DNA from: Bacillaceae bacterium IKA-2
GTDB taxonomy: Bacteria; Bacillota; Bacilli; Bacillales; Anaerobacillaceae
DNA length: 64,000 nt
NCBI GenBank assembly: GCA_031761875.1
Contig: CP134492.1
Location: forward strand, 2,480,001 to 2,544,000
Direction: 5' to 3'
Under the pieces are notes generated by a model. It was not told where the DNA came from and ran no database searches. It worked only from the letters and a program-made list of their open reading frames with translations. Within the stretch, counting starts at the first letter, position 1. Each line of letters begins with the position of its first letter. Shown here one piece after another: positions 1 through 64,000 of the stretch. Made by a program: the position numbers and the translations under genes.

Positions 1-132
1 AGTGCAAAGAACTAGGTTCTTTCCATTGCTTAAACCTTGATACAGGATTTGCTTTCTTTTAATATTTGATAATGTGCAGTTATACTTCTCGCTGACCGTT
101 TTGACAACAATGTACTTATCAGGAATTGACAT
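1..132 (-). CDS. N-terminal fragment of an unknown protein, cut by the window edge
   Basis: An ATG at 132 opens a minus-strand frame of 44 codons that stays open to the window edge. It starts MSIPDKYIVVKTVSEKYN. A G-rich ribosome binding site (GGGGGTAATAG) lies just upstream of the ATG. I do not recognise the protein. The hairpin at 270-308 lies behind its start, so this gene begins its own transcription unit. Since only the first 44 residues are visible, no function is proposed. Confidence 0.5.
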   Translation of the reverse strand, partial: MSIPDKYIVVKTVSEKYNCTLSNIKRKQILYQGLSNGKNLVLCT

Positions 133-269
133 CACTATTACCCCCATATTTTGCTATTTCCTTTATACTACCATATGGAAGTGTAACCTGTACTTAGCAA
201 TTTCAATGGCTAACAACAAGTGTTTGATCGACGACGATTAAGGGTGGTTGCAATATTTACCCTAATAGA

Positions 270-308
270 AAAGAACCGTTTGAGAGTTGCCTCACTAAAC
301 GGTTCTTT
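270..308. terminator. hairpin, probable terminator
   Basis: Perfect 12-bp arms AAAGAACCGTTT and AAACGGTTCTTT enclose a 15-nt loop, with A and T runs on the outer sides. It could end transcription from either direction. Confidence 0.6.
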
Positions 309-390
309 GAAAGTTTACTTACTCTCTTATAAGTTATTTTCCTACACGGTTGCTCGGTTGCTAATCTCAATGCTAGGAAAAGTAAAAAGA

Positions 391-421
391 AAGCCAACTA
401 AAAGTAATGTTAAGTTGGCTT
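391..421. terminator. second hairpin, probable terminator
   Basis: Arms AAGCCAACT and AAGTTGGCTT are separated by about 12 nt. It lies between the divergent left-edge gene and rho and has no gene of its own. Confidence 0.45.
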
Positions 422-732
422 AGATATATGAAATTTGTTGAATCGGGCTGGTGTAAGTCGAATCTAGTTTGTACTCTATATTGTTTGTCCTTTAATTGTA
501 TTCCTAACCTCATTTATAATGGATAGTGTCTGCTTTCCACTCCAAAAATCATAGTATCTCTATAATGAATTTTAAAAATACCCTCCCACTCCCAATAGAT
601 TGACATTACATACTTTATTTTTAGATCCTAAAGTTATATAGACCATTTAATTATCTACCTACATTTCTTAAGTCACGTTTTTTACATTAAAATGGTGTTC
701 GGTTTTCTATTGGGAGAGGGTTCATTTTCAAA
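422..732. other. stretch without a recognised gene
   Basis: About 310 bp of A+T-rich sequence downstream of rho. I see no open frame with a ribosome binding site and no clear hairpin with a T run after the rho stop codon. Confidence 0.4.
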
Positions 733-1857
733 CTACTTGTTACTTAAATGGCGAAGAACATGCTCATTGCTCGGATTCCCCTTAAATAGTCTTATCAATT
801 TGTATAGCAGATCAGTGGGATCGCTCTCTTTTCTGCGGATGTTCCATATTATGTTTAAATGTTCTTGGCTAAATAGAAGCTCTTCTTTTCGAGTGCCAGA
901 CCGGAGAATGTCTATGGCAGGATAAATACGCCTTTCAGCTAATTTACGATCAAGATGTAATTCCATATTACCTGTTCCTTTGAACTCTTCAAAAATAACC
1001 TCATCCATTTTCGAACCTGTACCTATTAATGCAGTTGCTAAAATTGTTAAACTACCACCTTCTTCCGTGTTTCTCGCCGCACCAAAAAACTTCTTAGGAC
1101 CGTAAAAAGCGCTCGGATCGAAACCACCACTCATAGTTCGACCGCTACTAGATGTGGTTACATTATAGGCTCTTGATAACCTCGTAATGCTGTCCATCAA
1201 AATTATTACGTCTTGCTTATTTTCAACTAGTCGCTTCGCTAATGCTAATACCAATTCGGTAACTTTAATATGATTTTGTGGGCGTTCATCAAAAGTGGAG
1301 CTGAATACTTTTGCGGTTGGAATAGAACGTTTTATGTCTATGACTTCCTCGGGGCGTTCATCAATTAGTAGAATTAGAAGTTCTGTTTGTGGATGATTAT
1401 GAGTTATTCCGTTTGCTATACTTTTTAATAATGTGGTTTTACCTGCTTTCGGTGGCGCAACAATTAATCCACGTTGACCAAAACCTATTGGAGTGAATAA
1501 GTCTATGATGCGGTTTTCTATTTCAATGATGTTAGTTGTTTCAAGGGTTATCTTTCTGTTTGGATGAATTGGAGTTAATGCATTGAAGTTTGTTCTAATA
1601 ACTGTGGTGTCTGGGGGTGAGCCGTTAATCTCAAGGATTTTCATCATACTGTAGGCTTGTTCGTTATCTTTTGGTGGTCTAGCTTGTCCTACTACTAGAT
1701 CTCCTTCTCTTAAGTCGAACCTTTTGATCTGGGATGGGGAGATATAAGCATCGTTTTCGGTTATCGCATCAACACTTCTAAGAAAACCGAAACCCCTTTC
1801 CTTTGACAGCTCAAGTAAGCCACTTGTACTTATTAACTTTTCTGCAACACTAATCAC
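733..1857 (-). CDS. rho: short transcription termination factor Rho (accessory copy)
   Basis: A hexameric RNA-dependent ATPase that releases nascent transcripts. The 374 residues hold the cold-shock-like RNA-binding domain (about 18-85; FGFLRS, RRFDLR-like IKRFDLR), the P-loop [11 protein letters not shown] (about 134-144), [10 protein letters not shown], the Walker B region DVIILMDS and the Rho signature [15 protein letters not shown]. The usual Bacillus Rho has about 427 residues; this one lacks the N-terminal helical (Rho_N/SAP-like) part. The start is a GTG behind GAGAGGTG with correct spacing, and no N-terminal coding sequence precedes it, so the short form looks genuine. The usual rho neighbours (rpmE, glpX) are absent. 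It is surrounded by accessory genes, so it is probably a second, horizontally acquired Rho. Confidence 0.93.
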
Positions 1858-2125
1858 AGTAATGCACCTCTCTTTAACTTATTTTGTTGTCTTAGTAATA
1901 GGGAAATGATGAAAGCATTTAATGAAGGGTATGTTCGTTGGGTAACTCAAGCGTATGCTTGTGGTTTATTTAAATAATACTACCTTTATTTTGAATTTTC
2001 AATCTTTTTATGCAAAATAAAAGATAAGGTCGTAAAGACCCTCTCGATTAGCTTTATTAGAGTTGCTTAATTGAAGCTAAAAAAGTGGTTTGTGTCTTAG
2101 GGATACGAGGGAAGGTCATGCTGTA
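1858..2125. other. rho upstream region
   Basis: It holds the rho ribosome binding site and A+T-rich sequence. No second gene is seen. Short inverted segments (GCTTTATTAGAG / TTGAAGCTAA) between 2050 and 2090 are too weak to name. Confidence 0.35.
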
Positions 2126-2235
2126 TGATTACAGCCACAAGAATGTACCATCTCTGCCATATTTTTCCCAGCAGTTGCCACGAAATTTACAACTTGCTGT
2201 CAATCGTTTACCAATAGAAAAACGTCAAAGATTTT
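2126..2235 (+). repeat. transposon-end-like repeat, copy 1
   Basis: A 110-bp non-coding block beginning TGATTACAGCCACAAG. It recurs at 36841-36952 in the same orientation with high identity and, more diverged, at 38757-38846 in the opposite orientation. Read on the reverse strand it contains spaced subrepeats of the kind TGnC(A/G)...TGG(T/C)A(A/C)A, about 20-30 bp each. Arrays of this sort bind TnsB/TniA-type transposases at Tn7- and Tn552-like ends. No such transposase is in the window. Confidence 0.55.
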
Positions 2236-2244
2236 GAAGTGAAA

Positions 2245-2283
2245 AAGCCTAATCCTCCTTATTTGTACTGAGGAATTAGGCTT
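2245..2283. terminator. hairpin, probable terminator
   Basis: Arms AAGCCTAATCCTCC and GAGGAATTAGGCTT with an 11-nt loop. It adjoins repeat copy 1. Confidence 0.5.
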
Positions 2284-2435
2284 ATCGTCTTCAGCAATCG
2301 CGCCTTTATATGTAGTATGATTTTCCACCGTAATTAACGTAAGTAACGATACGAAAAATGCAAATTTATATCTTTGTAGAAGCATTATATATAGTAAGTA
2401 ATTATAGTTATTAACGTTAACAAACATAGGACTTT

Positions 2436-2526
2436 ACGTGGAGGGGTGGGTATGATAGGCTTGGCAACCTGATGAAACAACGGCTTCAGGCTTTCATGAC
2501 CAATCATGCCCACAGAGGCTCCACGT
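2436..2526. other. nested inverted repeats, possible structured RNA
   Basis: Three nested or consecutive stems are visible: ACGTGGAG with CTCCACGT (outermost, 2436-2443 / 2519-2526), TGGGTATGAT with ATCATGCCCA (one G-U pair), and CCTGA with TCAGG inside. The layout resembles a folded RNA or a transposon end rather than a terminator, as no T run follows. I could not assign a family. Confidence 0.35.
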
Positions 2527-2755
2527 CAAGTTCTTAACCGCTTATCTATGGTTACATGGAAACAATTAAAAGGTGCACCATATCAGTGTTTTGGAGCGGA
2601 TACTATATATAAGCGCCTGATTGTTGAAGATAGCCAAAGTTTGTTATTATCTCAACTCATCTTGATAAGCTTTCAAATCAATACCATCAGAACTCATATG
2701 GGAATTCGGTACTTCTTCTTTTGAAAAATCAAAGCTATCAAAGGGAATTATTTGT

Positions 2756-3529
2756 TCAGTCCTTAGAATCGCTTTGCCATATGTTGTTTTTTCTATCTGA
2801 AATAGAGGTAATAATTTCATTCGTATAAGATAAACCTTGCACTTCATAATCTAGCTGTTTTTCTTCATCTAGAAACACAAACCAAATTTTATGGTATCCT
2901 GTTGTAATCACCTTTGCTTCGTGTAAAATATTATTCTCATCGCTAATAATGTTCATTTGAGTAATCTCAGGATTAATGATCTCTCCAAAAAGAATTGGAA
3001 ATGGTGAGTTATTTTCAGTACCAAATTGAGGTAAATATTTACTGGTAAAATTCTCTGGAATACTTGTTGAATATCCCCCTCTATTAAACGTCCCTTCCCA
3101 ACCAAACAATGTTTTTTTTATGAAAATTGCACCTAATTCAGATGCACTTACTTCTTCATCAGGCGACTTTATATTAGGGATATAAAAAACGACGACGCCA
3201 TGTTCAACCACTTCTTTATGAAGGATTTCATTATAGCCTCCAAAATCGAGCAAGATTTGATGAATATCTTCATTCATTCCGCCTGTACGATCATGAACCA
3301 TTTCACTAAAAAGAGGAAGTGATAAAATTAAAAGTATTAAAAATGCAGTTGTAACAGCAAAATAGTATTTCCACTTGGTAGACGAATTGCTTTGTGTTGT
3401 TCCATTACTGTCTATTTTTTTATTAATATTTAATAGTATTTCATTTTTTTCATTTTCAATCATATTAATCTTTTTGTCTATTGATTTAAAATGATGATCA
3501 TATTCTTTCATCTCTTCAAATTGTTTCAT
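2756..3529 (-). CDS. membrane anti-sigma-like protein, 3' end probably frameshifted
   Basis: 257 residues: a charged N-terminal cytoplasmic part (1-52), one transmembrane helix at about 54-77 (YYFAVTTAFLILLILSLPLF), and an extracytoplasmic domain. Its ATG overlaps the end of the upstream sigma gene by 14 bp, the usual coupling of an ECF sigma factor with its anti-sigma factor, and that position is the main reason for the call. The open frame ends at 2756. However, the overlapping frame continues as coding-like sequence (TTYGKAILRTEQIIPFDSF) to 2647. The two frames meet at a run of six A residues near 2790, so a +/-1 indel probably shortened a protein of about 300 residues. Confidence 0.6.
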   Translation of the reverse strand: MKQFEEMKEYDHHFKSIDKKINMIENEKNEILLNINKKIDSNGTTQSNSSTKWKYYFAVTTAFLILLILSLPLFSEMVHDRTGGMNEDIHQILLDFGGYNEILHKEVVEHGVVVFYIPNIKSPDEEVSASELGAIFIKKTLFGWEGTFNRGGYSTSIPENFTSKYLPQFGTENNSPFPILFGEIINPEITQMNIISDENNILHEAKVITTGYHKIWFVFLDEEKQLDYEVQGLSYTNEIITSISDRKNNIWQSDSKD

Positions 3530-3959
3530 GGTGATAGCTCTCCTTTTCCAACTGCTTTTTTAAAGCTTTCATTCCCCTAAATAAATTCACTTTTACTTTA
3601 TTTTCTGACCACCCAAGAATGTGCGATGACTCACTTATTGAAAATTCTTTTAGTTTTCTTACTATAATGACATCTCGATAAGATCGTTTAATCTTACTTA
3701 ATGCATCATATAATTCTCGCTCTATTTCAGTTAATACGATGAATTGTTCAGGGGTTTTATCCGGTGCTGGTATAGAAAAAATTGAATCTATTAAATATGA
3801 AATTGGTTTCTTCTTCCTAACAAAGTCAATAGTTACATTCCGTGCTATTTTAAACAACCAGCCTTTTGAGTTTTCTCCATTAAAAGTATTGAAGTTATTG
3901 TAGGCACGCAGGTAAGTATCTTGTAATATGTCCTTTGCTTGATTATGGTCACCGATCAT
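3516..3959 (-). CDS. ECF-type RNA polymerase sigma factor, N-terminally truncated
   Basis: 147 residues with region 2 (AKDILQDTYLRAY, GWLFKIARNVTIDFVRKK) and region 4 (YRDVIIVRKLKEFSISES, then a helix-turn-helix ending NKVKVNLFRGMKALK). ECF factors usually have 160-190 residues. Region 2.1 appears upstream in frame as DIYKYVFFMIGDHNQ, but a TAA lies just before it, and the ATG at 3959 has no ribosome binding site. The gene is therefore probably a 5'-damaged copy, although the DNA-binding parts remain. It would direct polymerase to its own promoter and be held by the membrane protein encoded next to it. Confidence 0.7.
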   Translation of the reverse strand: MIGDHNQAKDILQDTYLRAYNNFNTFNGENSKGWLFKIARNVTIDFVRKKKPISYLIDSIFSIPAPDKTPEQFIVLTEIERELYDALSKIKRSYRDVIIVRKLKEFSISESSHILGWSENKVKVNLFRGMKALKKQLEKESYHHETI

Positions 3960-4179
3960 AAAGAAAACATATTTATATATATCATTGCGCTCTTACTACT
4001 GTTTTACAGTAACTGGCAGTTCGTAATATAAGGTTAGCCAGCTAAGAAAATGTTTCTGGTTGACCTTATTTGTGATCGTATGATAGCTGTAGTCGGGGTA
4101 GAACGTCGCACCCGTGGGAATCGATCCAGTTAGCTAAACACTTTGCCCCCCTTTAACTCTATGTTTTATTAAACAGAAA

Positions 4180-4200
4180 GACCGACATAAAATGTCGGTC
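4180..4200. terminator. terminator hairpin behind the PIN gene
   Basis: GACCGACAT and ATGTCGGTC form a perfect 9-bp stem with a 3-nt loop, 34 bp beyond the stop codon of the PIN-domain gene. Confidence 0.55.
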
Positions 4201-4233
4201 ACTGGATATCTGAATTATTTCAAATTAAAAATA

Positions 4234-5337
4234 TTATCCCTCATCATCATCATCATAAAATCCAAGATGACCTTTTTGGTTCACCTCAATATTATCGATT
4301 TCTAAATGACTTATTTCTTCCTTTTCATTGTATGAAAAGGAAAACTTCATCTCTAATTCAATTTCTTCCCCACCAACATGTATATAATCATCATCATGAC
4401 GCGATTCTCTATATGCGTTATAAAGGTATACTTCTATTGCCGCCACAAGAGAAAGATAACCCGAAATCAATATTTCATCTCCAATAATTTCTACTTCAAA
4501 GTCTGTTACTGTATGAATATCCATAGACGATAAGTCAGCATATCCACTTTCATATGCATCATCTATAAAGCTCTCGATATCTTTATTTGAGAGATAATTT
4601 CCTAAGAAGCCAAAGATGCTATCAAAAGCATCTAATTGATTTAATAAAGTCACAATATAGTCTGAATTGATATTCTCTGATTCTACCCATTCAACAAGAC
4701 CTGCTGTACGAATAAGTGGTTGCAAATCTTCTTCCTTCTCAAATAATTCTTTGGCTGAAACATAATGTTTAAATCTTTTAGTATCATTAAGGAGTTCAGG
4801 GTGAATTTTGCCCTTTTCCTCACAAAAATCATTTACATTTCCAGTTAGGAAAAAACAATTTTCTAATAAATCATTTTCTGCAAGTTTTGAATATGAGAGC
4901 CAAGTAATTGCGTCTCTAAACTCTTGTTTCTTTGGGCCAAAAGGTTTTATCCGCTTTATTGATCTTTCGACCAATACTGGTAGAAGGTCATTATCAAATT
5001 CAACAATTTGTATAACTTTTCTATCTATTAAGTCATTGTAAAAACCATCAAATCTTGACATAAAATCATCTTTAGTGTTTTGAATGGTTGAAGTGGTTAA
5101 TTCAGTTGGGTAGTAATTATTTAGATCACTTAAAGACGACTCCAAATTCCTTATTCTTAAATTTACATTCTCTTCGAATTTATTTCTTGTTTCATCAAAG
5201 ACTACATTTGACATATAAATAGTTACATTATCTGTATTTTCTGCTAATTTTAAGAGATTACGGTTAAAGTTATTTTTAAAAAGAGGATCAGTATAGGTTA
5301 AAGTGGTATCCAAAAAGATGTTAAAATCATCCGACAT
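4234..5337 (-). CDS. PIN-domain (DUF4935-like) protein, predicted RNase
   Basis: 367 residues. The N-terminal 180 residues have the PIN nuclease pattern: D10 in FLDTTLTYTD, E49 in FDETRN, D142 in FRDAITW, and N167/D170 in TGNVNDF, which together would hold Mg2+ or Mn2+ in the active site. The C-terminal half is acidic, without a recognised domain, and ends in a DDDDEG tail. The layout matches large single-gene PIN proteins (DUF4935 group) that occur alone, without the small antitoxin of VapBC pairs. A role in RNA cleavage or phage defence is an inference from fold and context. It is monocistronic, with a terminator downstream. Confidence 0.65.
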   Translation of the reverse strand: MSDDFNIFLDTTLTYTDPLFKNNFNRNLLKLAENTDNVTIYMSNVVFDETRNKFEENVNLRIRNLESSLSDLNNYYPTELTTSTIQNTKDDFMSRFDGFYNDLIDRKVIQIVEFDNDLLPVLVERSIKRIKPFGPKKQEFRDAITWLSYSKLAENDLLENCFFLTGNVNDFCEEKGKIHPELLNDTKRFKHYVSAKELFEKEEDLQPLIRTAGLVEWVESENINSDYIVTLLNQLDAFDSIFGFLGNYLSNKDIESFIDDAYESGYADLSSMDIHTVTDFEVEIIGDEILISGYLSLVAAIEVYLYNAYRESRHDDDYIHVGGEEIELEMKFSFSYNEKEEISHLEIDNIEVNQKGHLGFYDDDDEG

Positions 5338-5628
5338 TTAAGCAACTCCCTGATATATATGTTTAATTAAGGTAATTCTATAATTGTAACTAATATTCCT
5401 TCATTTATAATCAATTAGTAATGAGACGCTTTTCTTCACCAGAGTCCAACGCCCCTACGAATTTAGACTTTAGTTTTAAATATATAATCTCTGGTTCCCC
5501 TTCATCTTAGTTTCACTTAAATGTTTTTTACATGCAAAAAGCCGCTTTTTATTAAAGAAAAGCTCCCGATTGTGGAATTTAAGCATAACGCAGAAAATGC
5601 TTATACTTTGGCAATCTGAAATTTGTCG
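5338..5628. other. intergenic stretch upstream of the PIN gene
   Basis: About 290 bp. It holds one CCAACGCCCCTACG motif (5449) of a type repeated in other spacers of this window (27589, 40253, 52178) and otherwise no recognisable feature. Confidence 0.3.
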
Positions 5629-5821
5629 TTAATCATTAATCTCACTTTCATCAACAATTCCTGAGTATATAATATGGTGGTACGTGTTCCCATCATGCTC
5701 GTATGCTGTGTAAGGAACAATATGATTGTATTTATTCGTATATTTCTCAACAGGTTGAAATTGTGCAATGGCATCTGATTCACTATACTCATTTACTGGA
5801 AAAAAAAGATAATCGTACATA
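5629..5821 (-). pseudogene. 3' part of a small gene split by the IS21 element
   Basis: Codes for YDYLFFPVNEYSESDAIAQF and on to a stop at 5629. The 5' end is cut at 5821 by the IS. Removing the IS and one copy of the ACATA duplication joins it in frame to 11713-11871, giving ...AKRLGRPDM-YDYLFFPV.... An ATG at 5820 exists, but no ribosome binding site precedes it. The protein family is not recognised. Confidence 0.6.
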
Positions 5822-5935
5822 TGTTTATGATACTCTAAAAGTGGCCCATTAATAGAATAATATCAATTGAAAAACGGTCCAGTACTTTAACACTAATCTC
5901 TTACTGTTATGATGGCAGTAAAGGGGTGGGATGGA

Positions 5936-6733
5936 GTGATTGAGATAATGGACAAACATGCAATAATAAAACTAAAGCAGCAAGGTGTATCCAATAGAAA
6001 AGCTGCCAAGCTTTTAAACATCAATCGGAAAACAGTCGCAATCTATTGGAATGAGTACCAGAAGAACAATACTCTGTTGAATGCCTTAGACGTTAATAAA
6101 AAAGAAGTACAAGAAGTACAAGAAAAAATATGCGAGGCACCAAAGTATAATGCTCAAAATAGAAAGCCAAGAAAGTACACAGCAGAAATCGATACCAGAT
6201 TAGACGAAATCCTAGAGAGTGAATCTGAAAAGTGTAAAGAGTTAGGTCGACATAAACAACAGCTGACTAATTTGCAAATTCACCAAATGCTAGTCAATGA
6301 AAAGTTTGATATTGGATATACAACTATTACAAATAAAATCAGAGAAAAAAGAAACAAACCTAAGGAATGCTTTATTAAACAATCATATGATTTAGGGCAA
6401 AGACTTGAATATGATTTTGGCGAAGTGAAGTTAGAAATAAACGGGGAGATCAATACCTATCATCTAGCTGTACTATCTTCACCAGCTGCTGATTTCAGAT
6501 GGGCGTATTTATATAAGAATCAAAAGCAAGACGTCTTTATGGATTCTCATGTGCGTTTCTTCGATATGTTAGGTGGCGTTTATTCAGAGATTGTGTACGA
6601 CAATATGAGAAATGTAGTATCAAAATTCATAGGTAAAACTGAAAAAGTCCTCAATGAGAATTTGCTAAAATTGTCACTCTACTACGGATTCGATATCAAC
6701 GTCACTAATTGTTTCAGTGGAAACGAGAAGGGT
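5936..6733 (+). pseudogene. istA: istA transposase, 5' part
   Basis: IstA is the DDE transposase of IS21. This part has the N-terminal helix-turn-helix (SNRKAAKLLNINRKTVAIYW) and the first catalytic region (RLEYDFGEVKLEI; YDNMRNVV). The start is taken as GTG 5936 because AAGGGGTGG lies 8 nt upstream; ATG 5948 is an alternative. The frame is broken after the GGT codon at 6731-6733 by the RIT element and reopens at CAT 10234. The two parts together make 493 codons (NEKG-HVEGSVKII), so the gene is interrupted but not decayed. Confidence 0.9.
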
Positions 6734-6776
6734 AATGAAAAGTATATGATAATGTAAAGTAAGGCTGTTAGATAAC
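6726..6776 (+). repeat. RIT left inverted repeat
   Basis: 51 bp, from AGAAGGGT through TATATGATAATGTAAAGTAA to GATAAC. It is the reverse complement of 10157-10207 with one mismatch seen. Its first 8 bp are the target-derived AGAAGGGT core. Confidence 0.85.
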
Positions 6777-6821
6777 TATAAACAAAGTGATTCTAGTTGT
6801 TTTACTTTACATTTTCAATGG

Positions 6822-6861
6822 CTATATTTAATATAGGCGAGGTCGCCTACGTTAAATATAG
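6822..6861. promoter_or_regulatory. long hairpin before the RIT recombinase operon
   Basis: CTATATTTAA..TATAGGCGA and TCGCCTA..TTAAATATAG form an about 19-bp stem with a 2-nt loop. The ribosome binding site AGGAGG follows directly on the 3' arm, so the fold could limit translation of the first recombinase or stop read-through from istA. That role is inferred. Confidence 0.5.
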
Positions 6862-6873
6862 GAGGTTATGATT

Positions 6874-8121
6874 ATGGAACAAAAATATCAAACATTTGAA
6901 CAACTGTCCTCAGAAGTAGTTAAATCCCTTCGGGATATGTCCTATTCCGAATCAAGGATAAGCCAATATCGTTCCGCGTGGCAAAAACTGGCTACTTTTA
7001 TGGAAAACAATCAGATTGAGTATTATTCAGCGTCAGTAGGTGGAGCATTTATAGCTGACTTTATTGGTACTGGGAAATACGAGGAATTTAGCCATTGGGA
7101 AAAGAGCATAATCCGGTGTGTGGATGTTCTAACTGAATTTCAGTCTACAGGAACGTTCCAATACAGAAGGGCAAAGAAATCCTACCAATTTTATGGTTGC
7201 ATCGGTAATCCTATGGTGGATTTCCTTAATCACCGAAAATCTTTGGGTATTACAGAAAATACGCTTGGTCATTACCGATTAAATCTTCATCGCTTTCTTA
7301 GTTTTTTTAATGAAGAAGGAGTCATGGAAACCGAAGCAATTAAAAAACAACACATTTTAGGATTTGTGAATCAGCTTGGTTTTTATACACCTGCAACGCG
7401 CCACAGCATGCTTACCACTTTACGTGGGTTTATGAGATATCTACATGACAATGGGTATACAGGGATTGACTTTTCATACCTAATTCCAAAAGACAATTAC
7501 AAGAAGCAATGTAAACTACCCACGACATATACGAAAAATGAAGTTGAATCATTAATCAATACTGTTGACAGAAGTAGCCCAAAAGGGAAGCGTGATGCTG
7601 CTATGATACTATTGGCTGCACGATTGGGATTGAGGGCTTCTGACATCTGTCTGTTGAAGTTTGAAAACATACACTGGGAAAAGAATACAATTACACTTGT
7701 TCAACAAAAGACTAAAAATAAGATTGAGCATCCACTTTTAATAGAAATAGGAGAGGCTATTATCGATTATCTGAAGTATGGACGGCCTAAATCTGATCTT
7801 CCTTATGTCTTCCTACATGCAATCCCGCCATATAACTGCCTAAATAGATCGACTTTGCATAGCATTGTTACTTTTTATCTCCGTCGTGCTGGCATTAAAA
7901 ACATAACAGAAAAGAAACATGGTCCTCATGCTTTGAGGCACAGTCTTGCTGGGCAACTACTGGAACAAAAAATACCCATCCATGTTATATCAGAAGTGCT
8001 AGGTCACAAGAATACCGAAAGCACAAAAACTTATTTACGAATAGACTTAACATCTTTGAGCCAATGCGCATTAGATGTTCCACTCTTAAAAACGCCATTT
8101 TATGCCAAGGAGGTGGAATGA
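6874..8121 (+). CDS. tyrosine recombinase A of the RIT element
   Basis: 415 residues from ATG 6874, chosen because AGGAGG lies 8 nt upstream (ATG 6868 is only 2 nt from it). It has a long SAM-like core-binding N-terminus and a catalytic C-terminal domain with the Arg of RLGLRASD, the HALRH box (H-x-x-R), LGHKN and the nucleophile Tyr in TKTYLRID. All catalytic residues are present. It probably makes strand cuts and joins at the element ends together with recombinases B and C. Its TGA overlaps the ATG of B (ATGA). Confidence 0.9.
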   Translation: MEQKYQTFEQLSSEVVKSLRDMSYSESRISQYRSAWQKLATFMENNQIEYYSASVGGAFIADFIGTGKYEEFSHWEKSIIRCVDVLTEFQSTGTFQYRRAKKSYQFYGCIGNPMVDFLNHRKSLGITENTLGHYRLNLHRFLSFFNEEGVMETEAIKKQHILGFVNQLGFYTPATRHSMLTTLRGFMRYLHDNGYTGIDFSYLIPKDNYKKQCKLPTTYTKNEVESLINTVDRSSPKGKRDAAMILLAARLGLRASDICLLKFENIHWEKNTITLVQQKTKNKIEHPLLIEIGEAIIDYLKYGRPKSDLPYVFLHAIPPYNCLNRSTLHSIVTFYLRRAGIKNITEKKHGPHALRHSLAGQLLEQKIPIHVISEVLGHKNTESTKTYLRIDLTSLSQCALDVPLLKTPFYAKEVE

Positions 8122-9092
8122 TGCCGAACTATTGTGGTATTTATGCTGGTTTAATCGAACAGTACATTGATTTCAAAAGAAACCTCGGTTACAAGTTTGT
8201 TGATGCCACTTACACACTTTCGTTATTTGACAGATTTACAATAGATAATGCCGTATTAAAACTCGGTCTATCAAAGGAGATTGTTGATAAATGGAGTGAG
8301 AAGCGTCCAAATGAATCAGACAAGACACGTTATGCGAGGATTCATTATATTGCAAAATTTTCCGCCTATTTAAATGATATGGGATATCCATCACATATAC
8401 CGAGATTGCCTAAAAAGTACAGCAGTACGTTTGTACCACATATTTTCTCGAAAAAGGAAGTGAATGCATTCTTCGATGCATGTGATACGCTTAAAGTTAA
8501 TAGACGATTTGAAACAACTGTGTATGTACTCCCCGCTTTATTTAGAATGCTATATGGCTGTGGCATCCGTATCAGCGAAGCGTTATCCCTAACATGTAAG
8601 GATGTTGATCTTGATGCAAAAAATATTATTGTCAGGGAAACGAAAAACGGCAAAGACCGAATACTCCCATTATCTGAAACACTAACTGAGGTGTGTATTC
8701 AATATAGGAATGTTCGTCCCGGCAAATATGAACCGAAAGGTTATTTTTTTATCAAGAACAATGGGCAAAAATGTAATGCCAAGGCAATATATGAATGGTT
8801 CAGAAAAATACTCTGGAATGCAGGAATTCCACATGGTGGGAAGGGTTTTGGCCCAAGAATGCATGACTTTCGTCACACTTTCAGTGTACACTCTCTTGTG
8901 AAAATGTCAGAAGCTGGGCTAGATTTATACTACTCACTCCCAATATTATCAAAATATCTTGGGCATCAGTCATTAGAGGCTACAGATAAGTATGTAAGGC
9001 TAACATCTGACATGTACCCTGATTTAATTAGAGAAGTAGATAACGTTTGTGCCTATGTATTTCCGGAGGTTGACCATTATGAAGCCGACTGA
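8118..9092 (+). CDS. tyrosine recombinase B of the RIT element
   Basis: 324 residues; start ATG 8118 inside the ATGA overlap with A, behind AAGGAGG (ATG 8121 is equally possible). The catalytic domain shows R in YGCGIRISEAL, the HDFRHTF box, YLGHQS and Tyr in TDKYVRLT. The N-terminal part (ECYIDFKRNLGYKF-like EQYIDFKRNLGYKF) is a core-binding domain. Shorter than A, as usual for the middle protein of a trio. Translational coupling on both sides implies fixed ratios of the three proteins. Confidence 0.9.
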   Translation: MMPNYCGIYAGLIEQYIDFKRNLGYKFVDATYTLSLFDRFTIDNAVLKLGLSKEIVDKWSEKRPNESDKTRYARIHYIAKFSAYLNDMGYPSHIPRLPKKYSSTFVPHIFSKKEVNAFFDACDTLKVNRRFETTVYVLPALFRMLYGCGIRISEALSLTCKDVDLDAKNIIVRETKNGKDRILPLSETLTEVCIQYRNVRPGKYEPKGYFFIKNNGQKCNAKAIYEWFRKILWNAGIPHGGKGFGPRMHDFRHTFSVHSLVKMSEAGLDLYYSLPILSKYLGHQSLEATDKYVRLTSDMYPDLIREVDNVCAYVFPEVDHYEAD

Positions 9093-10098
9093 TTTCTCTC
9101 GCTATCTGACAGGATTTCTTACAAAATACCTGCCAGGAGAAATGGGGTTCAGTATAAATACGATTGCCTCTTATAGAGACACATTTGTACTTTTCCTTAC
9201 ATTTATCAAGGATAAAAAAGGAATAAAAACAAATTCTCTGACGCTGGGCATGATTAATAAGGAAATGGTTATTCACTTTCTTGACTGGATAGAAACAGAG
9301 CGTGGCTGTAGTACAGCCACAAGGAACGTCCGCCTTGCGGCATTACACTCTTTCTTCCAATATCTCCAGTATCAGAGCCCCGATAATCTTTTGGAATGGC
9401 AGAGAATCCTTGGAATCCGGGTTAAGAAAACAGAAACAAAATCAATCAGTTACCTAACGCTTAATGGGATCAGACTACTTTTGGAAATGCCTGATCAGTC
9501 AACTAAAATAGGACGAAGAGATCTTGCTCTTTTGTCAATTATGTATGAAAGCGGTGGAAGAGTACAGGAAATCATTGACCTCACTCCGTCACAAGTACGT
9601 TTTGACAGACCATGTACTGTAAAGTTAATTGGTAAGGGGAATAAAGCCCGGATAGTCCCTCTGATGGATGCTCCGTTAGATTTATTAAATCGATATATGG
9701 ATGAGCAGGGGCTGTTAAGTTTGTCAGCAAACATGTACCCATTGTTCTGTAACAAAAGAGGAGAAAAACTGACCCGGGCAGGGGTGAATTACATACTAGA
9801 TAAATATGCACGCAAGGCTCGTATTAAAGATCAAATATTAATCCCAGAACGATTTAGCTGTCATTGTCTGAGACATTCAAAAGCTATGCACTTACTCCAA
9901 GCAGGAGTTAATCTCATATACATCCGTGATATACTAGGTCACCGTTCTGTCCAAACAACTGAAATTTACGCTAAGGTAGATTCAAAACAAAAAAGAGAAG
10001 CAATTGAAAAAGCATATACAGATGTTGTACCAAAAGGTGCACCTTCTTGGCAAAAAAGTGGAGATTTATTGGAATGGCTAAAAAGATTTGATAAATAA
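9079..10098 (+). CDS. tyrosine recombinase C of the RIT element
   Basis: 339 residues from ATG 9079 (CCGGAGGT upstream), overlapping B by 14 bp. It has R in YESGGRVQEI, the HCLRHSK box, ILGHRS and Tyr in TEIYAKVD. All catalytic residues are retained. About 60 bp after its stop the right terminal region begins, with no further gene. The C-terminal tail (after residue 310) is rich in Lys/Trp and might contact the other two recombinases. Confidence 0.9.
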   Translation: MKPTDFSRYLTGFLTKYLPGEMGFSINTIASYRDTFVLFLTFIKDKKGIKTNSLTLGMINKEMVIHFLDWIETERGCSTATRNVRLAALHSFFQYLQYQSPDNLLEWQRILGIRVKKTETKSISYLTLNGIRLLLEMPDQSTKIGRRDLALLSIMYESGGRVQEIIDLTPSQVRFDRPCTVKLIGKGNKARIVPLMDAPLDLLNRYMDEQGLLSLSANMYPLFCNKRGEKLTRAGVNYILDKYARKARIKDQILIPERFSCHCLRHSKAMHLLQAGVNLIYIRDILGHRSVQTTEIYAKVDSKQKREAIEKAYTDVVPKGAPSWQKSGDLLEWLKRFDK

Positions 10099-10156
10099 AA
10101 TAGTGTTTGCGTTGCAGATAATGTAAAGTAAAACAGCGAGGGATCCTTTACTTACG

Positions 10157-10207
10157 GTTATTTAACAGCCTTACTTTACATTATCATATACTTTTCATTA
10201 CCCTTCT
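10157..10207 (-). repeat. RIT right inverted repeat
   Basis: Partner of 6726-6776. Unlike the left copy it is not at the junction: 26 more base pairs, forming a palindrome, separate it from the istA sequence. Confidence 0.85.
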
Positions 10208-10233
10208 AATGTAAAGCTTTGCATTAGAAGGGT
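10200..10233. repeat. palindrome at the RIT right junction
   Basis: Arms ACCCTTCTAATG and CATTAGAAGGGT with a 10-nt centre (TAAAGCTTTG, itself symmetric). It contains an inverted and a direct copy of the AGAAGGGT core. Probably part of the recombination site. Confidence 0.7.
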
Positions 10234-10914
10234 CATGTGGAGGGCAGCGTGAAGATAATTAGGAACAAAGCATTTGCGTTAACTTATAAGTTTAAGACAT
10301 TCGATGATGCACGTGAATACTTGAATACTATATTGATAGAACTCAATAAAGACAGCACTATTTCTGAAGAAATAAAACATCTTCAACCTACAAAACCAAA
10401 GCTTGATCTTGCAACAGTTACAGTGCAAAAACCAAATAAATATAGTTTTGTACGAGTTGATAACAACCACTATTCAGTACCGGAGTATCTTGTAGGACGC
10501 TTAATAACAATCAAGAAATATTACGACACAATAGGCTTTTATTCAAACAACATACTCGTTTGTGAACACAAAAAAATAGATGGTACTAACGAGATAAGTA
10601 TTAAAATTAAACATTACTTAAACTCATTAAACAAAAAACCAGGTGCAATCAAGAACTCCCACGCTCTAAAAAGCATACCAAGGTTAAAAGCCATCTATGA
10701 TACTAATTTTAGCAGAAACAAGAAAAAATTCATAGAGATCATTCAAGAAAATGATGATAAACCAATCGAAGAAATACTATTGATTCTAGAAACATACAAT
10801 AAATCTCATATCGATATTATTCCATCTATGCACATAGATAAAACTGCACTTAGCAACATCGCTACAAGGCAAGTATCTAGATATAACGAATTATGTTTCT
10901 CGGAGGTGGAATAA
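10234..10914 (+). pseudogene. istA: istA transposase, 3' part
   Basis: Continues istA in frame after the RIT element (HVEGSVKIIRNKAF). It holds the rest of the catalytic domain, the TFDDAREYLN region after the last acidic residue, and the C-terminal DNA-contact domain. Its own GTG at 10237 is unlikely to be used, as no ribosome binding site precedes it. The end meets istB directly: the TAA is followed at once by the istB ATG. Confidence 0.88.
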
Positions 10915-11661
10915 ATGCAAATACAAGAAATGGCCCATATACTAAAATTACCCTATATAAAAACCAATTATCAAATGCTTCTTGATGAAGCAAACCATAC
11001 AAACATGACCCACCGAGAGCTGATAAGTCGTCTACTCGAAAGAGAATTAGAACTAAGGCTTGAGAATGGTTTAAAACATAGACTCAGAAGGGCTAAATTC
11101 CCTCTTAACAAGTACTTAGAAGACTTCGACAAGAGTAAGTACCATAAGAAATTTATACCGAAATTCGAAGAACTAGAAACGTTGCAGTTCATTGAAAATA
11201 AAGAAAATATAATCTTAATAGGATCTCCTGGCTGCGGGAAATCACATTATAGTATTGGGCTTGGTATTAAGGCGTGTTTGGAAGGCAAAAGTGTATTGTT
11301 TATCTCTGTACCTAACTTAATAATAGAGTTAAAAGAAGCAATGAGTGAAAGCAAACTATCGCAATATAAAACCAAATTTGAAAAGTACAGTCTTGTCGTT
11401 TTAGATGAACTGGGATACGTATCATTTGACAAAATTGGTTGTGAAATACTATTTAATTTATTATCAAATAGAAACGATAAAGGATCAATAATCATAACAA
11501 CAAACTTGGCTTTTGATCGCTGGGAAGAGATTTTTAAAGACCCGATGCTTACTGGTGCAATTGTAGATAGACTTGCTCACAAATCACATATCTTAGATAT
11601 TTCACGAGAAGTAAGTCACCGATTTGAAGAGACAATGTCATGGCTAAAACCAACTAAATAA
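10915..11661 (+). CDS. istB: IstB, IS21 transposition helper ATPase
   Basis: 248 residues, AAA+ ATPase of the IstB/DnaC type: N-terminal helical part (1-90), Walker A IGSPGCGKS (about 101-109), Walker B LVVLDELGY, sensor Thr/Asn in IITTNLAFDRW and Arg finger region GAIVDRLAH. It activates IstA at the target. SD CGGAGGTGG ends 8 nt before the ATG. The gene is intact, but without a continuous istA it cannot act here. It might serve other IS21 copies. Confidence 0.92.
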   Translation: MQIQEMAHILKLPYIKTNYQMLLDEANHTNMTHRELISRLLERELELRLENGLKHRLRRAKFPLNKYLEDFDKSKYHKKFIPKFEELETLQFIENKENIILIGSPGCGKSHYSIGLGIKACLEGKSVLFISVPNLIIELKEAMSESKLSQYKTKFEKYSLVVLDELGYVSFDKIGCEILFNLLSNRNDKGSIIITTNLAFDRWEEIFKDPMLTGAIVDRLAHKSHILDISREVSHRFEETMSWLKPTK

Positions 11662-11712
11662 GTGGACCTTTTTTCAACTGATTCGTGGACCGCTTTTGAG
11701 TTGACAAATACA

Positions 11713-11871
11713 ACATATCGGGCCGCCCAAGACGTTTGGCACTTATTACATGATATTTCACGTTTACAACACTCCTTCCACTAAACTGCTTCATCATATT
11801 TATGAACTCTTCACAAAATCTTCTAAAATGAATAGCTTTGCTGCGTAACGGCTGCTTGTTTTAAATAGTGA
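11713..11871 (-). pseudogene. 5' part of the gene split by the IS21 element
   Basis: The minus-strand frame codes for about 50 residues (...QPLRSKAIHFRRF, NVKYHVISAKRLGRPDM) and continues in frame into 5629-5821 once the IS and one ACATA are removed. A TAA at its upstream end shows that the start was already lost, so the gene was probably decaying before the insertion. Family not recognised. Confidence 0.5.
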
Positions 11872-12046
11872 TTACTACATTAAAAGTGTAACACTTCTAT
11901 ATATGTTTTTTTACCAGCTATTGCAACAATAGCTACCTACCCTTTAATTGAACAACATTAAAATAACAATTGAATCGATTTTAAGTTCCGGTTCGGGCAA
12001 TTGGATAGCATATACTAAAGTTATCATGTTTCCATAACCACGTCAC

Positions 12047-13236
12047 TTATTTTACTGGGATTACAATCTCATTAAATCTATTTCTCGCCTTGGTTTGAAA
12101 TTCCTCAAATTCTTCAAAATCAAACTCTTGATTATGCTCTATGAAGAAATTATCCCCTCCTACATTTATATTACTTATAAACGCATTGTCTATAGGAAAG
12201 TTTAATACAGGCATATTCCGATTTCGTAACTCCAAATATTTCTCCGAAGATAAACCCAAACCTTCCCTAACTGACTTCGTATTTGTAAAAAAACTCTATA
12301 GTGAAGTCAGAGGGCATAATCCTTGTGACCTTTTCCGACATCATGGCTATTACAACTGCTTGTATTTCTGTATTTTTTAGTATATGAGCCTGTGATAAAA
12401 TTCCATCTACTTTTCGTTTATCAATATATCTACTTTTCGTAACATCTAAAACCGCAGGTAGTCTTTTTTCAAATTTTATAAAATAGTCATAAGCATCTTT
12501 ATAAATATTTGTTCATTTATATTTCTCTATGTTTTTGATGCCAACGTATTTTTCAATAAATTCGCTTGAAAAAGCATCTGACATAAATACCTCTGTTCGT
12601 GAATAGATTTCTTCATCCATTAATAATACAGGTAAAGGATCAATACACAGTCTGAATACTGTTATTGTACTGATACATCGTTCTAAGAAAAACTCAAACT
12701 CTTCAATGATAGGAGTTTGATTTCTTTCTTTATTAAAAAATGGTTTCTAGAAACATAAAAAGTATTAAATCCTTGCTTATGAACATATTTATTGAGGTGT
12801 TTCTTTGTTCGTTCCATTTCATCAAAGTAATCGGTCATTATTTCTTTTACATCCGAAAATATTGCCATTTGCTTTTCTAATAATTCAATCATAGCCTTAT
12901 ACATCGGAAATCTGCTCTTTTCCTTCCATTTTAGGAGTTCTTTTTCTCTTTTATCTCCTTCAAGATCCGATAAATAGACCATTATAAGTGCGGTTTCAAG
13001 TGATTGTCTTAAAGAGTAATAAGCGCTATCAAAATATCCTTTTTCAAATAATGATATAGCATTTGTAATTAATTGCACCGATTCCATAAAAAAAGTATTA
13101 GCTATTTGAAAAATATTAACCCTACTTACAAAGCTATTTTAAACTGAAACAAATCAAAAAAATAATCTTTTTTACTTGGTATTTCTAGGGGTATTAAATT
13201 TCTTTTTTCTTGTTGTTCAAAAAAGTTAAATTCCAT
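12047..13236 (-). pseudogene. decayed gene of about 390 codons, HEPN-like N-terminal half
   Basis: Opens at ATG 13236 behind GAGGGGATCT (MEFNFFEQQEKRNLIPLEIP). A frameshift near 13125 leads to the longest open part (12683-13087), with LFEKGYFDSAYYSLRQSLE. A second frameshift near 12740 leads to TPIIEEFEFFLERCISTI, then an internal TGA near 12510 and further shifts to a stop at 12047. The helical SAYYSLRQSLE...KKHLNKYVH pattern resembles HEPN-type proteins common in abortive-infection systems. That is only a fold-level impression. Confidence 0.6.
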
Positions 13237-13396
13237 CTTTTAGATCCCCTCAATGATTAAATCATTAATAGTAGTAGACCGTTTTTTAGAGCTGAAACAG
13301 TCAATTCTCCTATTTTATTGTAGTTTTAAAATAAAGCTTGATCATTTTCTACTTGTGCTGCTCCACAATAGCCATAACTACATCAAATACCCTGGT

Positions 13397-14668
13397 TTAC
13401 CTCAACTTTTTAATTTCCTTATTTAGAGTAATCGTATGAGGGAAAAACGCAGAAACATAGTGATTAGAAATATATTGTTCATTATCTTCTCCATTATTAA
13501 TCTCTATGGCTAAATTATCTATATCACCCAATGCATCTGTAAGATCCTCATGTAAGGTTTTACATTCAAAAGGTGGAAGTATATCGCTTAGTAATAAGTA
13601 TTTGCTGGTATAGTCTTTATGTTTCTCACTAATGCGATTATAGAAATTTGATTTATCTTCCTCCAGAAAATATACTCTAAGAATTTTAAGCTCTTCAAGA
13701 GTGAAGGAAATAGTATTTAGTACTTGTTTTAAATAATCATTTTTAGAAGTTGTATTTCTTATTAAGTATTCATTTAATGGTCTGTTATGTTCCCAGCTCA
13801 CTTTTATATTTTCTTGTATCAGTTGTGTTTTATCACTATCTTTCAGTAACAAAGGAGAATTTTCTTCTCCTTTCACCCATTCAGTTCTGCAAAATGGAAG
13901 TCCATATTCAAATTGAATTAGGTCATCATAGAAATAAAGCCAGATATAATCAGGTTCAGAGAAGTTTTCTTTACCTTCCCAGACTCCTCTATCATAATAA
14001 TTATCCATAATCTTTTGATTAATTTTCTTAATGAGTTCTATCATTGAGTCCCTTGAGGTGGCAAAAGAGCGTTCTATGTAGATTTTAGAGCTTATCCTTT
14101 TATGTAAAGTATTAGAAGAATCTTTCTCTTCTAATATTGTAAAGTAATATTCGCTAGTGTCTCTCTTCCTAAATTGTTGAATCATATTAATTCCCGTATC
14201 AGATATGTTCTTTAACTCACTATAAAATTTCTCTTCTCCTAAAACTTCATTGCCTAAAGGTATATGAATAGTAACTTTTGAAGTGTTTCCTCGCCAACTA
14301 GCGTTAAAGTTATCTAAGGTTTGAGAAATATATTGTTGAGTCCATAACCAAAAGCTTCTATTTTGGTCAACATCGTAAACAACTAAAATAGTTGGAATAT
14401 CACATACATCACAAAAGTTAAGAAACTTTACTGGTGCACTAAATGTTACTGAGTTTTCTTTATAATCTAGATTAGTAGTGGCTTTTAATTGTACCTTAAT
14501 GATTTTGGCAGTAGTTTCCCCTTCCACAGAGAAAACCTCTATCTCACCATCAATATCATTATCCTTCTCTTGCCTTCTGTACTTCCAGCCATAGTCCTCA
14601 ATAACACCTTCAAAAAATCTAATAGACTTACCCTCATTTATATTGTTTTGAACATTCAAAGACCTCAT
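13397..14668 (-). CDS. DUF4365-type protein, predicted PD-(D/E)xK nuclease
   Basis: 423 residues. The first 110 residues show the DUF4365 arrangement: FFEGVIEDYGW, DNDIDGEIEV (about 36-45) and KVQLKAT (58-64). These give the D...E...QxK set of a PD-(D/E)xK nuclease, followed by TILVVYDVDQNRSFWLW, typical for the family. The C-terminal 280 residues are helical and unassigned. DUF4365 proteins are frequent in defence islands, often beside other nucleases. It is a single gene here, divergent from the serine recombinase at 14881. The nuclease call rests on motif and family; its target is unknown. Confidence 0.7.
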   Translation of the reverse strand: MRSLNVQNNINEGKSIRFFEGVIEDYGWKYRRQEKDNDIDGEIEVFSVEGETTAKIIKVQLKATTNLDYKENSVTFSAPVKFLNFCDVCDIPTILVVYDVDQNRSFWLWTQQYISQTLDNFNASWRGNTSKVTIHIPLGNEVLGEEKFYSELKNISDTGINMIQQFRKRDTSEYYFTILEEKDSSNTLHKRISSKIYIERSFATSRDSMIELIKKINQKIMDNYYDRGVWEGKENFSEPDYIWLYFYDDLIQFEYGLPFCRTEWVKGEENSPLLLKDSDKTQLIQENIKVSWEHNRPLNEYLIRNTTSKNDYLKQVLNTISFTLEELKILRVYFLEEDKSNFYNRISEKHKDYTSKYLLLSDILPPFECKTLHEDLTDALGDIDNLAIEINNGEDNEQYISNHYVSAFFPHTITLNKEIKKLR

Positions 14669-14776
14669 CTAACCACCACCTTTCATTTAATACAATTATT
14701 TCAAATATCGCCATATTTTACAATGATTCATTCCACAATATGGCCATAGTGTTGAAGATTGTATAAATACGATGTA

Positions 14777-14807
14777 TGTTCTAACAGAGTACAGGCTGTA
14801 CGAACAA
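14777..14807. promoter_or_regulatory. inverted repeats upstream of the serine recombinase
   Basis: TGTTC...AGTAC..GTAC..GAACA forms two nested inverted repeats, 74 bp before the recombinase start. Resolvases commonly bind such sites (res) next to their genes and repress themselves there. Assignment by position and symmetry only. Confidence 0.35.
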
Positions 14808-14880
14808 ATCAAAGTGTAGTAAAATCAAGGTGTTGAAACGTTCAAACAGACTTGTTCAATGATGGGGGGTGTGGGATTTT

Positions 14881-15483
14881 ATGATTTTTGGGTATGCAAA
14901 GGTAAGCTCACAGGAACAAAATTTTGATCGCCAAGTGAAAGAGCTTGAAGCGTATGGCTGTGAAAAGATTTATACGGAGAAACAATCGGGTAAGAACTTT
15001 GACCGTCCCGTTTATAAAGAATTGAGATCAAAGCTCCGGTTCGGTGATGTGTTGGTTGTTCATGACCTCAGCCGCTTTGGCCGTAACAAGGAAGATATCC
15101 GCGATGAGTGGAAAGTACTGATGCAGGAGGAAGTTGATCTTGTTGTTTTAAACATGCCCATCTTAGACACAAGAAAATACCGTGAGTTAGAAGGAGTCGG
15201 ACAGCTTGTATCGGACCTGGTGTTAACACTACTTTCATGGATGGTTGAAGAAGAAAGAAACCGTATTCGGACAACACAACGTGAAGGAATTGAGATTGCA
15301 AAAGCAAAAGGAAAGTTTAAGGGTGGCGCAAAAAAATACCATGCTAGTGCGATGGGGAAAGATAAAGTGATCTATGATGAAATTGTTGGGATGCTAGCAT
15401 CTGGAGAGAGTGTAATGGATATACATAGACGCACGGGTGTTGCGAGGAATACAGTATATGGGATAAAGCAGGAAATCGATTAA
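14881..15483 (+). CDS. small serine recombinase (resolvase/invertase family)
   Basis: 200 residues from ATG 14881 (GGGGGGTGTGGG upstream; GTG 14869 lies inside that G-rich region). Motifs: GYAKVSSQEQNFDRQ with the catalytic Ser, DVLVVHDLSRFGRN, the long E helix WMVEEERNRIRTTQREGI and a C-terminal helix-turn-helix (SVMDIHRRTGVARNTVYGI). The usual VST is VSS here. It starts a unit between a DUF4365 gene and the PLD-like gene and may mobilise or invert cassettes there. Confidence 0.88.
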   Translation: MIFGYAKVSSQEQNFDRQVKELEAYGCEKIYTEKQSGKNFDRPVYKELRSKLRFGDVLVVHDLSRFGRNKEDIRDEWKVLMQEEVDLVVLNMPILDTRKYRELEGVGQLVSDLVLTLLSWMVEEERNRIRTTQREGIEIAKAKGKFKGGAKKYHASAMGKDKVIYDEIVGMLASGESVMDIHRRTGVARNTVYGIKQEID

Positions 15484-15540
15484 CACTTCAGACAGCTCAG
15501 AATCAGGAGTTATCAACTTATTTATCCGCAATTTAGAAAA

Positions 15541-15569
15541 GCGACTCTCTATTTTTTATAGAAAGTCGC
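15541..15569. terminator. terminator between convergent genes
   Basis: GCGACTCTCT and AGAAAGTCGC pair with one mismatch and a T run follows. It serves the recombinase on the plus strand and possibly the convergent PLD-like gene. Confidence 0.55.
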
Positions 15570-15634
15570 CTTTTAAAAATTGGAATTATTAACTAGTTTT
15601 TTTCCTTCTACCGAATTATTAGCACCCTATTTTA

Positions 15635-18600
15635 TTACTTAATTTTTATTTGAGCATTTGCGAAATCGGATAATGCAATATCTGTACTATCCGTAGTATC
15701 TTTCATTTTTTTATCCATAATATTATATAAATCAATAACTTCTAGCTTTTTGTCCTCATCAATGTCTTTGACTATTTCATATGTGATTTCTAAAAATGTT
15801 TTCAACCAAAGTCCGCGCTTTTTTGTATTGTTCCAGTTCTTAAAGTTATTATTTTTTTCAAACGGGCGACGAATTTCTCTATTACATGTATTAATTTCTC
15901 GTCGTATCTGTTTAATTATTAAACTCCAAGATTCGTCTGATAGGGTTGGTAAAATGCTAGCGCAAAGTTCAGTAAGAGCGATATCTGTTTGAGCATAAAA
16001 AGAAATATCATTATTTTTAACTTCACTAACTTTTATTTTATCCATTAATAACGAAACCCAAAATAACTTGGCTTCACCAGCAATCATTTTGTTATCATCG
16101 ACCAACTTTGTCATTAAATCACAATATATATCTTTTGCCCAACTTCCTACAGATGGTCCACATAAGCGATTTATAATCCATTCTTTTTCGTTCTTCGATA
16201 ATTTATCATGCCAGTTTTCAATAATTTGAGAAAAAATAATTTTCCTTTTGGTTTTTATTTCTTCTGACTCAAATCCATTTCTGTTCGCTTCTACACGCAA
16301 ATGATAAATCCACTCCGAATATGCTAATATACGCTCTGTTTCAGCTAATTCAATAAGATTATGTGCAGCATGATCATTAAACTGAATACTATCTTTAATA
16401 TCCAACCATAAAGCTTGAGAGCCTAATGCACGCAAAGAGGGAGTTTTCGACATTAATAAAGCCTGTATCAATTCAGAATTTGACTTAAATAAAAAATGCC
16501 TAATCAAACCATTTAACAAATAAGAGCCTGTTAGATTATGGGTTTCTTTTGTCTTGACCACTTGCCTATATGATGCATCCAAAATCTCCGCAATAAGCGA
16601 AGGCTGTATATAAAGAATAGCTAGTGTTGCATATTGAAAATGATAAAAGCCATATAAGCGATCATAATAATGCCCATCTAATATTAAATAAGCATTATAT
16701 AAAGATTTTTTATAAGAACTTTGGAGAAATTGACTATTTCGAAGTATCGCCATTTCTTGTGTTTCATTGGAATTTACCACAGGCCTTTCGCTTTGGTTTA
16801 TAAAGTAAGTTTTAATTCTTTCTACTAGCATATAACCAGTAAGTTCGCATACTTTATTTAAGTATTTTTCAGAAATACATATATTTGCTAACCAATAAGA
16901 AAAACTCTCCCATAGTATTGAAAACTGTCTATCATTTACCTCAACTAATACCTTAGAGAAGGCAAATAACTTTTGACTTACCTCTTCTTCATTTTCTATA
17001 ACAAAATGATAGTCATCAGAACTAAGTAACCCTAAACCCAACAATTTCTCTTTTATAAGTTCAAAATCTTCTGAAATAAAATCAGGGTCTTGTAACAATT
17101 CTGAGAAGAACAAACTTGTTTGAGTGAGTCTATATAACAAATCCTTGTTACTATCGTTATTAACAGTAATGGCAGGTGCTACTACCGCTTCTTTAGAATA
17201 TATTGGTATTGCCGAAGCATTATTAACAGTAGGTGGTTCTGACTTCCTTACCGCCTCTACATAAGTTCCCACTTCCTCTAATATATCAATCGGAATAGGG
17301 GTTACCAACAATGGTGCAAGCCTTGTCGCCGCCTGTAATGAATTCGATAAATGATAACCTTCTAAAATAACTCCAAATAAATCATATATTAAAATATATC
17401 TATCATGAAAATATTGGCTTTTACCACTATCATTACTGCGAATATCCCGTATATTAAGATCTAAGCGGGACAATATTAACCGAAGATTATTACATGCCTT
17501 TTTTATACGAATGGCGCGTCCTGGCTCTTGATCTTTTTCTAATCTAGCTTGATCATTGTTTGTTTGGCCTTGAATTTTATCATCCTCTGATTTAATTTGA
17601 GTACATGTAATAACTTCAAATGCAGTATTAGTTGTAGAAGAATGTGCTATCAGCTCTACACCTACTGTATCAAAGTACGGATCCATAATTGTAATCAACT
17701 TACTTTCTGAATTATTTGTCAGTGTTTGAAACCATTCAGCAAAAGTAAGTACCGCAGGTCCCTCATCACCCCAACCTTTCGGAAAAAACTTACCTTTTGA
17801 TTTTGTAGGAAATAGACGCTTTGTATAATTATTTATTCCTCTAGAAGCCGGGACCCAGGGATCGTCTATATAACCACTAATCTTTGATTGTTGATAACTT
17901 GTTTGTTTTACCTGCTCATAATGCTGCACTCGACTTTTAACTTTTTGCGAGTTTTTCAAGTCTTTTAAAGTACTAAGTCCTACACTTGCTTGTAATCCGA
18001 TTAATCCCATAGCTAGGTTCATTTCTCTCATCAAGGGGGTATTTTGTTCATACCATATATTCCATCGATTACTTTCTAAATCAGGAACCCAAATAGTTAA
18101 TTGAACACTGCTTACATGTTGATTTGCAGAAAAGCGTATACCTTTCTCAGCTTCTTTAACTTGTACTAACTCAATTTGGTCTAAGATAATTTCATGTTCG
18201 TTTCTTAATCGACATCGAATAAGTATACTATCGTTTGATAAACTTATTCCAGGTCGCAAGTATATATCAACTTCGTTAAAACCGACTTCCCTCACCATAA
18301 ATTTTTCACTTTGGTTTGATGTATCTTCTTTAACTACACAAAAGTCAATCGGTGAATCTTCTGGCTCTGATAAAGGGAATGAAAGCCATTCTATATTACC
18401 CAACCTACTACTATCACTACTATTAAATAGAAGACCTGTTTCCTTCTTCAATGTAATAATACAAAATTTTGCTAATTCATCTACGCTATCTATTGGTTTA
18501 TCAATAGTTTCTAGCTCTCCAAAGATTTGCATTTTCTCTAGGGAGAATAATGAACCACAAAAAGAAGACACATCATTAGAAGGGCTTTTTAATGGACGAA

Positions 18601-19075
18601 AATAATCTTGATACATTTCACAAAGTAAATCTGTTTCTAGAAAAACAGTAGGGCGAACAACATAATTGTTACTTTCGTTGAAGCTCAATTTAAATTCTGC
18701 AATAACTTTAGGAGGATTTGTTAAACTGTTCTTTTCACACGCTTTAGAAAGGGAATTTCCCTGTAATAAAGAGGACATTAGTGAACCGATTGAACCCCCA
18801 TTAGAATAAAAAGTGAATTTGATTATATTTACTTTATATTCACTGGCCTTTGGAGACCATTTTGTCACCACATCTGTCTTATACCATTTTCCATCATTAT
18901 AAGCAGTTGGAATTACCCAAGCATATAACAACCTTTGAGAATTACATTGTTCCTGATTAATTTCCAGCACCCACATTTGAAGCTGACATGCTGCATCGCT
19001 CTTCATTACATGTTCAAGTTTATTATCAGATCTTAACTGTTCAAAGTTGAATAGTAGCTGGTTATTATCTAGCAT
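15635..19075 (-). CDS. large PLD-like protein (resembles the VPA1262 family)
   Basis: 1146 residues when started at the ATG at 19075, which follows GGGAGG at the right distance (a longer frame to 19123 has no such site). The centre holds a phospholipase-D-like half site: IMDPYFDTVGVELI (about 460) and FHDRYILIYD (about 557), with GYHLSNSL after it. The HxK motif reads HDR here. The N-terminal 400 residues look beta-rich; the C-terminal 450 are helical and possibly repeat-like. The architecture recalls proteins annotated as VPA1262 family in defence islands, but I recall this without a search. Likely a nuclease- or phospholipase-type effector. Single-gene unit. Confidence 0.6.
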   Translation of the reverse strand: MLDNNQLLFNFEQLRSDNKLEHVMKSDAACQLQMWVLEINQEQCNSQRLLYAWVIPTAYNDGKWYKTDVVTKWSPKASEYKVNIIKFTFYSNGGSIGSLMSSLLQGNSLSKACEKNSLTNPPKVIAEFKLSFNESNNYVVRPTVFLETDLLCEMYQDYFRPLKSPSNDVSSFCGSLFSLEKMQIFGELETIDKPIDSVDELAKFCIITLKKETGLLFNSSDSSRLGNIEWLSFPLSEPEDSPIDFCVVKEDTSNQSEKFMVREVGFNEVDIYLRPGISLSNDSILIRCRLRNEHEIILDQIELVQVKEAEKGIRFSANQHVSSVQLTIWVPDLESNRWNIWYEQNTPLMREMNLAMGLIGLQASVGLSTLKDLKNSQKVKSRVQHYEQVKQTSYQQSKISGYIDDPWVPASRGINNYTKRLFPTKSKGKFFPKGWGDEGPAVLTFAEWFQTLTNNSESKLITIMDPYFDTVGVELIAHSSTTNTAFEVITCTQIKSEDDKIQGQTNNDQARLEKDQEPGRAIRIKKACNNLRLILSRLDLNIRDIRSNDSGKSQYFHDRYILIYDLFGVILEGYHLSNSLQAATRLAPLLVTPIPIDILEEVGTYVEAVRKSEPPTVNNASAIPIYSKEAVVAPAITVNNDSNKDLLYRLTQTSLFFSELLQDPDFISEDFELIKEKLLGLGLLSSDDYHFVIENEEEVSQKLFAFSKVLVEVNDRQFSILWESFSYWLANICISEKYLNKVCELTGYMLVERIKTYFINQSERPVVNSNETQEMAILRNSQFLQSSYKKSLYNAYLILDGHYYDRLYGFYHFQYATLAILYIQPSLIAEILDASYRQVVKTKETHNLTGSYLLNGLIRHFLFKSNSELIQALLMSKTPSLRALGSQALWLDIKDSIQFNDHAAHNLIELAETERILAYSEWIYHLRVEANRNGFESEEIKTKRKIIFSQIIENWHDKLSKNEKEWIINRLCGPSVGSWAKDIYCDLMTKLVDDNKMIAGEAKLFWVSLLMDKIKVSEVKNNDISFYAQTDIALTELCASILPTLSDESWSLIIKQIRREINTCNREIRRPFEKNNNFKNWNNTKKRGLWLKTFLEITYEIVKDIDEDKKLEVIDLYNIMDKKMKDTTDSTDIALSDFANAQIKIK

Positions 19076-19168
19076 AATAATCCTCCCAAAAAGTAATGTA
19101 TTTAAACTGATAATTGAACACAAATAATCTTCTGACTCAAATGTCTTGTGCTTTTGACAATAACTCTT

Positions 19169-19205
19169 TCGCGCTTGAATGATCCAAATAGTGATCCAAG
19201 CGCGA
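19169..19205. repeat. inverted repeat upstream of the PLD-like gene
   Basis: TCGCGCTTG...GATC and GATCCAAGCGCGA pair across a short centre, about 95-130 bp upstream of the gene start. It could be an operator or a relic of a mobile element. Confidence 0.35.
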
Positions 19206-19248
19206 CATACGCACTTATTAACAAATCACAAATACAATCAACTTACGT

Positions 19249-19286
19249 AAAAAAGTCCCAATATAGTACTCTATTGGGACTTTTTT
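19249..19286. terminator. hairpin with A and T runs, probable terminator
   Basis: AAAAAAGTCCCAATA and TATTGGGACTTTTTT (about 15-bp arms). The same core (TCCCAATAG / CTATTGGGA) recurs at 38861-38886. Confidence 0.65.
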
Positions 19287-19581
19287 AGGTTTACTTGTCA
19301 CATTTGATACGTATATCATTAATAACATTTCTTGATTTTTATTTGTGCTCAATATACTTAAAAATCGCAACTAACGCTAGCTAATTTGTAAATTATATCA
19401 ATATGTATGCAATCTCTTATTAGTACAAGAGAAACTGATACTTTACGACAACAACTCATGTACTTCAACACTAGCTGCGTTAATCGTTCATTGCTAAGTT
19501 GTCATTCATACGAGGTACCAGTAATCATCATGTCTGTTTGTCAACTTAGAAGATAACTCGGTGATCTTTCTTTTTATAAAA
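19287..19581. other. intergenic stretch
   Basis: About 295 bp between the terminator and the stop of the integrase/HNH gene. I see no gene or clear signal in it. Confidence 0.3.
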
Positions 19582-20997
19582 TTAACATTTTCGATATTCA
19601 GTGATAAGATAAGCTAATGTTTGCTTAGAAGGGTAATGTTTTGAGTTTTTAGGTAATAGAAGCTGTTTACCATGGTATTTTTGATAATAGGGAGATTGCA
19701 ATAATGGACTGACTAATACATGGTAATTTTCATCGATAGCGATAAATCCCTCATCCAATAATGTATGAATATCTTCTCTTAGCAAGAGTCCATTTTGTAT
19801 ATGGTTGCTGCGTTCATCTCTGTATGGCTGAATATGGCAAGCCTCTAAAACTCCTTGAAATGTTTCTCCTGTTATTGCACAACAAGAATAAGCATCAGAA
19901 ATAATTTTTCTGAAATATGGAGATTGCACTCTTTTCTTCCTGCTGATAAATTCTTTTTCTGCTTCACCTTCTATTAATTGAAATTCATCTATTTTGTCTT
20001 TGTATTCTTCGTATTCTCCATATAGTTCGTATATGTCAGCAGGTTTTATATGGTTGGTTATGTTTTCGTACAGTATACAATTATTTTTGACGTTATGATT
20101 TATATTGAATCTTTCAGCAACTACTCTCCAATGGTCTTTACTAGTAAATTTTTCTATTGGCAATTCGTCTTTGATGCTAAGATCAACGGCATACCTAATC
20201 ATCCCACTACGTCGAATATCCCGTGCACACAATGATGATATGCCAGACAACTCTTTTAATGCTATAAACTTGTCATAGATTAATTGTTCCCCTACCGGCG
20301 CTTTTTTGTTTTTTACTCTTCCACTATTTTGGGGGCGAAACACGTACTCATTATCTATGAGTTTTTCTTTGATCTTTCTCTTCGCTCTTCCATTTTTAAT
20401 TATGTAATCAGTTTGCTTACAAGCAGCTTCAAGGAGCTTCATACATTTATCTGAAACGTATAAAGAGAGTTCTTTATTTTCTGAGCTTTTAAAGTTTAAC
20501 CTATTAGTGTCCCATTCAATATCGGTCTTTTTTAACTTTATAATCCCCTCTTTACACAAACCTTCGAACAACAATTGAATAAAGCAAGAATCTTGAGCAT
20601 TTTTACATTTATCCAATAGTTGTTCATCTAACTCTTCTTCAGATAAGAATTTTTTCTTTGTTTTAATAATCCCCAACTTTTTCCATTCGTGTTTATTAAG
20701 AAGTAGGAATGGATTTCGTCGGTCTGTTCGTAAGTGCACATAATGTTGTAAATAATGGTAGAGTACATGGTAACGGGTATTGAAAGATTGATTTGATTTA
20801 GATTCCAACGCTTTAAATAGTTTAGTTAACTCATCTACGTTAAATTGGCAAATATCTTTATTAAATTGGATTTCAACAGCTTTACTTTTCGTAAAAATAT
20901 TACGACAAGCTGCAAAATAACCATCTCCGAAATAATCCATGAACTCTAATTTTTGTTGTTTTTTATAGAAGGCATCACTTTTAAGTGTCTCTTTCAT
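19582..20997 (-). CDS. integrase-fold (MrpR/YopR-like) protein fused to an HNH nuclease
   Basis: 471 residues. Residues about 40-330 follow the tyrosine-recombinase layout: a core-binding helical part, then SCFIQLLFEGLCKEGIIKLK at the place of the first catalytic Arg (which is missing), and CARDIRRSGMIRYA at the place of HxxR. No Tyr context follows. Such catalytically dead integrase folds are known from MrpR (YopR), the lytic-cycle repressor of SPbeta phage. The C-terminal 100 residues are an HNH nuclease: CCAITGE, EACHIQPY, NGLLLREDIHTLLDEG. SD GGAGGTGAG decides the ATG. A DNA-binding module joined to a nuclease suggests recognition plus cleavage, or a repressor relic reused for defence. 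Confidence 0.72.
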   Translation of the reverse strand: MKETLKSDAFYKKQQKLEFMDYFGDGYFAACRNIFTKSKAVEIQFNKDICQFNVDELTKLFKALESKSNQSFNTRYHVLYHYLQHYVHLRTDRRNPFLLLNKHEWKKLGIIKTKKKFLSEEELDEQLLDKCKNAQDSCFIQLLFEGLCKEGIIKLKKTDIEWDTNRLNFKSSENKELSLYVSDKCMKLLEAACKQTDYIIKNGRAKRKIKEKLIDNEYVFRPQNSGRVKNKKAPVGEQLIYDKFIALKELSGISSLCARDIRRSGMIRYAVDLSIKDELPIEKFTSKDHWRVVAERFNINHNVKNNCILYENITNHIKPADIYELYGEYEEYKDKIDEFQLIEGEAEKEFISRKKRVQSPYFRKIISDAYSCCAITGETFQGVLEACHIQPYRDERSNHIQNGLLLREDIHTLLDEGFIAIDENYHVLVSPLLQSPYYQKYHGKQLLLPKNSKHYPSKQTLAYLITEYRKC

Positions 20998-21135
20998 TAC
21001 ATCTCACCTCCATTAAAATCACTAATTAGTTTTATTTTAACAAATTAAACTCTCTAAAAATATACAGAATGATACTATGTCAAGAAAATGGACACATGAA
21101 ATAGAGATTTTCTTTCAGACTAGAGCGGCTAATAT

Positions 21136-21370
21136 CTACGCAACTATCTTTACATTAAAGCTTTTAAAATACTTCTTTTCATAAGCGCTTGGTGACATAT
21201 AACCATTTGCTGAATGAATTCCTTTGTAATTATAAAAACTGACCAGATATTCAAAAACACTTCTTTTTGCTTGATCGCGAGTCTTATAGTTTTCATGAAA
21301 AATCAGTTCTCTCTTTATGACACCGTGGAACGACTCTATACAAGCATTGTCATAACTGTTAGCAGTATTA
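21136..21370 (-). pseudogene. IS3-family transposase fragment (C-terminus)
   Basis: Codes for ANSYDNACIESFHGVIKREL...FYNYKGIHSANGYMSPSAYEK and a stop at 21136, the DDE C-terminus of IS3/IS150 OrfB (the last catalytic Glu is in the CIESF segment). The rest of the IS is absent. Its inner end abuts the broken HNH gene at 21371, so the IS probably truncated that gene and later decayed. Confidence 0.8.
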
Positions 21371-22250
21371 AAATATGATCGAGGCTTTTTTCCACTCCTT
21401 CTTGAAGGAATTTCTTATCAACTGGCAATCCCCTTGGTTTTATTTGCCTAAATTTATTCTTTTTATAGTTAGCCAAGCACTTTTGAAAAGCCTTTTTTAC
21501 ATCCGCTATTTCTACAGCTTTATGGCATGACGCACAAAGGGTAACTAGATTATCGGGATGGTGGATTCCGCCTTTTTCTATAGGTAATTTATGGTGGACA
21601 TGTAATGTCGTTTCACCTACACAAATTACACATCTTCAACCATCTCTGTCTTTTATCTGTTTTTTAGTTTTGCATTAAAAGGTTCATTCCAAATGTTTTT
21701 AAATGTAATCTTGCCGCCGTTTTTTTGAATATGATCAAGCACTTCAAGATGAGGAAGAATGATAATCTCAACCAAACTCATGATACTATCAGATATACTG
21801 TCCGTAAAATCGATTTCTTCCGTATCCTCATCAGTTGCTGCTACCTCTTCAAAAATGATTTGCGACATTTCTGCAACATAAGGCATAAACGTGTTTCGAT
21901 CAGTAGCAAGTAATGCTTTTGCTTTTTCATAGACATCATGAATGTCCGCTGTATTCCAATCCTTCATTTCGATTTTAAGCTCCGAAGGGATCAATTTCCT
22001 CCATGAATTATCGACTTGCGGCTTACTCACTTCTTCAACGATATTCGTTCTGCCATCTTTATACTTTTCAATCACTTGAAGAATATCTAAATCTCATTCC
22101 CCTTCTAATAGAAGGTCTTCCAAAATCCTATGAAAATCCTCTACATCATCCTTTAAGGCAACATTTATGGATGTCATTTGCAGTATCTGGATAACTTCCT
22201 CTTCTAACTCCAATGGCGTTAACGTTTCCCAGTTCTCTAATGGCCAAGTA
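21371..22250 (-). pseudogene. broken HNH endonuclease gene
   Basis: Read from 22250: LTPLELEEEVIQILQMTSIN, a TGA near 22095, a 140-codon open part (21653-22075; YKDGRTNIVEEVSKP), a frameshift near 21655, a TGA in DRDG*RCVIC, then the HNH core LHVHHKLPIEKGGIHHPDN and LCASCHKAVE, ending truncated at the IS3 fragment. Zinc-finger Cys pairs and His of the HNH site are visible. It therefore once was a 300-residue or longer HNH nuclease with an N-terminal unassigned domain. It is inactive now. Confidence 0.72.
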
Positions 22251-22546
22251 ATTATCTATGATGATAAACGCAATCAGATAACCGTTCATCTCCGTAGCAA
22301 ATACAGATTCAAATGGATTACCATTTGTTCTACTTTCACATTTAACAAGGAACCCACCGTTAGAAAAAATATCTCTTTTTACATCTTTTATTCAAAATGA
22401 ATAGGTGTTTGCATACAAGGAATACATACAATTTCGACTAACACATATTGTTAAAAAATGCCTGATGATTTTTAACTATAGAAAGAAGACAGATTTAGTT
22501 CGGTCTTTTTGTAAATATTCTTCAATTTTGGCCAGATTTTAAAAGA

Positions 22547-24241
22547 TCATATTTTAATAATTTCGAACATATTTTCTAACTCTGATAAATCCACCTTAGA
22601 TAATGAAGGTATATTAATAAACAACCGCTCCTTTGCCCTACTTATAGCGACATAATAAATTCGTTGTTCTTCTTTGTTATTTAAATTCGAGTTCAAAAGA
22701 AACTCAAAATCACTTTTATCTTTCAAAATAACTAACACATTTTTAAATTCATCTCCTTTGGCTTTGTGAATAGTTTTATCATTACTAAGATCCTCGCTTA
22801 TCTTTACACACAAAACTAACTCTTGATAGCTGTGCCCTTCATAAAAGGTTTTAGCTGCTCCTCTTGCTAAATTTGAAATATCTGATTTAATTTGGTTTTT
22901 AACAATAGTATAAAAATCAAGTAAGGATTTATCTTTAAATTCATCATATCTTTTCAAAAGTAAACAGATATGTTTTAAAGCCTCTCTTTTCCCTTTATCC
23001 TTGTCATCTTTATCTTTGAAAATCCTTTCTAGTTCTTTGATAGCATCTTTAAATTTCCTTTCGCGTGCATATTCAGTAGCTTTTAGACAAGCAATAACTA
23101 CTTTACTTCTATATTTATTACTACTACTAGGTTTATCATTAGCTGTAAGTTCTTCAATTAATTTATTATTAAAAGAAGTTCCACTGACCTCTTTCTTCAT
23201 TGCATTTGAAGTAATATTATTTCTTGATAACGAAAACACTAATTCGTTATTACTTAGTTCCTTTGCTTTTCTAAGCGCTAATATCATTTCACCAACAATA
23301 ATTACTGGTTTATCTCCATCTTCATCTCTGTATTTTTTCTGTTTAATATCCGTACGAACACAATTCAATACATCTATGATTTGATTTGTACTTCTCCTAT
23401 TATCAGATATTACATAATCTATTATATTTGGTAAATCAAAAGAACGAAATTGTTTTGGTTCTGCACCTTGGAATCCATAAATAGATTGTGCCTCATCACC
23501 AATTATCCCAACGACAGTCTCAATTTCACCAATTAATTTCAAAATTTCAACTTGAATTGGGTTAGTATCCTGGAATTCATCCACAAAGTAATAAGGAAAC
23601 TTAGCTTGTAAAATTGCCAAGATAAAAGGGTGTTTTTTTATAAGTTGATAGCTAAAAAAGAGTACATCATCATGATGAATTACGCCTTTTCCCCAAGCCA
23701 TTTTCTTATATTCAAAGTAGGAATTAACTTTGATTGGATATGCTCCAATTTTATGCGGATAATCAGTATTAACAATTAAATCACCTGAACTATCAAATTT
23801 CCATTTTGTTGAACTAATAGCTCTTATCAACAAATTATCTTCCGTAATTCTTTGCTGGTTAGTCTTAATTTTCCAATCTTTCAAAAAAGAATAATTTGAT
23901 AAGATAACATCATCATGCCCATCAATATTAGACACATTCAGCCCATAATCAGCAACCAGAAATGAAGCATATGGTTTTACTATATGCTTGTATAAGAAGC
24001 TATGAATCGTAGAAACTTCTACTTGGTCAGCAGTTGTCCCTAAGCGACTTAAAATTGTTTCAACTGCAATATTTGTATAAGTAATACATGCAATTTTACG
24101 AGTTTTTCCTAATCTTTTCGAAGTATGCAACACATTTTTTATGTGCTCTACTAACCAATATGTTTTACCTGCACCTGGTCCAGCTGAAACTCTAAAATGC
24201 TGTTCGATCGGTATTTGTACATCCGAATTTATTGAATTCAT
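22547..24241 (-). CDS. gajB: UvrD-like helicase of a Gabija-type defence pair
   Basis: 564 residues, superfamily 1 helicase: motif I SAGPGAGKTYW, Ia ACITYTNIAVE, II YYFVDEFQDT, III GIIGDEAQSIYGFQG, V THKAKGDEFKNVLV and VI YVAISRAKERLF. The preferred start is ATG 24241, overlapping the GajA stop as ATGA; an in-frame ATG at 24253 lacks a ribosome binding site. In Gabija, GajB senses DNA ends and helps GajA, which nicks DNA when nucleotide levels fall. B. cereus GajB has about 500 residues; this is somewhat longer. Expressed with gajA from one transcript. Confidence 0.82.
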   Translation of the reverse strand: MNSINSDVQIPIEQHFRVSAGPGAGKTYWLVEHIKNVLHTSKRLGKTRKIACITYTNIAVETILSRLGTTADQVEVSTIHSFLYKHIVKPYASFLVADYGLNVSNIDGHDDVILSNYSFLKDWKIKTNQQRITEDNLLIRAISSTKWKFDSSGDLIVNTDYPHKIGAYPIKVNSYFEYKKMAWGKGVIHHDDVLFFSYQLIKKHPFILAILQAKFPYYFVDEFQDTNPIQVEILKLIGEIETVVGIIGDEAQSIYGFQGAEPKQFRSFDLPNIIDYVISDNRRSTNQIIDVLNCVRTDIKQKKYRDEDGDKPVIIVGEMILALRKAKELSNNELVFSLSRNNITSNAMKKEVSGTSFNNKLIEELTANDKPSSSNKYRSKVVIACLKATEYARERKFKDAIKELERIFKDKDDKDKGKREALKHICLLLKRYDEFKDKSLLDFYTIVKNQIKSDISNLARGAAKTFYEGHSYQELVLCVKISEDLSNDKTIHKAKGDEFKNVLVILKDKSDFEFLLNSNLNNKEEQRIYYVAISRAKERLFINIPSLSKVDLSELENMFEIIKI

Positions 24242-26292
24242 ACGCAGACCCATGCAATAGCCTTTTTAATATAATCTGGGACAATGAACTCTTTATATTC
24301 AGCAGTTCCTTTTTTTAAAAGGTTTTCTTCTAATACATAAGCTAATTCCAACGCATTTTCACCTTTCCCGACAGAATTAAGATAACGAGTAGCTATAATT
24401 GCTTTGTATTTTTGATCTTCAGTCCAATTTACATTCATATTTATACTATCGATGATTCGGTTATTTTCATCGCTTTTTCTTAGTTCTATCAAGTATTTTG
24501 ATAATGGTTCTCTATCTTCATATAATTTCATTAGTTTCATAATTTCAGTTGAATTTGACATTGACTCTGTTATCAATAATTTAAGCGTTGGATTGTTTAA
24601 AATTAAATCGTACTCAAATGTTGTTCCGTTATTAACATCTTGACTAAATAAAGCAATATTAGGATGTGTACCAGGGTTATAGTTATCTAAGCTATGGTTG
24701 TTTTGATATTCATAGGTATTATCATCGCAAGCAAATTCAAACGGATAACATTTTTTAAAATTAGTATTAGAACCATTTTTTTTCTTTCTTACAGGATCTC
24801 TATCCGTTAAACAGGATATCCTTTTATTTATAGTATTCGATTTAGAGCTGTCAAACATATGTAAAAAGTGATCAAAATACCGTCCTCCCACATTTATCAC
24901 CGCTACATGTTTTTCTTCTAATGATTCATCTAAATACTTTGCGAAAATTGATAAGAGTAACTGTTCAGCTAACCCCTCGACCAAAATTATTTTTTGAGCA
25001 AAAAGCATATCCGATTTGGTTACGTCTAAAAACCGTTGAACATATCTTTTACTTTTCTCATTTGACAAAAATACTTTACCGGGATATCCTACAGTTATTT
25101 CCCCTACTTCATTGTGCAAACAGATCATCTCATCCAGAGATACAGATGACGTTATATGAGTTGAGTGAGTAGTAACAAAAATCTGCCTCACCTTTTTTTC
25201 TGTTTTGTTCTTTTTTAAAAATCTCAAAAACTGATATTGCATTGCAGGGTGTAGATGTGCTTCAGGTTCTTCAATTGCCAATATAGGGAAAACTTTAGCG
25301 TTACTTCCCAAATATTTCCCATCTGAATTTACTTGCATCTTCGACAAAAGTAATGACATAAAGATCAAGTTGTTGTATCCGAGTCCATTATGTGTCGCAG
25401 GTATTTTAATACCAGATTCATACTCAACAATTAATTTTAGTGTCGAAAACATTTCAACATCTGAAACACTTCCTTCAAAATTAACATTCGCTTTATTAAA
25501 AGATGCCCCTGTATCTTTTGCATATGACAGGATTCGTTCCTTACCTTCCTTCATTCTTTCCTGAAGGTCAAATATTAAAGTCTCTGCACTATCAGTAAAA
25601 TCCTGCTTTTTCTTTTTAATTTCTAATTTTTTATCTACTTCCGACTTATCCATATCAGACTTTATTTCATAATCCATAAAAAAGTCTAATACACTCCTTA
25701 GAAGCGTATTTTTCCCAGTAAGCATATCCCTTTCAACATCACGAATTGCATCTAAAAATTGAAAATCGAATTTTTGCAATGATTCGCTATCCGCAATAGT
25801 TTGAGTTGTTGTATCTCCACCCCACACTTTATATATATATAGCCTTATAAAGTCGTATTTTATTATTTTCCAAGCCATATTTAAATCTGTAGCAATTATA
25901 ATTGCTTCTAAATAATCGGCTTTCTCTTTTTCAGGAAGAAAAAATTCATATGTTAGTGATGCTTCATATGGTTCATCTAGCTTAGTAATCCAATTCCCTA
26001 CAGTTACTAAGTCATCAGAATTCAGGTCTTCATCAATACTTTGATTTATTTTAATAGATATACTTATTTTGGGTGGATTGGCTTTTAATTCGTCTAGGGA
26101 GATATTTTTATTAAAATCATCTATCTCTAATCTCTTAGTTCCTTGAAAATCTAGTACCAAGGCTAATGCTTTAATCAGATTTGATTTGCCTGCATTATTA
26201 TGTCCGATAATTACATTAACTCCATCATTAAATTCTACCTCCTTATTTTTAAAATTGCGAAAATTTTCTATTCCAATTTTTGATATGTACAT
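24238..26292 (-). CDS. gajA: OLD-family ATPase/TOPRIM nuclease of a Gabija-type pair
   Basis: 684 residues. ABC-type ATPase: Walker A GHNNAGKS (30-37), signature region NGLGYNNLIFMS (about 302-313), Walker B ILAIEEPEAHLHP (about 337-349) and switch His FVTTHSTHI. TOPRIM nuclease: ILVEGLAEQLLL (E about 439) and the LTDRDP acidic motif (about 499). A coiled linker occupies 200-260. Being followed by a UvrD-like helicase makes it a class 2 OLD protein, the GajA type. It is about 100 residues longer than B. cereus GajA. SD AAAGGAGA sits at the right distance from the ATG. Confidence 0.85.
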   Translation of the reverse strand: MYISKIGIENFRNFKNKEVEFNDGVNVIIGHNNAGKSNLIKALALVLDFQGTKRLEIDDFNKNISLDELKANPPKISISIKINQSIDEDLNSDDLVTVGNWITKLDEPYEASLTYEFFLPEKEKADYLEAIIIATDLNMAWKIIKYDFIRLYIYKVWGGDTTTQTIADSESLQKFDFQFLDAIRDVERDMLTGKNTLLRSVLDFFMDYEIKSDMDKSEVDKKLEIKKKKQDFTDSAETLIFDLQERMKEGKERILSYAKDTGASFNKANVNFEGSVSDVEMFSTLKLIVEYESGIKIPATHNGLGYNNLIFMSLLLSKMQVNSDGKYLGSNAKVFPILAIEEPEAHLHPAMQYQFLRFLKKNKTEKKVRQIFVTTHSTHITSSVSLDEMICLHNEVGEITVGYPGKVFLSNEKSKRYVQRFLDVTKSDMLFAQKIILVEGLAEQLLLSIFAKYLDESLEEKHVAVINVGGRYFDHFLHMFDSSKSNTINKRISCLTDRDPVRKKKNGSNTNFKKCYPFEFACDDNTYEYQNNHSLDNYNPGTHPNIALFSQDVNNGTTFEYDLILNNPTLKLLITESMSNSTEIMKLMKLYEDREPLSKYLIELRKSDENNRIIDSINMNVNWTEDQKYKAIIATRYLNSVGKGENALELAYVLEENLLKKGTAEYKEFIVPDYIKKAIAWVCV

Positions 26293-26513
26293 AATATTTT
26301 TCTCCTTTGCTGTTAATCTAATTTATACTATAGTGAATCTAATTATGATTTTTCGTTTATCGTAAATACCATCACCTTACAACGTATTCGACAAAAAAAG
26401 GGTTTTGCCTTCAACAATCGTTCGATAAATAACGACATTTTTTTCGCCAAATTGCTTCACGTTTGCCATTTTTATAAATCTACCTGTTTTCTACCATTAA
26501 TTCCTTAAAATCA

Positions 26514-26657
26514 TTAGGCGAAAGCTAATCCCGATGAGCTGTACTTGTCCAGTAGTGTTTTCAACGAATACTTATTACACCCAGGTTCTTTTAACATTTC
26601 CTCTTGTGGTGCCAAATCTTTTCCAACAGTTAAAACTCTAGTAAATCCTATTTTCAT
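26514..26657 (-). pseudogene. N-terminal remnant of a small serine recombinase
   Basis: 47 codons from ATG 26657: MKIGFTRVLTVGKDL, then EEMLKEPGCNKY. The spacing equals GYARVST..Q..L..GC.K of resolvases, but the catalytic Ser is Leu and the frame ends early. Another recombinase relic next to a defence cassette (gajAB). Confidence 0.6.
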
Positions 26658-27232
26658 AACTACCACTCACTTTATCCAAAAAGTTAACTACTTCTATACA
26701 TTTAATTACAGACTAACTTTTAGACAAAGCCCACTGATTGACCAGTGCTTATATATCAGCATACTGTAACTTTGAACTTATGTTAATTTTGAGCGTTTAG
26801 AAGTTAACACTTTTGTACATGCGAACACTATCATTTATTTGCTTATAATTAAAGAAATAGTCTATAAAATACCCTTTTTTCAAAATCAAATGTGTTCAAA
26901 CCTATTTTTAAAGAAAAAAAAGACCTCCAACCAAAATGGTTGAGAGCCTTGGTACGAAGATATGTGCACAACGTGCTACACTTTTACCAAAGAATTAGGC
27001 TTAGCTTATGGTATTCCGCGCCCGATTGTGTAATATCATTTTTTCTATTGAGTAGTATCGTTGTACTGCGCATTTCAATCAGCCCACAAACATATGGTAT
27101 TATACAGGAAAATAGACAGACAATTTAGAATTTGTAATATGTTTCTGTGTTCACAAATGAATCCCTTTGATATAATGCAGATAGAATGAAAAACTCGAAT
27201 TACATTAATAATTTTTTGAGGAGGGAATTTTG
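26658..27232. other. intergenic stretch before the small acidic ORF
   Basis: About 575 bp. It holds a hairpin (CTCCAACCA / TGGTTGAGA near 26927-26950) that may be a terminator. The rest shows no coding frame with a start signal. Confidence 0.3.
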
Positions 27233-27439
27233 ATGTTACATACGAAAACACCTGCAGGAACTTACGATGAGAATGATTATTGGACTGTTACATACATTGA
27301 CATTCAATCTGAGAATCCTGATGATCACAATGAAGTAGTTCATGAGTATGGTGATTGTGATAATGCTTATGAAGATTATTGCTATTATAAAAAGAAATGG
27401 TGGGCACAAGACTGCACATATAAACACCACAGAAGATAA
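27233..27439 (+). CDS. small hypothetical protein rich in Asp, Tyr and Trp
   Basis: 68 residues from ATG 27233 with a strong SD (GAGGAGGG, 8 nt upstream). Sequence features: an acidic middle part (DDHNEVVHEYGDCDNAYED), four Cys/His-rich stretches towards the end (CYYKKKWWAQDC) and a basic C-terminus (HHRR). No signal peptide or membrane segment. It stands alone with its own probable promoter between gajA and the restriction operon. Function unknown; a small antitoxin or phage-type inhibitor is possible but not supported. Confidence 0.55.
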   Translation: MLHTKTPAGTYDENDYWTVTYIDIQSENPDDHNEVVHEYGDCDNAYEDYCYYKKKWWAQDCTYKHHRR

Positions 27440-28045
27440 ACCGAACTATAAAGAAAATTTTCGGTAAGATTGGAGTATAAATTCCAGTTTATCGGTGGGT
27501 TTGTTTGAAAGTACATAGGACACTTCGGTGTCTTATTCTATTCCACCGCTTATTTTTTCAATTAGACTTAATTATTTTTTCTTCCACTAACAACGCCCCT
27601 ATAGTTTATAGTGCAGCCCTTTACAAAGTCACTTGACGCTACTCCTCTTTACTACGCAGTAATGGTCGAATACGAAGAAAGAGTCAATATAGATTGACCC
27701 TCTAAGAATATACTTTCCTTCTTTTTACGTATTGATTTATCGTTGGAAATTCTTTTTGATCTTTTGGCTAAACTGGACAAGTTATGTGAAGGTAGAAAAG
27801 GAAAGCAAATAGTAGGGATGAAAATGTTTGTTATAAATTAATTACTACGGGAGTTTCTTAAATAATAGACTAACGTTGTAGGAAAAAGACAAAAACAGAA
27901 AGGGATTCCTCCCCTTCTGTTTTTTAATCCCCTTCTAGTACTCTCTGTTATCAAGTTTGACCATGTAAAATAAAAGCTATAACATGAGTATTAAAATAGA
28001 GGATTACAAAGGCTAGTCAATTTTGATAGCCTAAATTGTCAACTA
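27440..28045. other. intergenic stretch with hairpins
   Basis: About 605 bp without a gene. It contains an inverted repeat at about 27455-27500 (TTTTCGGTAAGATTGGAG / CCAGTTTATCGG, imperfect) that may terminate the small ORF, an AACGCCCCTATAG motif at 27590, and the terminator at 27891-27925. Confidence 0.35.
27891..27925. terminator. terminator hairpin
   Basis: AAAAACAGAAAGGG and CCCCTTCTGTTTTTT pair across a short loop and end in a T run. It could stop transcription from either side before the restriction operon, whose last gene ends at 28046. Confidence 0.6.
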
Positions 28046-30310
28046 TTAAAAATTGTCTTTTAACAGTTTCCATTCTTCTGATTGATATATAACTTCTGAA
28101 TACTTAGTTTTATTTATAAATAATTGATTATTTAGGTCACGAACAAATCCCCAATTAATTTCTTTATGTCGCCGAGCATATTCTTTAAATGCATCAAATT
28201 TAATCTCCGCTAGTTTATCAATATTTTGACTCTGCCCTGAACGTTCTCCGCCTTTTGTTTCTATACTCCAAATATCTCCACTTTGAAGCTTAACAATGTA
28301 GTCAGGATAGAATAAACGGATTTTACCTACCCCATCACGATAAGCGATTGATAAATATTTATCTCCTTTGTCTCCATTTTTGTAGTACCATTCAACATTT
28401 GAATTATCTTCACAATAATTTTCAAACTTTTGCTCAATCCCAGAACGTGTTTTATCTGTTACCATATTTTTCTGATAGCCGTCATAAACATTACTTTCAA
28501 AATCTTCTCCAAATAAATTAAGATTCGCTTGTGAATCAAATCTATACACTTCAGATAAAGGGATCTTAAACTCCCTTTCTTTAAAGAAAGCTAGTTCTAT
28601 TTGCTCAGAATTTTCATTTACTTGAAGACCTTGGCTTTTCACTTCATAGAACAGGTCCTTTAGTCTATTACGATTATTAATGATAAATGCATACCATTCA
28701 CGGTTATCTAGCGCCAATAAATTATCAGCACGACGATACTCTTTCTTATGGAATAGCGTCTTCACAATAGAACGGACAACTGAGTCACTAATTGAAATGA
28801 TTTTATGCAACTCATTGATATTATGCATTACATCTCGACCATGTGTATGTGTATTAACTTCATATGAAATACTAGCATGCTTCGTAGGATCCATGCCAAT
28901 AAGATCGGAAATTTTTACAAATTTACCCTTTTTATAGATTCGATCAATTTGTGTTCCAAACACCCAAGAATCTGCTTCTAATTTTTTCATATTATACTCT
29001 TTTGCTTCTAAATTTCTATCTTTTTTCAATTTATATTTATTAACCAAGTACTTTGAAAGAATCGAACGAACTTCACGTTGTCCATAGTTCTGTGAAGCTG
29101 TATCACGGACTTGTTTTATTAAAATCAGTTCTTTACCTCCAAGCTTGATAAAAACTTCCTTCCGTTCAAATGCATTTCCTTCATTAAGAACAGCATCTTT
29201 ATAATCTTCATCAAAGGTATACATAAAGCAATTATCTAGAATATCGTTGTCATAATGCTTCGCCTCAGGCATCCGTCGTATACGACCAATTGTTTGCGTT
29301 TCGAACTGCTCAGTCATGTTCTCACGTAATTTCACTAATATTTTTGCTCTCGGGCAATCCCAACCTGTTGAAATTGCTTGTTTACATATTAGGAATTCTG
29401 GAGTAGCATCCATTTTTTCGATTCCATCTATATTGATTTTTTCTTCTGCTAGCCATTTTGCTAAGAAATTATTTTTGTAACTATACCCTTTTTCTTCAAG
29501 ATAATGTTCGACACGTGTGACTAATTCTTCCGATGCATTAGGGAATTGAATCAACACTAGAGGCCGAATATTTTTATTCAATTCCTCATACTCCGAATGT
29601 ATCTCGTTTCTCTTTGAAATTGCTAAATCTAGTAGATATTCATATTCAGTATTAATATCTGATTTAGCTACATCTACACCATCATTGACATACATCGCAC
29701 TAGTTATTAGACCACTAGCTATTACTTCCGCTTCGGATATTTCATAACTTTTAGCCGAATCATTTTTAATGGTCGTTGCCGACACACGAATCATGTTATC
29801 AGCTGAGAAATTATCTATGAAGTCTTGGGCTTTTGCTGTCTTATTTAGGTGTTCTTCGTCCACAATAATAATAAAATTTAATCCAGCCTTATGAGCTTCC
29901 GCAATACGGTCTTTGATATTTTTCATCTCACCGTACTTCAAAGCTCGATTACCTTTTTTAGTAACTGATTCCCAATTGATAAATGTTACATCACCAGCTT
30001 TAAAACCTGATAACAACGTATCTTCAAGCGTTTTTGAACTTCTATCAGGAAGATAATAATCCATTTTAGTTTTGGATTGTTCTTCTAACTCACCCGAACC
30101 TATTGATAACCAGACAAAGGCAGTTTTATCCCCTATAAAATTAAGATAGTCATCAATATAATTAAGTAGAATGACTGTCTTTCCTGAACCAGTCGGTGCT
30201 TTCATAATTAGTAATTGATTATCTGAATCAGGACCAGAGTTGTTCAATAACCATTCTGAAGCTTCTTTTTGAAAATCGAATAGTTCTTCACCGTTAGGAA
30301 CGCGAATCAT
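28046..30310 (-). CDS. res: type III restriction enzyme Res subunit
   Basis: 754 residues, superfamily 2 translocase plus nuclease. Motif I MKAPTGSGKT (about 36-45), motif II VDEEHLN (DEEH), motif VI TIGRIRRMPEAKHY, and a C-terminal PD-(D/E)xK nuclease YPDYIVK...SIETKGGE (about 690-715). Res needs the Mod subunit for site recognition and cuts DNA some 25 bp from paired sites. Usual Res length is 850-1000, so this is a compact version. Its ATG overlaps the Mod stop by 4 bp (ATGA). It is the last gene of a three-gene operon. Confidence 0.88.
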   Translation of the reverse strand: MIRVPNGEELFDFQKEASEWLLNNSGPDSDNQLLIMKAPTGSGKTVILLNYIDDYLNFIGDKTAFVWLSIGSGELEEQSKTKMDYYLPDRSSKTLEDTLLSGFKAGDVTFINWESVTKKGNRALKYGEMKNIKDRIAEAHKAGLNFIIIVDEEHLNKTAKAQDFIDNFSADNMIRVSATTIKNDSAKSYEISEAEVIASGLITSAMYVNDGVDVAKSDINTEYEYLLDLAISKRNEIHSEYEELNKNIRPLVLIQFPNASEELVTRVEHYLEEKGYSYKNNFLAKWLAEEKINIDGIEKMDATPEFLICKQAISTGWDCPRAKILVKLRENMTEQFETQTIGRIRRMPEAKHYDNDILDNCFMYTFDEDYKDAVLNEGNAFERKEVFIKLGGKELILIKQVRDTASQNYGQREVRSILSKYLVNKYKLKKDRNLEAKEYNMKKLEADSWVFGTQIDRIYKKGKFVKISDLIGMDPTKHASISYEVNTHTHGRDVMHNINELHKIISISDSVVRSIVKTLFHKKEYRRADNLLALDNREWYAFIINNRNRLKDLFYEVKSQGLQVNENSEQIELAFFKEREFKIPLSEVYRFDSQANLNLFGEDFESNVYDGYQKNMVTDKTRSGIEQKFENYCEDNSNVEWYYKNGDKGDKYLSIAYRDGVGKIRLFYPDYIVKLQSGDIWSIETKGGERSGQSQNIDKLAEIKFDAFKEYARRHKEINWGFVRDLNNQLFINKTKYSEVIYQSEEWKLLKDNF

Positions 30311-32247
30311 AGTTCTCCCGCCTCTCTTAATTCTTCTGCAAAATAATACTCTGGAATTGAAATAACTTTAATATTGCGATTAATTGCTAATTCTTCTTGT
30401 TCTCCCGATAATAAAACAAATGATGGAACAAAAAGTTGAATATCTTTAATTGATTCAACTGAAAAAAGTGTATCTAAATCCGCTTCATCCACAACAAGTC
30501 TGATCCTATCTTCATTAACTAAATCAATCCCATATTCCAATTCTACAAGTTCTTTAATATGAACTAAAAGGTCGTCTGAAATCACAATATCTTGATCGTA
30601 AATTTTGGGTATATGATCTGTTTTAAAATATTTTAAATTAAAAAGGGTATTTTCATGTTTGTTAGTAACTTTTGTTTTTGTAATCAAGTATTCCCCATCT
30701 TTAACTTCATGAATTAATCTTTCGTTATCAGAAAATTCACTAACAATATTATCAATTTTCTTTTGAAATAAATCTGGTTTTTTTATATCTGTAAGAGTTA
30801 TTGTTTTCCTGAAAATTACTTCGTTTTCAATTTTATGTTTATCATTTGTTCTAAAAATTTTAAGCAAACGTTGGTATGCGACGTCTTCTGCTATCCTACC
30901 TTCATTATTAGTTGCCAGAATAAATCTTCTATTCCCTTGATCGTTATTATTCAAATTAACTACAGCATGTCCTGTAGTCGCAGAACCAGCAAAAAAATCT
31001 AATACCACAGCATCTTTATTATCATATGTTGCAGCACTAATTAATCGTTCAATCAATTTTGTTGGCTTTGGATAAGAAAATATATTTTTTTCACCAAAAA
31101 TTTTTTCGATTTCCATCCCTCCATCCGATTTCAAAGAGATTATAGAACTTAATAGCATCTTATCAATATCTTCTAAATAATTTATACTAGAAGTTTGGGT
31201 ATTCTCATCTTTTGCAAACCAAATATCTCCACATAAATAAGATCCATTATGAAGCTTATCAACATCTTGATTTCCTAATTTATCTAAAAAAGTCTGCTCA
31301 ATCCATCTCCAACCTCTATCAGGTATTTTTACAGGCTTCTTAGTTATTAGGTGGATAACATCATATCGAGGTCCTTCAGTATTCCCATTTGGCCAAGACA
31401 TGTTGATTTTCCCAAAAATTCTATAATCATTATCCAAGTTATTATATAAAGTAATTGCCCTTGGAAACTTATTAATTTTATAAAATTCTTTTAAATCTTT
31501 CTCAGCTTCTGCAACTGATTTCCCTTCCTCTCTAGCTCTTCTTACAACATCAATTATTTCATCCATTTTCTCCTTATCGACCATAAAAGTTCGTTTAAGA
31601 TTAGGGGTTTTTGAATACATCAAAATATATTCATGAATATTGCCAATCCCCTTATCATTTTTCGGAACTCGTTTATTCCAAATTAAACATTCAATAAATG
31701 ATTTTTCACCAAATATCTCATCCATTAACAATTTAAGAGTAGCAAATTCATTTTCATCAACACTAATTAATATAACTCCTTCAGGAGTGAGTAATTCCTT
31801 TGCAATAACAAGCCGTCTGCTCATAAAACTTAGCCATTTTGAATGTCTAAATCCGTCATTATCATCCACTTTTACGTCATCATATGTAAATCCATCTTTA
31901 CGAGTATTATACGGTGGATCAATATAGATGACATCAACTTTTGACTTATGAGTTTTCTGTAATAAATATAAGCTGTGAAGATTATCTCCCTCTAATAGAA
32001 AATTAAATGGCTCATTAAGATCATAGGTCAGTTTTTTTGATTCTATTTCACTAAAAATCGGAATATTATTTTTCATAATCAGATCCACTTGTTCTTCATG
32101 CTCTTCCCAAATAAGTCCGTATCTTTTTTCAATCAGAAATGTCTCAATCTCATTTACAGCCTTGGTCTGTTCATCATCAGCTGTTTTCTTTATAAATTCT
32201 AGAAACCCCATCATTCTGTTTCGTTTTTGCTGACTTAAGTTAGTCAA
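30307..32247 (-). CDS. mod: type III DNA adenine methyltransferase Mod subunit
   Basis: 646 residues. Beta-class N6-adenine methylase: catalytic DPPYNTR (about 110-116) precedes the SAM site VVLDFFAGSATTGHA (about 420). The variable stretch between them (about 190-380) should be the target-recognition region. The start is TTG 32247, behind GAGGTGATT; no ATG is available nearby. Mod methylates one strand at its asymmetric site and guides Res. It follows the helicase gene after only 13 bp, pointing to joint expression. Confidence 0.9.
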   Translation of the reverse strand: MTNLSQQKRNRMMGFLEFIKKTADDEQTKAVNEIETFLIEKRYGLIWEEHEEQVDLIMKNNIPIFSEIESKKLTYDLNEPFNFLLEGDNLHSLYLLQKTHKSKVDVIYIDPPYNTRKDGFTYDDVKVDDNDGFRHSKWLSFMSRRLVIAKELLTPEGVILISVDENEFATLKLLMDEIFGEKSFIECLIWNKRVPKNDKGIGNIHEYILMYSKTPNLKRTFMVDKEKMDEIIDVVRRAREEGKSVAEAEKDLKEFYKINKFPRAITLYNNLDNDYRIFGKINMSWPNGNTEGPRYDVIHLITKKPVKIPDRGWRWIEQTFLDKLGNQDVDKLHNGSYLCGDIWFAKDENTQTSSINYLEDIDKMLLSSIISLKSDGGMEIEKIFGEKNIFSYPKPTKLIERLISAATYDNKDAVVLDFFAGSATTGHAVVNLNNNDQGNRRFILATNNEGRIAEDVAYQRLLKIFRTNDKHKIENEVIFRKTITLTDIKKPDLFQKKIDNIVSEFSDNERLIHEVKDGEYLITKTKVTNKHENTLFNLKYFKTDHIPKIYDQDIVISDDLLVHIKELVELEYGIDLVNEDRIRLVVDEADLDTLFSVESIKDIQLFVPSFVLLSGEQEELAINRNIKVISIPEYYFAEELREAGEL

Positions 32248-32260
32248 TGTTAATCACCTC

Positions 32261-35125
32261 TTACTTTCTTGGTTTTACTTTCCCACAATAGAATCGCATA
32301 TCGCAGTTAGAACAATGTTTCTTATCATTGCTTCTTGTACGATAATCATACTTTTGAATTTTGCGTACAACATCGGAAAATTCAGCAATCATCTGCCCAA
32401 TTTTTTGATCATTTTTTTCAAACTCTATTATTGGATCATCAGGATTTCCTGGATAATAAAGTTTCATTTTTGAAACGGTTATACCATATTTCTCTTCAAC
32501 TAGATGCGCGTATACTTGAAGTTGCTTCTCATAACTATTTAATAATCCTAGTTGTGAATCATCTAGTTTATCACCTGTTTTAAAATCAATAATCTCTAAA
32601 GTATCACCTGCGCCTTGAAGCAAATCTATTTTTCCATTTAAAATGTAGTCTTCCATTGGATAACTGAGTTGAACTTCCGTTTCGTGAATTTTCGACCATT
32701 GATCACGTGAATCATCTATATAGTTTTTAACATATTGTAAAGCAGCTTTTTTAGAATTCGGAGCTAAGTAACTATGTTCGCTCTCGACTAATCCAATATA
32801 ATTATCTTCAAACCATGACTCCAAATTATTTTCGATTGTTGCTTCCTCTTTACGAAGAATGGCATTATGAACATCTTCTATTGTCTGGTGAACAAGGGAA
32901 CCAAATAAAGTTGCTCCAACACGAATTTCAGAGAATCCTAATTCACGAAACATTTTATATTCTAATGAACACGCTTCATATTTTGAGATATCAGTTGTAA
33001 AAGCATAAGACTGTTTCAGTTCAGAAACTTTCACACTCGAAAAATCGAACTCGTCTAAAGATAGTCCATCCTCATAGTAATCCTGAAGTGCATCATATGC
33101 CTCTGCAAATGATGCACTTGGGGAAGGCCAAGACCCGCCTTCTTTTATCGGGGTAGATAATACCAACAAATCTTGTGTTCGTGAGAAAGCAACGTAGTAA
33201 CGTCGCCAAAAATCAAAAAACTTAATTGATTCAGTAGGTTCAAAGTCATTACGATATGTATAAGTGTCGTATACATCATTTAAAATACTACCTCGTTCAT
33301 TTTCTGGACGATCATAAAGTGAATCAGTTATTACTATTGGGAATTCCATCCCTTTAGATTGATGAATTGTTAAGAATGATACACAACCACTAGGAGCATA
33401 CTCAGACTCATCCTGATATTCATCAAGCCCACCTTTCATTAAAAACCTAAGGTATGTCTTAAACAATTTATCCAAAGTTCGAACTTTCTTTTCACTAGAA
33501 ATAACGTCTAAACGTTCATTATATTCAAACTTAGCCAAAAGATTTGTAAGGATAGCTAAATTCCGAATCGCTCTTTGGTCAGAAACACCCGATGATAAAT
33601 CTAAGTCTACAATATGCCTAAAATAACCAAAACTTAACATTTGATAGAACAGTTGAGTGAAAGCATAATCGGTGTTGCCCTTTAGATTGGATAATTCGTC
33701 TTGTCGATACATCAACCATTCTTCTAGTTCAGCATCATCATCAAGCAAATCGTAAACTAGTTCAACACATGACTCATAATATCTAACTAAATCTTTCATC
33801 CATTCAGGATATTCTTCAAAAATTTTCTCTTCGTATTCTGGAAATAGATGAAGTAGAAGCCCAATAACTATTTTTACTTCTTCCCTATCAAAAAACATAT
33901 CTGACCTTGGTGAATATACTGCCACTCCGTTTTTTTCAAAATAGCTTAACAACATCTTTACTCGTGTTGATTTTACGGAACGGAACAAAAAAGCAATTTG
34001 ATTATAGTCAGCTATTTGCCCACTTTTCATTAAATCAGTAATAAATTTCAGAAGACGTTCACACCAATTTTCATCTGAATTACCAGAAATTTTGATTACA
34101 GGAGATGTATTATTTTTATAGGAAACTGTTCCTGATGGAATAATATTCTTTTCAATTCGATACTTATCCCACTGAAAAAAAGGAGCAGAATAATCACTCA
34201 TCCATTTGTTATAAAAATTAATAATTTCAGGCGCTGATCGATAATTAGTAACCAATTTTATTTCTGAAATAGCTTTTCCACGGAATTTATTTTTAAAGTT
34301 TAAAATATTTTCAATCGTTGCACCACGAAATCTGTACATAGATTGATCATCGTCACCGACCACACAAATATTATGAGTTGCTGATAATTTGAAAATTAAT
34401 TTTTCCTGAATTGAATTAGTATCTTGATACTCATCAATCATCATGTATTGAAAGAGTTCTTGGTACTTCTTCAACACAGTTGGATTTTTTTCAAGTAATT
34501 CTAATGTAATAGCTTGAATAGTAGCAAAATCCAACCGATTTTTTCTCTCTAGTAACTCATCGTATTTAATTTTTGCTTCTCCGAGAGCAATGATGGATGG
34601 ATTTATATCATTAAGTAAGTCAAAAGGATTAACTTGTTCTTCAGCAAGTCCATTGAGCCACGAAGCGAGTTTTTCTGCTTTTGTCCATATTCCAATATTA
34701 CCTTCAAACAAAACCTTGAAATTTTCCAAACTTTGAAATTCCCTATATAAATTCTGGTAAATGAAATATTTCTGATCAAAACCATCCATCAGGATAAAAT
34801 TTTTTCTCAGCTTTGGAATATATTCAAGATTATCTCTAACCATTTGCAAACAGATTGAATGAAATGTACCTATGTATACCTCGTTCAAATCAAAATCATT
34901 TACGACAGTAGAAATTCGGGTAATAATTTCTTTTGCGGCTTTATCGGTAAAAGTAGAGACCATTATATTTTCAGGAGAAACTTCCTTCTCATTTACAAGG
35001 TAGGCAAAGCGATTTACCAATGTAGCCGTCTTTCCTGTGCCTGGCCCTGCTGAAATTAACACTGGCCCTTCTGTTGTAATAATTGCTTCCCGTTGTTTTG
35101 GATTAAAATTTCCAAAATCAAACAC
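32261..35125 (-). CDS. UvrD-type helicase with C-terminal RecB-like nuclease
   Basis: 954 residues from GTG 35125 (GGGGGTG upstream; ATG 35143 gives six more residues). SF1 motifs: SAGPGTGKTATL, VSTFTDKAAKEI, MMIDEYQDTN, VVGDDDQSMYRFRG, TIHQSKGMEFPIV, YVAFSRTQDLLVL. The C-terminal 230 residues hold a PD-(D/E)xK nuclease (GKIDLLQG...LEIIDFKTGDK) and a terminal CSNCDMRFYCG set of cysteines, as in Fe-S-bearing AddB/Cas4-type nucleases. It is first in an operon with mod and res. Housekeeping AddA or PcrA would not sit here, so it is probably an accessory defence helicase-nuclease. Confidence 0.85.
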   Translation of the reverse strand: MFDFGNFNPKQREAIITTEGPVLISAGPGTGKTATLVNRFAYLVNEKEVSPENIMVSTFTDKAAKEIITRISTVVNDFDLNEVYIGTFHSICLQMVRDNLEYIPKLRKNFILMDGFDQKYFIYQNLYREFQSLENFKVLFEGNIGIWTKAEKLASWLNGLAEEQVNPFDLLNDINPSIIALGEAKIKYDELLERKNRLDFATIQAITLELLEKNPTVLKKYQELFQYMMIDEYQDTNSIQEKLIFKLSATHNICVVGDDDQSMYRFRGATIENILNFKNKFRGKAISEIKLVTNYRSAPEIINFYNKWMSDYSAPFFQWDKYRIEKNIIPSGTVSYKNNTSPVIKISGNSDENWCERLLKFITDLMKSGQIADYNQIAFLFRSVKSTRVKMLLSYFEKNGVAVYSPRSDMFFDREEVKIVIGLLLHLFPEYEEKIFEEYPEWMKDLVRYYESCVELVYDLLDDDAELEEWLMYRQDELSNLKGNTDYAFTQLFYQMLSFGYFRHIVDLDLSSGVSDQRAIRNLAILTNLLAKFEYNERLDVISSEKKVRTLDKLFKTYLRFLMKGGLDEYQDESEYAPSGCVSFLTIHQSKGMEFPIVITDSLYDRPENERGSILNDVYDTYTYRNDFEPTESIKFFDFWRRYYVAFSRTQDLLVLSTPIKEGGSWPSPSASFAEAYDALQDYYEDGLSLDEFDFSSVKVSELKQSYAFTTDISKYEACSLEYKMFRELGFSEIRVGATLFGSLVHQTIEDVHNAILRKEEATIENNLESWFEDNYIGLVESEHSYLAPNSKKAALQYVKNYIDDSRDQWSKIHETEVQLSYPMEDYILNGKIDLLQGAGDTLEIIDFKTGDKLDDSQLGLLNSYEKQLQVYAHLVEEKYGITVSKMKLYYPGNPDDPIIEFEKNDQKIGQMIAEFSDVVRKIQKYDYRTRSNDKKHCSNCDMRFYCGKVKPRK

Positions 35126-35189
35126 CTGTTTCACCCCCAGCATTAGAATTCAAAATTGTTTTGTCTTGTATCGGTCTCTATAAATCAGT

Positions 35190-35843
35190 TCGATTTTGCC
35201 TACTATACAATTTACATTATACCATCACAAGATAGCAAAAAAGAACATTTCACTATATGTGCTTCTATAGCTACAAAAGGTTACGATATTGTTTACCTTT
35301 TCAGAACCGATTTGAGTGGATTTTATATTTCATTAAACCAAGGTTGGACCTATTTTCGAGAGAAATACGGCGCTAAATCTGGTAAATCTAAAATTAAAAT
35401 GGTATCGTCAACGCTTCGCGAAAAATTAAATACAATTCCAAATCAAATAAAATTAGCTTAAAAAGAACTGGTCCACTTAGCAGGGGTTACGAAAATGGAC
35501 ATATATTAGGGAAATATTATTCTTCACAATTTACCGACTTCTAAAGAATTGATGAAAGACCTTGAGGACTTATTAGTTGTGTATCACGAACTTGAAGGTT
35601 TTATTGGAGGCACACCACTTGATCCCAATGCAATTACAGTTTAAGTATGATGTGAAATTAGATAAAGTCGACAATATTTTAACTCTATCTCCTTTTATTC
35701 ATCGTTTAATCCATCACGGCACAGATGATCAAAGATTAGAAATACTAAATAAGCTATACAATGATAGAAAACATCATCTACTACAAATAGGGATAAATAT
35801 TACTTTTGATCAACTTAAACAAGCCTATAATATAGAAGTTTAA
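35190..35843 (+). pseudogene. broken MrcB/DUF3578-HNH endonuclease gene
   Basis: First part: GYDIVYLFRTDLSGFYISLN and QGWTYFREKYG, typical of the DUF3578 (MrcB N-terminal) domain, up to a TAA at 35461. After frameshifts come GHILGKYYSSQFTD and KELMKDLEDLLVVYHELEG, then the HNH core LEAHHLIPMQLQF and LTLSPFIHRLIHH, ending at 35843. The N-terminus and continuous frame are lost. Intact relatives are modification-dependent or general HNH nucleases of about 350 residues, common in Firmicute defence islands. Confidence 0.75.
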
Positions 35844-36114
35844 CACCCAATTTATTATGTGAAGTCTATCTGTTGAGATGGGCTTTTTCTTCTTTAATTG
35901 TGTCATCCTAACTCTTAATTCGTTCAAATTTATTTTTTTCACATTTGTTGTTGCTACCCCAATTTTTTTCAATTTCATAAAGATGTTTTTAAAGTTATAC
36001 TGTTTCTATCGCTTTGATATTTTGCGCTATAAGGCATTGATTTTGTCAATTTATAGATCCCTTCCCCTTATACACATGGCAAAACTAACCCCCCCTATAT
36101 TTGCCCTCCTATAG
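35844..36114. other. intergenic stretch between convergent genes
   Basis: 270 bp, T-rich on the plus strand. GAGATGGGCTTTTTCT near 35875 may be the 3' half of a terminator. No gene seen. Confidence 0.3.
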
Positions 36115-36663
36115 TTATTGCTTTCTTTTCGCTCTGATCAATGTACTCTTACTAATACCTGTCATTGAATTAACTTCTTTATATGAATGCTTACTCAGTA
36201 GTCCCAATGCATGTTTTATCTGTTTCTTGTTATACTTGTTTGGTCTACCCTCTCTGAAGTCTTCACGCAGCTTAGCAATAGCCTTGCCTTCCTGGGTACG
36301 TTCTACTATTAGGTTACGTTCCATTTCAGCAACTGCTAACATTGTTTGTAAGAAGAACCTCCCCATTGTTGTATCTTCTAATAAGCCTACGTTTAACACA
36401 TGTACACGAACGCCTTTTATAAATAGTTCTTCAACTACTTCAATACCTTCTTTAACGTTCCTCGCTAATCGATCAAGCTTAGTAACCACAATCGTGTCAC
36501 CTTCTTTTAATTGATCCAGCAACTTAATAAATTTGGGTCTATCTCTTTTAGTACCAGTAAATTTTTCCTCAATAATCTTACTACACCCCTCATGGGTTAA
36601 GGTTTGTATTTGAGATTCTAACTCCTGTCCTTTTGTACTCACACGAGCATATCCATATTTCAT
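36115..36663 (-). CDS. serine recombinase (Pin/resolvase family)
   Basis: 182 residues, full length. [15 protein letters not shown] with the catalytic Ser, [48 protein letters not shown], and a C-terminal helix-turn-helix ([19 protein letters not shown]). AAAGGAGGT precedes the ATG. Several TGACAC repeats upstream probably form its binding site. It could act as resolvase of a lost transposon or move the neighbouring cassette. Confidence 0.9.
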
Positions 36664-36692
36664 GCATAACTACCTCCTTTATCAGCATTATT

Positions 36693-36780
36693 TATGACAC
36701 TAAGTAATGACACCTTTCTATATACTGATACTATCACACGCGAAAAACAGTGTCAATACTGTTAAGTTATGACACTTAAT
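36693..36780. promoter_or_regulatory. TGACAC repeats, probable recombinase site
   Basis: TATGACACTAAG at 36693, AATGACACC at 36706, CAGTGTCAATA near 36748 (inverted) and TTATGACACTTAA at 36767. Repeats in both orientations over about 90 bp directly upstream of the recombinase gene fit a resolvase res site that overlaps its promoter. Confidence 0.5.
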
Positions 36781-36840
36781 GTGATTTTCATTTCTTTTGA
36801 ATGTGTAACGGGATACTAAAAACTCAGTAAAATCAACAAC

Positions 36841-36952
36841 TGATTACAGCCACAAGAATGTACCATCTCTGTCATGTTTTTTACCAGCGGTTGCCACGAA
36901 ATTTACCACTAGCTGTCAACGCGTTTACCAATAGAAAAACGTCAAGGATTTT
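36841..36952 (+). repeat. transposon-end-like repeat, copy 2
   Basis: 112 bp starting TGATTACAGCCACAAG, nearly the same as 2126-2235 including GCCACGAAATTTAC and ACCAATAGAAAAACGTCAA. It faces the inverted copy at 38757-38846, so the 2-kb segment between them looks like a unit with two ends. Confidence 0.55.
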
Positions 36953-36981
36953 TAAATAAAAAAGCCAAATTTTAGGATGAC

Positions 36982-37566
36982 TTATAATTTAATATCTAAA
37001 TCAAATGTTCTGTTATTTACAGTTTTGTCTCGATCAGATACGTAATGATTAAGTTCTTTTTGTGCCTTAATAATTTTGTTTGGTGTGTTAATACCGATTT
37101 TTCTTAAGCTATTATGGAAAACAGCATCTAATTGTTTGTCATCGTAAACTACATTTCTTCCAAACAAATAACAATACATTATATCATCACCTTTAGGTTG
37201 ATAGGTGGTTAGTTGAATTTCGGGATTATTAGAGAAAGTATGAAATTCGATAAAACCTAAATCACTCACTCCACCAATTGCAACTAAAATACTAGCTTGA
37301 TCAACTGGAATCTCCCTTAAAACTCTTCTATGTATCATTGCAGAAACTTCGTCTAATCTATACAGTTTCGTAGTATATGGTAATGTTTCAGCGATAGCTT
37401 CACCTACCCCCTTATTCCCTGCATATGCTACAAATTGATTTTGAGCAATTTTGCTAAACTTCTTAAAATCTTGTTCCTTTTCTATACCAGTGTTTAAATC
37501 AACAACTAATCCATCTGAAACAACTGTAATAAACTTATCTCTAGCTACTATAGAAATAAATGACAT
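36982..37566 (-). CDS. hypothetical protein, possibly Ntn-hydrolase-like
   Basis: 194 residues from ATG 37566 (GGGGAGA, 7 nt upstream). The N-terminal pattern SFISIVARDKFITVVSDGLV, followed by QFVAYAGNKGVGEAIAE, resembles the beta-sandwich start of proteasome/HslV-type Ntn hydrolases, with ILVAIGGVSDLGFIEFH as a later strand pair. No Thr or Ser follows the initiator Met in the way needed for clear catalysis. No membrane segment. It is divergent from the lipoprotein gene; both lie between inverted repeats at 36841 and 38846. Fold call is tentative. Confidence 0.5.
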   Translation of the reverse strand: MSFISIVARDKFITVVSDGLVVDLNTGIEKEQDFKKFSKIAQNQFVAYAGNKGVGEAIAETLPYTTKLYRLDEVSAMIHRRVLREIPVDQASILVAIGGVSDLGFIEFHTFSNNPEIQLTTYQPKGDDIMYCYLFGRNVVYDDKQLDAVFHNSLRKIGINTPNKIIKAQKELNHYVSDRDKTVNNRTFDLDIKL

Positions 37567-37727
37567 CAAATCTCCCCTTTCCCAGTAATTCTACCATGTG
37601 AAACGAAAATTTTTGTGAAAATTGCTACCATGTAAGAACGTAATTTTCTTACATTTTCTGTGGTGAAGCACTGCTTCATGGATGGCTAACGGGGAGGATT
37701 CTTAAAGAAAATTTTAGGGGGAAAGTT

Positions 37728-38252
37728 ATGAGATGGATTTATTCGATACTTATTATATTGACGATTACTTTAGGAGGTTGTTCATCACCAACATTATTGG
37801 ATGCGATTGAGAAAAATGGAAGTAGAAGTGTGGAAATTTTATTTCAAGATGAAATTGATAAAGTGGTTATATTCTTAAACGAAGATTTTACTGGACAACC
37901 TTTGTTAAGTTTAAATACTTTCTTCAAGGAAAATTCGAGGTATAAATATGACTCTGGTACTGGAGAATACGCTCAAAATATAAACTTATCAGATGAAGAT
38001 GAAATTATTATAGTCCGTTCGGTTGGAAACAGTTCATTCGGTGCAGTATGGGGATATGTTAATTACCCCAACGCTAATACTGTTATTTTTTCTTTAGAAG
38101 ATGAAGATGGTACTGTTATCTATACTTCAAGAATTGAAATAACAGAAACAAATATAGTTTATGAAAAATTACAACTAGATATTTTTGAACAAACTAATTC
38201 TCTCTACTATAAAATTTTAGACAACGAAGATAATGTGATTGTTGAAAGATGA
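37728..38252 (+). CDS. small lipoprotein, unknown function
   Basis: 174 residues with a lipoprotein signal peptide: MRWIYSILIILTITLGGC, lipobox LGGC with Cys18. The mature part is acidic with several predicted strands (KVVIFLNEDFTGQPLL; DEIIIVRSVG; NTVIFSLEDEDG) and no known catalytic motif. It would be anchored outside the membrane. AGGGGGAAAG is the ribosome binding site. A terminator at 38311 ends the unit. Function not known. Confidence 0.75.
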   Translation: MRWIYSILIILTITLGGCSSPTLLDAIEKNGSRSVEILFQDEIDKVVIFLNEDFTGQPLLSLNTFFKENSRYKYDSGTGEYAQNINLSDEDEIIIVRSVGNSSFGAVWGYVNYPNANTVIFSLEDEDGTVIYTSRIEITETNIVYEKLQLDIFEQTNSLYYKILDNEDNVIVER

Positions 38253-38310
38253 TATTTAACGCTAACGGGAAGAGTTAGTGCAACAAGCAAAAGTAAAAAA
38301 GTGTAAAAAT

Positions 38311-38334
38311 AGCTCAGTTCAAATTGAACTGAGC
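38311..38334 (+). terminator. terminator of the lipoprotein gene
   Basis: AGCTCAGTTCAA and TTGAACTGAGC pair almost perfectly and CATTTTATTT follows. Confidence 0.7.
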
Positions 38335-38756
38335 CATTTTATTTATGTTTTTAAATAGTCGCAAATTAGGGTGCAAATATAGGTACAAATTTACCTACAT
38401 TTTTGATTGAAATTTGCGATTTTGCGATAGGATACGGAACCCGTTATCAAAATGAGCCGTTTAATTGATTGAATTACTTTGTAACTCAATACTACTGAAT
38501 ATAAACTTGTTCCACTTAAATTATCATTGGTTCATTTAATTACCTCAATAATGAATATGAATTTATTCATACAAAAGTTTAAAAATTATCTTCTATGTTT
38601 AAAGATCCTGCTCCGTAGTTTATGCTTAACAAATCAACCAATATCAAATCATTACTGCACAGTAAGCGTCTTTTATTAAAAATCAATCAAATTTTTATAA
38701 CATTTTTTGATTCTAAAACTATGGTTTTATATATTTTATCACCAGAAGGATTGCAG

Positions 38757-38846
38757 TGGTAAATAGTCTGTCATTCTTTGGTACACTTTTTGTCATTTAG
38801 TGGCAAATACTACGTCAGAGGTGGTACATTTCAATGGCTGTAATCA
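38757..38846 (-). repeat. transposon-end-like repeat, copy 3 (inverted)
   Basis: Ends GTGGTACATTTCAATGGC..TGTAATCA. Three units of about 20 bp can be lined up: TGTCATTCTTTGGTACAC, TGTCATTTAGTGGCAAAT and CGTCAGAGGTGGTACATT. This array is the clearest sign that the family is a transposase-binding end. Confidence 0.55.
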
Positions 38847-38860
38847 ACAAACATAAACAA

Positions 38861-38886
38861 TCCCAATAGGGTGTACTCTATTGGGA
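38861..38886. terminator. hairpin like that at 19249
   Basis: TCCCAATAG and CTATTGGGA around an 8-nt loop; the same stem sequence ends the island gene at 19249-19286. Confidence 0.5.
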
Positions 38887-38998
38887 CTTGTTTGTTACTT
38901 ACATTTTATAAATGTTATATCTCATCGCTTGGTCATTTAATGACCGAAGTCTATAGTCTTTTTTTATATGGTAATCTATTTATAGGAGGAGAAGTCTT

Positions 38999-39538
38999 AT
39001 GACCAACAAAATTAATTACCTAGAATCGTTACAGTTCAAATTAAAATCGGCTGAATATCACAATAAAAAAGGTAAAGAATCACTTCATAAATATGGCTTA
39101 TTTGAAAAAGAAGAAGATGGTATGGTTGCCCTGTCTTCTGAACTTACTGCAATGATGTTAACACTCCATAGTTTACTTGATATTTTAGCTCAATACATAA
39201 ATGAAAAAAGAGAGATGGGTCTTCCTTCTGAAAAATTATATTTTACTTGGTTATTTAACAATCAAGATAAAATTATAGACTTATTACCTCTTTTGAATAA
39301 ATTACGAGAACAGTCAGAGTATATTACTGATTATTGCAATTACTCAAAACATCAAAATTTAATAGCATTATCGGACTATTGGACTTTTCTTACTACTTGT
39401 CAACCAACTAAGTATCATATTATAACTCCTTTTAAAAAGGGGACAAGAGAGCATACAGCAAAACACGTAACTGAATTAATATACAAGGATTATGAATCGT
39501 TTACTAGTGTTTTGGAAGATCTGATTGAAATAGTTTAG
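38999..39538 (+). CDS. hypothetical protein, HEPN-like (Cthe_2314 type)
   Basis: 179 residues, all helical. It has LHSLLDILAQYINEK in the first helix pair and ITDYCNYSKHQNLIA near residue 115, where HEPN-like proteins of the Cthe_2314 type carry a polar N..KH motif. Strong SD (AGGAGGAG). No partner nucleotidyltransferase is adjacent. It may be a lone HEPN-type protein of a toxin or defence group. The assignment rests on pattern only and could be wrong; the gene itself looks real. Confidence 0.6.
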   Translation: MTNKINYLESLQFKLKSAEYHNKKGKESLHKYGLFEKEEDGMVALSSELTAMMLTLHSLLDILAQYINEKREMGLPSEKLYFTWLFNNQDKIIDLLPLLNKLREQSEYITDYCNYSKHQNLIALSDYWTFLTTCQPTKYHIITPFKKGTREHTAKHVTELIYKDYESFTSVLEDLIEIV

Positions 39539-39594
39539 AAGTAGCTTTCTCCTGATCTAAGCATACTCCCAGTTAGTTATACTAATTAGAATTT

Positions 39595-39623
39595 GGGTGT
39601 TTTTGCCCATCCCCCCGAAAAGG
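39595..39623 (+). repeat. GGGTGTTTTTGCCC repeat, copy 1
   Basis: GGGTGTTTTTGCCC followed by ATCC..CGAAAAGG. Related copies at 42903-42931 and 49071-49099, the last inside a full palindrome. Probably ends of one mobile element family. Confidence 0.45.
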
Positions 39624-39651
39624 TGTATTAAGCAAAATTCATATTGGGTAC

Positions 39652-39699
39652 GGCAACGATTCGTGTAAAAAACAGCCACAAGACAGTATTTTACATTTT
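39652..39699 (+). repeat. 48-bp repeat, copy 1
   Basis: GGCAACGATTCGTGTAAAAA and on to TTACATTTT; identical at 51826-51873. In both places a 22-bp piece (GTCTAAAAAACC..) and a 133-bp block follow in the same order. Confidence 0.7.
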
Positions 39700-39790
39700 C
39701 GACGGAATATAAATCCCCTAACCTTCTCACACCAGTCTAAAAAACCTTCGTTTTATGGACTGCTACGAGAAGGTGTCTACTGAGGATATA

Positions 39791-39838
39791 TTGGGGTATC
39801 GCCAACATTTTAACCGCGGAATGTTGGCGATACCCCAA
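39791..39838. repeat. head-to-head Tn3-type terminal repeats
   Basis: TTGGGGTATCGCCAACATT and its exact reverse complement around a 10-nt centre (TTAACCGCGG). GGGGTA.CGCCA.CATT is the start of Tn4430-like Tn3-family inverted repeats. No transposon lies between them. Confidence 0.55.
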
Positions 39839-39856
39839 GTAAAAAAGCAATAGTAA

Positions 39857-39898
39857 AACAAACTCCTCTTTGGTGAAATATTCAAAGGGGAGTTTGTT
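39857..39898. terminator. hairpin, probable terminator
   Basis: AACAAACTCCTCTTT and AAAGGGGAGTTTGTT form 15-bp arms with one mismatch. Confidence 0.5.
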
Positions 39899-39965
39899 AT
39901 TAACCGTATAGTTATTTCATGTTCTCGATTTTTCCCACGCAACATAAGAATACAATGCTTTACTC

Positions 39966-40133
39966 CCTGACTTCTCCCTCGTTTACTTTTTCCACAAATG
40001 ATTCAATGTCAAAAGAAGATAATTGAAGACCCCCTAAAATTTTATTTTGAGCTTCCAGAAGTATATTTTTTACTTCTTTAATCATCTTTTTTGCTTTTTC
40101 TTCATCCCATTTTATCTCTTCTTCTGAGGCTAC
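39966..40133 (-). pseudogene. C-terminal fragment of an unknown protein
   Basis: The frame codes for VASEEEIKWDEEKAKKMI...ILLEAQNKILGGLQLSSF...VNEGEVRE and a stop at 39966. It is charged and helical. Its 5' side stops at the 133-bp repeat (40134), so the gene was probably cut by the element that left that repeat. Family unknown. Confidence 0.5.
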
Positions 40134-40266
40134 CTGTCACTTTAGATGCTATTCTGCACCTGTTTTAATCGCTATTTTGCACTAGAAATTAAATATAAAA
40201 AAGTCGATTCCTTCAAGGGTTTAGGAGCCGACTTTTTAGGGTGACTGCTCAACTAACGCCCCCGTT
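40134..40266 (+). repeat. 133-bp repeat, copy 1
   Basis: Begins CTGTCACTTTAGATGCTATT; identical at 52058-52190. It contains two spaced GCTATTnTGCAC units, as at IS21-type ends, and a hairpin (AAAAAAGTCG / CGACTTTTTAGG), and ends ACTAACGCCCCCGTT. Confidence 0.75.
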
Positions 40267-40436
40267 TGTTTAAGTGTAGTCATTCACAAGCCATATGTTA
40301 GGTGAATTTACCTTAAATATTTTTTAAATCAATTTTAATTTCTTCAAACATAAATAATCATTAGTAAAATGTTTTCTACTGTGCTAGATTTTGAACAAGA
40401 TAAATTTTCATTTGAGCGCTAGAGACAGATGGCAGA

Positions 40437-41441
40437 TTACTTGGAAAAACGAATATTAAATGTAGTTCCTTCAGAGCTTGACGAGTAATCTATTTTGGCA
40501 TTATTTCTCTTGGCAATGGAAAAACAAATAGGCAATCCTAAGCCTGTTCCCGCTTCTTTTGTTGTAACAAACGGGGTTGAAATATCATCTATTAGGTTAG
40601 CATGTATTCCATTTCCTTCATCTTTAATAGATAAAACAACTTCACCATTTTTTTCAAACGTAATAATTTGAACTGTTTTACCGTCGTTCATTGCATCCAA
40701 AGAATTATTTATCATGTTCAAAAGAAGCTGTCGGATTTCATTTTTATCAATTATTAAATCCGAGATATTACTCAAATTTAATACAGTTGATTTACCTTCT
40801 ATTATTGCTCTTGTTTCAAGCAATGGGAATACAGCTTTTATTATATTATTTAAATTACAATTTTCCAATTTTCCAGGTTTCTCTTTAGCTATATCAAGAT
40901 ATTCAGTAATAATAATATTAATACGGTTTACCTCATCAATCATCAACATATTTATATTTTTGTAGTTGTCAAGTTCTTTATTTTCAACCATCAACTGCAA
41001 AAAGCCCTTAATAGTAGTCAATGGATTCCTAACTTCATGTGCGACACCTGCCGCCATTTCCCCGATAATTTTTAATTTATCATAGTATTGCTTTTTCTTT
41101 TCACTTTCTTTCCTCTTGGTTATGTCACTAAAGATTACAAATACCCCGTTTATATTAGGAAACATCTTTACTTCGAAATATTGTTTTGAACATTCGTCTA
41201 TTTTTTCCAATATATGTGGTTTTTGTTCATCAAATACTTTATGGAAAAGTTTATATAAATCTGAATCTATGTATTTTGGTAATGCATCCAAAATATTTAC
41301 ACCAATAAGTTCTTCTTTTGCCTTATCCATAAATGGTTCCGCTGCCTTATTAATAAATTCATATTCCAAATCTTTATTTAAAAAATAACATGGTTGAGAA
41401 CTACTTTCATAAACTTGCATTATATCTAATTTTGACATCAT
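40437..41441 (-). CDS. soluble PAS-type sensor histidine kinase (sporulation-kinase-like)
   Basis: 334 residues without membrane segments: a PAS domain (1-112, ending FVIFSDITKRK), a dimerisation/phosphoacceptor domain (HEVRNPLTTIKGFLQL, His about 135) and an ATPase domain with N box NMINNSLDAMND, G1 DEGNGI, and G2 TGLGLP. PAS plus HisKA with this H-box is the KinA/KinE kind that feeds the Spo0F phosphorelay. No response regulator is beside it, which fits an orphan sporulation kinase. The ligand of the PAS domain cannot be told. Confidence 0.85.
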   Translation of the reverse strand: MMSKLDIMQVYESSSQPCYFLNKDLEYEFINKAAEPFMDKAKEELIGVNILDALPKYIDSDLYKLFHKVFDEQKPHILEKIDECSKQYFEVKMFPNINGVFVIFSDITKRKESEKKKQYYDKLKIIGEMAAGVAHEVRNPLTTIKGFLQLMVENKELDNYKNINMLMIDEVNRINIIITEYLDIAKEKPGKLENCNLNNIIKAVFPLLETRAIIEGKSTVLNLSNISDLIIDKNEIRQLLLNMINNSLDAMNDGKTVQIITFEKNGEVVLSIKDEGNGIHANLIDDISTPFVTTKEAGTGLGLPICFSIAKRNNAKIDYSSSSEGTTFNIRFSK

Positions 41442-41771
41442 TGATATTTAACACATCCTTTTCTGAGTTCTCAAAATTATCAGGAATTCTTTATAACACT
41501 ATCAACGATTTTTTTTAATAAATTCTCATAATCTGTTATTCAACAAAACGATATCATAATCCTTCTTCAACAAAAGCACCCTTATATACAGTATACGCCC
41601 CAAAAAACCTATAAAAGATTGATAGAATGCACCTTATATCATTGAGTACATGTCCTCAATGATAAGTGTTTTAGGAACTTGACTTGAGCCCTCAGTGGGG
41701 ATAATTGGTCCAGAGGTTCGCTCATCAGGCTACCAGATTCTCTTTATGGCTACCGCGCTATCGCTTACTGT

Positions 41772-41820
41772 CCTTGATGTTAAGTCTGGAAGAAGTGAGC
41801 TTCCACACTTAACATCAAGG
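41772..41820. repeat. long inverted repeat
   Basis: CCTTGATGTTAAGTCTGGAAG and CTTCCACACTTAACATCAAGG, 21-bp arms with one mismatch. Confidence 0.6.
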
Positions 41821-42152
41821 TTAATAAGTGCATCCTAATAATAGTTTCTGCCTATCATTGAATACGTTGAATACTATAAATAATTACTGTAGATAATGTT
41901 TCCACGAAGTTAATATTAAGCCATTATTGGTATCTTAAAATACTATGAATACGGTGGAAAAACATACTGTAGATAAGGGCGCTATTGTTGTGCGAAACGT
42001 TTCTACCTCAAATTGAGAATGGACACATTACTCAGGTAAAAGGTAGACAATTCCGTTGGAATTGAAGGATTATATCGAAGAGTCAAATGATTGAGTAACG
42101 TCTTGAAGGGCTCTCTCTGAGTCGAGTAGCACTAGATTTAGTAAGAATGAAT

Positions 42153-42207
42153 GTAAGCGTAAAGTAGTCCTCACCGAAAAAATAGGTGGGGACTACTTTA
42201 CGCTTAC
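42153..42207. repeat. long inverted repeat
   Basis: GTAAGCGTAAAGTAGTCC.. and its complement ..GGACTACTTTACGCTTAC, about 23-bp arms with one mismatch, directly before the 76-bp repeat. May act as a strong terminator. Confidence 0.6.
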
Positions 42208-42283
42208 AAATTTAATTATGCAGAGCGCAGCTAATAATGCTGGGCTTTTTATTATGTGAGGACACAATTTTAACAGAAATAGG
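42208..42283 (+). repeat. 76-bp direct repeat, copy 1
   Basis: From AAATTTAATTATGCAGAGCG to ACAGAAATAGG; identical to 42829-42904. The pair brackets the phage lysis remnants. Confidence 0.85.
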
Positions 42284-42320
42284 TCTAAGTCTTATCAAAA
42301 GAAAAGGAGGTGAATAAGAT

Positions 42321-42486
42321 ATGAATAAGTTAAAGTCTCGTAAATTTTGGACGGCAGTTGTTAGTGGTTGCTAATGAAGGATTAGGTATTAATCTTCCAA
42401 TTGAAGCTATCATGACTGTAGCAGCTGTCGCAATTGGATATATTTTAGGTGAGTCATACGTTGATGGTAAAAGAGAGGAGGCGTAA
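42321..42486 (+). pseudogene. small phage holin-like gene, frameshifted
   Basis: Opens MNKLKSRKFWTAVVSG behind AAAGGAGGTG, then a small deletion shifts the frame. The continuation reads ANEGLGINLPIEAIMTVAAV and ends GESYVDGKREEA at 42486. One membrane segment is readable in the second part. Short proteins with this KSRKFW start are phage holins or holin partners, encoded just before the amidase. Confidence 0.6.
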
Positions 42487-42489
42487 GGG

Positions 42490-42630
42490 GTGAAAATAGT
42501 ATTAGATTGCAGGTCATGGATTAAATACGGCAGGAAAAAGAACTCCTGACGGAATGAGAGAATGGTCGTTTAACAGTGTAGTAGCTTCGTATATTGATAA
42601 TGAGTTGAAACATTGTGTTGAGAAAAGGGG
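42490..42630 (+). pseudogene. N-terminal remnant of a phage N-acetylmuramoyl-L-alanine amidase
   Basis: Starts KIVLD, then after a one-base shift continues AGHGLNTAGKRTPDGMREWS and FNSVVASYIDNELK. The AGHG His belongs to the zinc site of amidase_3 enzymes. Only about 45 codons of some 180 or more remain; the rest is missing and the next gene follows directly. Confidence 0.75.
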
Positions 42631-42639
42631 GTGGAGTCG

Positions 42640-42819
42640 GTGGAGTGGTTATCGACAGTAGCAGAAGAATACGGGCTATTTGTAGTAGCAGTAATCTATA
42701 TCATATGGGACAGCCGACAAAGAGAGGATAAATACATCAAGGTAATCGATAAATTTGGAGACAGCTACAAGCAAATAGAGAGTGATGTTAAAAAAATTAA
42801 AGATAAATTATGGGGGTAG
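42640..42819 (+). CDS. BhlA/UviB-like holin peptide
   Basis: 59 residues from GTG 42640 (AAAAGGGGG about 9 nt upstream; GTG 42631 is too near). One membrane helix (YGLFVVAVIYIIWDSRQRE, residues about 10-25) and a charged helical tail (KVIDKFGDSYKQIESDVKKI) are the layout of the BhlA/UviB bacteriocin or phage holin-like family. It is the only intact piece of the lysis module. No phage structural gene is nearby. Confidence 0.72.
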   Translation: MEWLSTVAEEYGLFVVAVIYIIWDSRQREDKYIKVIDKFGDSYKQIESDVKKIKDKLWG

Positions 42820-42828
42820 ATAAAAATA

Positions 42829-42904
42829 AAATTTAATTATGCAGAGCGCAGCTAATAATGCTGGGCTTTTTATTATGTGAGGACACAATTTTAACAGAAA
42901 TAGG
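42829..42904 (+). repeat. 76-bp direct repeat, copy 2
   Basis: Identical to 42208-42283; contains GCGCAGCTAATAATGCTGGGC before a T-rich run, which may be a weak terminator. Confidence 0.85.
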
Positions 42905-42931
42905 GTGTTTCTACCCATCCCCTCGAAAAGG
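42903..42931 (+). repeat. GGGTGTTTCTACCC repeat, copy 2
   Basis: GGGTGTTTCTACCC and CGAAAAGG in the same spacing as at 39595 and 49071; it begins at the last bases of the 76-bp repeat. Confidence 0.45.
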
Positions 42932-43012
42932 TGGAATAGAGGAGGCGCAAGAATAACTCATGCGCCTTTCATCAGTACGTACGGGTCATCTGCATATGTG
43001 GCTCCTCTATGT

Positions 43013-43573
43013 TTATTCCTTTTCCTTCAACACCTGATATAACTTCGCCTTAGATACTCCAGTAATTTCAGTAATCTCACTAATGCTATGAGTCTTTGAA
43101 TGATACAACCTTAAAGCTTTATCCAATATTTTAGGATCCATTCGCGGACGACCACCTTTTCGGCCTCTGGCTCTGGCAGATGCTAAACCAGCATTTGTTC
43201 TTTCGCGGTTTAATTCCGATTCCATTTCTGCGAATCCGGCCATGATCGTGAAGAAAAACTTACCCTGCGATGTCGTTGTGTCTATTCCGTTTGAGATTGC
43301 TTGAAAGCCGATCCCCTTTTCTTTTAATTCCTCGACTAGTGTAATAAGCTGCTTTGTCGTTCTTCCTAGCCTGTCTAATTTGTAAACGACAAGAACGTCA
43401 CCATTTCTCATGTAGTCAATGCAATTGGTTAACTCCAGGCGTTCTGCTTTCCTGCCACTAACTTTTTCTGAAAAGATTTTTTCGCAACCTTCTTTTTTAA
43501 GTTCATCAATTTGTGAATCTAACGATTGATCCATTGTACTCACCCGAGCATTATCTAATGCATCAGATAACAT
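43013..43573 (-). CDS. serine recombinase with an altered N-terminus
   Basis: 186 residues. From ARVSTMDQSLDSQ on, it is a standard resolvase/invertase: GDVLVVYKLDRLGRT, TTTSQGKFFFTIMAGFAEME, NRERTNAGLASARARGRKGG and a helix-turn-helix (SISEITEITGVSKAKLYQVL). The usual start M.(F/Y)GYARVST is replaced by MLSDALDNARVST, encoded by a 20-bp palindrome at 43551-43570. No ribosome binding site precedes ATG 43573. It may thus start later or be silent. Confidence 0.75.
   Translation of the reverse strand: MLSDALDNARVSTMDQSLDSQIDELKKEGCEKIFSEKVSGRKAERLELTNCIDYMRNGDVLVVYKLDRLGRTTKQLITLVEELKEKGIGFQAISNGIDTTTSQGKFFFTIMAGFAEMESELNRERTNAGLASARARGRKGGRPRMDPKILDKALRLYHSKTHSISEITEITGVSKAKLYQVLKEKE
43551..43570. 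repeat. palindrome joining two head-to-head recombinase genes
   Basis: TTATCTAATGCATCAGATAA; the two halves differ from perfect symmetry at two positions. To both sides the sequence turns at once into the RVST codons of two different serine recombinases. Confidence 0.65.
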
Positions 43574-43574
43574 A

Positions 43575-44123
43575 CGTGTTTCTACTATTGACCAAAACTT
43601 AGATCGTCAAATTAGTATTCTTAATGAATACGGTTGTGAAAAAATAGTAAAAGAGAAGTTTACTGGTACTATTAAAGATCGAAAAGGACTTCATCAACTT
43701 TTTGATGTGATCAGGAATGGTGATACAGTTGTAGTGGAAAGTATCTCCCGTTTAGGACGTAAAACATTGGATATCCTCAATATTATTCAACAGTTGGAAG
43801 AGACAGGAGTACAATTTATTTCCTTAAAGGAAAATATGGATACAAGTACCTCTACAGGAAAAGCAATGTTCCAAATGATGTGCGTAATTGCTGAATTAGA
43901 AAGAAATCTTATTGCTGAGAGAGTAAAGGAAGGACTAGAAGCAAGTAAAAAGCGTGGAAAAACATTAGGTAGACCAAAGCTTGAGAAAGAAAAACTTGCT
44001 GTTGCACTTCGGATGTATGATAGTAAAGAATATTCTATAAAAGAGATAGTCTCAGCAACTGGAATATCTCAAGGCTCTCTATATAGGGCAATCAATCGAA
44101 GAAAACTAGGGGAAATAAATTAA
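43575..44123 (+). pseudogene. serine recombinase lacking its first codons
   Basis: In frame from CGT 43575: RVSTIDQNLDRQISILNEYG, GDTVVVESISRLGRK, TSTSTGKAMFQMMCVIAELE, RNLIAERVKEGLEASKK, and a helix-turn-helix at the end. The catalytic Ser is present, but no start codon exists ahead of it in frame (codons LSNASDNI come from the palindrome). Translation could only begin at ATG 43707, without the catalytic part. Confidence 0.75.
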
Positions 44124-44185
44124 TAAGGAGTAGTATATTATTTATCCACATTTACTTTGCGGTCTAGAGCAGCAACCCTGTCATT

Positions 44186-44391
44186 AAGCCTTTTACCGCG
44201 CCGGGAGTATTAATATTGAGGCTAACGATGCTAGAGAACTGGCCATGGATTGAAATCATCATTTCACTCACTATTTTACTAGTAAGCATCTGGATCTTCA
44301 TGAAACTCGCTGTAAGATTTTTAAAATAGGAATATTAATGTACGGTAAAAATGCTACACCGCAGGAAATATGGAAATGGATTCGTGCTTAA
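44186..44391 (+). pseudogene. C-terminal fragment of an ABC-2 type permease
   Basis: KPFTAPGVLILRLTMLENWP and WIEIIISLTILLVSIWIFMK form the last membrane helix pair. After a frameshift near 44329 comes IGILMYGKNATPQEIWKWIR and a stop. The ending (R)IGILMYGK..EI.KWIRA is typical of NatB/YhaP-like permeases. The larger 5' part is absent upstream of the recombinases, so it was probably lost with their arrival. Confidence 0.72.
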
Positions 44392-44422
44392 TCGCAAGAA
44401 GTATGAATTCGAAATAAATTTT

Positions 44423-44450
44423 ACGTCCTTACAAGGAGTAGGGACGTTTT
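44423..44450. terminator. terminator hairpin
   Basis: ACGTCCTTAC and GTAGGGACGT pair and TTTTTCTT follows. It would have ended the ABC permease gene. Confidence 0.6.
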
Positions 44451-44710
44451 TCTTATGCAACTAAACAGGTTAATTTTAGTAAGTAAGATTTGTATTGTTC
44501 CTTTTACATCTTTCATAAATTTATATCTATTCTCAACATATATGATAAATGATATTGGCAACATTGTTTTGATTAGAATCGAGTAGTGTATCCTTTTAAA
44601 GGGACACAGGGACTGGTTCGCTGTCCTCGACACTTATGGGACGCGGTACCTACCTGTCCCTTTGTCCCTCGAACTAGTCGTTCGTAATAACTGAATATCA
44701 CACTGAGTAA

Positions 44711-44755
44711 AGGTACCTGCCCCCGAGTGCTTTAAAGCACTCGGGGTCAGGTACC
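44711..44755. repeat. REP-like palindrome
   Basis: GGTACCTGCCCCCGAGTGCT and the complementary AGCACTCGGGGTCAGGTACC meet over a short centre; near-perfect 20-bp arms. A related piece (GCGGTACCTACCTGTCCC) lies 60 bp to the left. Looks like an interspersed palindromic element ahead of the convergent gene end. Confidence 0.6.
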
Positions 44756-44771
44756 AGAAATTAATATTTTT

Positions 44772-45428
44772 TTAGACTTCCAATGCTTCTACAACTTTTA
44801 ATGCTGTACTTTCACTTGATTGCGGATTTTGACCTGTTACTAAATTGCCATCTCGAATAGAATGGACTGCCCAATTTTCCACTTTAACAAAGTCCGCACC
44901 CTTTTTACGTAACTCCGTCTCTAATAGGAAAGGCATAAGTTTATCCATTTGCATTTCTCTTTCCTCGTCATCAGTAAATGCAGAAACTTTCTTTCCTTTT
45001 ACTAAAGGTGTCCCATCTTTGTATGTTACATTTACTAATCCAGCAGGACCGTGGCAGACAGAACCAATAATTTTATCTTCTTCTGCAAATTGTTGTAAAA
45101 CCGATAGAAGTGTTTCATTATTAGGGAAATCAAACATTGTCCCATGACCACCTGGTAGAAATACAGCATCAAAACCTTTCATATCTTCTAATGACAGCTT
45201 TAATGTATTATTTAACTCTTTTTCTGCTTCTTTCCACTCCGGTTTATCCTCTATACTGTTTGGGTCTAACGCTACTTCTCCACCAGATATGCTAGTTACT
45301 TTAACCTCATAACCTTTATCTTTGAATAGTAAATATGGGACTGCAAATTCTTCCAACCATAGTCCAGTTTTGTGATCCTCTGTGATTGTTGTATGATTTG
45401 TTACTACCATCAATATTTTTTTAGCCAT
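44772..45428 (-). CDS. DJ-1/PfpI superfamily protein (type 1 glutamine amidotransferase-like)
   Basis: 218 residues. Nucleophile elbow IIGSVCHGPAGLV (Cys about 131), the preceding VFLPGGHGTMFDF loop, and the upstream acidic residue of the EFAVPYLLFKDKGYEV segment fit the HchA/YajL-PfpI group: stress chaperone, glyoxalase or deglycase type. Size and the CHGP elbow match class I Hsp31-like enzymes of Bacillus. AGGAGGAATAATA precedes ATG. It lies 39 bp after namA, same strand, so both are likely co-transcribed in an electrophile response under the MarR gene upstream. Confidence 0.85.
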   Translation of the reverse strand: MAKKILMVVTNHTTITEDHKTGLWLEEFAVPYLLFKDKGYEVKVTSISGGEVALDPNSIEDKPEWKEAEKELNNTLKLSLEDMKGFDAVFLPGGHGTMFDFPNNETLLSVLQQFAEEDKIIGSVCHGPAGLVNVTYKDGTPLVKGKKVSAFTDDEEREMQMDKLMPFLLETELRKKGADFVKVENWAVHSIRDGNLVTGQNPQSSESTALKVVEALEV

Positions 45429-45467
45429 TATTATTCCTCCTGAAATTATTTATTACGTTATACGTTC

Positions 45468-46496
45468 TTATTGGGGAAAACTAACTTGATATTGCTTTGG
45501 AAAATCCGTTTCTTTATGGAGCTTTGCTGCAGCTTCTAATGTCCAATAGGGATTTCTTAACATCCCTCTTCCTACAGCAACTAGGTCTGCTTCTTCGTTC
45601 CCTATTACAGCATTTGCTAAACTCGGTTCATCTAGTCTTCCAACTGCAATAACAGGAATATTTAGTGCTTGCTTCATTTCTCTAGCTAGTGGAACTTGAT
45701 AAGCAACATGCGTGCCTGGTCTGCCTGCGGCGGCAATAGGTCCTTCACCCCCAGCACTGATGTGGAACATGTCTACCCCAGCTGATTGATATTCTTTAGA
45801 AAACGCGATACTCTCTTCCATTCCGTATCCACCGTCAACATATTCTCTAGCTGATATACGCATAATTAATGGCATTTCGGCTGGCATTTCACTCTTTACT
45901 GCTTGAATAACTTCCTTGGCAAACTTCTGTAAGTCCTTACCATACTCATCTGTTCTTTTATTTGTGTAAGCTGATTGAAATTGATGAATTAAATAACCAT
46001 GTGCACCATGAAGTTCGATTGTGTCTACGCCTGCTTTAATCGCGCGACCAGCAGCTAACCGAAACTTTTCAACCATTCCCTTTATCTCATCTATGCTAAG
46101 TTCTCTAGGTGTTTTTGAATTTGCGTCAAAAGGTATAGCAGATGGGGCAACAGGTTCATCTGTATCCTCAGCTTTACGTCCCGCATGAGCAATTTGAATA
46201 CCAACTTTAGCTCCATGCTCGTGACAAGCATCAATAATTCTAGCTAATGCTGGAATTTGTTCGTCTGACCACAGCCCTAAGTCATAATCCGAAATTCGGC
46301 CATCAGGCTCGACATCGGTCATTTCAATAATAATTAAGCCCGCTCCTCCAATCGCTCTGCTAACATAATGTGTGTAATGCCAATCTGTAGCGACACCATC
46401 TTTGTTTTTAACAGAATACTGACACATTGGGGGCATAGCAACCCGATTTTTCAGTTCTAATCCTTTTAATTTGTAAGGTGTAAATAAATGTTTCAA
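45468..46496 (-). CDS. namA: NADPH dehydrogenase / ene-reductase of the YqjM (NamA) type
   Basis: 342 residues, old yellow enzyme family with FMN in a TIM barrel. Visible: LKNRVAMPPMCQYSV with Cys26, the redox-tuning Cys of YqjM, IQIAHAGRKAE (His of the substrate pair), GVDTIELHGAHGYLIHQFQS, and the FMN-phosphate loop AVGRLDEPSLA..LVAVGRGMLRNPYW. It reduces alpha,beta-unsaturated carbonyls and nitro compounds with NADPH. Start TTG 46496, behind AGAGGAGTTGT. It heads the unit that continues with the DJ-1 gene. Confidence 0.95.
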   Translation of the reverse strand: MKHLFTPYKLKGLELKNRVAMPPMCQYSVKNKDGVATDWHYTHYVSRAIGGAGLIIIEMTDVEPDGRISDYDLGLWSDEQIPALARIIDACHEHGAKVGIQIAHAGRKAEDTDEPVAPSAIPFDANSKTPRELSIDEIKGMVEKFRLAAGRAIKAGVDTIELHGAHGYLIHQFQSAYTNKRTDEYGKDLQKFAKEVIQAVKSEMPAEMPLIMRISAREYVDGGYGMEESIAFSKEYQSAGVDMFHISAGGEGPIAAAGRPGTHVAYQVPLAREMKQALNIPVIAVGRLDEPSLANAVIGNEEADLVAVGRGMLRNPYWTLEAAAKLHKETDFPKQYQVSFPQ

Positions 46497-46579
46497 TATA
46501 ACAACTCCTCTTTATTTTAAAACAAGATAAACTTAAACTGGTTACTTTCAGAGGGATATACATGTCCCTTATCGACCTC

Positions 46580-46609
46580 ATATTATATGCATGCACATAC
46601 ATATAATAT
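46580..46609. promoter_or_regulatory. palindromic operator candidate before namA
   Basis: ATATTATATG and CATATAATAT, perfect 10-bp arms with a 10-nt centre, 84 bp upstream of the namA start and downstream of the MarR gene. MarR-family repressors bind such A+T-rich palindromes; the neighbouring MarR gene is the natural candidate. Confidence 0.55.
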
Positions 46610-46762
46610 CTCATATACTATCAACATTAAATAATTCCGTCAATTATTACGCTTATAAAATCTAGTTTCATTTTCAACTTTCAATATTATATATTAGACC
46701 AACCTAAATAGACTCCCTCAACGAATATAAGTGAGAGAATCTTTGAGTGGTTACATAAGCCA

Positions 46763-47194
46763 TTATTTTGTTTTAGGAAGCAATAATACTTCTAATTTCT
46801 CTCGAATATCTTTCTGGAGGATAGCATTTTCTAACGTATTATGAAATGTAACAAAAGCTTTTTCAAGTTTGTTCTCTCCAATAACGGTTATAGATGTATA
46901 GATGCTCCGGCGATCTTCTTTGCAAATATTCCTTTGAAGTGCTCCGCAACCTTTTGCTTCAAATCTGACAACAAGTCTGGACATGGTACTTTGGCTTAAA
47001 CCTACCATTTTTTGCAATTGATTTAATGATAACTTCTTTTCAGAAGCTTCAAATAAGAATAGCAGCACATAAAATTCATTTAAAGATAAGTCATGATTTT
47101 GTTTTAATGCTATTTCTAACTCATTTAAAATACTTAAATAAGCATTAGTTAAAGAAAGCCAGCCAGATATAAGGCTTTTATCTTCATGTTCCAT
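46763..47194 (-). CDS. MarR-family transcriptional regulator
   Basis: 143 residues, winged helix-turn-helix. Helices LSLNEFYVLLFLFEASEK, then KLSLNQLQKMVGLSQSTMSR (recognition helix) and the wing CKEDRRSIYTSITVIGENKL. One Cys pair region (KGCGALQRNICKEDRR) could sense oxidation, though this is only a guess. SD AAGGTGGTGA before ATG. Same strand as namA and the DJ-1 gene, with the palindrome at 46580 between, suggesting it controls them in response to electrophiles. Confidence 0.85.
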   Translation of the reverse strand: MEHEDKSLISGWLSLTNAYLSILNELEIALKQNHDLSLNEFYVLLFLFEASEKKLSLNQLQKMVGLSQSTMSRLVVRFEAKGCGALQRNICKEDRRSIYTSITVIGENKLEKAFVTFHNTLENAILQKDIREKLEVLLLPKTK

Positions 47195-47299
47195 TTATTT
47201 CACCACCTTGTGCATAAGCACTTCTAACTTTCTTGTTTGGAATAATAATTTTCTTCATTATACATTAAATATTTAAATAAGGCTCTAACCATATCACTA

Positions 47300-47703
47300 A
47301 TGTTTGCATTCCCGCTGATAAAATATAAAGCATTTTCCAAAATTCAAACAAAGTCAATGTATATAGATGAAGCATACCAAGACATTTATTATCAAGAGAG
47401 TTGTCAAATAAACAAGGATTCCTTCGTAAAGATGATGAATGAAAACATGTCCTTTATGATAGCTAATAGTTTTAAGAACTCTCGTAGCAAAATATTAGTT
47501 ACCGTAGGAGACAAAGAGAGAAAAATCATGAAAGACTCCATGAAAGAAGTTATCAAAAGCAATCCTAGCTGCAAAGGTTTTATCATTCCTAGAATTGGTC
47601 ATGGGTTTTTTTAGCAAACCCTGAACTTTTTAACGCCACGTTAGAAGAATGGCTTGAAAATGATGATATTCCAGGTGAAGCTAAAACCTACATAAAAAGT
47701 TAA
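47300..47703 (+). pseudogene. C-terminal remnant of an alpha/beta hydrolase
   Basis: The open part 47300-47614 has the last strands of the fold: SRSKILVTVGDKERKIMKDS and FIIPRIGHGF, with the catalytic His. A slip in a run of seven T residues near 47607 then shifts the frame. The continuation reads LANPELFNATLEEWLENDDI and PGEAKTYIKS to TAA 47701. The nucleophile half of the gene is missing. Confidence 0.7.
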
Positions 47704-47832
47704 AATGATTTATTATATACAGCCTTCCCTTAATGGAGATGGCTGTTTTTTATATCTACCGTCATACTTGTTTTGAACCATAGGTCGAATATCCAGAATT
47801 GAGGTTGAAGATCCTCCCCCATAAATCTTCCA

Positions 47833-48486
47833 TCAAAAAACCTGAATCTCCCTTCCATCAAGGCTTAATAAAGCCGTTTCCCCGTTCCAAACCCCTTTTA
47901 GAGCAGCAGTTGGGAGAGCCTCGTTCCGTATCAGTTTACCTGCCCATTCAGGGTGGGTATCGGGGATCGTAATAGTAGAGATGTCCTGGTTTTCATCGAT
48001 GCCAAGCATTTTTCTGGCGGAGGCATTGTAGTAAAGAACTCGTCCATTTGTATCGGCCGTTGCCACGAAGTCCGTTGTCGCTTCCAGAATAGCATTGAGA
48101 CGTTTCTGGATTTCTTCCGCCTCTTTACGTGCTGTAATGTCTTGAATTTGAGAAATAAAATACAAAGGTCTCTTTTCTTGGTCACAAACGCATGAAACAC
48201 TTAATAATACCCACACTACATTTCCTTTTTTATGAAAATATCGCTTCTCCATTTGGTAATATTCAATCTCGCCATTCAGCATTTGACGTAAATAATTCAA
48301 GTCAACGTCTAAATCTTCTGGATGAGTAATCGATTGAAATGATTTTTTTAATAATTCTTCTTTTGAATATCCAACGATATGGCATAAAGAACGATTTACT
48401 TTTATCCAATTCCCATCCGTTCCTACTAACGCCATTCCAATGGCAGCGTGGTGAAATGCATTTGTAAATAAAGACAATTCATTCAT
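47833..48486 (-). CDS. PAS-domain sensor protein, truncated after two PAS domains
   Basis: 217 residues: PAS 1 (about 8-125; YSKEELLKKSFQSITHPEDL and the PAC motif QIQDITARKEAEE) and the larger part of PAS 2 (about 130-217; TDFVATADTNGRVLYYNASA), which stops at GREIQVF. A normal protein would go on into a GGDEF, HisKA or other output domain, and none follows. So it is a 3'-truncated sensor. AAAGGAG precedes the ATG. A GGDEF-like tail remnant lies 105 bp upstream on the same strand. Confidence 0.78.
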   Translation of the reverse strand: MNELSLFTNAFHHAAIGMALVGTDGNWIKVNRSLCHIVGYSKEELLKKSFQSITHPEDLDVDLNYLRQMLNGEIEYYQMEKRYFHKKGNVVWVLLSVSCVCDQEKRPLYFISQIQDITARKEAEEIQKRLNAILEATTDFVATADTNGRVLYYNASARKMLGIDENQDISTITIPDTHPEWAGKLIRNEALPTAALKGVWNGETALLSLDGREIQVF

Positions 48487-48590
48487 ACTCTATTAACTCC
48501 TTTCAAATAACAAAATAAATATTTTGGAAAAAGACTCCTTTTACTATCATTCCTGTATGGGTTTGATTTCTTCTCTATCCTTGATTTCAT

Positions 48591-48672
48591 CTATATAAGA
48601 GAGTTTTTATCAGGTTTATAAATCTGGACACGATTACGCCCTTTTTGCTTTTGCTTTCTCGCTACTATACTA
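48591..48672 (-). pseudogene. C-terminal scrap of a GGDEF protein
   Basis: About 27 codons: VARKQKQKGRNRVQIYKPDK and a stop. The pattern (A.)KQ.GRNRV.IY is the last helix and strand of diguanylate cyclase domains. No further part of the gene is found. Confidence 0.5.
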
Positions 48673-48782
48673 TATAGTTCTATTTTACTACATATACGAG
48701 GGATTTCTACATAAATTTACATTTTCCAGCGCATTTCGATGGTGTTACCAGGAATTACTCTTGGAATGTTACTGTTTAGTAA

Positions 48783-48821
48783 GGGGTACTACCAACAAAA
48801 GCGGTTTGTTGGTGGTACCCC
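48783..48821. repeat. head-to-head Tn3-type terminal repeats, second pair
   Basis: GGGGTACTACCAACAAA and TTTGTTGGTGGTACCCC around AGCGG; one mismatch. Similar in plan to 39791-39838. It abuts the Tn3 transposase fragment. Confidence 0.55.
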
Positions 48822-49067
48822 GATACTCGCAAATCAGTTGAATGGCTTCAATGACCGGCTGATGAACTTGATTATTGGATCTAAAGGTTAGTTTTTTTAG
48901 GGTATCAGAGACGACATTGCGATAATGTCCACGATAGGATGAATGCATCTTCGTATAAATTCTTTCTTTGTATTCCCTCTTATTTCTCGTCATGTCCTTA
49001 ATAATATCTCTGATGGTTGAGGAGTTAACAATGGGGTATAAAGTATCTTGAATCACTCCATCTGGAT
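48822..49067 (-). pseudogene. internal fragment of a Tn3-family transposase
   Basis: Coding for PDGVIQDTLYPIVNSSTIRD, MHSSYRGHYRNVVSDTLKKL and TFRSNNQVHQPVIEAIQLI. The SSY.(G/H)HYR and FRSNN..H.PVI.A motifs lie before the DDE region in Tn3 TnpA proteins of nearly 1000 residues. Only some 80 codons are left, held between two palindromes (48783-48821 and 49070-49119). Confidence 0.78.
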
Positions 49068-49069
49068 GA

Positions 49070-49119
49070 TGGGTATTTTTGCCCGTCCCCCTGAAAAGGG
49101 GGACGGGCAAAAATACCCA
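49070..49119. repeat. 50-bp palindrome with the GGGTATTTTTGCCC repeat
   Basis: TGGGTATTTTTGCCCGTCCC and GGGACGGGCAAAAATACCCA around CCTGAAAAGG. The left arm is the third copy of the GGGT(A/G)TTT element of 39595 and 42903. Confidence 0.7.
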
Positions 49120-49301
49120 AACTCTGGATTGCGACAGAAAAATACCGACAGTTTTATTATCTGTCGGTTAGATCGTCAACGTATTTTATTGGATCTGTTA
49201 ATCTCCATTGTTGATTTTGAAAATATGCGAGACACCTGCGGGAAAAGCAAGTGTAAAGATCTCAAAGGATGATCTTCCCGAGAAAGCAGACAGCCATTTT
49301 A

Positions 49302-49970
49302 TTAGAAAACAGGCCAATGATTATTTTTTGCGATTTGTTTCATATTTTCATCTGGATTCACAACGATCGGATGACTAACAAATTCAAGTAACGGAAGATC
49401 ACTTTCACTATCTGCATAAGCCCAAATATTGACTTTGGAGTCATCACTTGTCAACGTAGCATTAACGCTTAGCCAATCGACAATTCTTCTAACTTTTTCA
49501 TCGCCATTAACAATTGTACCGATTTCACCTGTGCATCGTCCATTTTGGTCGAAGATAAGTTCAGTACTGATAACGTCCACGTCCAATTTCAACTCTTTTT
49601 TAAAGGCATATAAAAAAGGTTGGAGTGCTCCTGATAACAAAACAATTTGATCGCCATCTGCTTGATGCTGGCGGATTTTACTGACCAAATCATGATGAAC
49701 TTCATCAATTCCTTCTTGAACGAGCCTTTCAAAAAATTCTTCCAGCTCATTTTTTGTTTTACCCTTGAACGATTTAGCAAAAGTTTTGAAAAAAGAATGC
49801 CTAAAAGCTTCCTTCCCCATCGTTATTCTTACCACGATAGATTTGACTAAACCTTGTCCAACATTAAGCCACTCTTTCCAAGTAAATTCTTTTTTAGCTA
49901 CTTGAAACATTATTTTAAAGGAGTTTCCTTGATAGAGCGTTCCGTCAAAATCAACCGTTACTACCGCCAT
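49302..49970 (-). CDS. HAD-IB family phosphatase (SerB-like)
   Basis: 222 residues from ATG 49970, chosen as GAGGTGAT lies 7-8 nt upstream (ATG 49973 is close behind it). HAD motifs: I VDFDGTLY (nucleophile Asp), II VLLSGALQPF (Ser), III NGDEKVRRIVDW (Lys), IV AYADSESDLPLLE. The helical cap between I and II (about 20-90) is the C1 cap of the HAD-IB subfamily, which includes phosphoserine phosphatases. Substrate not certain. It stands alone. Confidence 0.88.
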   Translation of the reverse strand: MAVVTVDFDGTLYQGNSFKIMFQVAKKEFTWKEWLNVGQGLVKSIVVRITMGKEAFRHSFFKTFAKSFKGKTKNELEEFFERLVQEGIDEVHHDLVSKIRQHQADGDQIVLLSGALQPFLYAFKKELKLDVDVISTELIFDQNGRCTGEIGTIVNGDEKVRRIVDWLSVNATLTSDDSKVNIWAYADSESDLPLLEFVSHPIVVNPDENMKQIAKNNHWPVF

Positions 49971-50112
49971 CATTATCACCTCGCAGTCCATTTTAATTTA
50001 ATTTGATGTAAATGTAAATAATTAGAATTTATTTTAATGAAAATTCAGTTAATTTATACCCTAAAAATCTATTTTAGTCAGTGTGAATAATCATTTTCAT
50101 CGTGATCTGGTT

Positions 50113-51615
50113 TCATAGGTTCATAAAAGGATTTTTGTGTATATCAATCCATAAATCAGACTGTTCAAAAGAGGTAGCTAGTTGTAAAAGCAAATCCTCT
50201 TTACCACGAGCAGCCATGACTTGAACACCAGACGGAAGCCCTTCGTCCGTTTCATGGATTGGCAAACTCATGGCTGGTTGCCCTGTTAAGTTGGCTAACT
50301 GTGTAAAAGGAGTTCGTCTAAGACTTTGTACGACCAATTGATCTACCATTCCTGTTTTTAATAAGGCTTTTCCAGCATGTAGTCTTGATACGAGCTGAAT
50401 TAATGCTAACTCCGTCTTTTTCAATTCCAATTCCCCAATTTTTGCCTGTGGCATTGCCGTAGTTGGGGTAATATACACATCGTACTTTTCATGAAATGTT
50501 TCCATAGCAATGGCTGCTTTGTCCCATTCTCGCAATCTTAGGACAAATTCTTCTGCTGAAATCGCTTTTCCGAGGAGACCCAACAACCACGTGACCGGTT
50601 CCACATCTGACATGGTGGCTTTCCTACCTATATGCCTCTCTATATCAGAAAGATTTGCCGCCACTTCACCGAAGTACAATGTCATATAGCTTTTCGCAAT
50701 CTGTTGACCGTCTACTGGAGCAGCTACTTCTTCAACGTGATGACCTTGTTCTTCCAGCCATTTCACCGCACGATATACCCCTTCTTTACACTGATCATCA
50801 ACCTCTGTACCAATCGGTGAATGAACAGAAAAAGCCACTCGTAATGAGCGATTCAATGGTAGATTCATCACATTTAAAAAACTTCCTTCAAATGAGGGTG
50901 CGCGAAAAGCATTCGTCTTCTCTTCTACATTAAGGGAATCTAGACAGGCTGCACTATCTCTTACTGATTTTGATACGACCAGTTCTGAAGAAGCTCCCTG
51001 CCAAACACGTCCAATATTTGGTCCTACAGGTGTCCTCCCTCTTGTTGGTTTCAGCCCGAATAATCCACAATATGCTGCAGGAATCCGGATTGAACCCCCT
51101 CCATCGTTTGCTCCAGCAATTGGGACCATTCCTGAAGCTACAGCTGCTGCTGAACCTCCACTAGAACCTCCAGGTGTAACTCCTAGATTCCATGGGTTTC
51201 TCGTCGCCCCATACAAAGTGGGTTCTGTCACTCCCATTAGAGCGAATTCAGGAACGTTTGTATGACCAAGCATAATCATACCCGTTTTTTTCAATTGTTT
51301 CGTGTATGTCGCATCTACTGTTGAACGAAAGTTTTTCAACCCACGAGAACCTGATGTGATCATTTCTCCTGCTACTGCTTGAGAATTGTTCTTTAGTAAC
51401 ATTGGCACACCAGAGAAAGATCCACTGTTTTCAATTTTTTTGGCATTATTTAGTGCCTTCGGATAAAACTTGTGAATGACTGCATTTAACGCCGGATTGA
51501 TCTCTTCAATACGTGTGATAGCTTTTTCAATCACTTCATTTGGCGATACTTGTTTTTTTCGAATCAATTCTGCTAAACCTAACCCATCATATCTTTCATA
51601 CTGAAAACCTTTCAA
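50113..51615 (-). CDS. amidase signature family hydrolase
   Basis: 500 residues. Catalytic Ser-cisSer-Lys triad in GVPMLLKNNSQA (Lys) and GGSSGGSAAAVASGM..GGGSIRIPA (both Ser). The family contains GatA, NylA (6-aminohexanoate cyclic-dimer hydrolase) and many general amidases. The absence of gatB/gatC neighbours and the NNSQAVAGE loop favour a stand-alone hydrolase of the NylA-like kind. TTG start behind GGGGGGATTTCA. Cytosolic: no signal peptide. Confidence 0.9.
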   Translation of the reverse strand: MKGFQYERYDGLGLAELIRKKQVSPNEVIEKAITRIEEINPALNAVIHKFYPKALNNAKKIENSGSFSGVPMLLKNNSQAVAGEMITSGSRGLKNFRSTVDATYTKQLKKTGMIMLGHTNVPEFALMGVTEPTLYGATRNPWNLGVTPGGSSGGSAAAVASGMVPIAGANDGGGSIRIPAAYCGLFGLKPTRGRTPVGPNIGRVWQGASSELVVSKSVRDSAACLDSLNVEEKTNAFRAPSFEGSFLNVMNLPLNRSLRVAFSVHSPIGTEVDDQCKEGVYRAVKWLEEQGHHVEEVAAPVDGQQIAKSYMTLYFGEVAANLSDIERHIGRKATMSDVEPVTWLLGLLGKAISAEEFVLRLREWDKAAIAMETFHEKYDVYITPTTAMPQAKIGELELKKTELALIQLVSRLHAGKALLKTGMVDQLVVQSLRRTPFTQLANLTGQPAMSLPIHETDEGLPSGVQVMAARGKEDLLLQLATSFEQSDLWIDIHKNPFMNL

Positions 51616-51825
51616 TGAAATCCCCCCTCATCGTTTAAATAGCTATCATAAGAAATTCGATAGGTATCGTTTTAATTCCTCTTATTTTTACAAAAATGGG
51701 CTGTTGCGATAAAATCAGGACCAATATCATGTTCATTTTTTTATAAAGTATTGATAGTGTATGATCGTTTGTCGACAGTGCATTATGGCTCCAATCAACT
51801 GCATTATAGGATGGAGTTGGAGTAA

Positions 51826-51873
51826 GGCAACGATTCGTGTAAAAAACAGCCACAAGACAGTATTTTACATTTT
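51826..51873 (+). repeat. 48-bp repeat, copy 2
   Basis: Identical to 39652-39699. Confidence 0.7.
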
Positions 51874-51910
51874 AAATTAACTATAAATCAAAATGTAATT
51901 AATCTTTAGC

Positions 51911-51952
51911 GACAAAAGAGTAACTGAAAAGTATATCAGTTACTCTTTTGTC
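51911..51952. terminator. perfect 17-bp hairpin
   Basis: GACAAAAGAGTAACTGA and TCAGTTACTCTTTTGTC with an 8-nt loop; possible bidirectional terminator. Confidence 0.6.
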
Positions 51953-52057
51953 ATTTCTAGAATCGTTGACTCAATCTAATCCCTTAACATTATCCTGGTC
52001 GTCTAAAAAACCTTCGTTTTATAGACTTTTCTACTAAAAAAGAAACTACCACAAAAA

Positions 52058-52190
52058 CTGTCACTTTAGATGCTATTCTGCACCTGTTTTAATCGCTATT
52101 TTGCACTAGAAATTAAATATAAAAAAGTCGATTCCTTCAAGGGTTTAGGAGCCGACTTTTTAGGGTGACTGCTCAACTAACGCCCCCGTT
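52058..52190 (+). repeat. 133-bp repeat, copy 2
   Basis: Identical to 40134-40266 in the same orientation, 11.9 kb apart. Confidence 0.75.
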
Positions 52191-52344
52191 ACTTTAAGTG
52201 TAATGCTTCACATAACTTCTCTTTAATTTGAACGATTGAATTGATTGCCACCCCGATAAGAATAAATTGTAGAGAGTTGATGAATACTATTTTTGACTAT
52301 TATCATCTTTAGGTGGATTAATGTGTAGATAAGGTGGGATTAAT

Positions 52345-52941
52345 GTGCAGATAACTTTCGAGGTTTATAATATAATTAATCATCCACTCCCTGAAAAAGA
52401 GTGGAATACTATCATCGAATCGCGCGAATACATGTGGACGTTGCTTTTAGATTATTGGAAAACACATACGTTGTTCTCTTTTAATTGGTGGTTCCTTTTT
52501 GTAACGACCATTGGGTTTTTAATTTTATGGTTATGGCTTTTAGATAAATCAAGGGTTATTGAAATTATCACTTTTGGACTTCTACTAACCACCATTGTTT
52601 GCATTCTTGATTTAATTGGAATTACGCTAGTGTTATGGTCATATCCTGACAGATTGGCACCATTTTTGACACCGATTTTTGAAGTTCACAGAATCCACAT
52701 GCCAATATTATATATGCTTATTTATCAATATTTTAAGCCGTGGAAGTCATTTATTTTAGTGATTACATTTGCTTCTTTTATTTTCGCTTTCGTTTTAGAG
52801 CCTATTACAGTGTGGTTAGGTGTCTATATAATTCATAATTGGAGATACATGTATTCATTTCCCATTTACATTTTACTGGGTATTACCTTTAAATATTTGA
52901 TGATTAAATTCAAACATATTGAATTGAAATATAAGCATTAA
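52345..52941 (+). CDS. CBO0543-type multi-pass membrane protein
   Basis: 198 residues with about six membrane helices (from NWWFLFVTTIGFLILWLWLL at residue 50 to FPIYILLGITFKYLMI near the end). The order, the EYMWTLLLDYWK start and the WRYMYSFPIYI ending match the CBO0543 family, widespread in spore formers and of unknown function. GTG start at 52345 behind AAGGTGGGA. It converges with another membrane gene. Confidence 0.75.
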   Translation: MQITFEVYNIINHPLPEKEWNTIIESREYMWTLLLDYWKTHTLFSFNWWFLFVTTIGFLILWLWLLDKSRVIEIITFGLLLTTIVCILDLIGITLVLWSYPDRLAPFLTPIFEVHRIHMPILYMLIYQYFKPWKSFILVITFASFIFAFVLEPITVWLGVYIIHNWRYMYSFPIYILLGITFKYLMIKFKHIELKYKH

Positions 52942-52971
52942 AATGGTTGCGATATACTATCGCAACCATTT
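52940..52971. terminator. bidirectional terminator
   Basis: AAAATGGTTGCGATA and TATCGCAACCATTTT: perfect 15-bp arms over a 2-nt centre, between two convergent genes. Confidence 0.8.
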
Positions 52972-53601
52972 TATACTTAAAAAACGTAACCGACTTTTAA
53001 TTCCTTCGTAATATATAGAATTGATTGTTGTTTTAATATCAATTAGATACTTTATTACTTTAGGAAGAAAAATAATAAAAGGTCCCTTCAAAAGTCGTTT
53101 TGAAAGGGGGACTTTAAATTTCACGATAAAAAAAGTTAAAGATGATAACGATAAAAATGCCGTTAACCCTGGTCTTTTTGTCAACAAGTAACTATAAACG
53201 TACATTTTAAAATAAATAACCGTTGACCAAAAAACATTCCATCCATGTTTAAATATCAGTAATTTTTGTTTGTGTAGGAATGTTTCAAAAACAAAAGAAC
53301 CGAATACCCATTTAATAGTATAAACTGCTTGCTTAGCTAATGATTTTGGAAATTTAGCTAAATATAAATTTACAATTAAAGGTGTTACAACAAATATATG
53401 AATTCCCCTTAACCATTTCCAATTAAAACCCTCACTTACTAATTCATATACTAGGTGACGCTTGCAAATATAATAATAAAAACTGTTCCAAAATATAACA
53501 TACAATAAGCTGTTATAATGTTTCGGGATTGCTTTCCACGATTTTGAAAATACATTTATTAAAACAATAATAAGTATTAACGCAATTTGTTTTTGTTTCA
53601 T
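52957..53601 (-). CDS. membrane protein, probably CBO0543-like
   Basis: 214 residues with about five hydrophobic segments (IALILIIVLINVFSK at the start, SLLYVIFWNSFYYYIC, IHIFVVTPLIVNLYLA, and later ones). KHYNSLLYVIFWNSFYYYI and NVFWSTVIYFKMYVYSYL recall CBO0543-like proteins, though the match is weaker than for the convergent gene. Very basic C-terminus (KSRLRFLSIKWLR). SD AAAGGGAGAG. Function unknown. Confidence 0.6.
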   Translation of the reverse strand: MKQKQIALILIIVLINVFSKSWKAIPKHYNSLLYVIFWNSFYYYICKRHLVYELVSEGFNWKWLRGIHIFVVTPLIVNLYLAKFPKSLAKQAVYTIKWVFGSFVFETFLHKQKLLIFKHGWNVFWSTVIYFKMYVYSYLLTKRPGLTAFLSLSSLTFFIVKFKVPLSKRLLKGPFIIFLPKVIKYLIDIKTTINSIYYEGIKSRLRFLSIKWLR

Positions 53602-53791
53602 AATACTCTCCCTTTAAAACCAACATACACTTATTATTGCCTAAGTTTTACTCATTATTAATTTTAATTTCGTTAAACTGCCAGTTAGCATTCCTGTAGA
53701 GCGTTAATTTTCAGGTTTGAAAAAAATAGAGCCCCTCGGTAAGATGATTATATACACAAAACAAAATCATTCTTAAGGAGGAAGCTCTACT

Positions 53792-55066
53792 ATGAAGTAT
53801 AAAATGCAAAACAAACAAAATCAATTGATTGAAAGAATTTCAGACAGCCATCTCATTGTTGGTGTAGATATTGCCCAACAACTTCACGTGGCCCGTGCAG
53901 TAAATTTCCGCGGCATCGTTGTAGGAGATCCACTATCTTTTGAAAATAATGATGAAGGATTTAATAGATTAAAAGAATGGATCGACAAACTAAAAATGAA
54001 AAACAACTTACATTCAACCATTGTTGGGATGGAGCCCACAGGACATTACTGGACTAACCTGTCTAGGTGGTTATTAAAACAAAACATAGAAGCTGTAACC
54101 GTAAACCCTTATTTGGTCAAAAGGAATAAAGAAAATCGCGATAATACCCAGTCAAAAAGTGATATTAAAGATGCCTTAGTTATCGCTGATATGGTGAAGA
54201 ATGGATACTATTCCTTTGTTCATCCAACTCCGGAATCCTTCGAGAAGCTCCGAGTCCTCATGTCCAACCGGGACGTTGTCGTTAAGCGTATGGTCAGTAC
54301 AGTTAACCAAATCAACCGCTGGGTAGATATCGTTTTTCCTGAACTCCGAGAAGTGTTCAAAAACGTGACATGTAAAGGAGCAATTGCGACTCTTCGGTTA
54401 TTTCCTACTCCCGGAGAATTGAATAGCTTAGACCCACAGGGAATTGTTAATGGTTGGAAATCCGTGATGAAGAGGCAACCGGGATTCCAGAAAGCGCGTC
54501 TACTATCTGAATTGGCTAAACGTTCTATCGGCAGCCATCAAGCACTAGATGCGTATAAATTTCACTTAACACAATTACTAGAGGAATACGACCTAGCTTC
54601 AACACAACTTGAAAAAGTTGAAAACGAAGTCACTGAGGTTCTTAACCAAATTCCTTATGCCATGAAATTACTTGCCCTTAAAGGGATTAGTGAAATCTCA
54701 CTAGCTGGCATATTAGGCGAATCTGGTGACCTAAGTGGATTCACTCATGGTAATGCTTTACTACGTCATGCGGGTCTTCACCTAGTTGAAGCGAGCTCTG
54801 GCAAGTGGAAAGGACAAATTGTTATTTCTAAACGAGGAAGGTCTAGATTAAGGCGTTTCCTCTACTTAGCAACAATGAGTCTTGTCGTAAACAATCTCGA
54901 GTTCAAAGAACTTCACTACAACAATGTTCATGTCAAAAAAATGAAGAGAATGAAATCTATCATGAAACTGATTGGTAAATTTTCAAGAATATTGGTAGTT
55001 ATGGCACGTAAGAATGAACACTATAGTCCAGAAAAAGTACAACTTTTAACTTCAGTGGTAGCATAA
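53792..55066 (+). CDS. IS110-family transposase
   Basis: 424 residues. The N-terminal RuvC-like DEDD domain: VGVDIAQQLHVARAV (Asp), GMEPTGHYW (Glu), and QSKSDIKDALVIADM (two Asp). The C-terminal Tnp domain with the catalytic Ser region: LALKGISEISLAGILGE, HAGLHLVEASSGKWKG, and SKRGRSRLRRFLY. Such recombinases are guided by a bridge RNA encoded in the element's non-coding end. AAGGAGGAAGC is the ribosome binding site. The upstream GAGCCCC..AAGGAGG / AGCTCTAC symmetry (53730-53790) may fold. Confidence 0.92.
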   Translation: MKYKMQNKQNQLIERISDSHLIVGVDIAQQLHVARAVNFRGIVVGDPLSFENNDEGFNRLKEWIDKLKMKNNLHSTIVGMEPTGHYWTNLSRWLLKQNIEAVTVNPYLVKRNKENRDNTQSKSDIKDALVIADMVKNGYYSFVHPTPESFEKLRVLMSNRDVVVKRMVSTVNQINRWVDIVFPELREVFKNVTCKGAIATLRLFPTPGELNSLDPQGIVNGWKSVMKRQPGFQKARLLSELAKRSIGSHQALDAYKFHLTQLLEEYDLASTQLEKVENEVTEVLNQIPYAMKLLALKGISEISLAGILGESGDLSGFTHGNALLRHAGLHLVEASSGKWKGQIVISKRGRSRLRRFLYLATMSLVVNNLEFKELHYNNVHVKKMKRMKSIMKLIGKFSRILVVMARKNEHYSPEKVQLLTSVVA

Positions 55067-55124
55067 ATACTAAGACAGATTTATTTAAAAGTATGATCAT
55101 TTTTTTGAATGTTGACTTATTCGT

Positions 55125-55320
55125 AGGATCCCAAAAAAGCACGGAGTACTGGATTACTTAAACAAAAGGGCATAGACCCGTTCAGTTAGCAAAACCGGCC
55201 TCCACCCCTTGGAAAGGCGTGACGAAGGAATGAGAGGGCTTATTTATAAGACCCGTTGAGAAATGGGAGGGTTAGCCTCCAGGGGCGGTGTGGGGAACGC
55301 GTGCAGTATATGGTAATAAA
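55125..55320 (+). ncRNA. structured region, candidate IS110 bridge RNA
   Basis: G+C-rich island in A+T-rich surroundings without an open frame, just downstream of the transposase. Local stems: GGGCTTAT / ATAAGACCC (bulged), GGAGG / CCTCC around GTTAG, and GCCTCC...GGAAAGGC. IS110 elements carry a bridge RNA in one non-coding end (left in the IS110 group, right in the IS1111 group). The ends of this copy are not determined, so the region could also be flanking DNA. Confidence 0.4.
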
Positions 55321-55608
55321 TGGAGTTTAATCTACCTCCTTTATTCAAGCTTGCCCTCACGAAGCCAAAACTTCAATACTCTCTGTCTTTATCCGTTATT
55401 TCTAAATCAAGGGAACGGAATCCTGCGAATGAGTGAGCATTCAAGAGATATAGCTATCACACTGAGGGAGTTTAAGTGAAACACTTCACAATATCTAAAT
55501 AGCCTTTTTATAACCTTAACATAAATATCCAATTTTTTTATTAAAAATTCTAACAATAATTTACATAAAAAATCACTTTTCATCTTTCGCAAGCTGGTAC
55601 TAAAATGA

Positions 55609-55647
55609 AAAACAGACGCATCCCATACTCTGGATAAGCGCCTGTTT
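55609..55647. terminator. terminator hairpin
   Basis: AAAACAGACGC and GCGCCTGTTT with one mismatch and a T run on the minus side (ATTTT), about 100 bp before the toxin-antitoxin promoter. Confidence 0.45.
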
Positions 55648-55702
55648 GCGGAAGTTTTAAAAATACACATTACATTATGAATTATGAAATTATTTTATTT
55701 TA

Positions 55703-55720
55703 TGTTATAATGTTATAACA
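55703..55720. promoter_or_regulatory. palindrome over the toxin-antitoxin promoter
   Basis: TGTTATAA-TG-TTATAACA, perfect 8-bp arms, 25 bp before the antitoxin ATG and overlapping the TATAAT -10-like element. AbrB-fold antitoxins repress their own operons by binding such palindromes. Confidence 0.6.
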
Positions 55721-55745
55721 ATAAAGATGAGGATGGTGAATAAAA

Positions 55746-55997
55746 ATGGCACTAAATGAAAGGAAAGTGACAAAGATAGGAAATAGCTTCGGAATTACGC
55801 TACCTGCTGATTTGTTAAAGCAAGTAGGGTTATACCATGGAGATGATGTACAAATTGAAGTAAAGGATGGCAAGATTATTTTAAGAAAAAAAGAGCAGCT
55901 ACAGCTTCCGGAGGGAGTAGATGCAGAATTTATGGATATTTTGAATGATGTAATAAAAGAGCATGATAAAGCATTTAAAGGACTTGTCGACAGATGA
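55746..55997 (+). CDS. AbrB/MazE-like antitoxin
   Basis: 83 residues. The first 50 form a swapped-hairpin SpoVT/AbrB DNA-binding domain: KVTKIGNSFGITLPADLLKQ, then GDDVQIEVKDGKIILRKK. The acidic tail (EGVDAEFMDILNDVIKEHDK) should bind and block the toxin. Stop and toxin start overlap by 4 bp (ATGA), so translation is coupled. The palindrome at 55703 is the likely operator. Phd is the usual partner of Doc in P1; an AbrB-type partner is seen in Firmicutes. Confidence 0.88.
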   Translation: MALNERKVTKIGNSFGITLPADLLKQVGLYHGDDVQIEVKDGKIILRKKEQLQLPEGVDAEFMDILNDVIKEHDKAFKGLVDR

Positions 55998-56395
55998 CTG
56001 AAGACATAGTATATTTATCAGCCAATCAAGTAATTGCCATAAATACTATTCAAATTCGACTATATTCTCCACTTGAACATGTTGGAGTAAAAGATCCCAA
56101 CTTACTTGACTCTGCCATTCACCGTCCTAAACAAACTGTATTTAGTAATGATGCCTACCCTACAATTCACGGAAAAGCGGCAGCGCTATTTGAATCAATC
56201 GCCAAAAATCATGCATTCCACAATGCAAACAAACGAACAGCCCTTGCCTCTCTTATTGTGTTCTTAAAAATAAACCACTATGAATGGACAATGGGAATAG
56301 ATGACGAACAAGATTTTACAGTAGATGTTGTAAACCATAAATACACTTTTAAAGAAATTGTTTTAACCATTAAAGAAAATTCAAATATGCTATAG
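55994..56395 (+). CDS. doc: Doc-family (Fic fold) toxin
   Basis: 133 residues. Fic motif HAFHNANKRTALAS (residues about 72-85), matching HxFx(D/N)ANKR(T) of Doc proteins: the His is catalytic and the Asn/Lys/Arg hold the nucleotide. Upstream DPNLLDSAIHRPKQTVF is the usual Doc helix. Doc phosphorylates elongation factor Tu and stops translation unless neutralised. All key residues are present, so the toxin should be active. Terminator directly behind. Confidence 0.9.
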   Translation: MTEDIVYLSANQVIAINTIQIRLYSPLEHVGVKDPNLLDSAIHRPKQTVFSNDAYPTIHGKAAALFESIAKNHAFHNANKRTALASLIVFLKINHYEWTMGIDDEQDFTVDVVNHKYTFKEIVLTIKENSNML

Positions 56396-56428
56396 AGCCA
56401 TTCGTTTATAGCAAACTGAATGGCTTTT
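56396..56428 (+). terminator. terminator of the toxin-antitoxin operon
   Basis: AGCCATTCGTTT and AAACTGAATGGCT pair, followed by TTTGTT; it starts at the last bases of the doc gene. Confidence 0.65.
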
Positions 56429-56582
56429 GTTATTAGACAATATTGGCCCGGGTGTTGAAGATCTCAAACTCCACACACAAAACATCTTCTTTCACTACTC
56501 TAATCTAAAAGTTAGCTATCTTTTATACATTTAATTACAGACTAACTTATTGACACTTTCTAACATAAAAATGATCGGAATT

Positions 56583-56936
56583 TTACATTTGAATTATTAA
56601 AGGAATTCTCCTTTCTCTACATAGATCCTTTAGGTTGGCCGAAGGATTACTAGAAATATAACCTTCCTCATGCGCCCATTTTAATAAAGATTTAATAAAC
56701 TTTGTTATTCTAACTGAAATCGAAAAATTTAAATTAAGTAAGAAATTATCTAGTGATTTGGTATTAAATTGTCTAATATCTACTCCACCAAAATAGCGGG
56801 TCAATTGATAAATTGGAAAATATTTATTATTAATGGTTGAAGTAGAATAGTCTTCTATCCTCTTATCGGATTCATATTTCATCCAAAATTTAAACACCAC
56901 AAACAATTGATTAGTTATACAACTTGTTCTATCCAA
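56583..56936 (-). pseudogene. tyrosine recombinase fragment (core-binding domain)
   Basis: The frame codes for EDYSTSTINNKYFPIYQLTR, YFGGVDIRQFNTKSLDNFLL and FIKSLLKWAHEEGYISSNPS, the SAM-like N-terminal DNA-binding domain of phage integrases up to the NP(A/T) turn before the catalytic domain. The catalytic part is missing and the frame closes at 56583. A remnant of an integrated element. Confidence 0.65.
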
Positions 56937-57299
56937 ATTTTATTTCTAATATTAAACCTTTTATGTTTTGTTCCTCTTCAGCAACAATCTCGGGAAATTA
57001 ATTGCCAACATTGGGTTAAGTTGTAATAATAAACATTCCGAAAATTAACGGATGCCCACTTAATAACAAAATGTAAATGCAGAAGTTGTTTCCAATTAAT
57101 TTTCGACGTCTAGGAGTTTCAAATTAATTGGGTAGTAAAAAGGTGCCAAGCTGGGTGCCCAATTTAAAAAATTTTAAGATATTATCGAACATTAGAAATA
57201 ACCAAAACCTAATTACAAAGCACTTCCAAGGCCTATAAGGTACGGTAAATAACTACCCATATAGAACTTCAAAACCTTAGGGTGGCACGTGCTGTCATT
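56937..57299. other. non-coding stretch between integrase fragments
   Basis: About 360 bp without gene or clear signal, ending at the tRNA 3'-end-like sequence. Confidence 0.3.
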
Positions 57300-57329
57300 G
57301 GTGGGTTCGATTCCCACACAGTCCCGCCA
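57300..57329 (+). other. tRNA 3'-end-like sequence, possible attachment site
   Basis: GTGGGTTCGATTCCCAC is a full T arm (5-bp stem, 7-nt loop) and the segment ends CCCGCCA. No D arm, anticodon arm or 5' acceptor strand precedes it, and one base too many separates arm and CCA. It therefore is a tRNA end only, as integration of an element into a tRNA gene leaves behind. Integrase fragments lie on both sides. Confidence 0.4.
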
Positions 57330-57344
57330 AATTAAGCTTCTTAA

Positions 57345-57432
57345 CTAGTGGTCATCAATATAGATCACGAGGTCTCATCACTGTTTTTAGGGGTGACCTC
57401 GGCAGACCTATTTGCGAGACCACTGGGTTTAA
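57345..57432. other. nested inverted repeats before the integrase fragment
   Basis: AGTGGTC...GAGGTC...GACCTC...GACCACT: two nested stems (about 57350 and 57425 ends; inner 57369-57406). Could be an attachment or regulatory structure. Confidence 0.3.
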
Positions 57433-57475
57433 ATATCGTTTGTAGCCTTCCAAAAATATTTTGGGGGGTTATTTT

Positions 57476-57775
57476 ATGTCTAAAAAAACGGTTCGGAAAT
57501 ACGGAAGATCGTTCTCTTTTAGCAGCAATATGAAGAAAAATCTTAATGCGGATCTTACATTAAGTGAAATGTTTAATCGTTTTATGCTTTATAAAGAAAC
57601 TGAAGCATTAACAAAAATAACACTTAACGATTACTATAAACACTTCCACTATCTAATGGAGTTCCTAGATTGCGATCTTAAGAGTGAGGAAATTAACCTA
57701 GACATTTTTCGGGCTGTATTGGCTACATGCTGCATGACAAAGGATTTTCTCAGTAATCTACCATGCTCAAAATAA
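57476..57775 (+). pseudogene. N-terminal part of a site-specific integrase
   Basis: 99 codons from ATG 57476 (TTGGGGGGTT upstream). LTLSEMFNRFMLYKETEALT and LNDYYKHFHYLMEFLDCD fit the first helices of a phage integrase core-binding domain. The protein stops after CCMTKDFLSNLPCSK, well before the catalytic domain; integrases have 300 or more residues. The intact start signals suggest the truncation is recent. Confidence 0.55.
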
Positions 57776-57781
57776 AGAAAA

Positions 57782-57803
57782 ACCACAGCTTAATAACTGT
57801 GGT
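57782..57803. terminator. terminator hairpin
   Basis: ACCACAG and CTGTGGT with an 8-nt loop, preceded by AAAA, between convergent genes. Confidence 0.45.
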
Positions 57804-57874
57804 AGCATGAAAATAATGTAAATTTTTTTCATTTGGTTTCGGTAGCTTTATTCCCCTTACCTATTTCATCACGA

Positions 57875-58105
57875 TTAACGATAATAAGGATAATAAGGAT
57901 AGTAAGGGTAAGGGCAACAATAATAATATGGATAAGGGTATGGACGATAGCCATAACCGAAGCCTGGTCCTGGAGCTAGAAGCGCACCGGTAGCAAGGCC
58001 GCCAAGAAAGCCAAGACCTAAACCAACAGCAGGAGCGATACGTTGGTCAGAGTAATGATGGTTATATCGATAGGGAGCTGTCATAACTGGGTAATAATTA
58101 TTCAA
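57875..58105 (-). CDS. small Tyr/Pro/Gly-rich protein, possibly spore-associated
   Basis: 76 residues. A hydrophobic Gly-rich stretch (APAVGLGLGFLGGLATGALL, residues 24-43) is followed by a tail of Tyr, Pro and Gly (GYRPYPYPYYYCCPYPYYP). TTG start behind AGGAGGAATTC. Proteins of this make-up are frequent in Bacillaceae as spore-coat or sporulation proteins. Here the call is by composition only. Confidence 0.6.
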   Translation of the reverse strand: MNNYYPVMTAPYRYNHHYSDQRIAPAVGLGLGFLGGLATGALLAPGPGFGYGYRPYPYPYYYCCPYPYYPYYPYYR

Positions 58106-58452
58106 AGGAATTCCTCCTCATTTATTGTCATTATAATAAATGATATGCGACTATAGGCTAAAGTGTTTGGGTAAATGCCCTTCTCCACAATTTTATTAGT
58201 GTCACTGTGACTGCCTTGAACCGCTCCTAACTGAAGTCACAGGTTTCAGGGTTAGCGTTATTGCTCATTGATCACTTGAGGCTGGGAACAAAGTAAAAGC
58301 AGTTCAAAATATCATTGCCTTTATTTCCGACGACTGAATTGAATAGCTGGCCTGGTTCGCGTGAAATGCCAAAAAGTATCAAAAAACATGTTATACCAGA
58401 GTATAATAGTTATAAGAAAGATAAAATCATCTGGACATTGGAGGTTTTCAAA
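58106..58452. other. leader region of the infC-like gene
   Basis: About 345 bp. An open frame from 58315 runs into the IF-3-like gene, but its starts lack ribosome binding sites. GTCACTGTGAC (58200-58210) is a small palindrome. GAGGCTGGGAACAAAG near 58278 may belong to a leader RNA, not identified. Confidence 0.35.
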
Positions 58453-58920
58453 TTGATCAAGAATAATAAAATCAAGGCCGTTGAAGTGCATTTGACTGGC
58501 ATTAACGGAGAAGACCTTGGCATTGTCCAAACTTCTGAAGCGCTCGCTATGGCCAAAAAGAACAAGGTAGATTTGGTATGCACGTCCATGCTGTCTAGTC
58601 CCCCGCTATGCAAGCTGATTGGTTCAGGAGCGGCCAAGCAAGAAAAACAAAAGGCTCGTAAAGATGAACGCAAGCCTAAGGTGAAGGAAATTCGTCTAAC
58701 CACAAATATCGAGGATCATGACTATGCGACAAAAAAGAGACAGGCAGAGCAAATTTTGAAGGCCGGCGATTCTGTTTATTTCGTAGTACGAGGCAAAGAA
58801 AGTCCTCGGTCTAAACAGCTGCTAGAGAATTTACTTGAAGAGTTTAGTCAAATTGGAAAGAAAAAGACTGGCGTTCAGATGAGTGGTAAGCAAACAGCTG
58901 TTCAGGTCGATCCACTGTAG
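58453..58920 (+). CDS. infC-like: divergent translation initiation factor IF-3 paralogue
   Basis: 155 residues from TTG 58453: a perfect GGAGG lies 8 nt upstream, and this start lines up with the IF-3 N-domain (the frame continues open to 58315 without start signals). N-domain KAVEVHLTGINGEDLGIVQT..EALAMAKKNKVDLVC, lysine-rich linker (KQEKQKARKDERKPK), C-domain VKEIRLTTNIEDHDYATKKR..ILKAGDSVYFVV. Normal IF-3 has 165-180 residues and lies in infC-rpmI-rplT; neither ribosomal gene follows. Several C-domain residues differ (VVRGKESPRSK for IRFKGRAITH). It may bind 30S subunits under special conditions. Confidence 0.82.
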   Translation: MIKNNKIKAVEVHLTGINGEDLGIVQTSEALAMAKKNKVDLVCTSMLSSPPLCKLIGSGAAKQEKQKARKDERKPKVKEIRLTTNIEDHDYATKKRQAEQILKAGDSVYFVVRGKESPRSKQLLENLLEEFSQIGKKKTGVQMSGKQTAVQVDPL

Positions 58921-58978
58921 ACTGACTTAGCCATTTTAATAAAAGAACTATTACCCCATTTACTTTACTTTTATTTTC

Positions 58979-59140
58979 CTAAATATAGTCCTGTAATATT
59001 CTCTTGTCCTTTCTTCTAAACTATCATATTGTCTTCTTTTGACAAACTCTTTTAATAATTTTGAAGATAGCTTCTGCAACCTTATTATCATAGGCAACCC
59101 TTCATACACCAATAATGCATCTTTATTCGGACCTCTACGG
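58979..59140 (-). pseudogene. IS3-family transposase scrap
   Basis: With one frameshift, the minus strand reads YDNKVAEAIFKIIKKEFVKR and RQYDSLEERTREYY. This is the region around the last catalytic Glu of IS3-group OrfB proteins (YDN..AEATFKIIKTEF). No other part remains. Confidence 0.5.
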
Positions 59141-59247
59141 AGAATCCATCATATGTAAACTCTAGCTATCCTATTATTCAATTTTAAGATAGAATAGGAA
59201 TATAGTTTTACTACTTTAGTATACAAATAAAAAGGTGGGTCATAGCG

Positions 59248-60777
59248 ATGGATTTACATTTAGCTTTACTTTTCTCCTATTTTATTTTTGGAATTGCGGC
59301 TAATTTATTTCGATTTTTTGTTGATGATAAATGGAATAAAGTAATCTTGATAGCCCTCATATTAGCCTTTGTGATAATACATAGTGTGTTCTTTGATTTT
59401 TCTAATGTAAGTTGGACATTTTTGATCGTAATTTTTATTTCTGCTTACTCTTTTCAACTAAGGGGTGCGGTAATTTCAGCTTTGATAAGCTGGTTGATTG
59501 TTTCAATCCATATTGGCATGAGCCCTTTATTATTAGCTAGTTATCTGATTTTTGCTGTTTTTATAGGTTCAGCCAGTCTATTTCACATAAATAAAAGCAA
59601 CGAACAACAACGCTGGCTTTCCACATTAATGAAGCAATCAAAACAACTAGATGTATTTCGAGAAATAAGCGTAGCGATGCAACAAACACTTCAGTTAGAT
59701 AAACTTCTGCAAATTATTTTAATTGCGGTGACAGCTGGTCATGGACTAGGTTTCAACCGAGCAATGATATTTCTTAAATCCCCAGAAAAAAATCAATTAA
59801 ACGGAATTATGGGGATTGGACCAATGAATGCAAATGAAGGTTTTATTACTTGGGAAAGACTTGCCAAAAGTAAATTAAAGCTACTAGACCTAATTAAAAT
59901 TAATTATGACAAAGATGCTATCGACCCAGAACTAAATGCTTTGATTAAATCTATTTCTATCGATTTAAAAAACGAAACGATTTTAGAAAAATCTCTTCAG
60001 GAAGGTATCCCTTACAATATAGAAAAAATTGATGAAGCCGATCCTTCACAACTTCTATTTTTAAATTTGTTTCAAATGCAAGCGTTTGCAGTTGTTCCTT
60101 TGCTTAATCAAGGAAACCAAATAGGTGTGCTGATTATTGATAATATCGTCAATCACCAGCCAATAACAGAAGATGATATTGATAGTGTTATTCCACTAGC
60201 GAATCAAGCTGCAATTGCCATTGAACATGCGAATCTTTATAAACAAATAGAAAATATGGCGTTAAAAGATGGTTTAACAGGGTTATTAAACCATAGGTCT
60301 TTTGAATCTTACTCTAATAACCTTTTTGCAAGCGCGATTACGACCAAAAAAACACTTTCAATGATCATATTTGATATCGATTCTTTTAAACATTTTAATG
60401 ATACAAACGGCCACTTATTAGGCAATGAAGTATTAATTCACCTAGCTTCACTTATTCCACAGTCTGTAAGAGGTAATGATTTAGCATTCCGTTTTGGTGG
60501 AGAAGAGTTTATTGTTTTGTTACCTAACACGAGTGAAGATAAAGCTGTCATCGTTGGTGAAAGAATTCGTTACAATATTGAAAAAGCGATTTTTCCTAAT
60601 GAGGAAAAACAGCCAAAAGGAACATTAACAGTTAGTGTTGGAGTTGCCTCAACTGAAAAATATCAATTTAAACATGTTTCATCTTTCATCGAGGCAGCTG
60701 ATAGTGCCCTGTATAAAGCAAAAAATCAAGGTAGAAATAAAGTTGTCTTATATAAGGAGGAAGCTAGCCATGAATGA
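59248..60777 (+). CDS. membrane-bound diguanylate cyclase (TM-GAF-GGDEF)
   Basis: 509 residues. Five to six membrane helices in the first 115 residues (LHLALLFSYFIFGIAANLF and on), a GAF domain (about 145-325), and a GGDEF domain (about 340-505) with DGLTGLLNHRSF and FRFGGEEFIVLLP: the active GGEEF signature that makes c-di-GMP from two GTP. No clear RxxD inhibitory site. AAAGGTGGG precedes the ATG. The next gene starts inside its last codons, so the two form an operon. The GAF ligand is unknown. Confidence 0.92.
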   Translation: MDLHLALLFSYFIFGIAANLFRFFVDDKWNKVILIALILAFVIIHSVFFDFSNVSWTFLIVIFISAYSFQLRGAVISALISWLIVSIHIGMSPLLLASYLIFAVFIGSASLFHINKSNEQQRWLSTLMKQSKQLDVFREISVAMQQTLQLDKLLQIILIAVTAGHGLGFNRAMIFLKSPEKNQLNGIMGIGPMNANEGFITWERLAKSKLKLLDLIKINYDKDAIDPELNALIKSISIDLKNETILEKSLQEGIPYNIEKIDEADPSQLLFLNLFQMQAFAVVPLLNQGNQIGVLIIDNIVNHQPITEDDIDSVIPLANQAAIAIEHANLYKQIENMALKDGLTGLLNHRSFESYSNNLFASAITTKKTLSMIIFDIDSFKHFNDTNGHLLGNEVLIHLASLIPQSVRGNDLAFRFGGEEFIVLLPNTSEDKAVIVGERIRYNIEKAIFPNEEKQPKGTLTVSVGVASTEKYQFKHVSSFIEAADSALYKAKNQGRNKVVLYKEEASHE

Positions 60778-61273
60778 ATTTATATTTATCACTAGCATAT
60801 TCCTATTTTTAGCGACGATTGTTTTGACCGAGCGATCTTTTTATCACTTGGCAATGAAACTTACAGAAATGCATTTTGATAAAAAGTACGGTTATTCAAT
60901 CGTCAATATGAGCTTTTCATTTGAGCAAATGGTTTATCTTGTCATGCTACCTAGTAATTCTCCAGTATTCAGAGAAGCAAAAAAAGAGCAACTTTCCATT
61001 GACTATGATTATAGTTCTTATATGTTTCCTAACATAAAGGGAATTAGCGTTAATTTAAAGTCCAATAATGAACAAGTTACTTTAGCATATCTACCAATAG
61101 ACAACTACCGTAGCCCTGTACTTGATAAACTTTTAAAAGAAGGTATTATTAACCTAAATACGTACCGAAAAATAAATGCTTGCAAGATTAGACATCCGAA
61201 AGTGAAAAAAGTCATCATTGAGGACGTCTTCAAAAAGCTTCAAGTAGGTAGATATGAAACGAAAAAATCATGA
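60770..61273 (+). CDS. hypothetical membrane-anchored protein coupled to the cyclase
   Basis: 167 residues from ATG 60770 (AAGGAGG, 9 nt upstream), overlapping the cyclase stop by 8 bp. One N-terminal membrane helix (FIFITSIFLFLATIVLTE), the rest soluble without a known motif (SIVNMSFSFEQMVYLVMLPS; KIRHPKVKKVIIEDVFKKL). Coupled translation suggests it works with the cyclase, perhaps as a membrane partner; inference only. Terminator behind. Confidence 0.75.
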   Translation: MNEFIFITSIFLFLATIVLTERSFYHLAMKLTEMHFDKKYGYSIVNMSFSFEQMVYLVMLPSNSPVFREAKKEQLSIDYDYSSYMFPNIKGISVNLKSNNEQVTLAYLPIDNYRSPVLDKLLKEGIINLNTYRKINACKIRHPKVKKVIIEDVFKKLQVGRYETKKS

Positions 61274-61295
61274 GCTACCAGCTCATGATTTTTTC
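61262..61295 (+). terminator. terminator of the cyclase operon
   Basis: AAAAAATCATGAGCT and AGCTCATGATTTTTT: perfect 15-bp arms. It overlaps the last codons of the second gene. Confidence 0.8.
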
Positions 61296-61441
61296 AAATA
61301 TTCTTTTCTGAACTGCACTTTTGAAAAACCCAACCCTACTCAGGGACAATAACACCAAACTATCTGCTCTTTCGGATTTCTGCCATACCTCGTTTTACTC
61401 ATTTTGTTCCTGATTTCAATTCGCATTTTATTTTTCTCTTC

Positions 61442-61747
61442 TTATTCTATTTCAATTGCACATGCACCTGATTCAAAGCTTTCTCCAACAATAAATCCCT
61501 GTGCATCTGTATAATCAATTTGTATCTCTTCATCCAAATACCGTTTTGTGAAATGGTCGATTCGAATTTGAATTCCCTCATACTCAATAACTGTATCGTT
61601 TCGTCGTGGCTCATCAAAAACAAGTGAAAGCTTGACAGACACCCCACACCCTCCTGCTACATCGGCATCAATCCGAGGTGAGAGCTCTTTCTTTATTTCA
61701 TTACCTTTTAGCTTGTTTAATGCTGTATCTGTTATGGTAATAACCAA
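61442..61747 (-). CDS. HesB/IscA-like (YneR-type) protein
   Basis: 101 residues of the HesB-like fold: VITITDTALNKLKGNEI, GGCGVSVKLSLVFDEPR and the later IDYTDAQGFIVGESFESGAC. IscA-type carriers have three Cys (C..CGC). Here one is in GGCG and one in GAC near the end, so the usual CxC pair is incomplete, as in the YneR/YqkB branch of Bacillus whose Fe-S role is unproven. TTG start behind AGGAGAGG. Confidence 0.78.
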   Translation of the reverse strand: MVITITDTALNKLKGNEIKKELSPRIDADVAGGCGVSVKLSLVFDEPRRNDTVIEYEGIQIRIDHFTKRYLDEEIQIDYTDAQGFIVGESFESGACAIEIE

Positions 61748-62100
61748 CGGAGCCTCTCCTTTCTTGCTAATACTGATCTTTCAAGCTTACACACTCACTC
61801 TTGCATCTTGGACCTGTTCATCAGCCTGATAAGAAGAACGACCAAGCGACTCTGATTGTTCACAATAACAAAAGCCTTTCAATAAAGCAATTTTCTTCAA
61901 TTGAACATATCGCTCAACTATTCGCTAAAATAAGAGATTTATTGCATATAATATCTTTATTTTCCAATCTCGTATACAAATCTTTTTATTTTTGATGTAT
62001 GATAAAGATTAGATAATTAGAAATCAGTTTTTATTGATTATGAAAGTCCGAAATATCCAAAAAAGTGGTCGTAAGACTGGCGCATGTGAATATTTAAGTT
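61748..62100. other. intergenic stretch before the tandem leader
   Basis: About 350 bp, A+T-rich, with the divergent HesB-like promoter region. No gene or clear signal seen. Confidence 0.3.
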
Positions 62101-62182
62101 TTGAAAGTCTACACATTTAGAAAGAGAAGATTTTTTAAAACTGCAATACCGAAAGCGCTTTCGGGTGTTAAGACGTAGTAAT
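62101..62182 (+). repeat. leader element, unit 1 (possible structured RNA)
   Basis: Shares with the next unit the ordered blocks ACAT.TAGAAAG, TTTTTTAAAAC, GCAATACCGAAAGCGCTTT and CGTAGTAAT. Here ACCGAAAGCGCTTTCGGGT forms a hairpin, and GAAAGCGCTTTC also resembles the core of a CcpA cre site. Confidence 0.45.
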
Positions 62183-62201
62183 AGAACGTAGAAATTTAAT
62201 T

Positions 62202-62287
62202 TCTGAGAGTATATACATATAGAAAGGGGAAATCAATTTTTTAAAACCGCAATACCGAAAGCGCTTTGGTAACTAGGGCGTAGTAAT
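62202..62287 (+). repeat. leader element, unit 2 (possible structured RNA)
   Basis: Second copy, ending 7 nt before the ribosome binding site of the chemotaxis gene. The stem partly changes with compensation (ACCGAAAGCGCTTTGGT), which is more like a conserved fold than a protein site. Confidence 0.45.
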
Positions 62288-62301
62288 CTATGGAGGTAAA
62301 T

Positions 62302-64000
62302 ATGTTAAAACTTTCTCTTAAAGCAAAAATTACACTGTTTGTCATAGTATCATTATTTCTTTCTTTATTGGTAGTGTCGAGCACACTTATGTACCGCAGC
62401 TATAATTATACAAATCAAGTTATACATGAGAGCAATGAAAAAAACTATTTAATTTTTGAGACAATTATGGAACAAGAAAATTTAAGAATAGCAGCACTAG
62501 TTGAGACAATTGCTGCTTCAACTTTTTATCAAGAACGTCTTTCGGAGAATAATAATAATGATATTATAGAACTAATAAAAGATGAATCTTTTAAGTACCA
62601 CCTTAGTTTTGCTACAAATTTTAACACAAATATGTTCACCATATTCTCACCCGATATGCGTTCTATTTATTATTCGAACAATAACCGGGATGGGTGGGAA
62701 ACCGATCCTTTTTTAATGGATGTATTGCAAAAGGAAAAGCGCTTGGAAAATCAGTCTGTAAACCAGCACGGCATGGTATTACGATCAGTCGGACCGATTT
62801 ATAATGAAAATAATGATCTAGTTGGCTTTGTAGAAATATCTAAATACCTAGGTAATTCATATTTTGATTATCTTGTCCATACAACTGGCACAGAAGTACA
62901 AATATTTGATAGAAACATGAGTGTAGTATCAACCATTTTTGATACAAATCTTGAGATTAGCAATACACCAGAGGTTAGACTGGTAGAATTAGAGATTGAA
63001 GATCAAGAAATCGTCGAAAAGGTAATTGAAAATGGGGAAGTTTTAATAAAAAAGCTTAACCTAATGAATGGTAGGAATATTCAGGGTGGTTACTACCCAA
63101 TTAAATCAGTAACTGGTGAGACTGACGGCATAATATTTGTGGGTTTATCAATTGATGAATTTAAAAAACAACAATTAGATGATGCTATTATTTCCTTTAT
63201 TATTTTTATTGCGTTACTTGTCGTGGTAGGTACTGCAACATTATTTTTCTTACATCTTAAACTTTACCCTATATCAAAATTATCACAGACCGTTTCTAAG
63301 TTTTCCGATTATGATTATCGCTCTGTTGTCGATAAAAAGTTTTTAAAGAAAAACGATGAAATTGGTGAAATTTCAAAAAGTTTATCTTCTATGCATGATA
63401 ATACTATCTTATTAATTGAGGGTATTCAGAAATCCTCAGCTAATTTATCTAACTCTGCTAGTGGTTTGTTGACTTTGACAGAAGAAAATCTAACCTCAAT
63501 TGAGGAAGTTACATTTCTCTTAGAGGAAATAAAAGAAAGTGTTGAAATAGAAAATATAAATTTAAAAGAAAGTTCAATCGCATTAGATACTGTTGCAATT
63601 GGTGTCTCTGAGGTTGTTAGCACAGTCAATGATTTTGCAAGAGAAATTGAGAGTGTAGATAAACAAACTAATTCAGGAACAACGTTGATTAAAAAGAGTG
63701 TTGAAAAGTTCGATGAGATTAGCATTAGTTCTATTGAGATAAAGTCTACGGTTTCAAGACTAGTTTCTTCACTTGATGAAATCGAGAAATTTGTAACTAC
63801 TATAAAAGACATTGCAGCACAGACTAATTTACTCTCACTAAATGCAAGTATAGAGGCTGCTCGAGCCGGTCACCATGGTAGCGGCTTTGCGGTTGTAGCC
63901 AAGGAAATTCGTCAACTTGCAAACCAAAGTTCAAAAGCGACAGATGATATTAACAGGATTGTTTCAGCCATTAGTAAAAGTTCAAAAGTATCTATAGATG
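62302..64000 (+). CDS. methyl-accepting chemotaxis protein, cut by the window edge
   Basis: At least 566 residues, open to the edge. Membrane helix 1 ([20 protein letters not shown], residues 9-28), a dCache-like extracellular sensor (about 30-290; [20 protein letters not shown]), membrane helix 2 ([20 protein letters not shown], about 298-317), HAMP (about 318-370), and a coiled-coil signalling domain with the start of the hairpin tip [20 protein letters not shown] and [16 protein letters not shown], the site that binds CheA/CheW. ATG 62302 behind TGGAGG. The tandem leader upstream may control it. Confidence 0.93.

Follow-up and report, generated by a model that had tools for sequence, protein, structure and literature searches.

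The window, a 64,000-nucleotide stretch of the genome of Bacillaceae bacterium IKA-2, contains an IS21-family element with TG...CA ends (5822..11712, plus strand). It is flanked by the 5-bp duplication ACATA (5817-5821 and 11713-11717), with the boundaries given in the original prediction. The IS21 carries a RIT (recombinase in trio) element, a type exemplified by elements of Cupriavidus metallidurans CH34 and Acidithiobacillus ferrooxidans in the sections consulted of two accounts (PMC3414803, PMC2864759). The RIT splits istA. The 5′ part of the gene (5909..6732, plus strand) stops three residues short of the catalytic glutamate, and the 3′ part (10233..10914, plus strand) starts with HVEG, which contains that residue. 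The gene for the AAA+ helper ATPase, istB (10915..11661, plus strand), is full length and open. On the minus strand, the IS21 splits a small open frame, with the C-terminal part at 5629..5820 and the upstream part just past 11713; the frame reads ...VKYHVISAKRLGRPDM on one side of the IS21 and YDYLFFPV... on the other. The frame predicted to have been interrupted is open on both sides, but no homologue was found, the 63-aa part having matches in none of 149 other genomes. Interruption of a small gene by the IS21 is plausible.

The RIT inner segment, 3468 bp between terminal inverted repeats (6733..10200, plus strand), is preceded by a 6-bp core, GAAGGG, at the far junction (6727..6732, plus strand; inside AGAAGGGT, 6726-6733). 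At the right end the same core is present twice more, first inverted (10201..10206, CCCTTC, that is GAAGGG on the minus strand) and then, beyond a 20-bp palindrome, as an outer copy (10227..10232, plus strand; inside AGAAGGGT, 10226-10233). The palindrome between them, TAATGTAAAGCTTTGCATTA (10207..10226, no strand), belongs to the RIT; in relatives the pattern is TTATGNNAAGCTTNNCATAA. With the cores counted in, the terminal inverted repeats are 88% identical over 92 aligned columns. The nested arrangement had been described with the correct sequence, but the inverted core at 10201-10206 and the palindrome at 10207-10226 had been missed, as had 19 RITs outside the window.

Three tyrosine recombinase genes, adjacent and with short overlaps, lie on the plus strand of the inner segment: ritA (6868..8121, 417 aa as listed), ritB (8118..9092) and ritC (9049..10098). 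The start of ritB is taken from an ATGA overlap with ritA that was seen by eye, the listed open reading frame being 8064-9092; ritC is listed from a GTG, and its start may be a later ATG. No other open reading frame of at least 60 aa was listed inside the RIT. Pfam returned three Phage_integrase (PF00589) matches among the rit genes (8.3e-33, 1.1e-26 and 3.8e-31), and inspection of the translations by eye bore out the claim that all three products keep R, HxxR, H and Y. The top NCBIfam match of RitC was XerD, at 4e-55 and under the cut-off of that model. RitB could be aligned with 8 related rows, and RIT membership was compared through RitB alone. In its size of about 3.5 kb, its terminal inverted repeats and its palindrome the element agrees with described RIT elements.

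The clean empty site expected from a RIT inside an IS21 exists in this genome. Two natural RIT-free copies of the same IS21 (L132 and L133) show the predicted seam with a single AGAAGGGT. In L132, istA stays open over 501 aa counted from the first ATG; the rejoined istA of 493 codons proposed from the window has the same frame and a later start. The intact IstA matches 8q4d and 8b4h, and in its alignment with solved IS5376 IstA the Glu of NEKGHVE corresponds to E233 of the DDE triad, placing the RIT insertion point in the codons immediately ahead of the catalytic glutamate of this DDE transposase. IstB scores above the cut-off of NF038214, and the broken istA piece reaches 130.6 bits against NF033546, below the cut-off of 160.

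Across the genome we found 20 copies of this RIT, each within or between copies of the one IS21. They comprise 19 complete RIT-IS21 composites, 11 in one orientation and 8 in the other, and one rearranged copy with a right-RIT-right arrangement. The nesting is real, but it is more than a single local event. As the arrangement is not private to the locus, the composite may have formed at another place before it entered the small gene. Counting IS21 parts gave 21 left and 23 right, and the 23 right parts account for all 23 AARGGNCAYGTNGARGG sites of the genome. The RIT is present in 19 of the 21 complete IS21 copies. All 19 composites use the identical istA site; no differing junction was seen and two empty sites exist, so neither of the outcomes named beforehand as refuting the prediction arose. 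One substitution and one 12-bp deletion make up the total variation among the 19, in line with recent spread; the insertions had been predicted to be recent.

Short target duplications were present in 17 of the 21 IS21 copies having both ends; in the composites (16 of 19) they are 5-7 bp long and every one is different. When flanks of the duplication-free copies were paired by eye, one cross pair was found (L114 left with L133 right, ACCATT), and no partner for L120, L123, L124 or the remaining duplication-free copies. DNA-level searches of 60 other genomes, with four candidates scored in each, gave a 36-bp match to the IS21 in one genome and weak partial matches to the whole RIT in two.

The inner segment and the palindrome have the same sense in every composite: both are forward in 11 and both reversed in 8, with no mixed case. 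If the copies were independent, the chance of this linkage would be 1/C(19,8) = 1.3e-5; since one A and one B copy, representing the two orientations, may be the ancestors of all 19 near-identical composites, the linkage may reflect few events. Joint flipping in 19 of 19 fits a circle with two mirror-image cores that can enter through either. The two orientations, exact to the cores, make it probable from sequence that the RIT recombinases are active, in agreement with the activity that had been suggested.

Other RIT loci were surveyed for the same features. A scan of genome contigs with a single protein had confirmed none of 55 stretches; a second scan, with a RitB-based alignment (A1), confirmed at least 588 of 593, and the best 80 were used as loci. 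Among 92 RIT loci, the two-core joint was found in 61; 42 of these (24 A and 18 B) also had a far end that matches it, compared with 0 of 92 and 3 of 92 in the controls. In 19 further loci with a joint the far end was absent or unmatched. The 31 loci lacking a joint include 12 contigs of 3.41-3.51 kb, approximately the element alone. No joint was found in L183, nor in L177, the fifth and more distant RIT (35%) of G003, a genome of the same genus. The joint assigned to L178 and L260 came from a neighbouring element, and coverage of L184 and L185 consisted of the palindrome scan only. The remaining four RITs of G003 are near-identical; they are shared between two distinct IS21s, occupy the Walker A motif of IstB in every case and occur in both orientations.

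RIT junctions fall at fixed positions of Pfam profiles. The motifs entered include KGx(V/I)E of IstA/rve, Walker A or B of IstB, IS66, the ParA P-loop and RadC, among others. Pfam assigned no family to 5 of 40 junction pieces. That related RITs lie at similar conserved codons of other genes suggests a clue to target choice in this little-studied class. Rules for core, orientation or motif are not stated in the portions seen of the literature searched, which lies outside the main RIT paper (Ricker et al. 2013, Plasmid).

Since the far, inner and outer cores are all equal in this genome, it is silent on any rule linking them. Among the 39 loci where three cores could be read, 27 have at least one core that differs from another. 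A rule derived post hoc from two other multi-copy genomes, that the next circle would pick up the far core, fits the series L173 to L175 to L174/L176 and L237 to L240. The target peptide is preserved exactly by 40 of 54 inner or outer cores, compared with 23 of 5400 random 6-mers. Of 33 cores unlike the far core, 14 alter the peptide, and 13 of these match a variant at another locus; the altered peptide of L251 matches no variant observed elsewhere. With the target motif still encoded in them, the inner and outer cores have the look of souvenirs from earlier targets. The arms on the target side bear no resemblance to those of the RIT.

The best explanation, which we consider likely, combines site-specific insertion of the RIT in istA, a circle with two mirror-image cores, cores that record targets, and motif targeting set by RIT lineage. 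Its observed basis is the copy number, the two orientations, the empty sites, the palindrome, the cores and the fixed motif positions. The circle, the core rule, the roles of the enzymes, supply in trans and the order of events are what we infer from these. The RIT would move in circular form, with a crossover site of the CATAA-N6-TTATG type on each side of the palindrome, the two sites being mirror images of each other. Recombination of the target core with either circle site would yield the two orientations; the far end would keep the target core, and the donor core would be placed beside the palindrome. Were the next circle to take the far core, the cores would record earlier targets. The targets chosen follow RIT lineage; they are conserved motifs, frequently with a catalytic role, and many belong to genes of other mobile elements. 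The RIT-loaded IS21 may have spread as 19 composites, intact copies giving transposase in trans, or the RIT may have entered each copy later.

For the history of the copies, we give an even chance to a single entry of the RIT into one IS21, after which the composite was spread by IS21 transposition with IstA in trans and one or few RIT flips. In favour of this, every one of the 20 RITs found is located inside or between copies of the IS21, individual IS21 duplications flank 16 of 19 composites, two intact istA copies exist and the istB of the composite is open. Against this, 19 copies lacking a working istA stand beside 2 intact ones, the two orientations require at least one flip, and no marker tells such spread from repeated entry. 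Dating the RIT relative to the IS21 from substitutions was tried and had no power, with one substitution and one deletion.

Somewhat less probable is that empty IS21 copies spread first and that the RIT then entered 19 of the 21 complete ones, where it broke the gene for the transposase, either core being used at random. The proportion filled, the 11 to 8 split of orientations and the restriction of the DNA-level target motif to this IS21 in the genome argue for it. So does G003, where one IS21 is filled in three of three copies and the RIT occurs in two different IS21s. Against it, about 19 separate RIT insertions would be needed during an almost mutation-free time. We offer only tentatively the general conclusion that RITs are parasites homing into motif codons of conserved genes, chiefly transposases, through a two-core circle in either sense, with 6-bp cores recording the last two targets, and that in this genome homing has filled 19 of the 21 complete copies of an expanding IS21 and broken its transposase gene.

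The original prediction took AGAAGGGT to be a target duplication made by the RIT, with the order gene, IS21, RIT at this locus. A direct repeat on both sides of the insert and one copy in the empty site agree with this. We nevertheless consider this reading very improbable and reject the target duplication: AGAAGGGT holds a recombination core of which the RIT itself owns a third, inverted copy along with the palindrome, 42 RIT loci show the same pattern, far and outer cores differ in relatives, and the same insert is found in 18 other complete composites. The proposed order of events at this locus may still hold. If the terminal inverted repeats recombined by ordinary homology, without RIT activity, flipping would be helped by their 88% identity over 92 columns, but this is rejected as a most unlikely cause, as the flips are exact to the cores, copies matching letter for letter contain no chimeric repeat, and such recombination cannot flip the palindrome, which flips too.

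RIT elements were described in 2009-2010. For target specificity, empty site and movement alike, a table in a 2023 paper nevertheless enters them as not tested (PMC10214605). This genome supplies filled sites in two orientations together with natural empty sites of one target, and the survey supplies a concrete, testable rule covering the choice of target, the crossover core and the joint of the circle. If RITs insert at conserved motif codons, this would account for their finding sites in many hosts. If true, core souvenirs would make past RIT jumps readable from sequence.

The host element resembles the IS21 family (IS5376) in its istA DDE transposase, istB helper ATPase, TG...CA ends and 5-7-bp duplications, and differs in that istA is broken in 19 of 21 complete copies. 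A likeness to Xer/dif is seen in the XerD match of RitC, and CATAA-N6-TTATG resembles dif half-sites flanking a 6-bp core. Unlike Xer/dif, the RIT has targets without these arms, uses three recombinases and is a mobile element rather than a system for chromosome resolution. SE elements, GInts and Tn554 also have several tyrosine recombinases; according to the sections compared of one account, they encode extra conserved proteins (Tfp and Srap in SEs, GinC and GinD in GInts, TnpC in Tn554) without counterpart in this RIT, and those sections make no mention of a two-core palindromic joint (PMC10214605). In SEs and Tn554, the same sections state, a 6-bp spacer travels along and marks the previous site (PMC10214605). 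The core patterns of the RIT relatives agree with such carrying, as was recognised post hoc. Earlier RIT sites include radC, IS66 tnpA and the transposase gene of a Tn6049-like transposon, and the parts compared of these accounts hold no three 6-bp cores, two-core joint or motif-codon insertion (PMC3414803, PMC2864759). With the known RITs as there described, the present element shares three adjacent, overlapping tyrosine recombinase genes, a length of about 3.5 kb and an inverted repeat and palindrome at its ends; unlike them, it is present in 20 copies in one IS21 and in two orientations.

The IS21 element at 5822-11712 of the window is flanked on both sides by ACATA, and the recombinase-in-trio (RIT) element nested in its istA gene is flanked on both sides by AGAAGGGT, as the original prediction had described. 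The predicted empty site was also found: two empty IS21 copies, L132 and L133, each contain a single AGAAGGGT, and the istA of L132 is an open frame of 501 aa. Beside the composite of IS21 and RIT, at 12047-13087, lie short minus-strand open frames separated by gaps, which may be a decayed gene.

The genome, G000, is one contig of 4,424,890 bp that includes the window. A sequence search gave 40 rows for the RIT left end, 20 at full identity and 20 that were terminal-repeat cross-matches at 88%; there were also 20 RIT right ends, and 23 right and 21 left parts of IS21. Exact parsing resolved these into 19 complete composites, one RIT between two IS21 right parts (L124) and the two empty copies. 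Duplications of 5-7 bp flanked 16 of the 19 composites and one of the two empty copies, and all 17 differed from one another. No flanking duplication was seen when the flanks of L114, L120, L123 and L133 were compared, or on inspection of L124 by eye. ACCATT is common to the left flank of L114 and the right flank of L133, as if these two IS21 copies had swapped flanks in a large rearrangement. Seventeen composites are identical to the letter within one or other of two arrangements; of the remaining two, L113 has one substituted base within RIT and L127 has lost 12 bp from the 3′ part of istA. The 23 sites matching AARGGNCAYGTNGARGG in the genome are the 23 IS21 right parts (19 in composites, one on each side of the RIT in L124, and two empty). 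Strict target choice by RIT and its carriage as a passenger of IS21 predict this same picture, and the rarity of differences between copies has no power to separate them.

The two arrangements differ in the sense of the insert. In 11 composites its order is core (the 6-bp crossover site), inner segment, inverted core, AATGTAAAGCTTTGCATT, core. In the other eight the inner segment is reversed, the palindrome reads as its reverse complement, AATGCAAAGCTTTACATT, and the IS21 junctions are unchanged; none of the 19 has inner segment and palindrome in opposite sense. An inversion limited to the inner segment would keep the palindrome unchanged, yet it is flipped in eight composites. We propose instead a circle in which core, inner segment and inverted core are followed by the palindrome, and which could enter a target via either core; such entry would yield exactly the two observed forms in a single step. 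At L124 (G000:C1:2184228-2190719) the RIT lies between two IS21 right halves of opposite sense; the left half of the whole structure is a reversed-form copy read backwards and its right half a forward-form copy. Given the 21 left and 23 right parts, no left-left partner is left over. L124 is likely the trace of a crossover inside RIT between composites of the two forms, with loss of the intervening DNA.

RIT anatomy was surveyed in 92 elements: the best 80 of at least 588 matching stretches, 11 elements on 10 further stretches, and that of the window. L174, L184 and L185 were left out; L178 and L260 duplicate a single record, and L237, L238 and L239 are near copies of each other, possibly just one element. 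The palindrome of the joint between inner and outer cores was found in 61 of the 92. In 42 of them the far end matched as well, the palindrome lying next to ritC in 24 and next to ritA in 18. The same scan gave 0/92 in ritB bodies and 3/92 in shuffled flanks. Generalised, the element reads core N6, TTATG...RIT...CATAA, core N6 inverted, TTATGNNAAGCTTNNCATAA, core N6. Eleven loci (L187, L190, L196, L204, L209, L218, L223, L231, L234, L246 and L253) are contigs 3.43-3.49 kb long that begin and end in RIT terminal repeats; since assemblies give such contigs for a multi-copy element, these genomes may hold multi-copy RITs.

Insertions fall at recurrent positions in their target proteins. Forty flank pieces were scanned singly against Pfam (E cut-off 0.001; one scan at 0.1), and five (from L186, L205, L211, L263 and L229) gave no match. 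Among nine IstB_IS21 cases, seven lie at Walker A, the piece ending at profile position 102/104 or starting at 105-107 (L192, L193, L226, L252, L258, L173, L179), and two at Walker B, with the junction at 161/162 (L180, L178). IS66 pieces end at 268-269 (4/4), and two C-terminal pieces are mutually consistent; ParA-type (CbiA) pieces start at 12 (5/5), RadC at 72 (2/2), and RhuM pieces end at 47 (2/2). Both DUF932 positions agree to within one, and both rve matches reach the last profile position, three residues short of the junction. Four families were hit once each: RVT_1 (L181), UPF0758_N (L199, whose far end is missing), YpsA (L201) and AbiEii (L227). Judged by eye, L186, L222, L224 and L188 have KGx(V/I)E or its remainder at the junction, like the window, L212 reads as RadC, and L254 adjoins a LVISEKPSVAQS motif resembling topoisomerase III. 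In L181 (genome G227) RIT interrupts a reverse transcriptase gene at GTPQGG, a mobile element inside a mobile element; going by this motif, the enzyme is probably that of a group II intron.

The IstA of L132 aligns with that of IS5376 (8q4d, E 2.5e-7; 8b4h, E 3e-7), and counting along 8b4h places the Glu of NEKGHVE at residue 233. The DDE motif of IS5376 IstA is given as D124, D187 and E233, and mutations of the catalytic residues are described as nearly abolishing integration (PMC10122671). On a RitB tree of 46 rows, target labels, assigned partly by eye, clustered by lineage, with 15 changes against a shuffled mean of 32.9 and 0/200 shuffles as low, a contrast inflated by near-copies. The IstB Walker A label required three changes, at least two of them forced by starred branches; the IstA label showed no clustering on this tree.

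In G003, another genome of the same genus, four RITs are about 40% identical to that of the window in RitB and 99.9% identical to one another; a fifth (35%) is outside the parsed set. Two distinct IS21s hold the four, always at the istB Walker A; two have their palindrome next to ritC and two next to ritA. A 420-bp istB query found three full-identity copies of one IS21, all three occupied by RIT and each with its own 6-bp duplication by eye (AATTAA, ATGGAG, TGTATG); a fourth match was a different sequence, at 67%.

At the 39 loci with three cores, core pairs match at a mean of 4.7-4.9 of six positions, against 1.3-1.7 for six adjacent bases, and all three cores are equal at 12. At 27 of these loci the inner and outer cores were read in the target frame: 40 of the 54 keep the exact target peptide, compared with 23 of 5400 random 6-mers. 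Of 33 cores differing in DNA, 19 are silent, 13 encode a variant seen at another locus (KGGVGK, KGGTGK, KGGVAK, GAGK or ALGRK), and one (L251) is neither. The cores may thus record earlier targets: the target core would remain as the far core, the donor core would land beside the palindrome, and the far core would pass to the next circle. This rule, derived after the fact from two genomes, gives a conflict-free path in G003 (L173 to L175 to L174/L176) and is also consistent with L237 to L240 in Lachnospiraceae bacterium 3-2; G000 is silent, all its cores being GAAGGG.

Published RITs are described as about 3,500 bp, with an inverted repeat and palindrome, and as inserted in a Tn6049-like transposon, within its transposase gene, and in radC of Tn6054; their mobility is stated as unproven (PMC3414803). 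Others are located in radC and in an IS66 tnpA (PMC2864759), and extra domains are described for RitA and RitC (PMC8138268). GInts are the subject of PMC5385486. The 6-bp footprint of SE elements and Tn554, as presented in PMC10214605, resembles the RIT core pattern.
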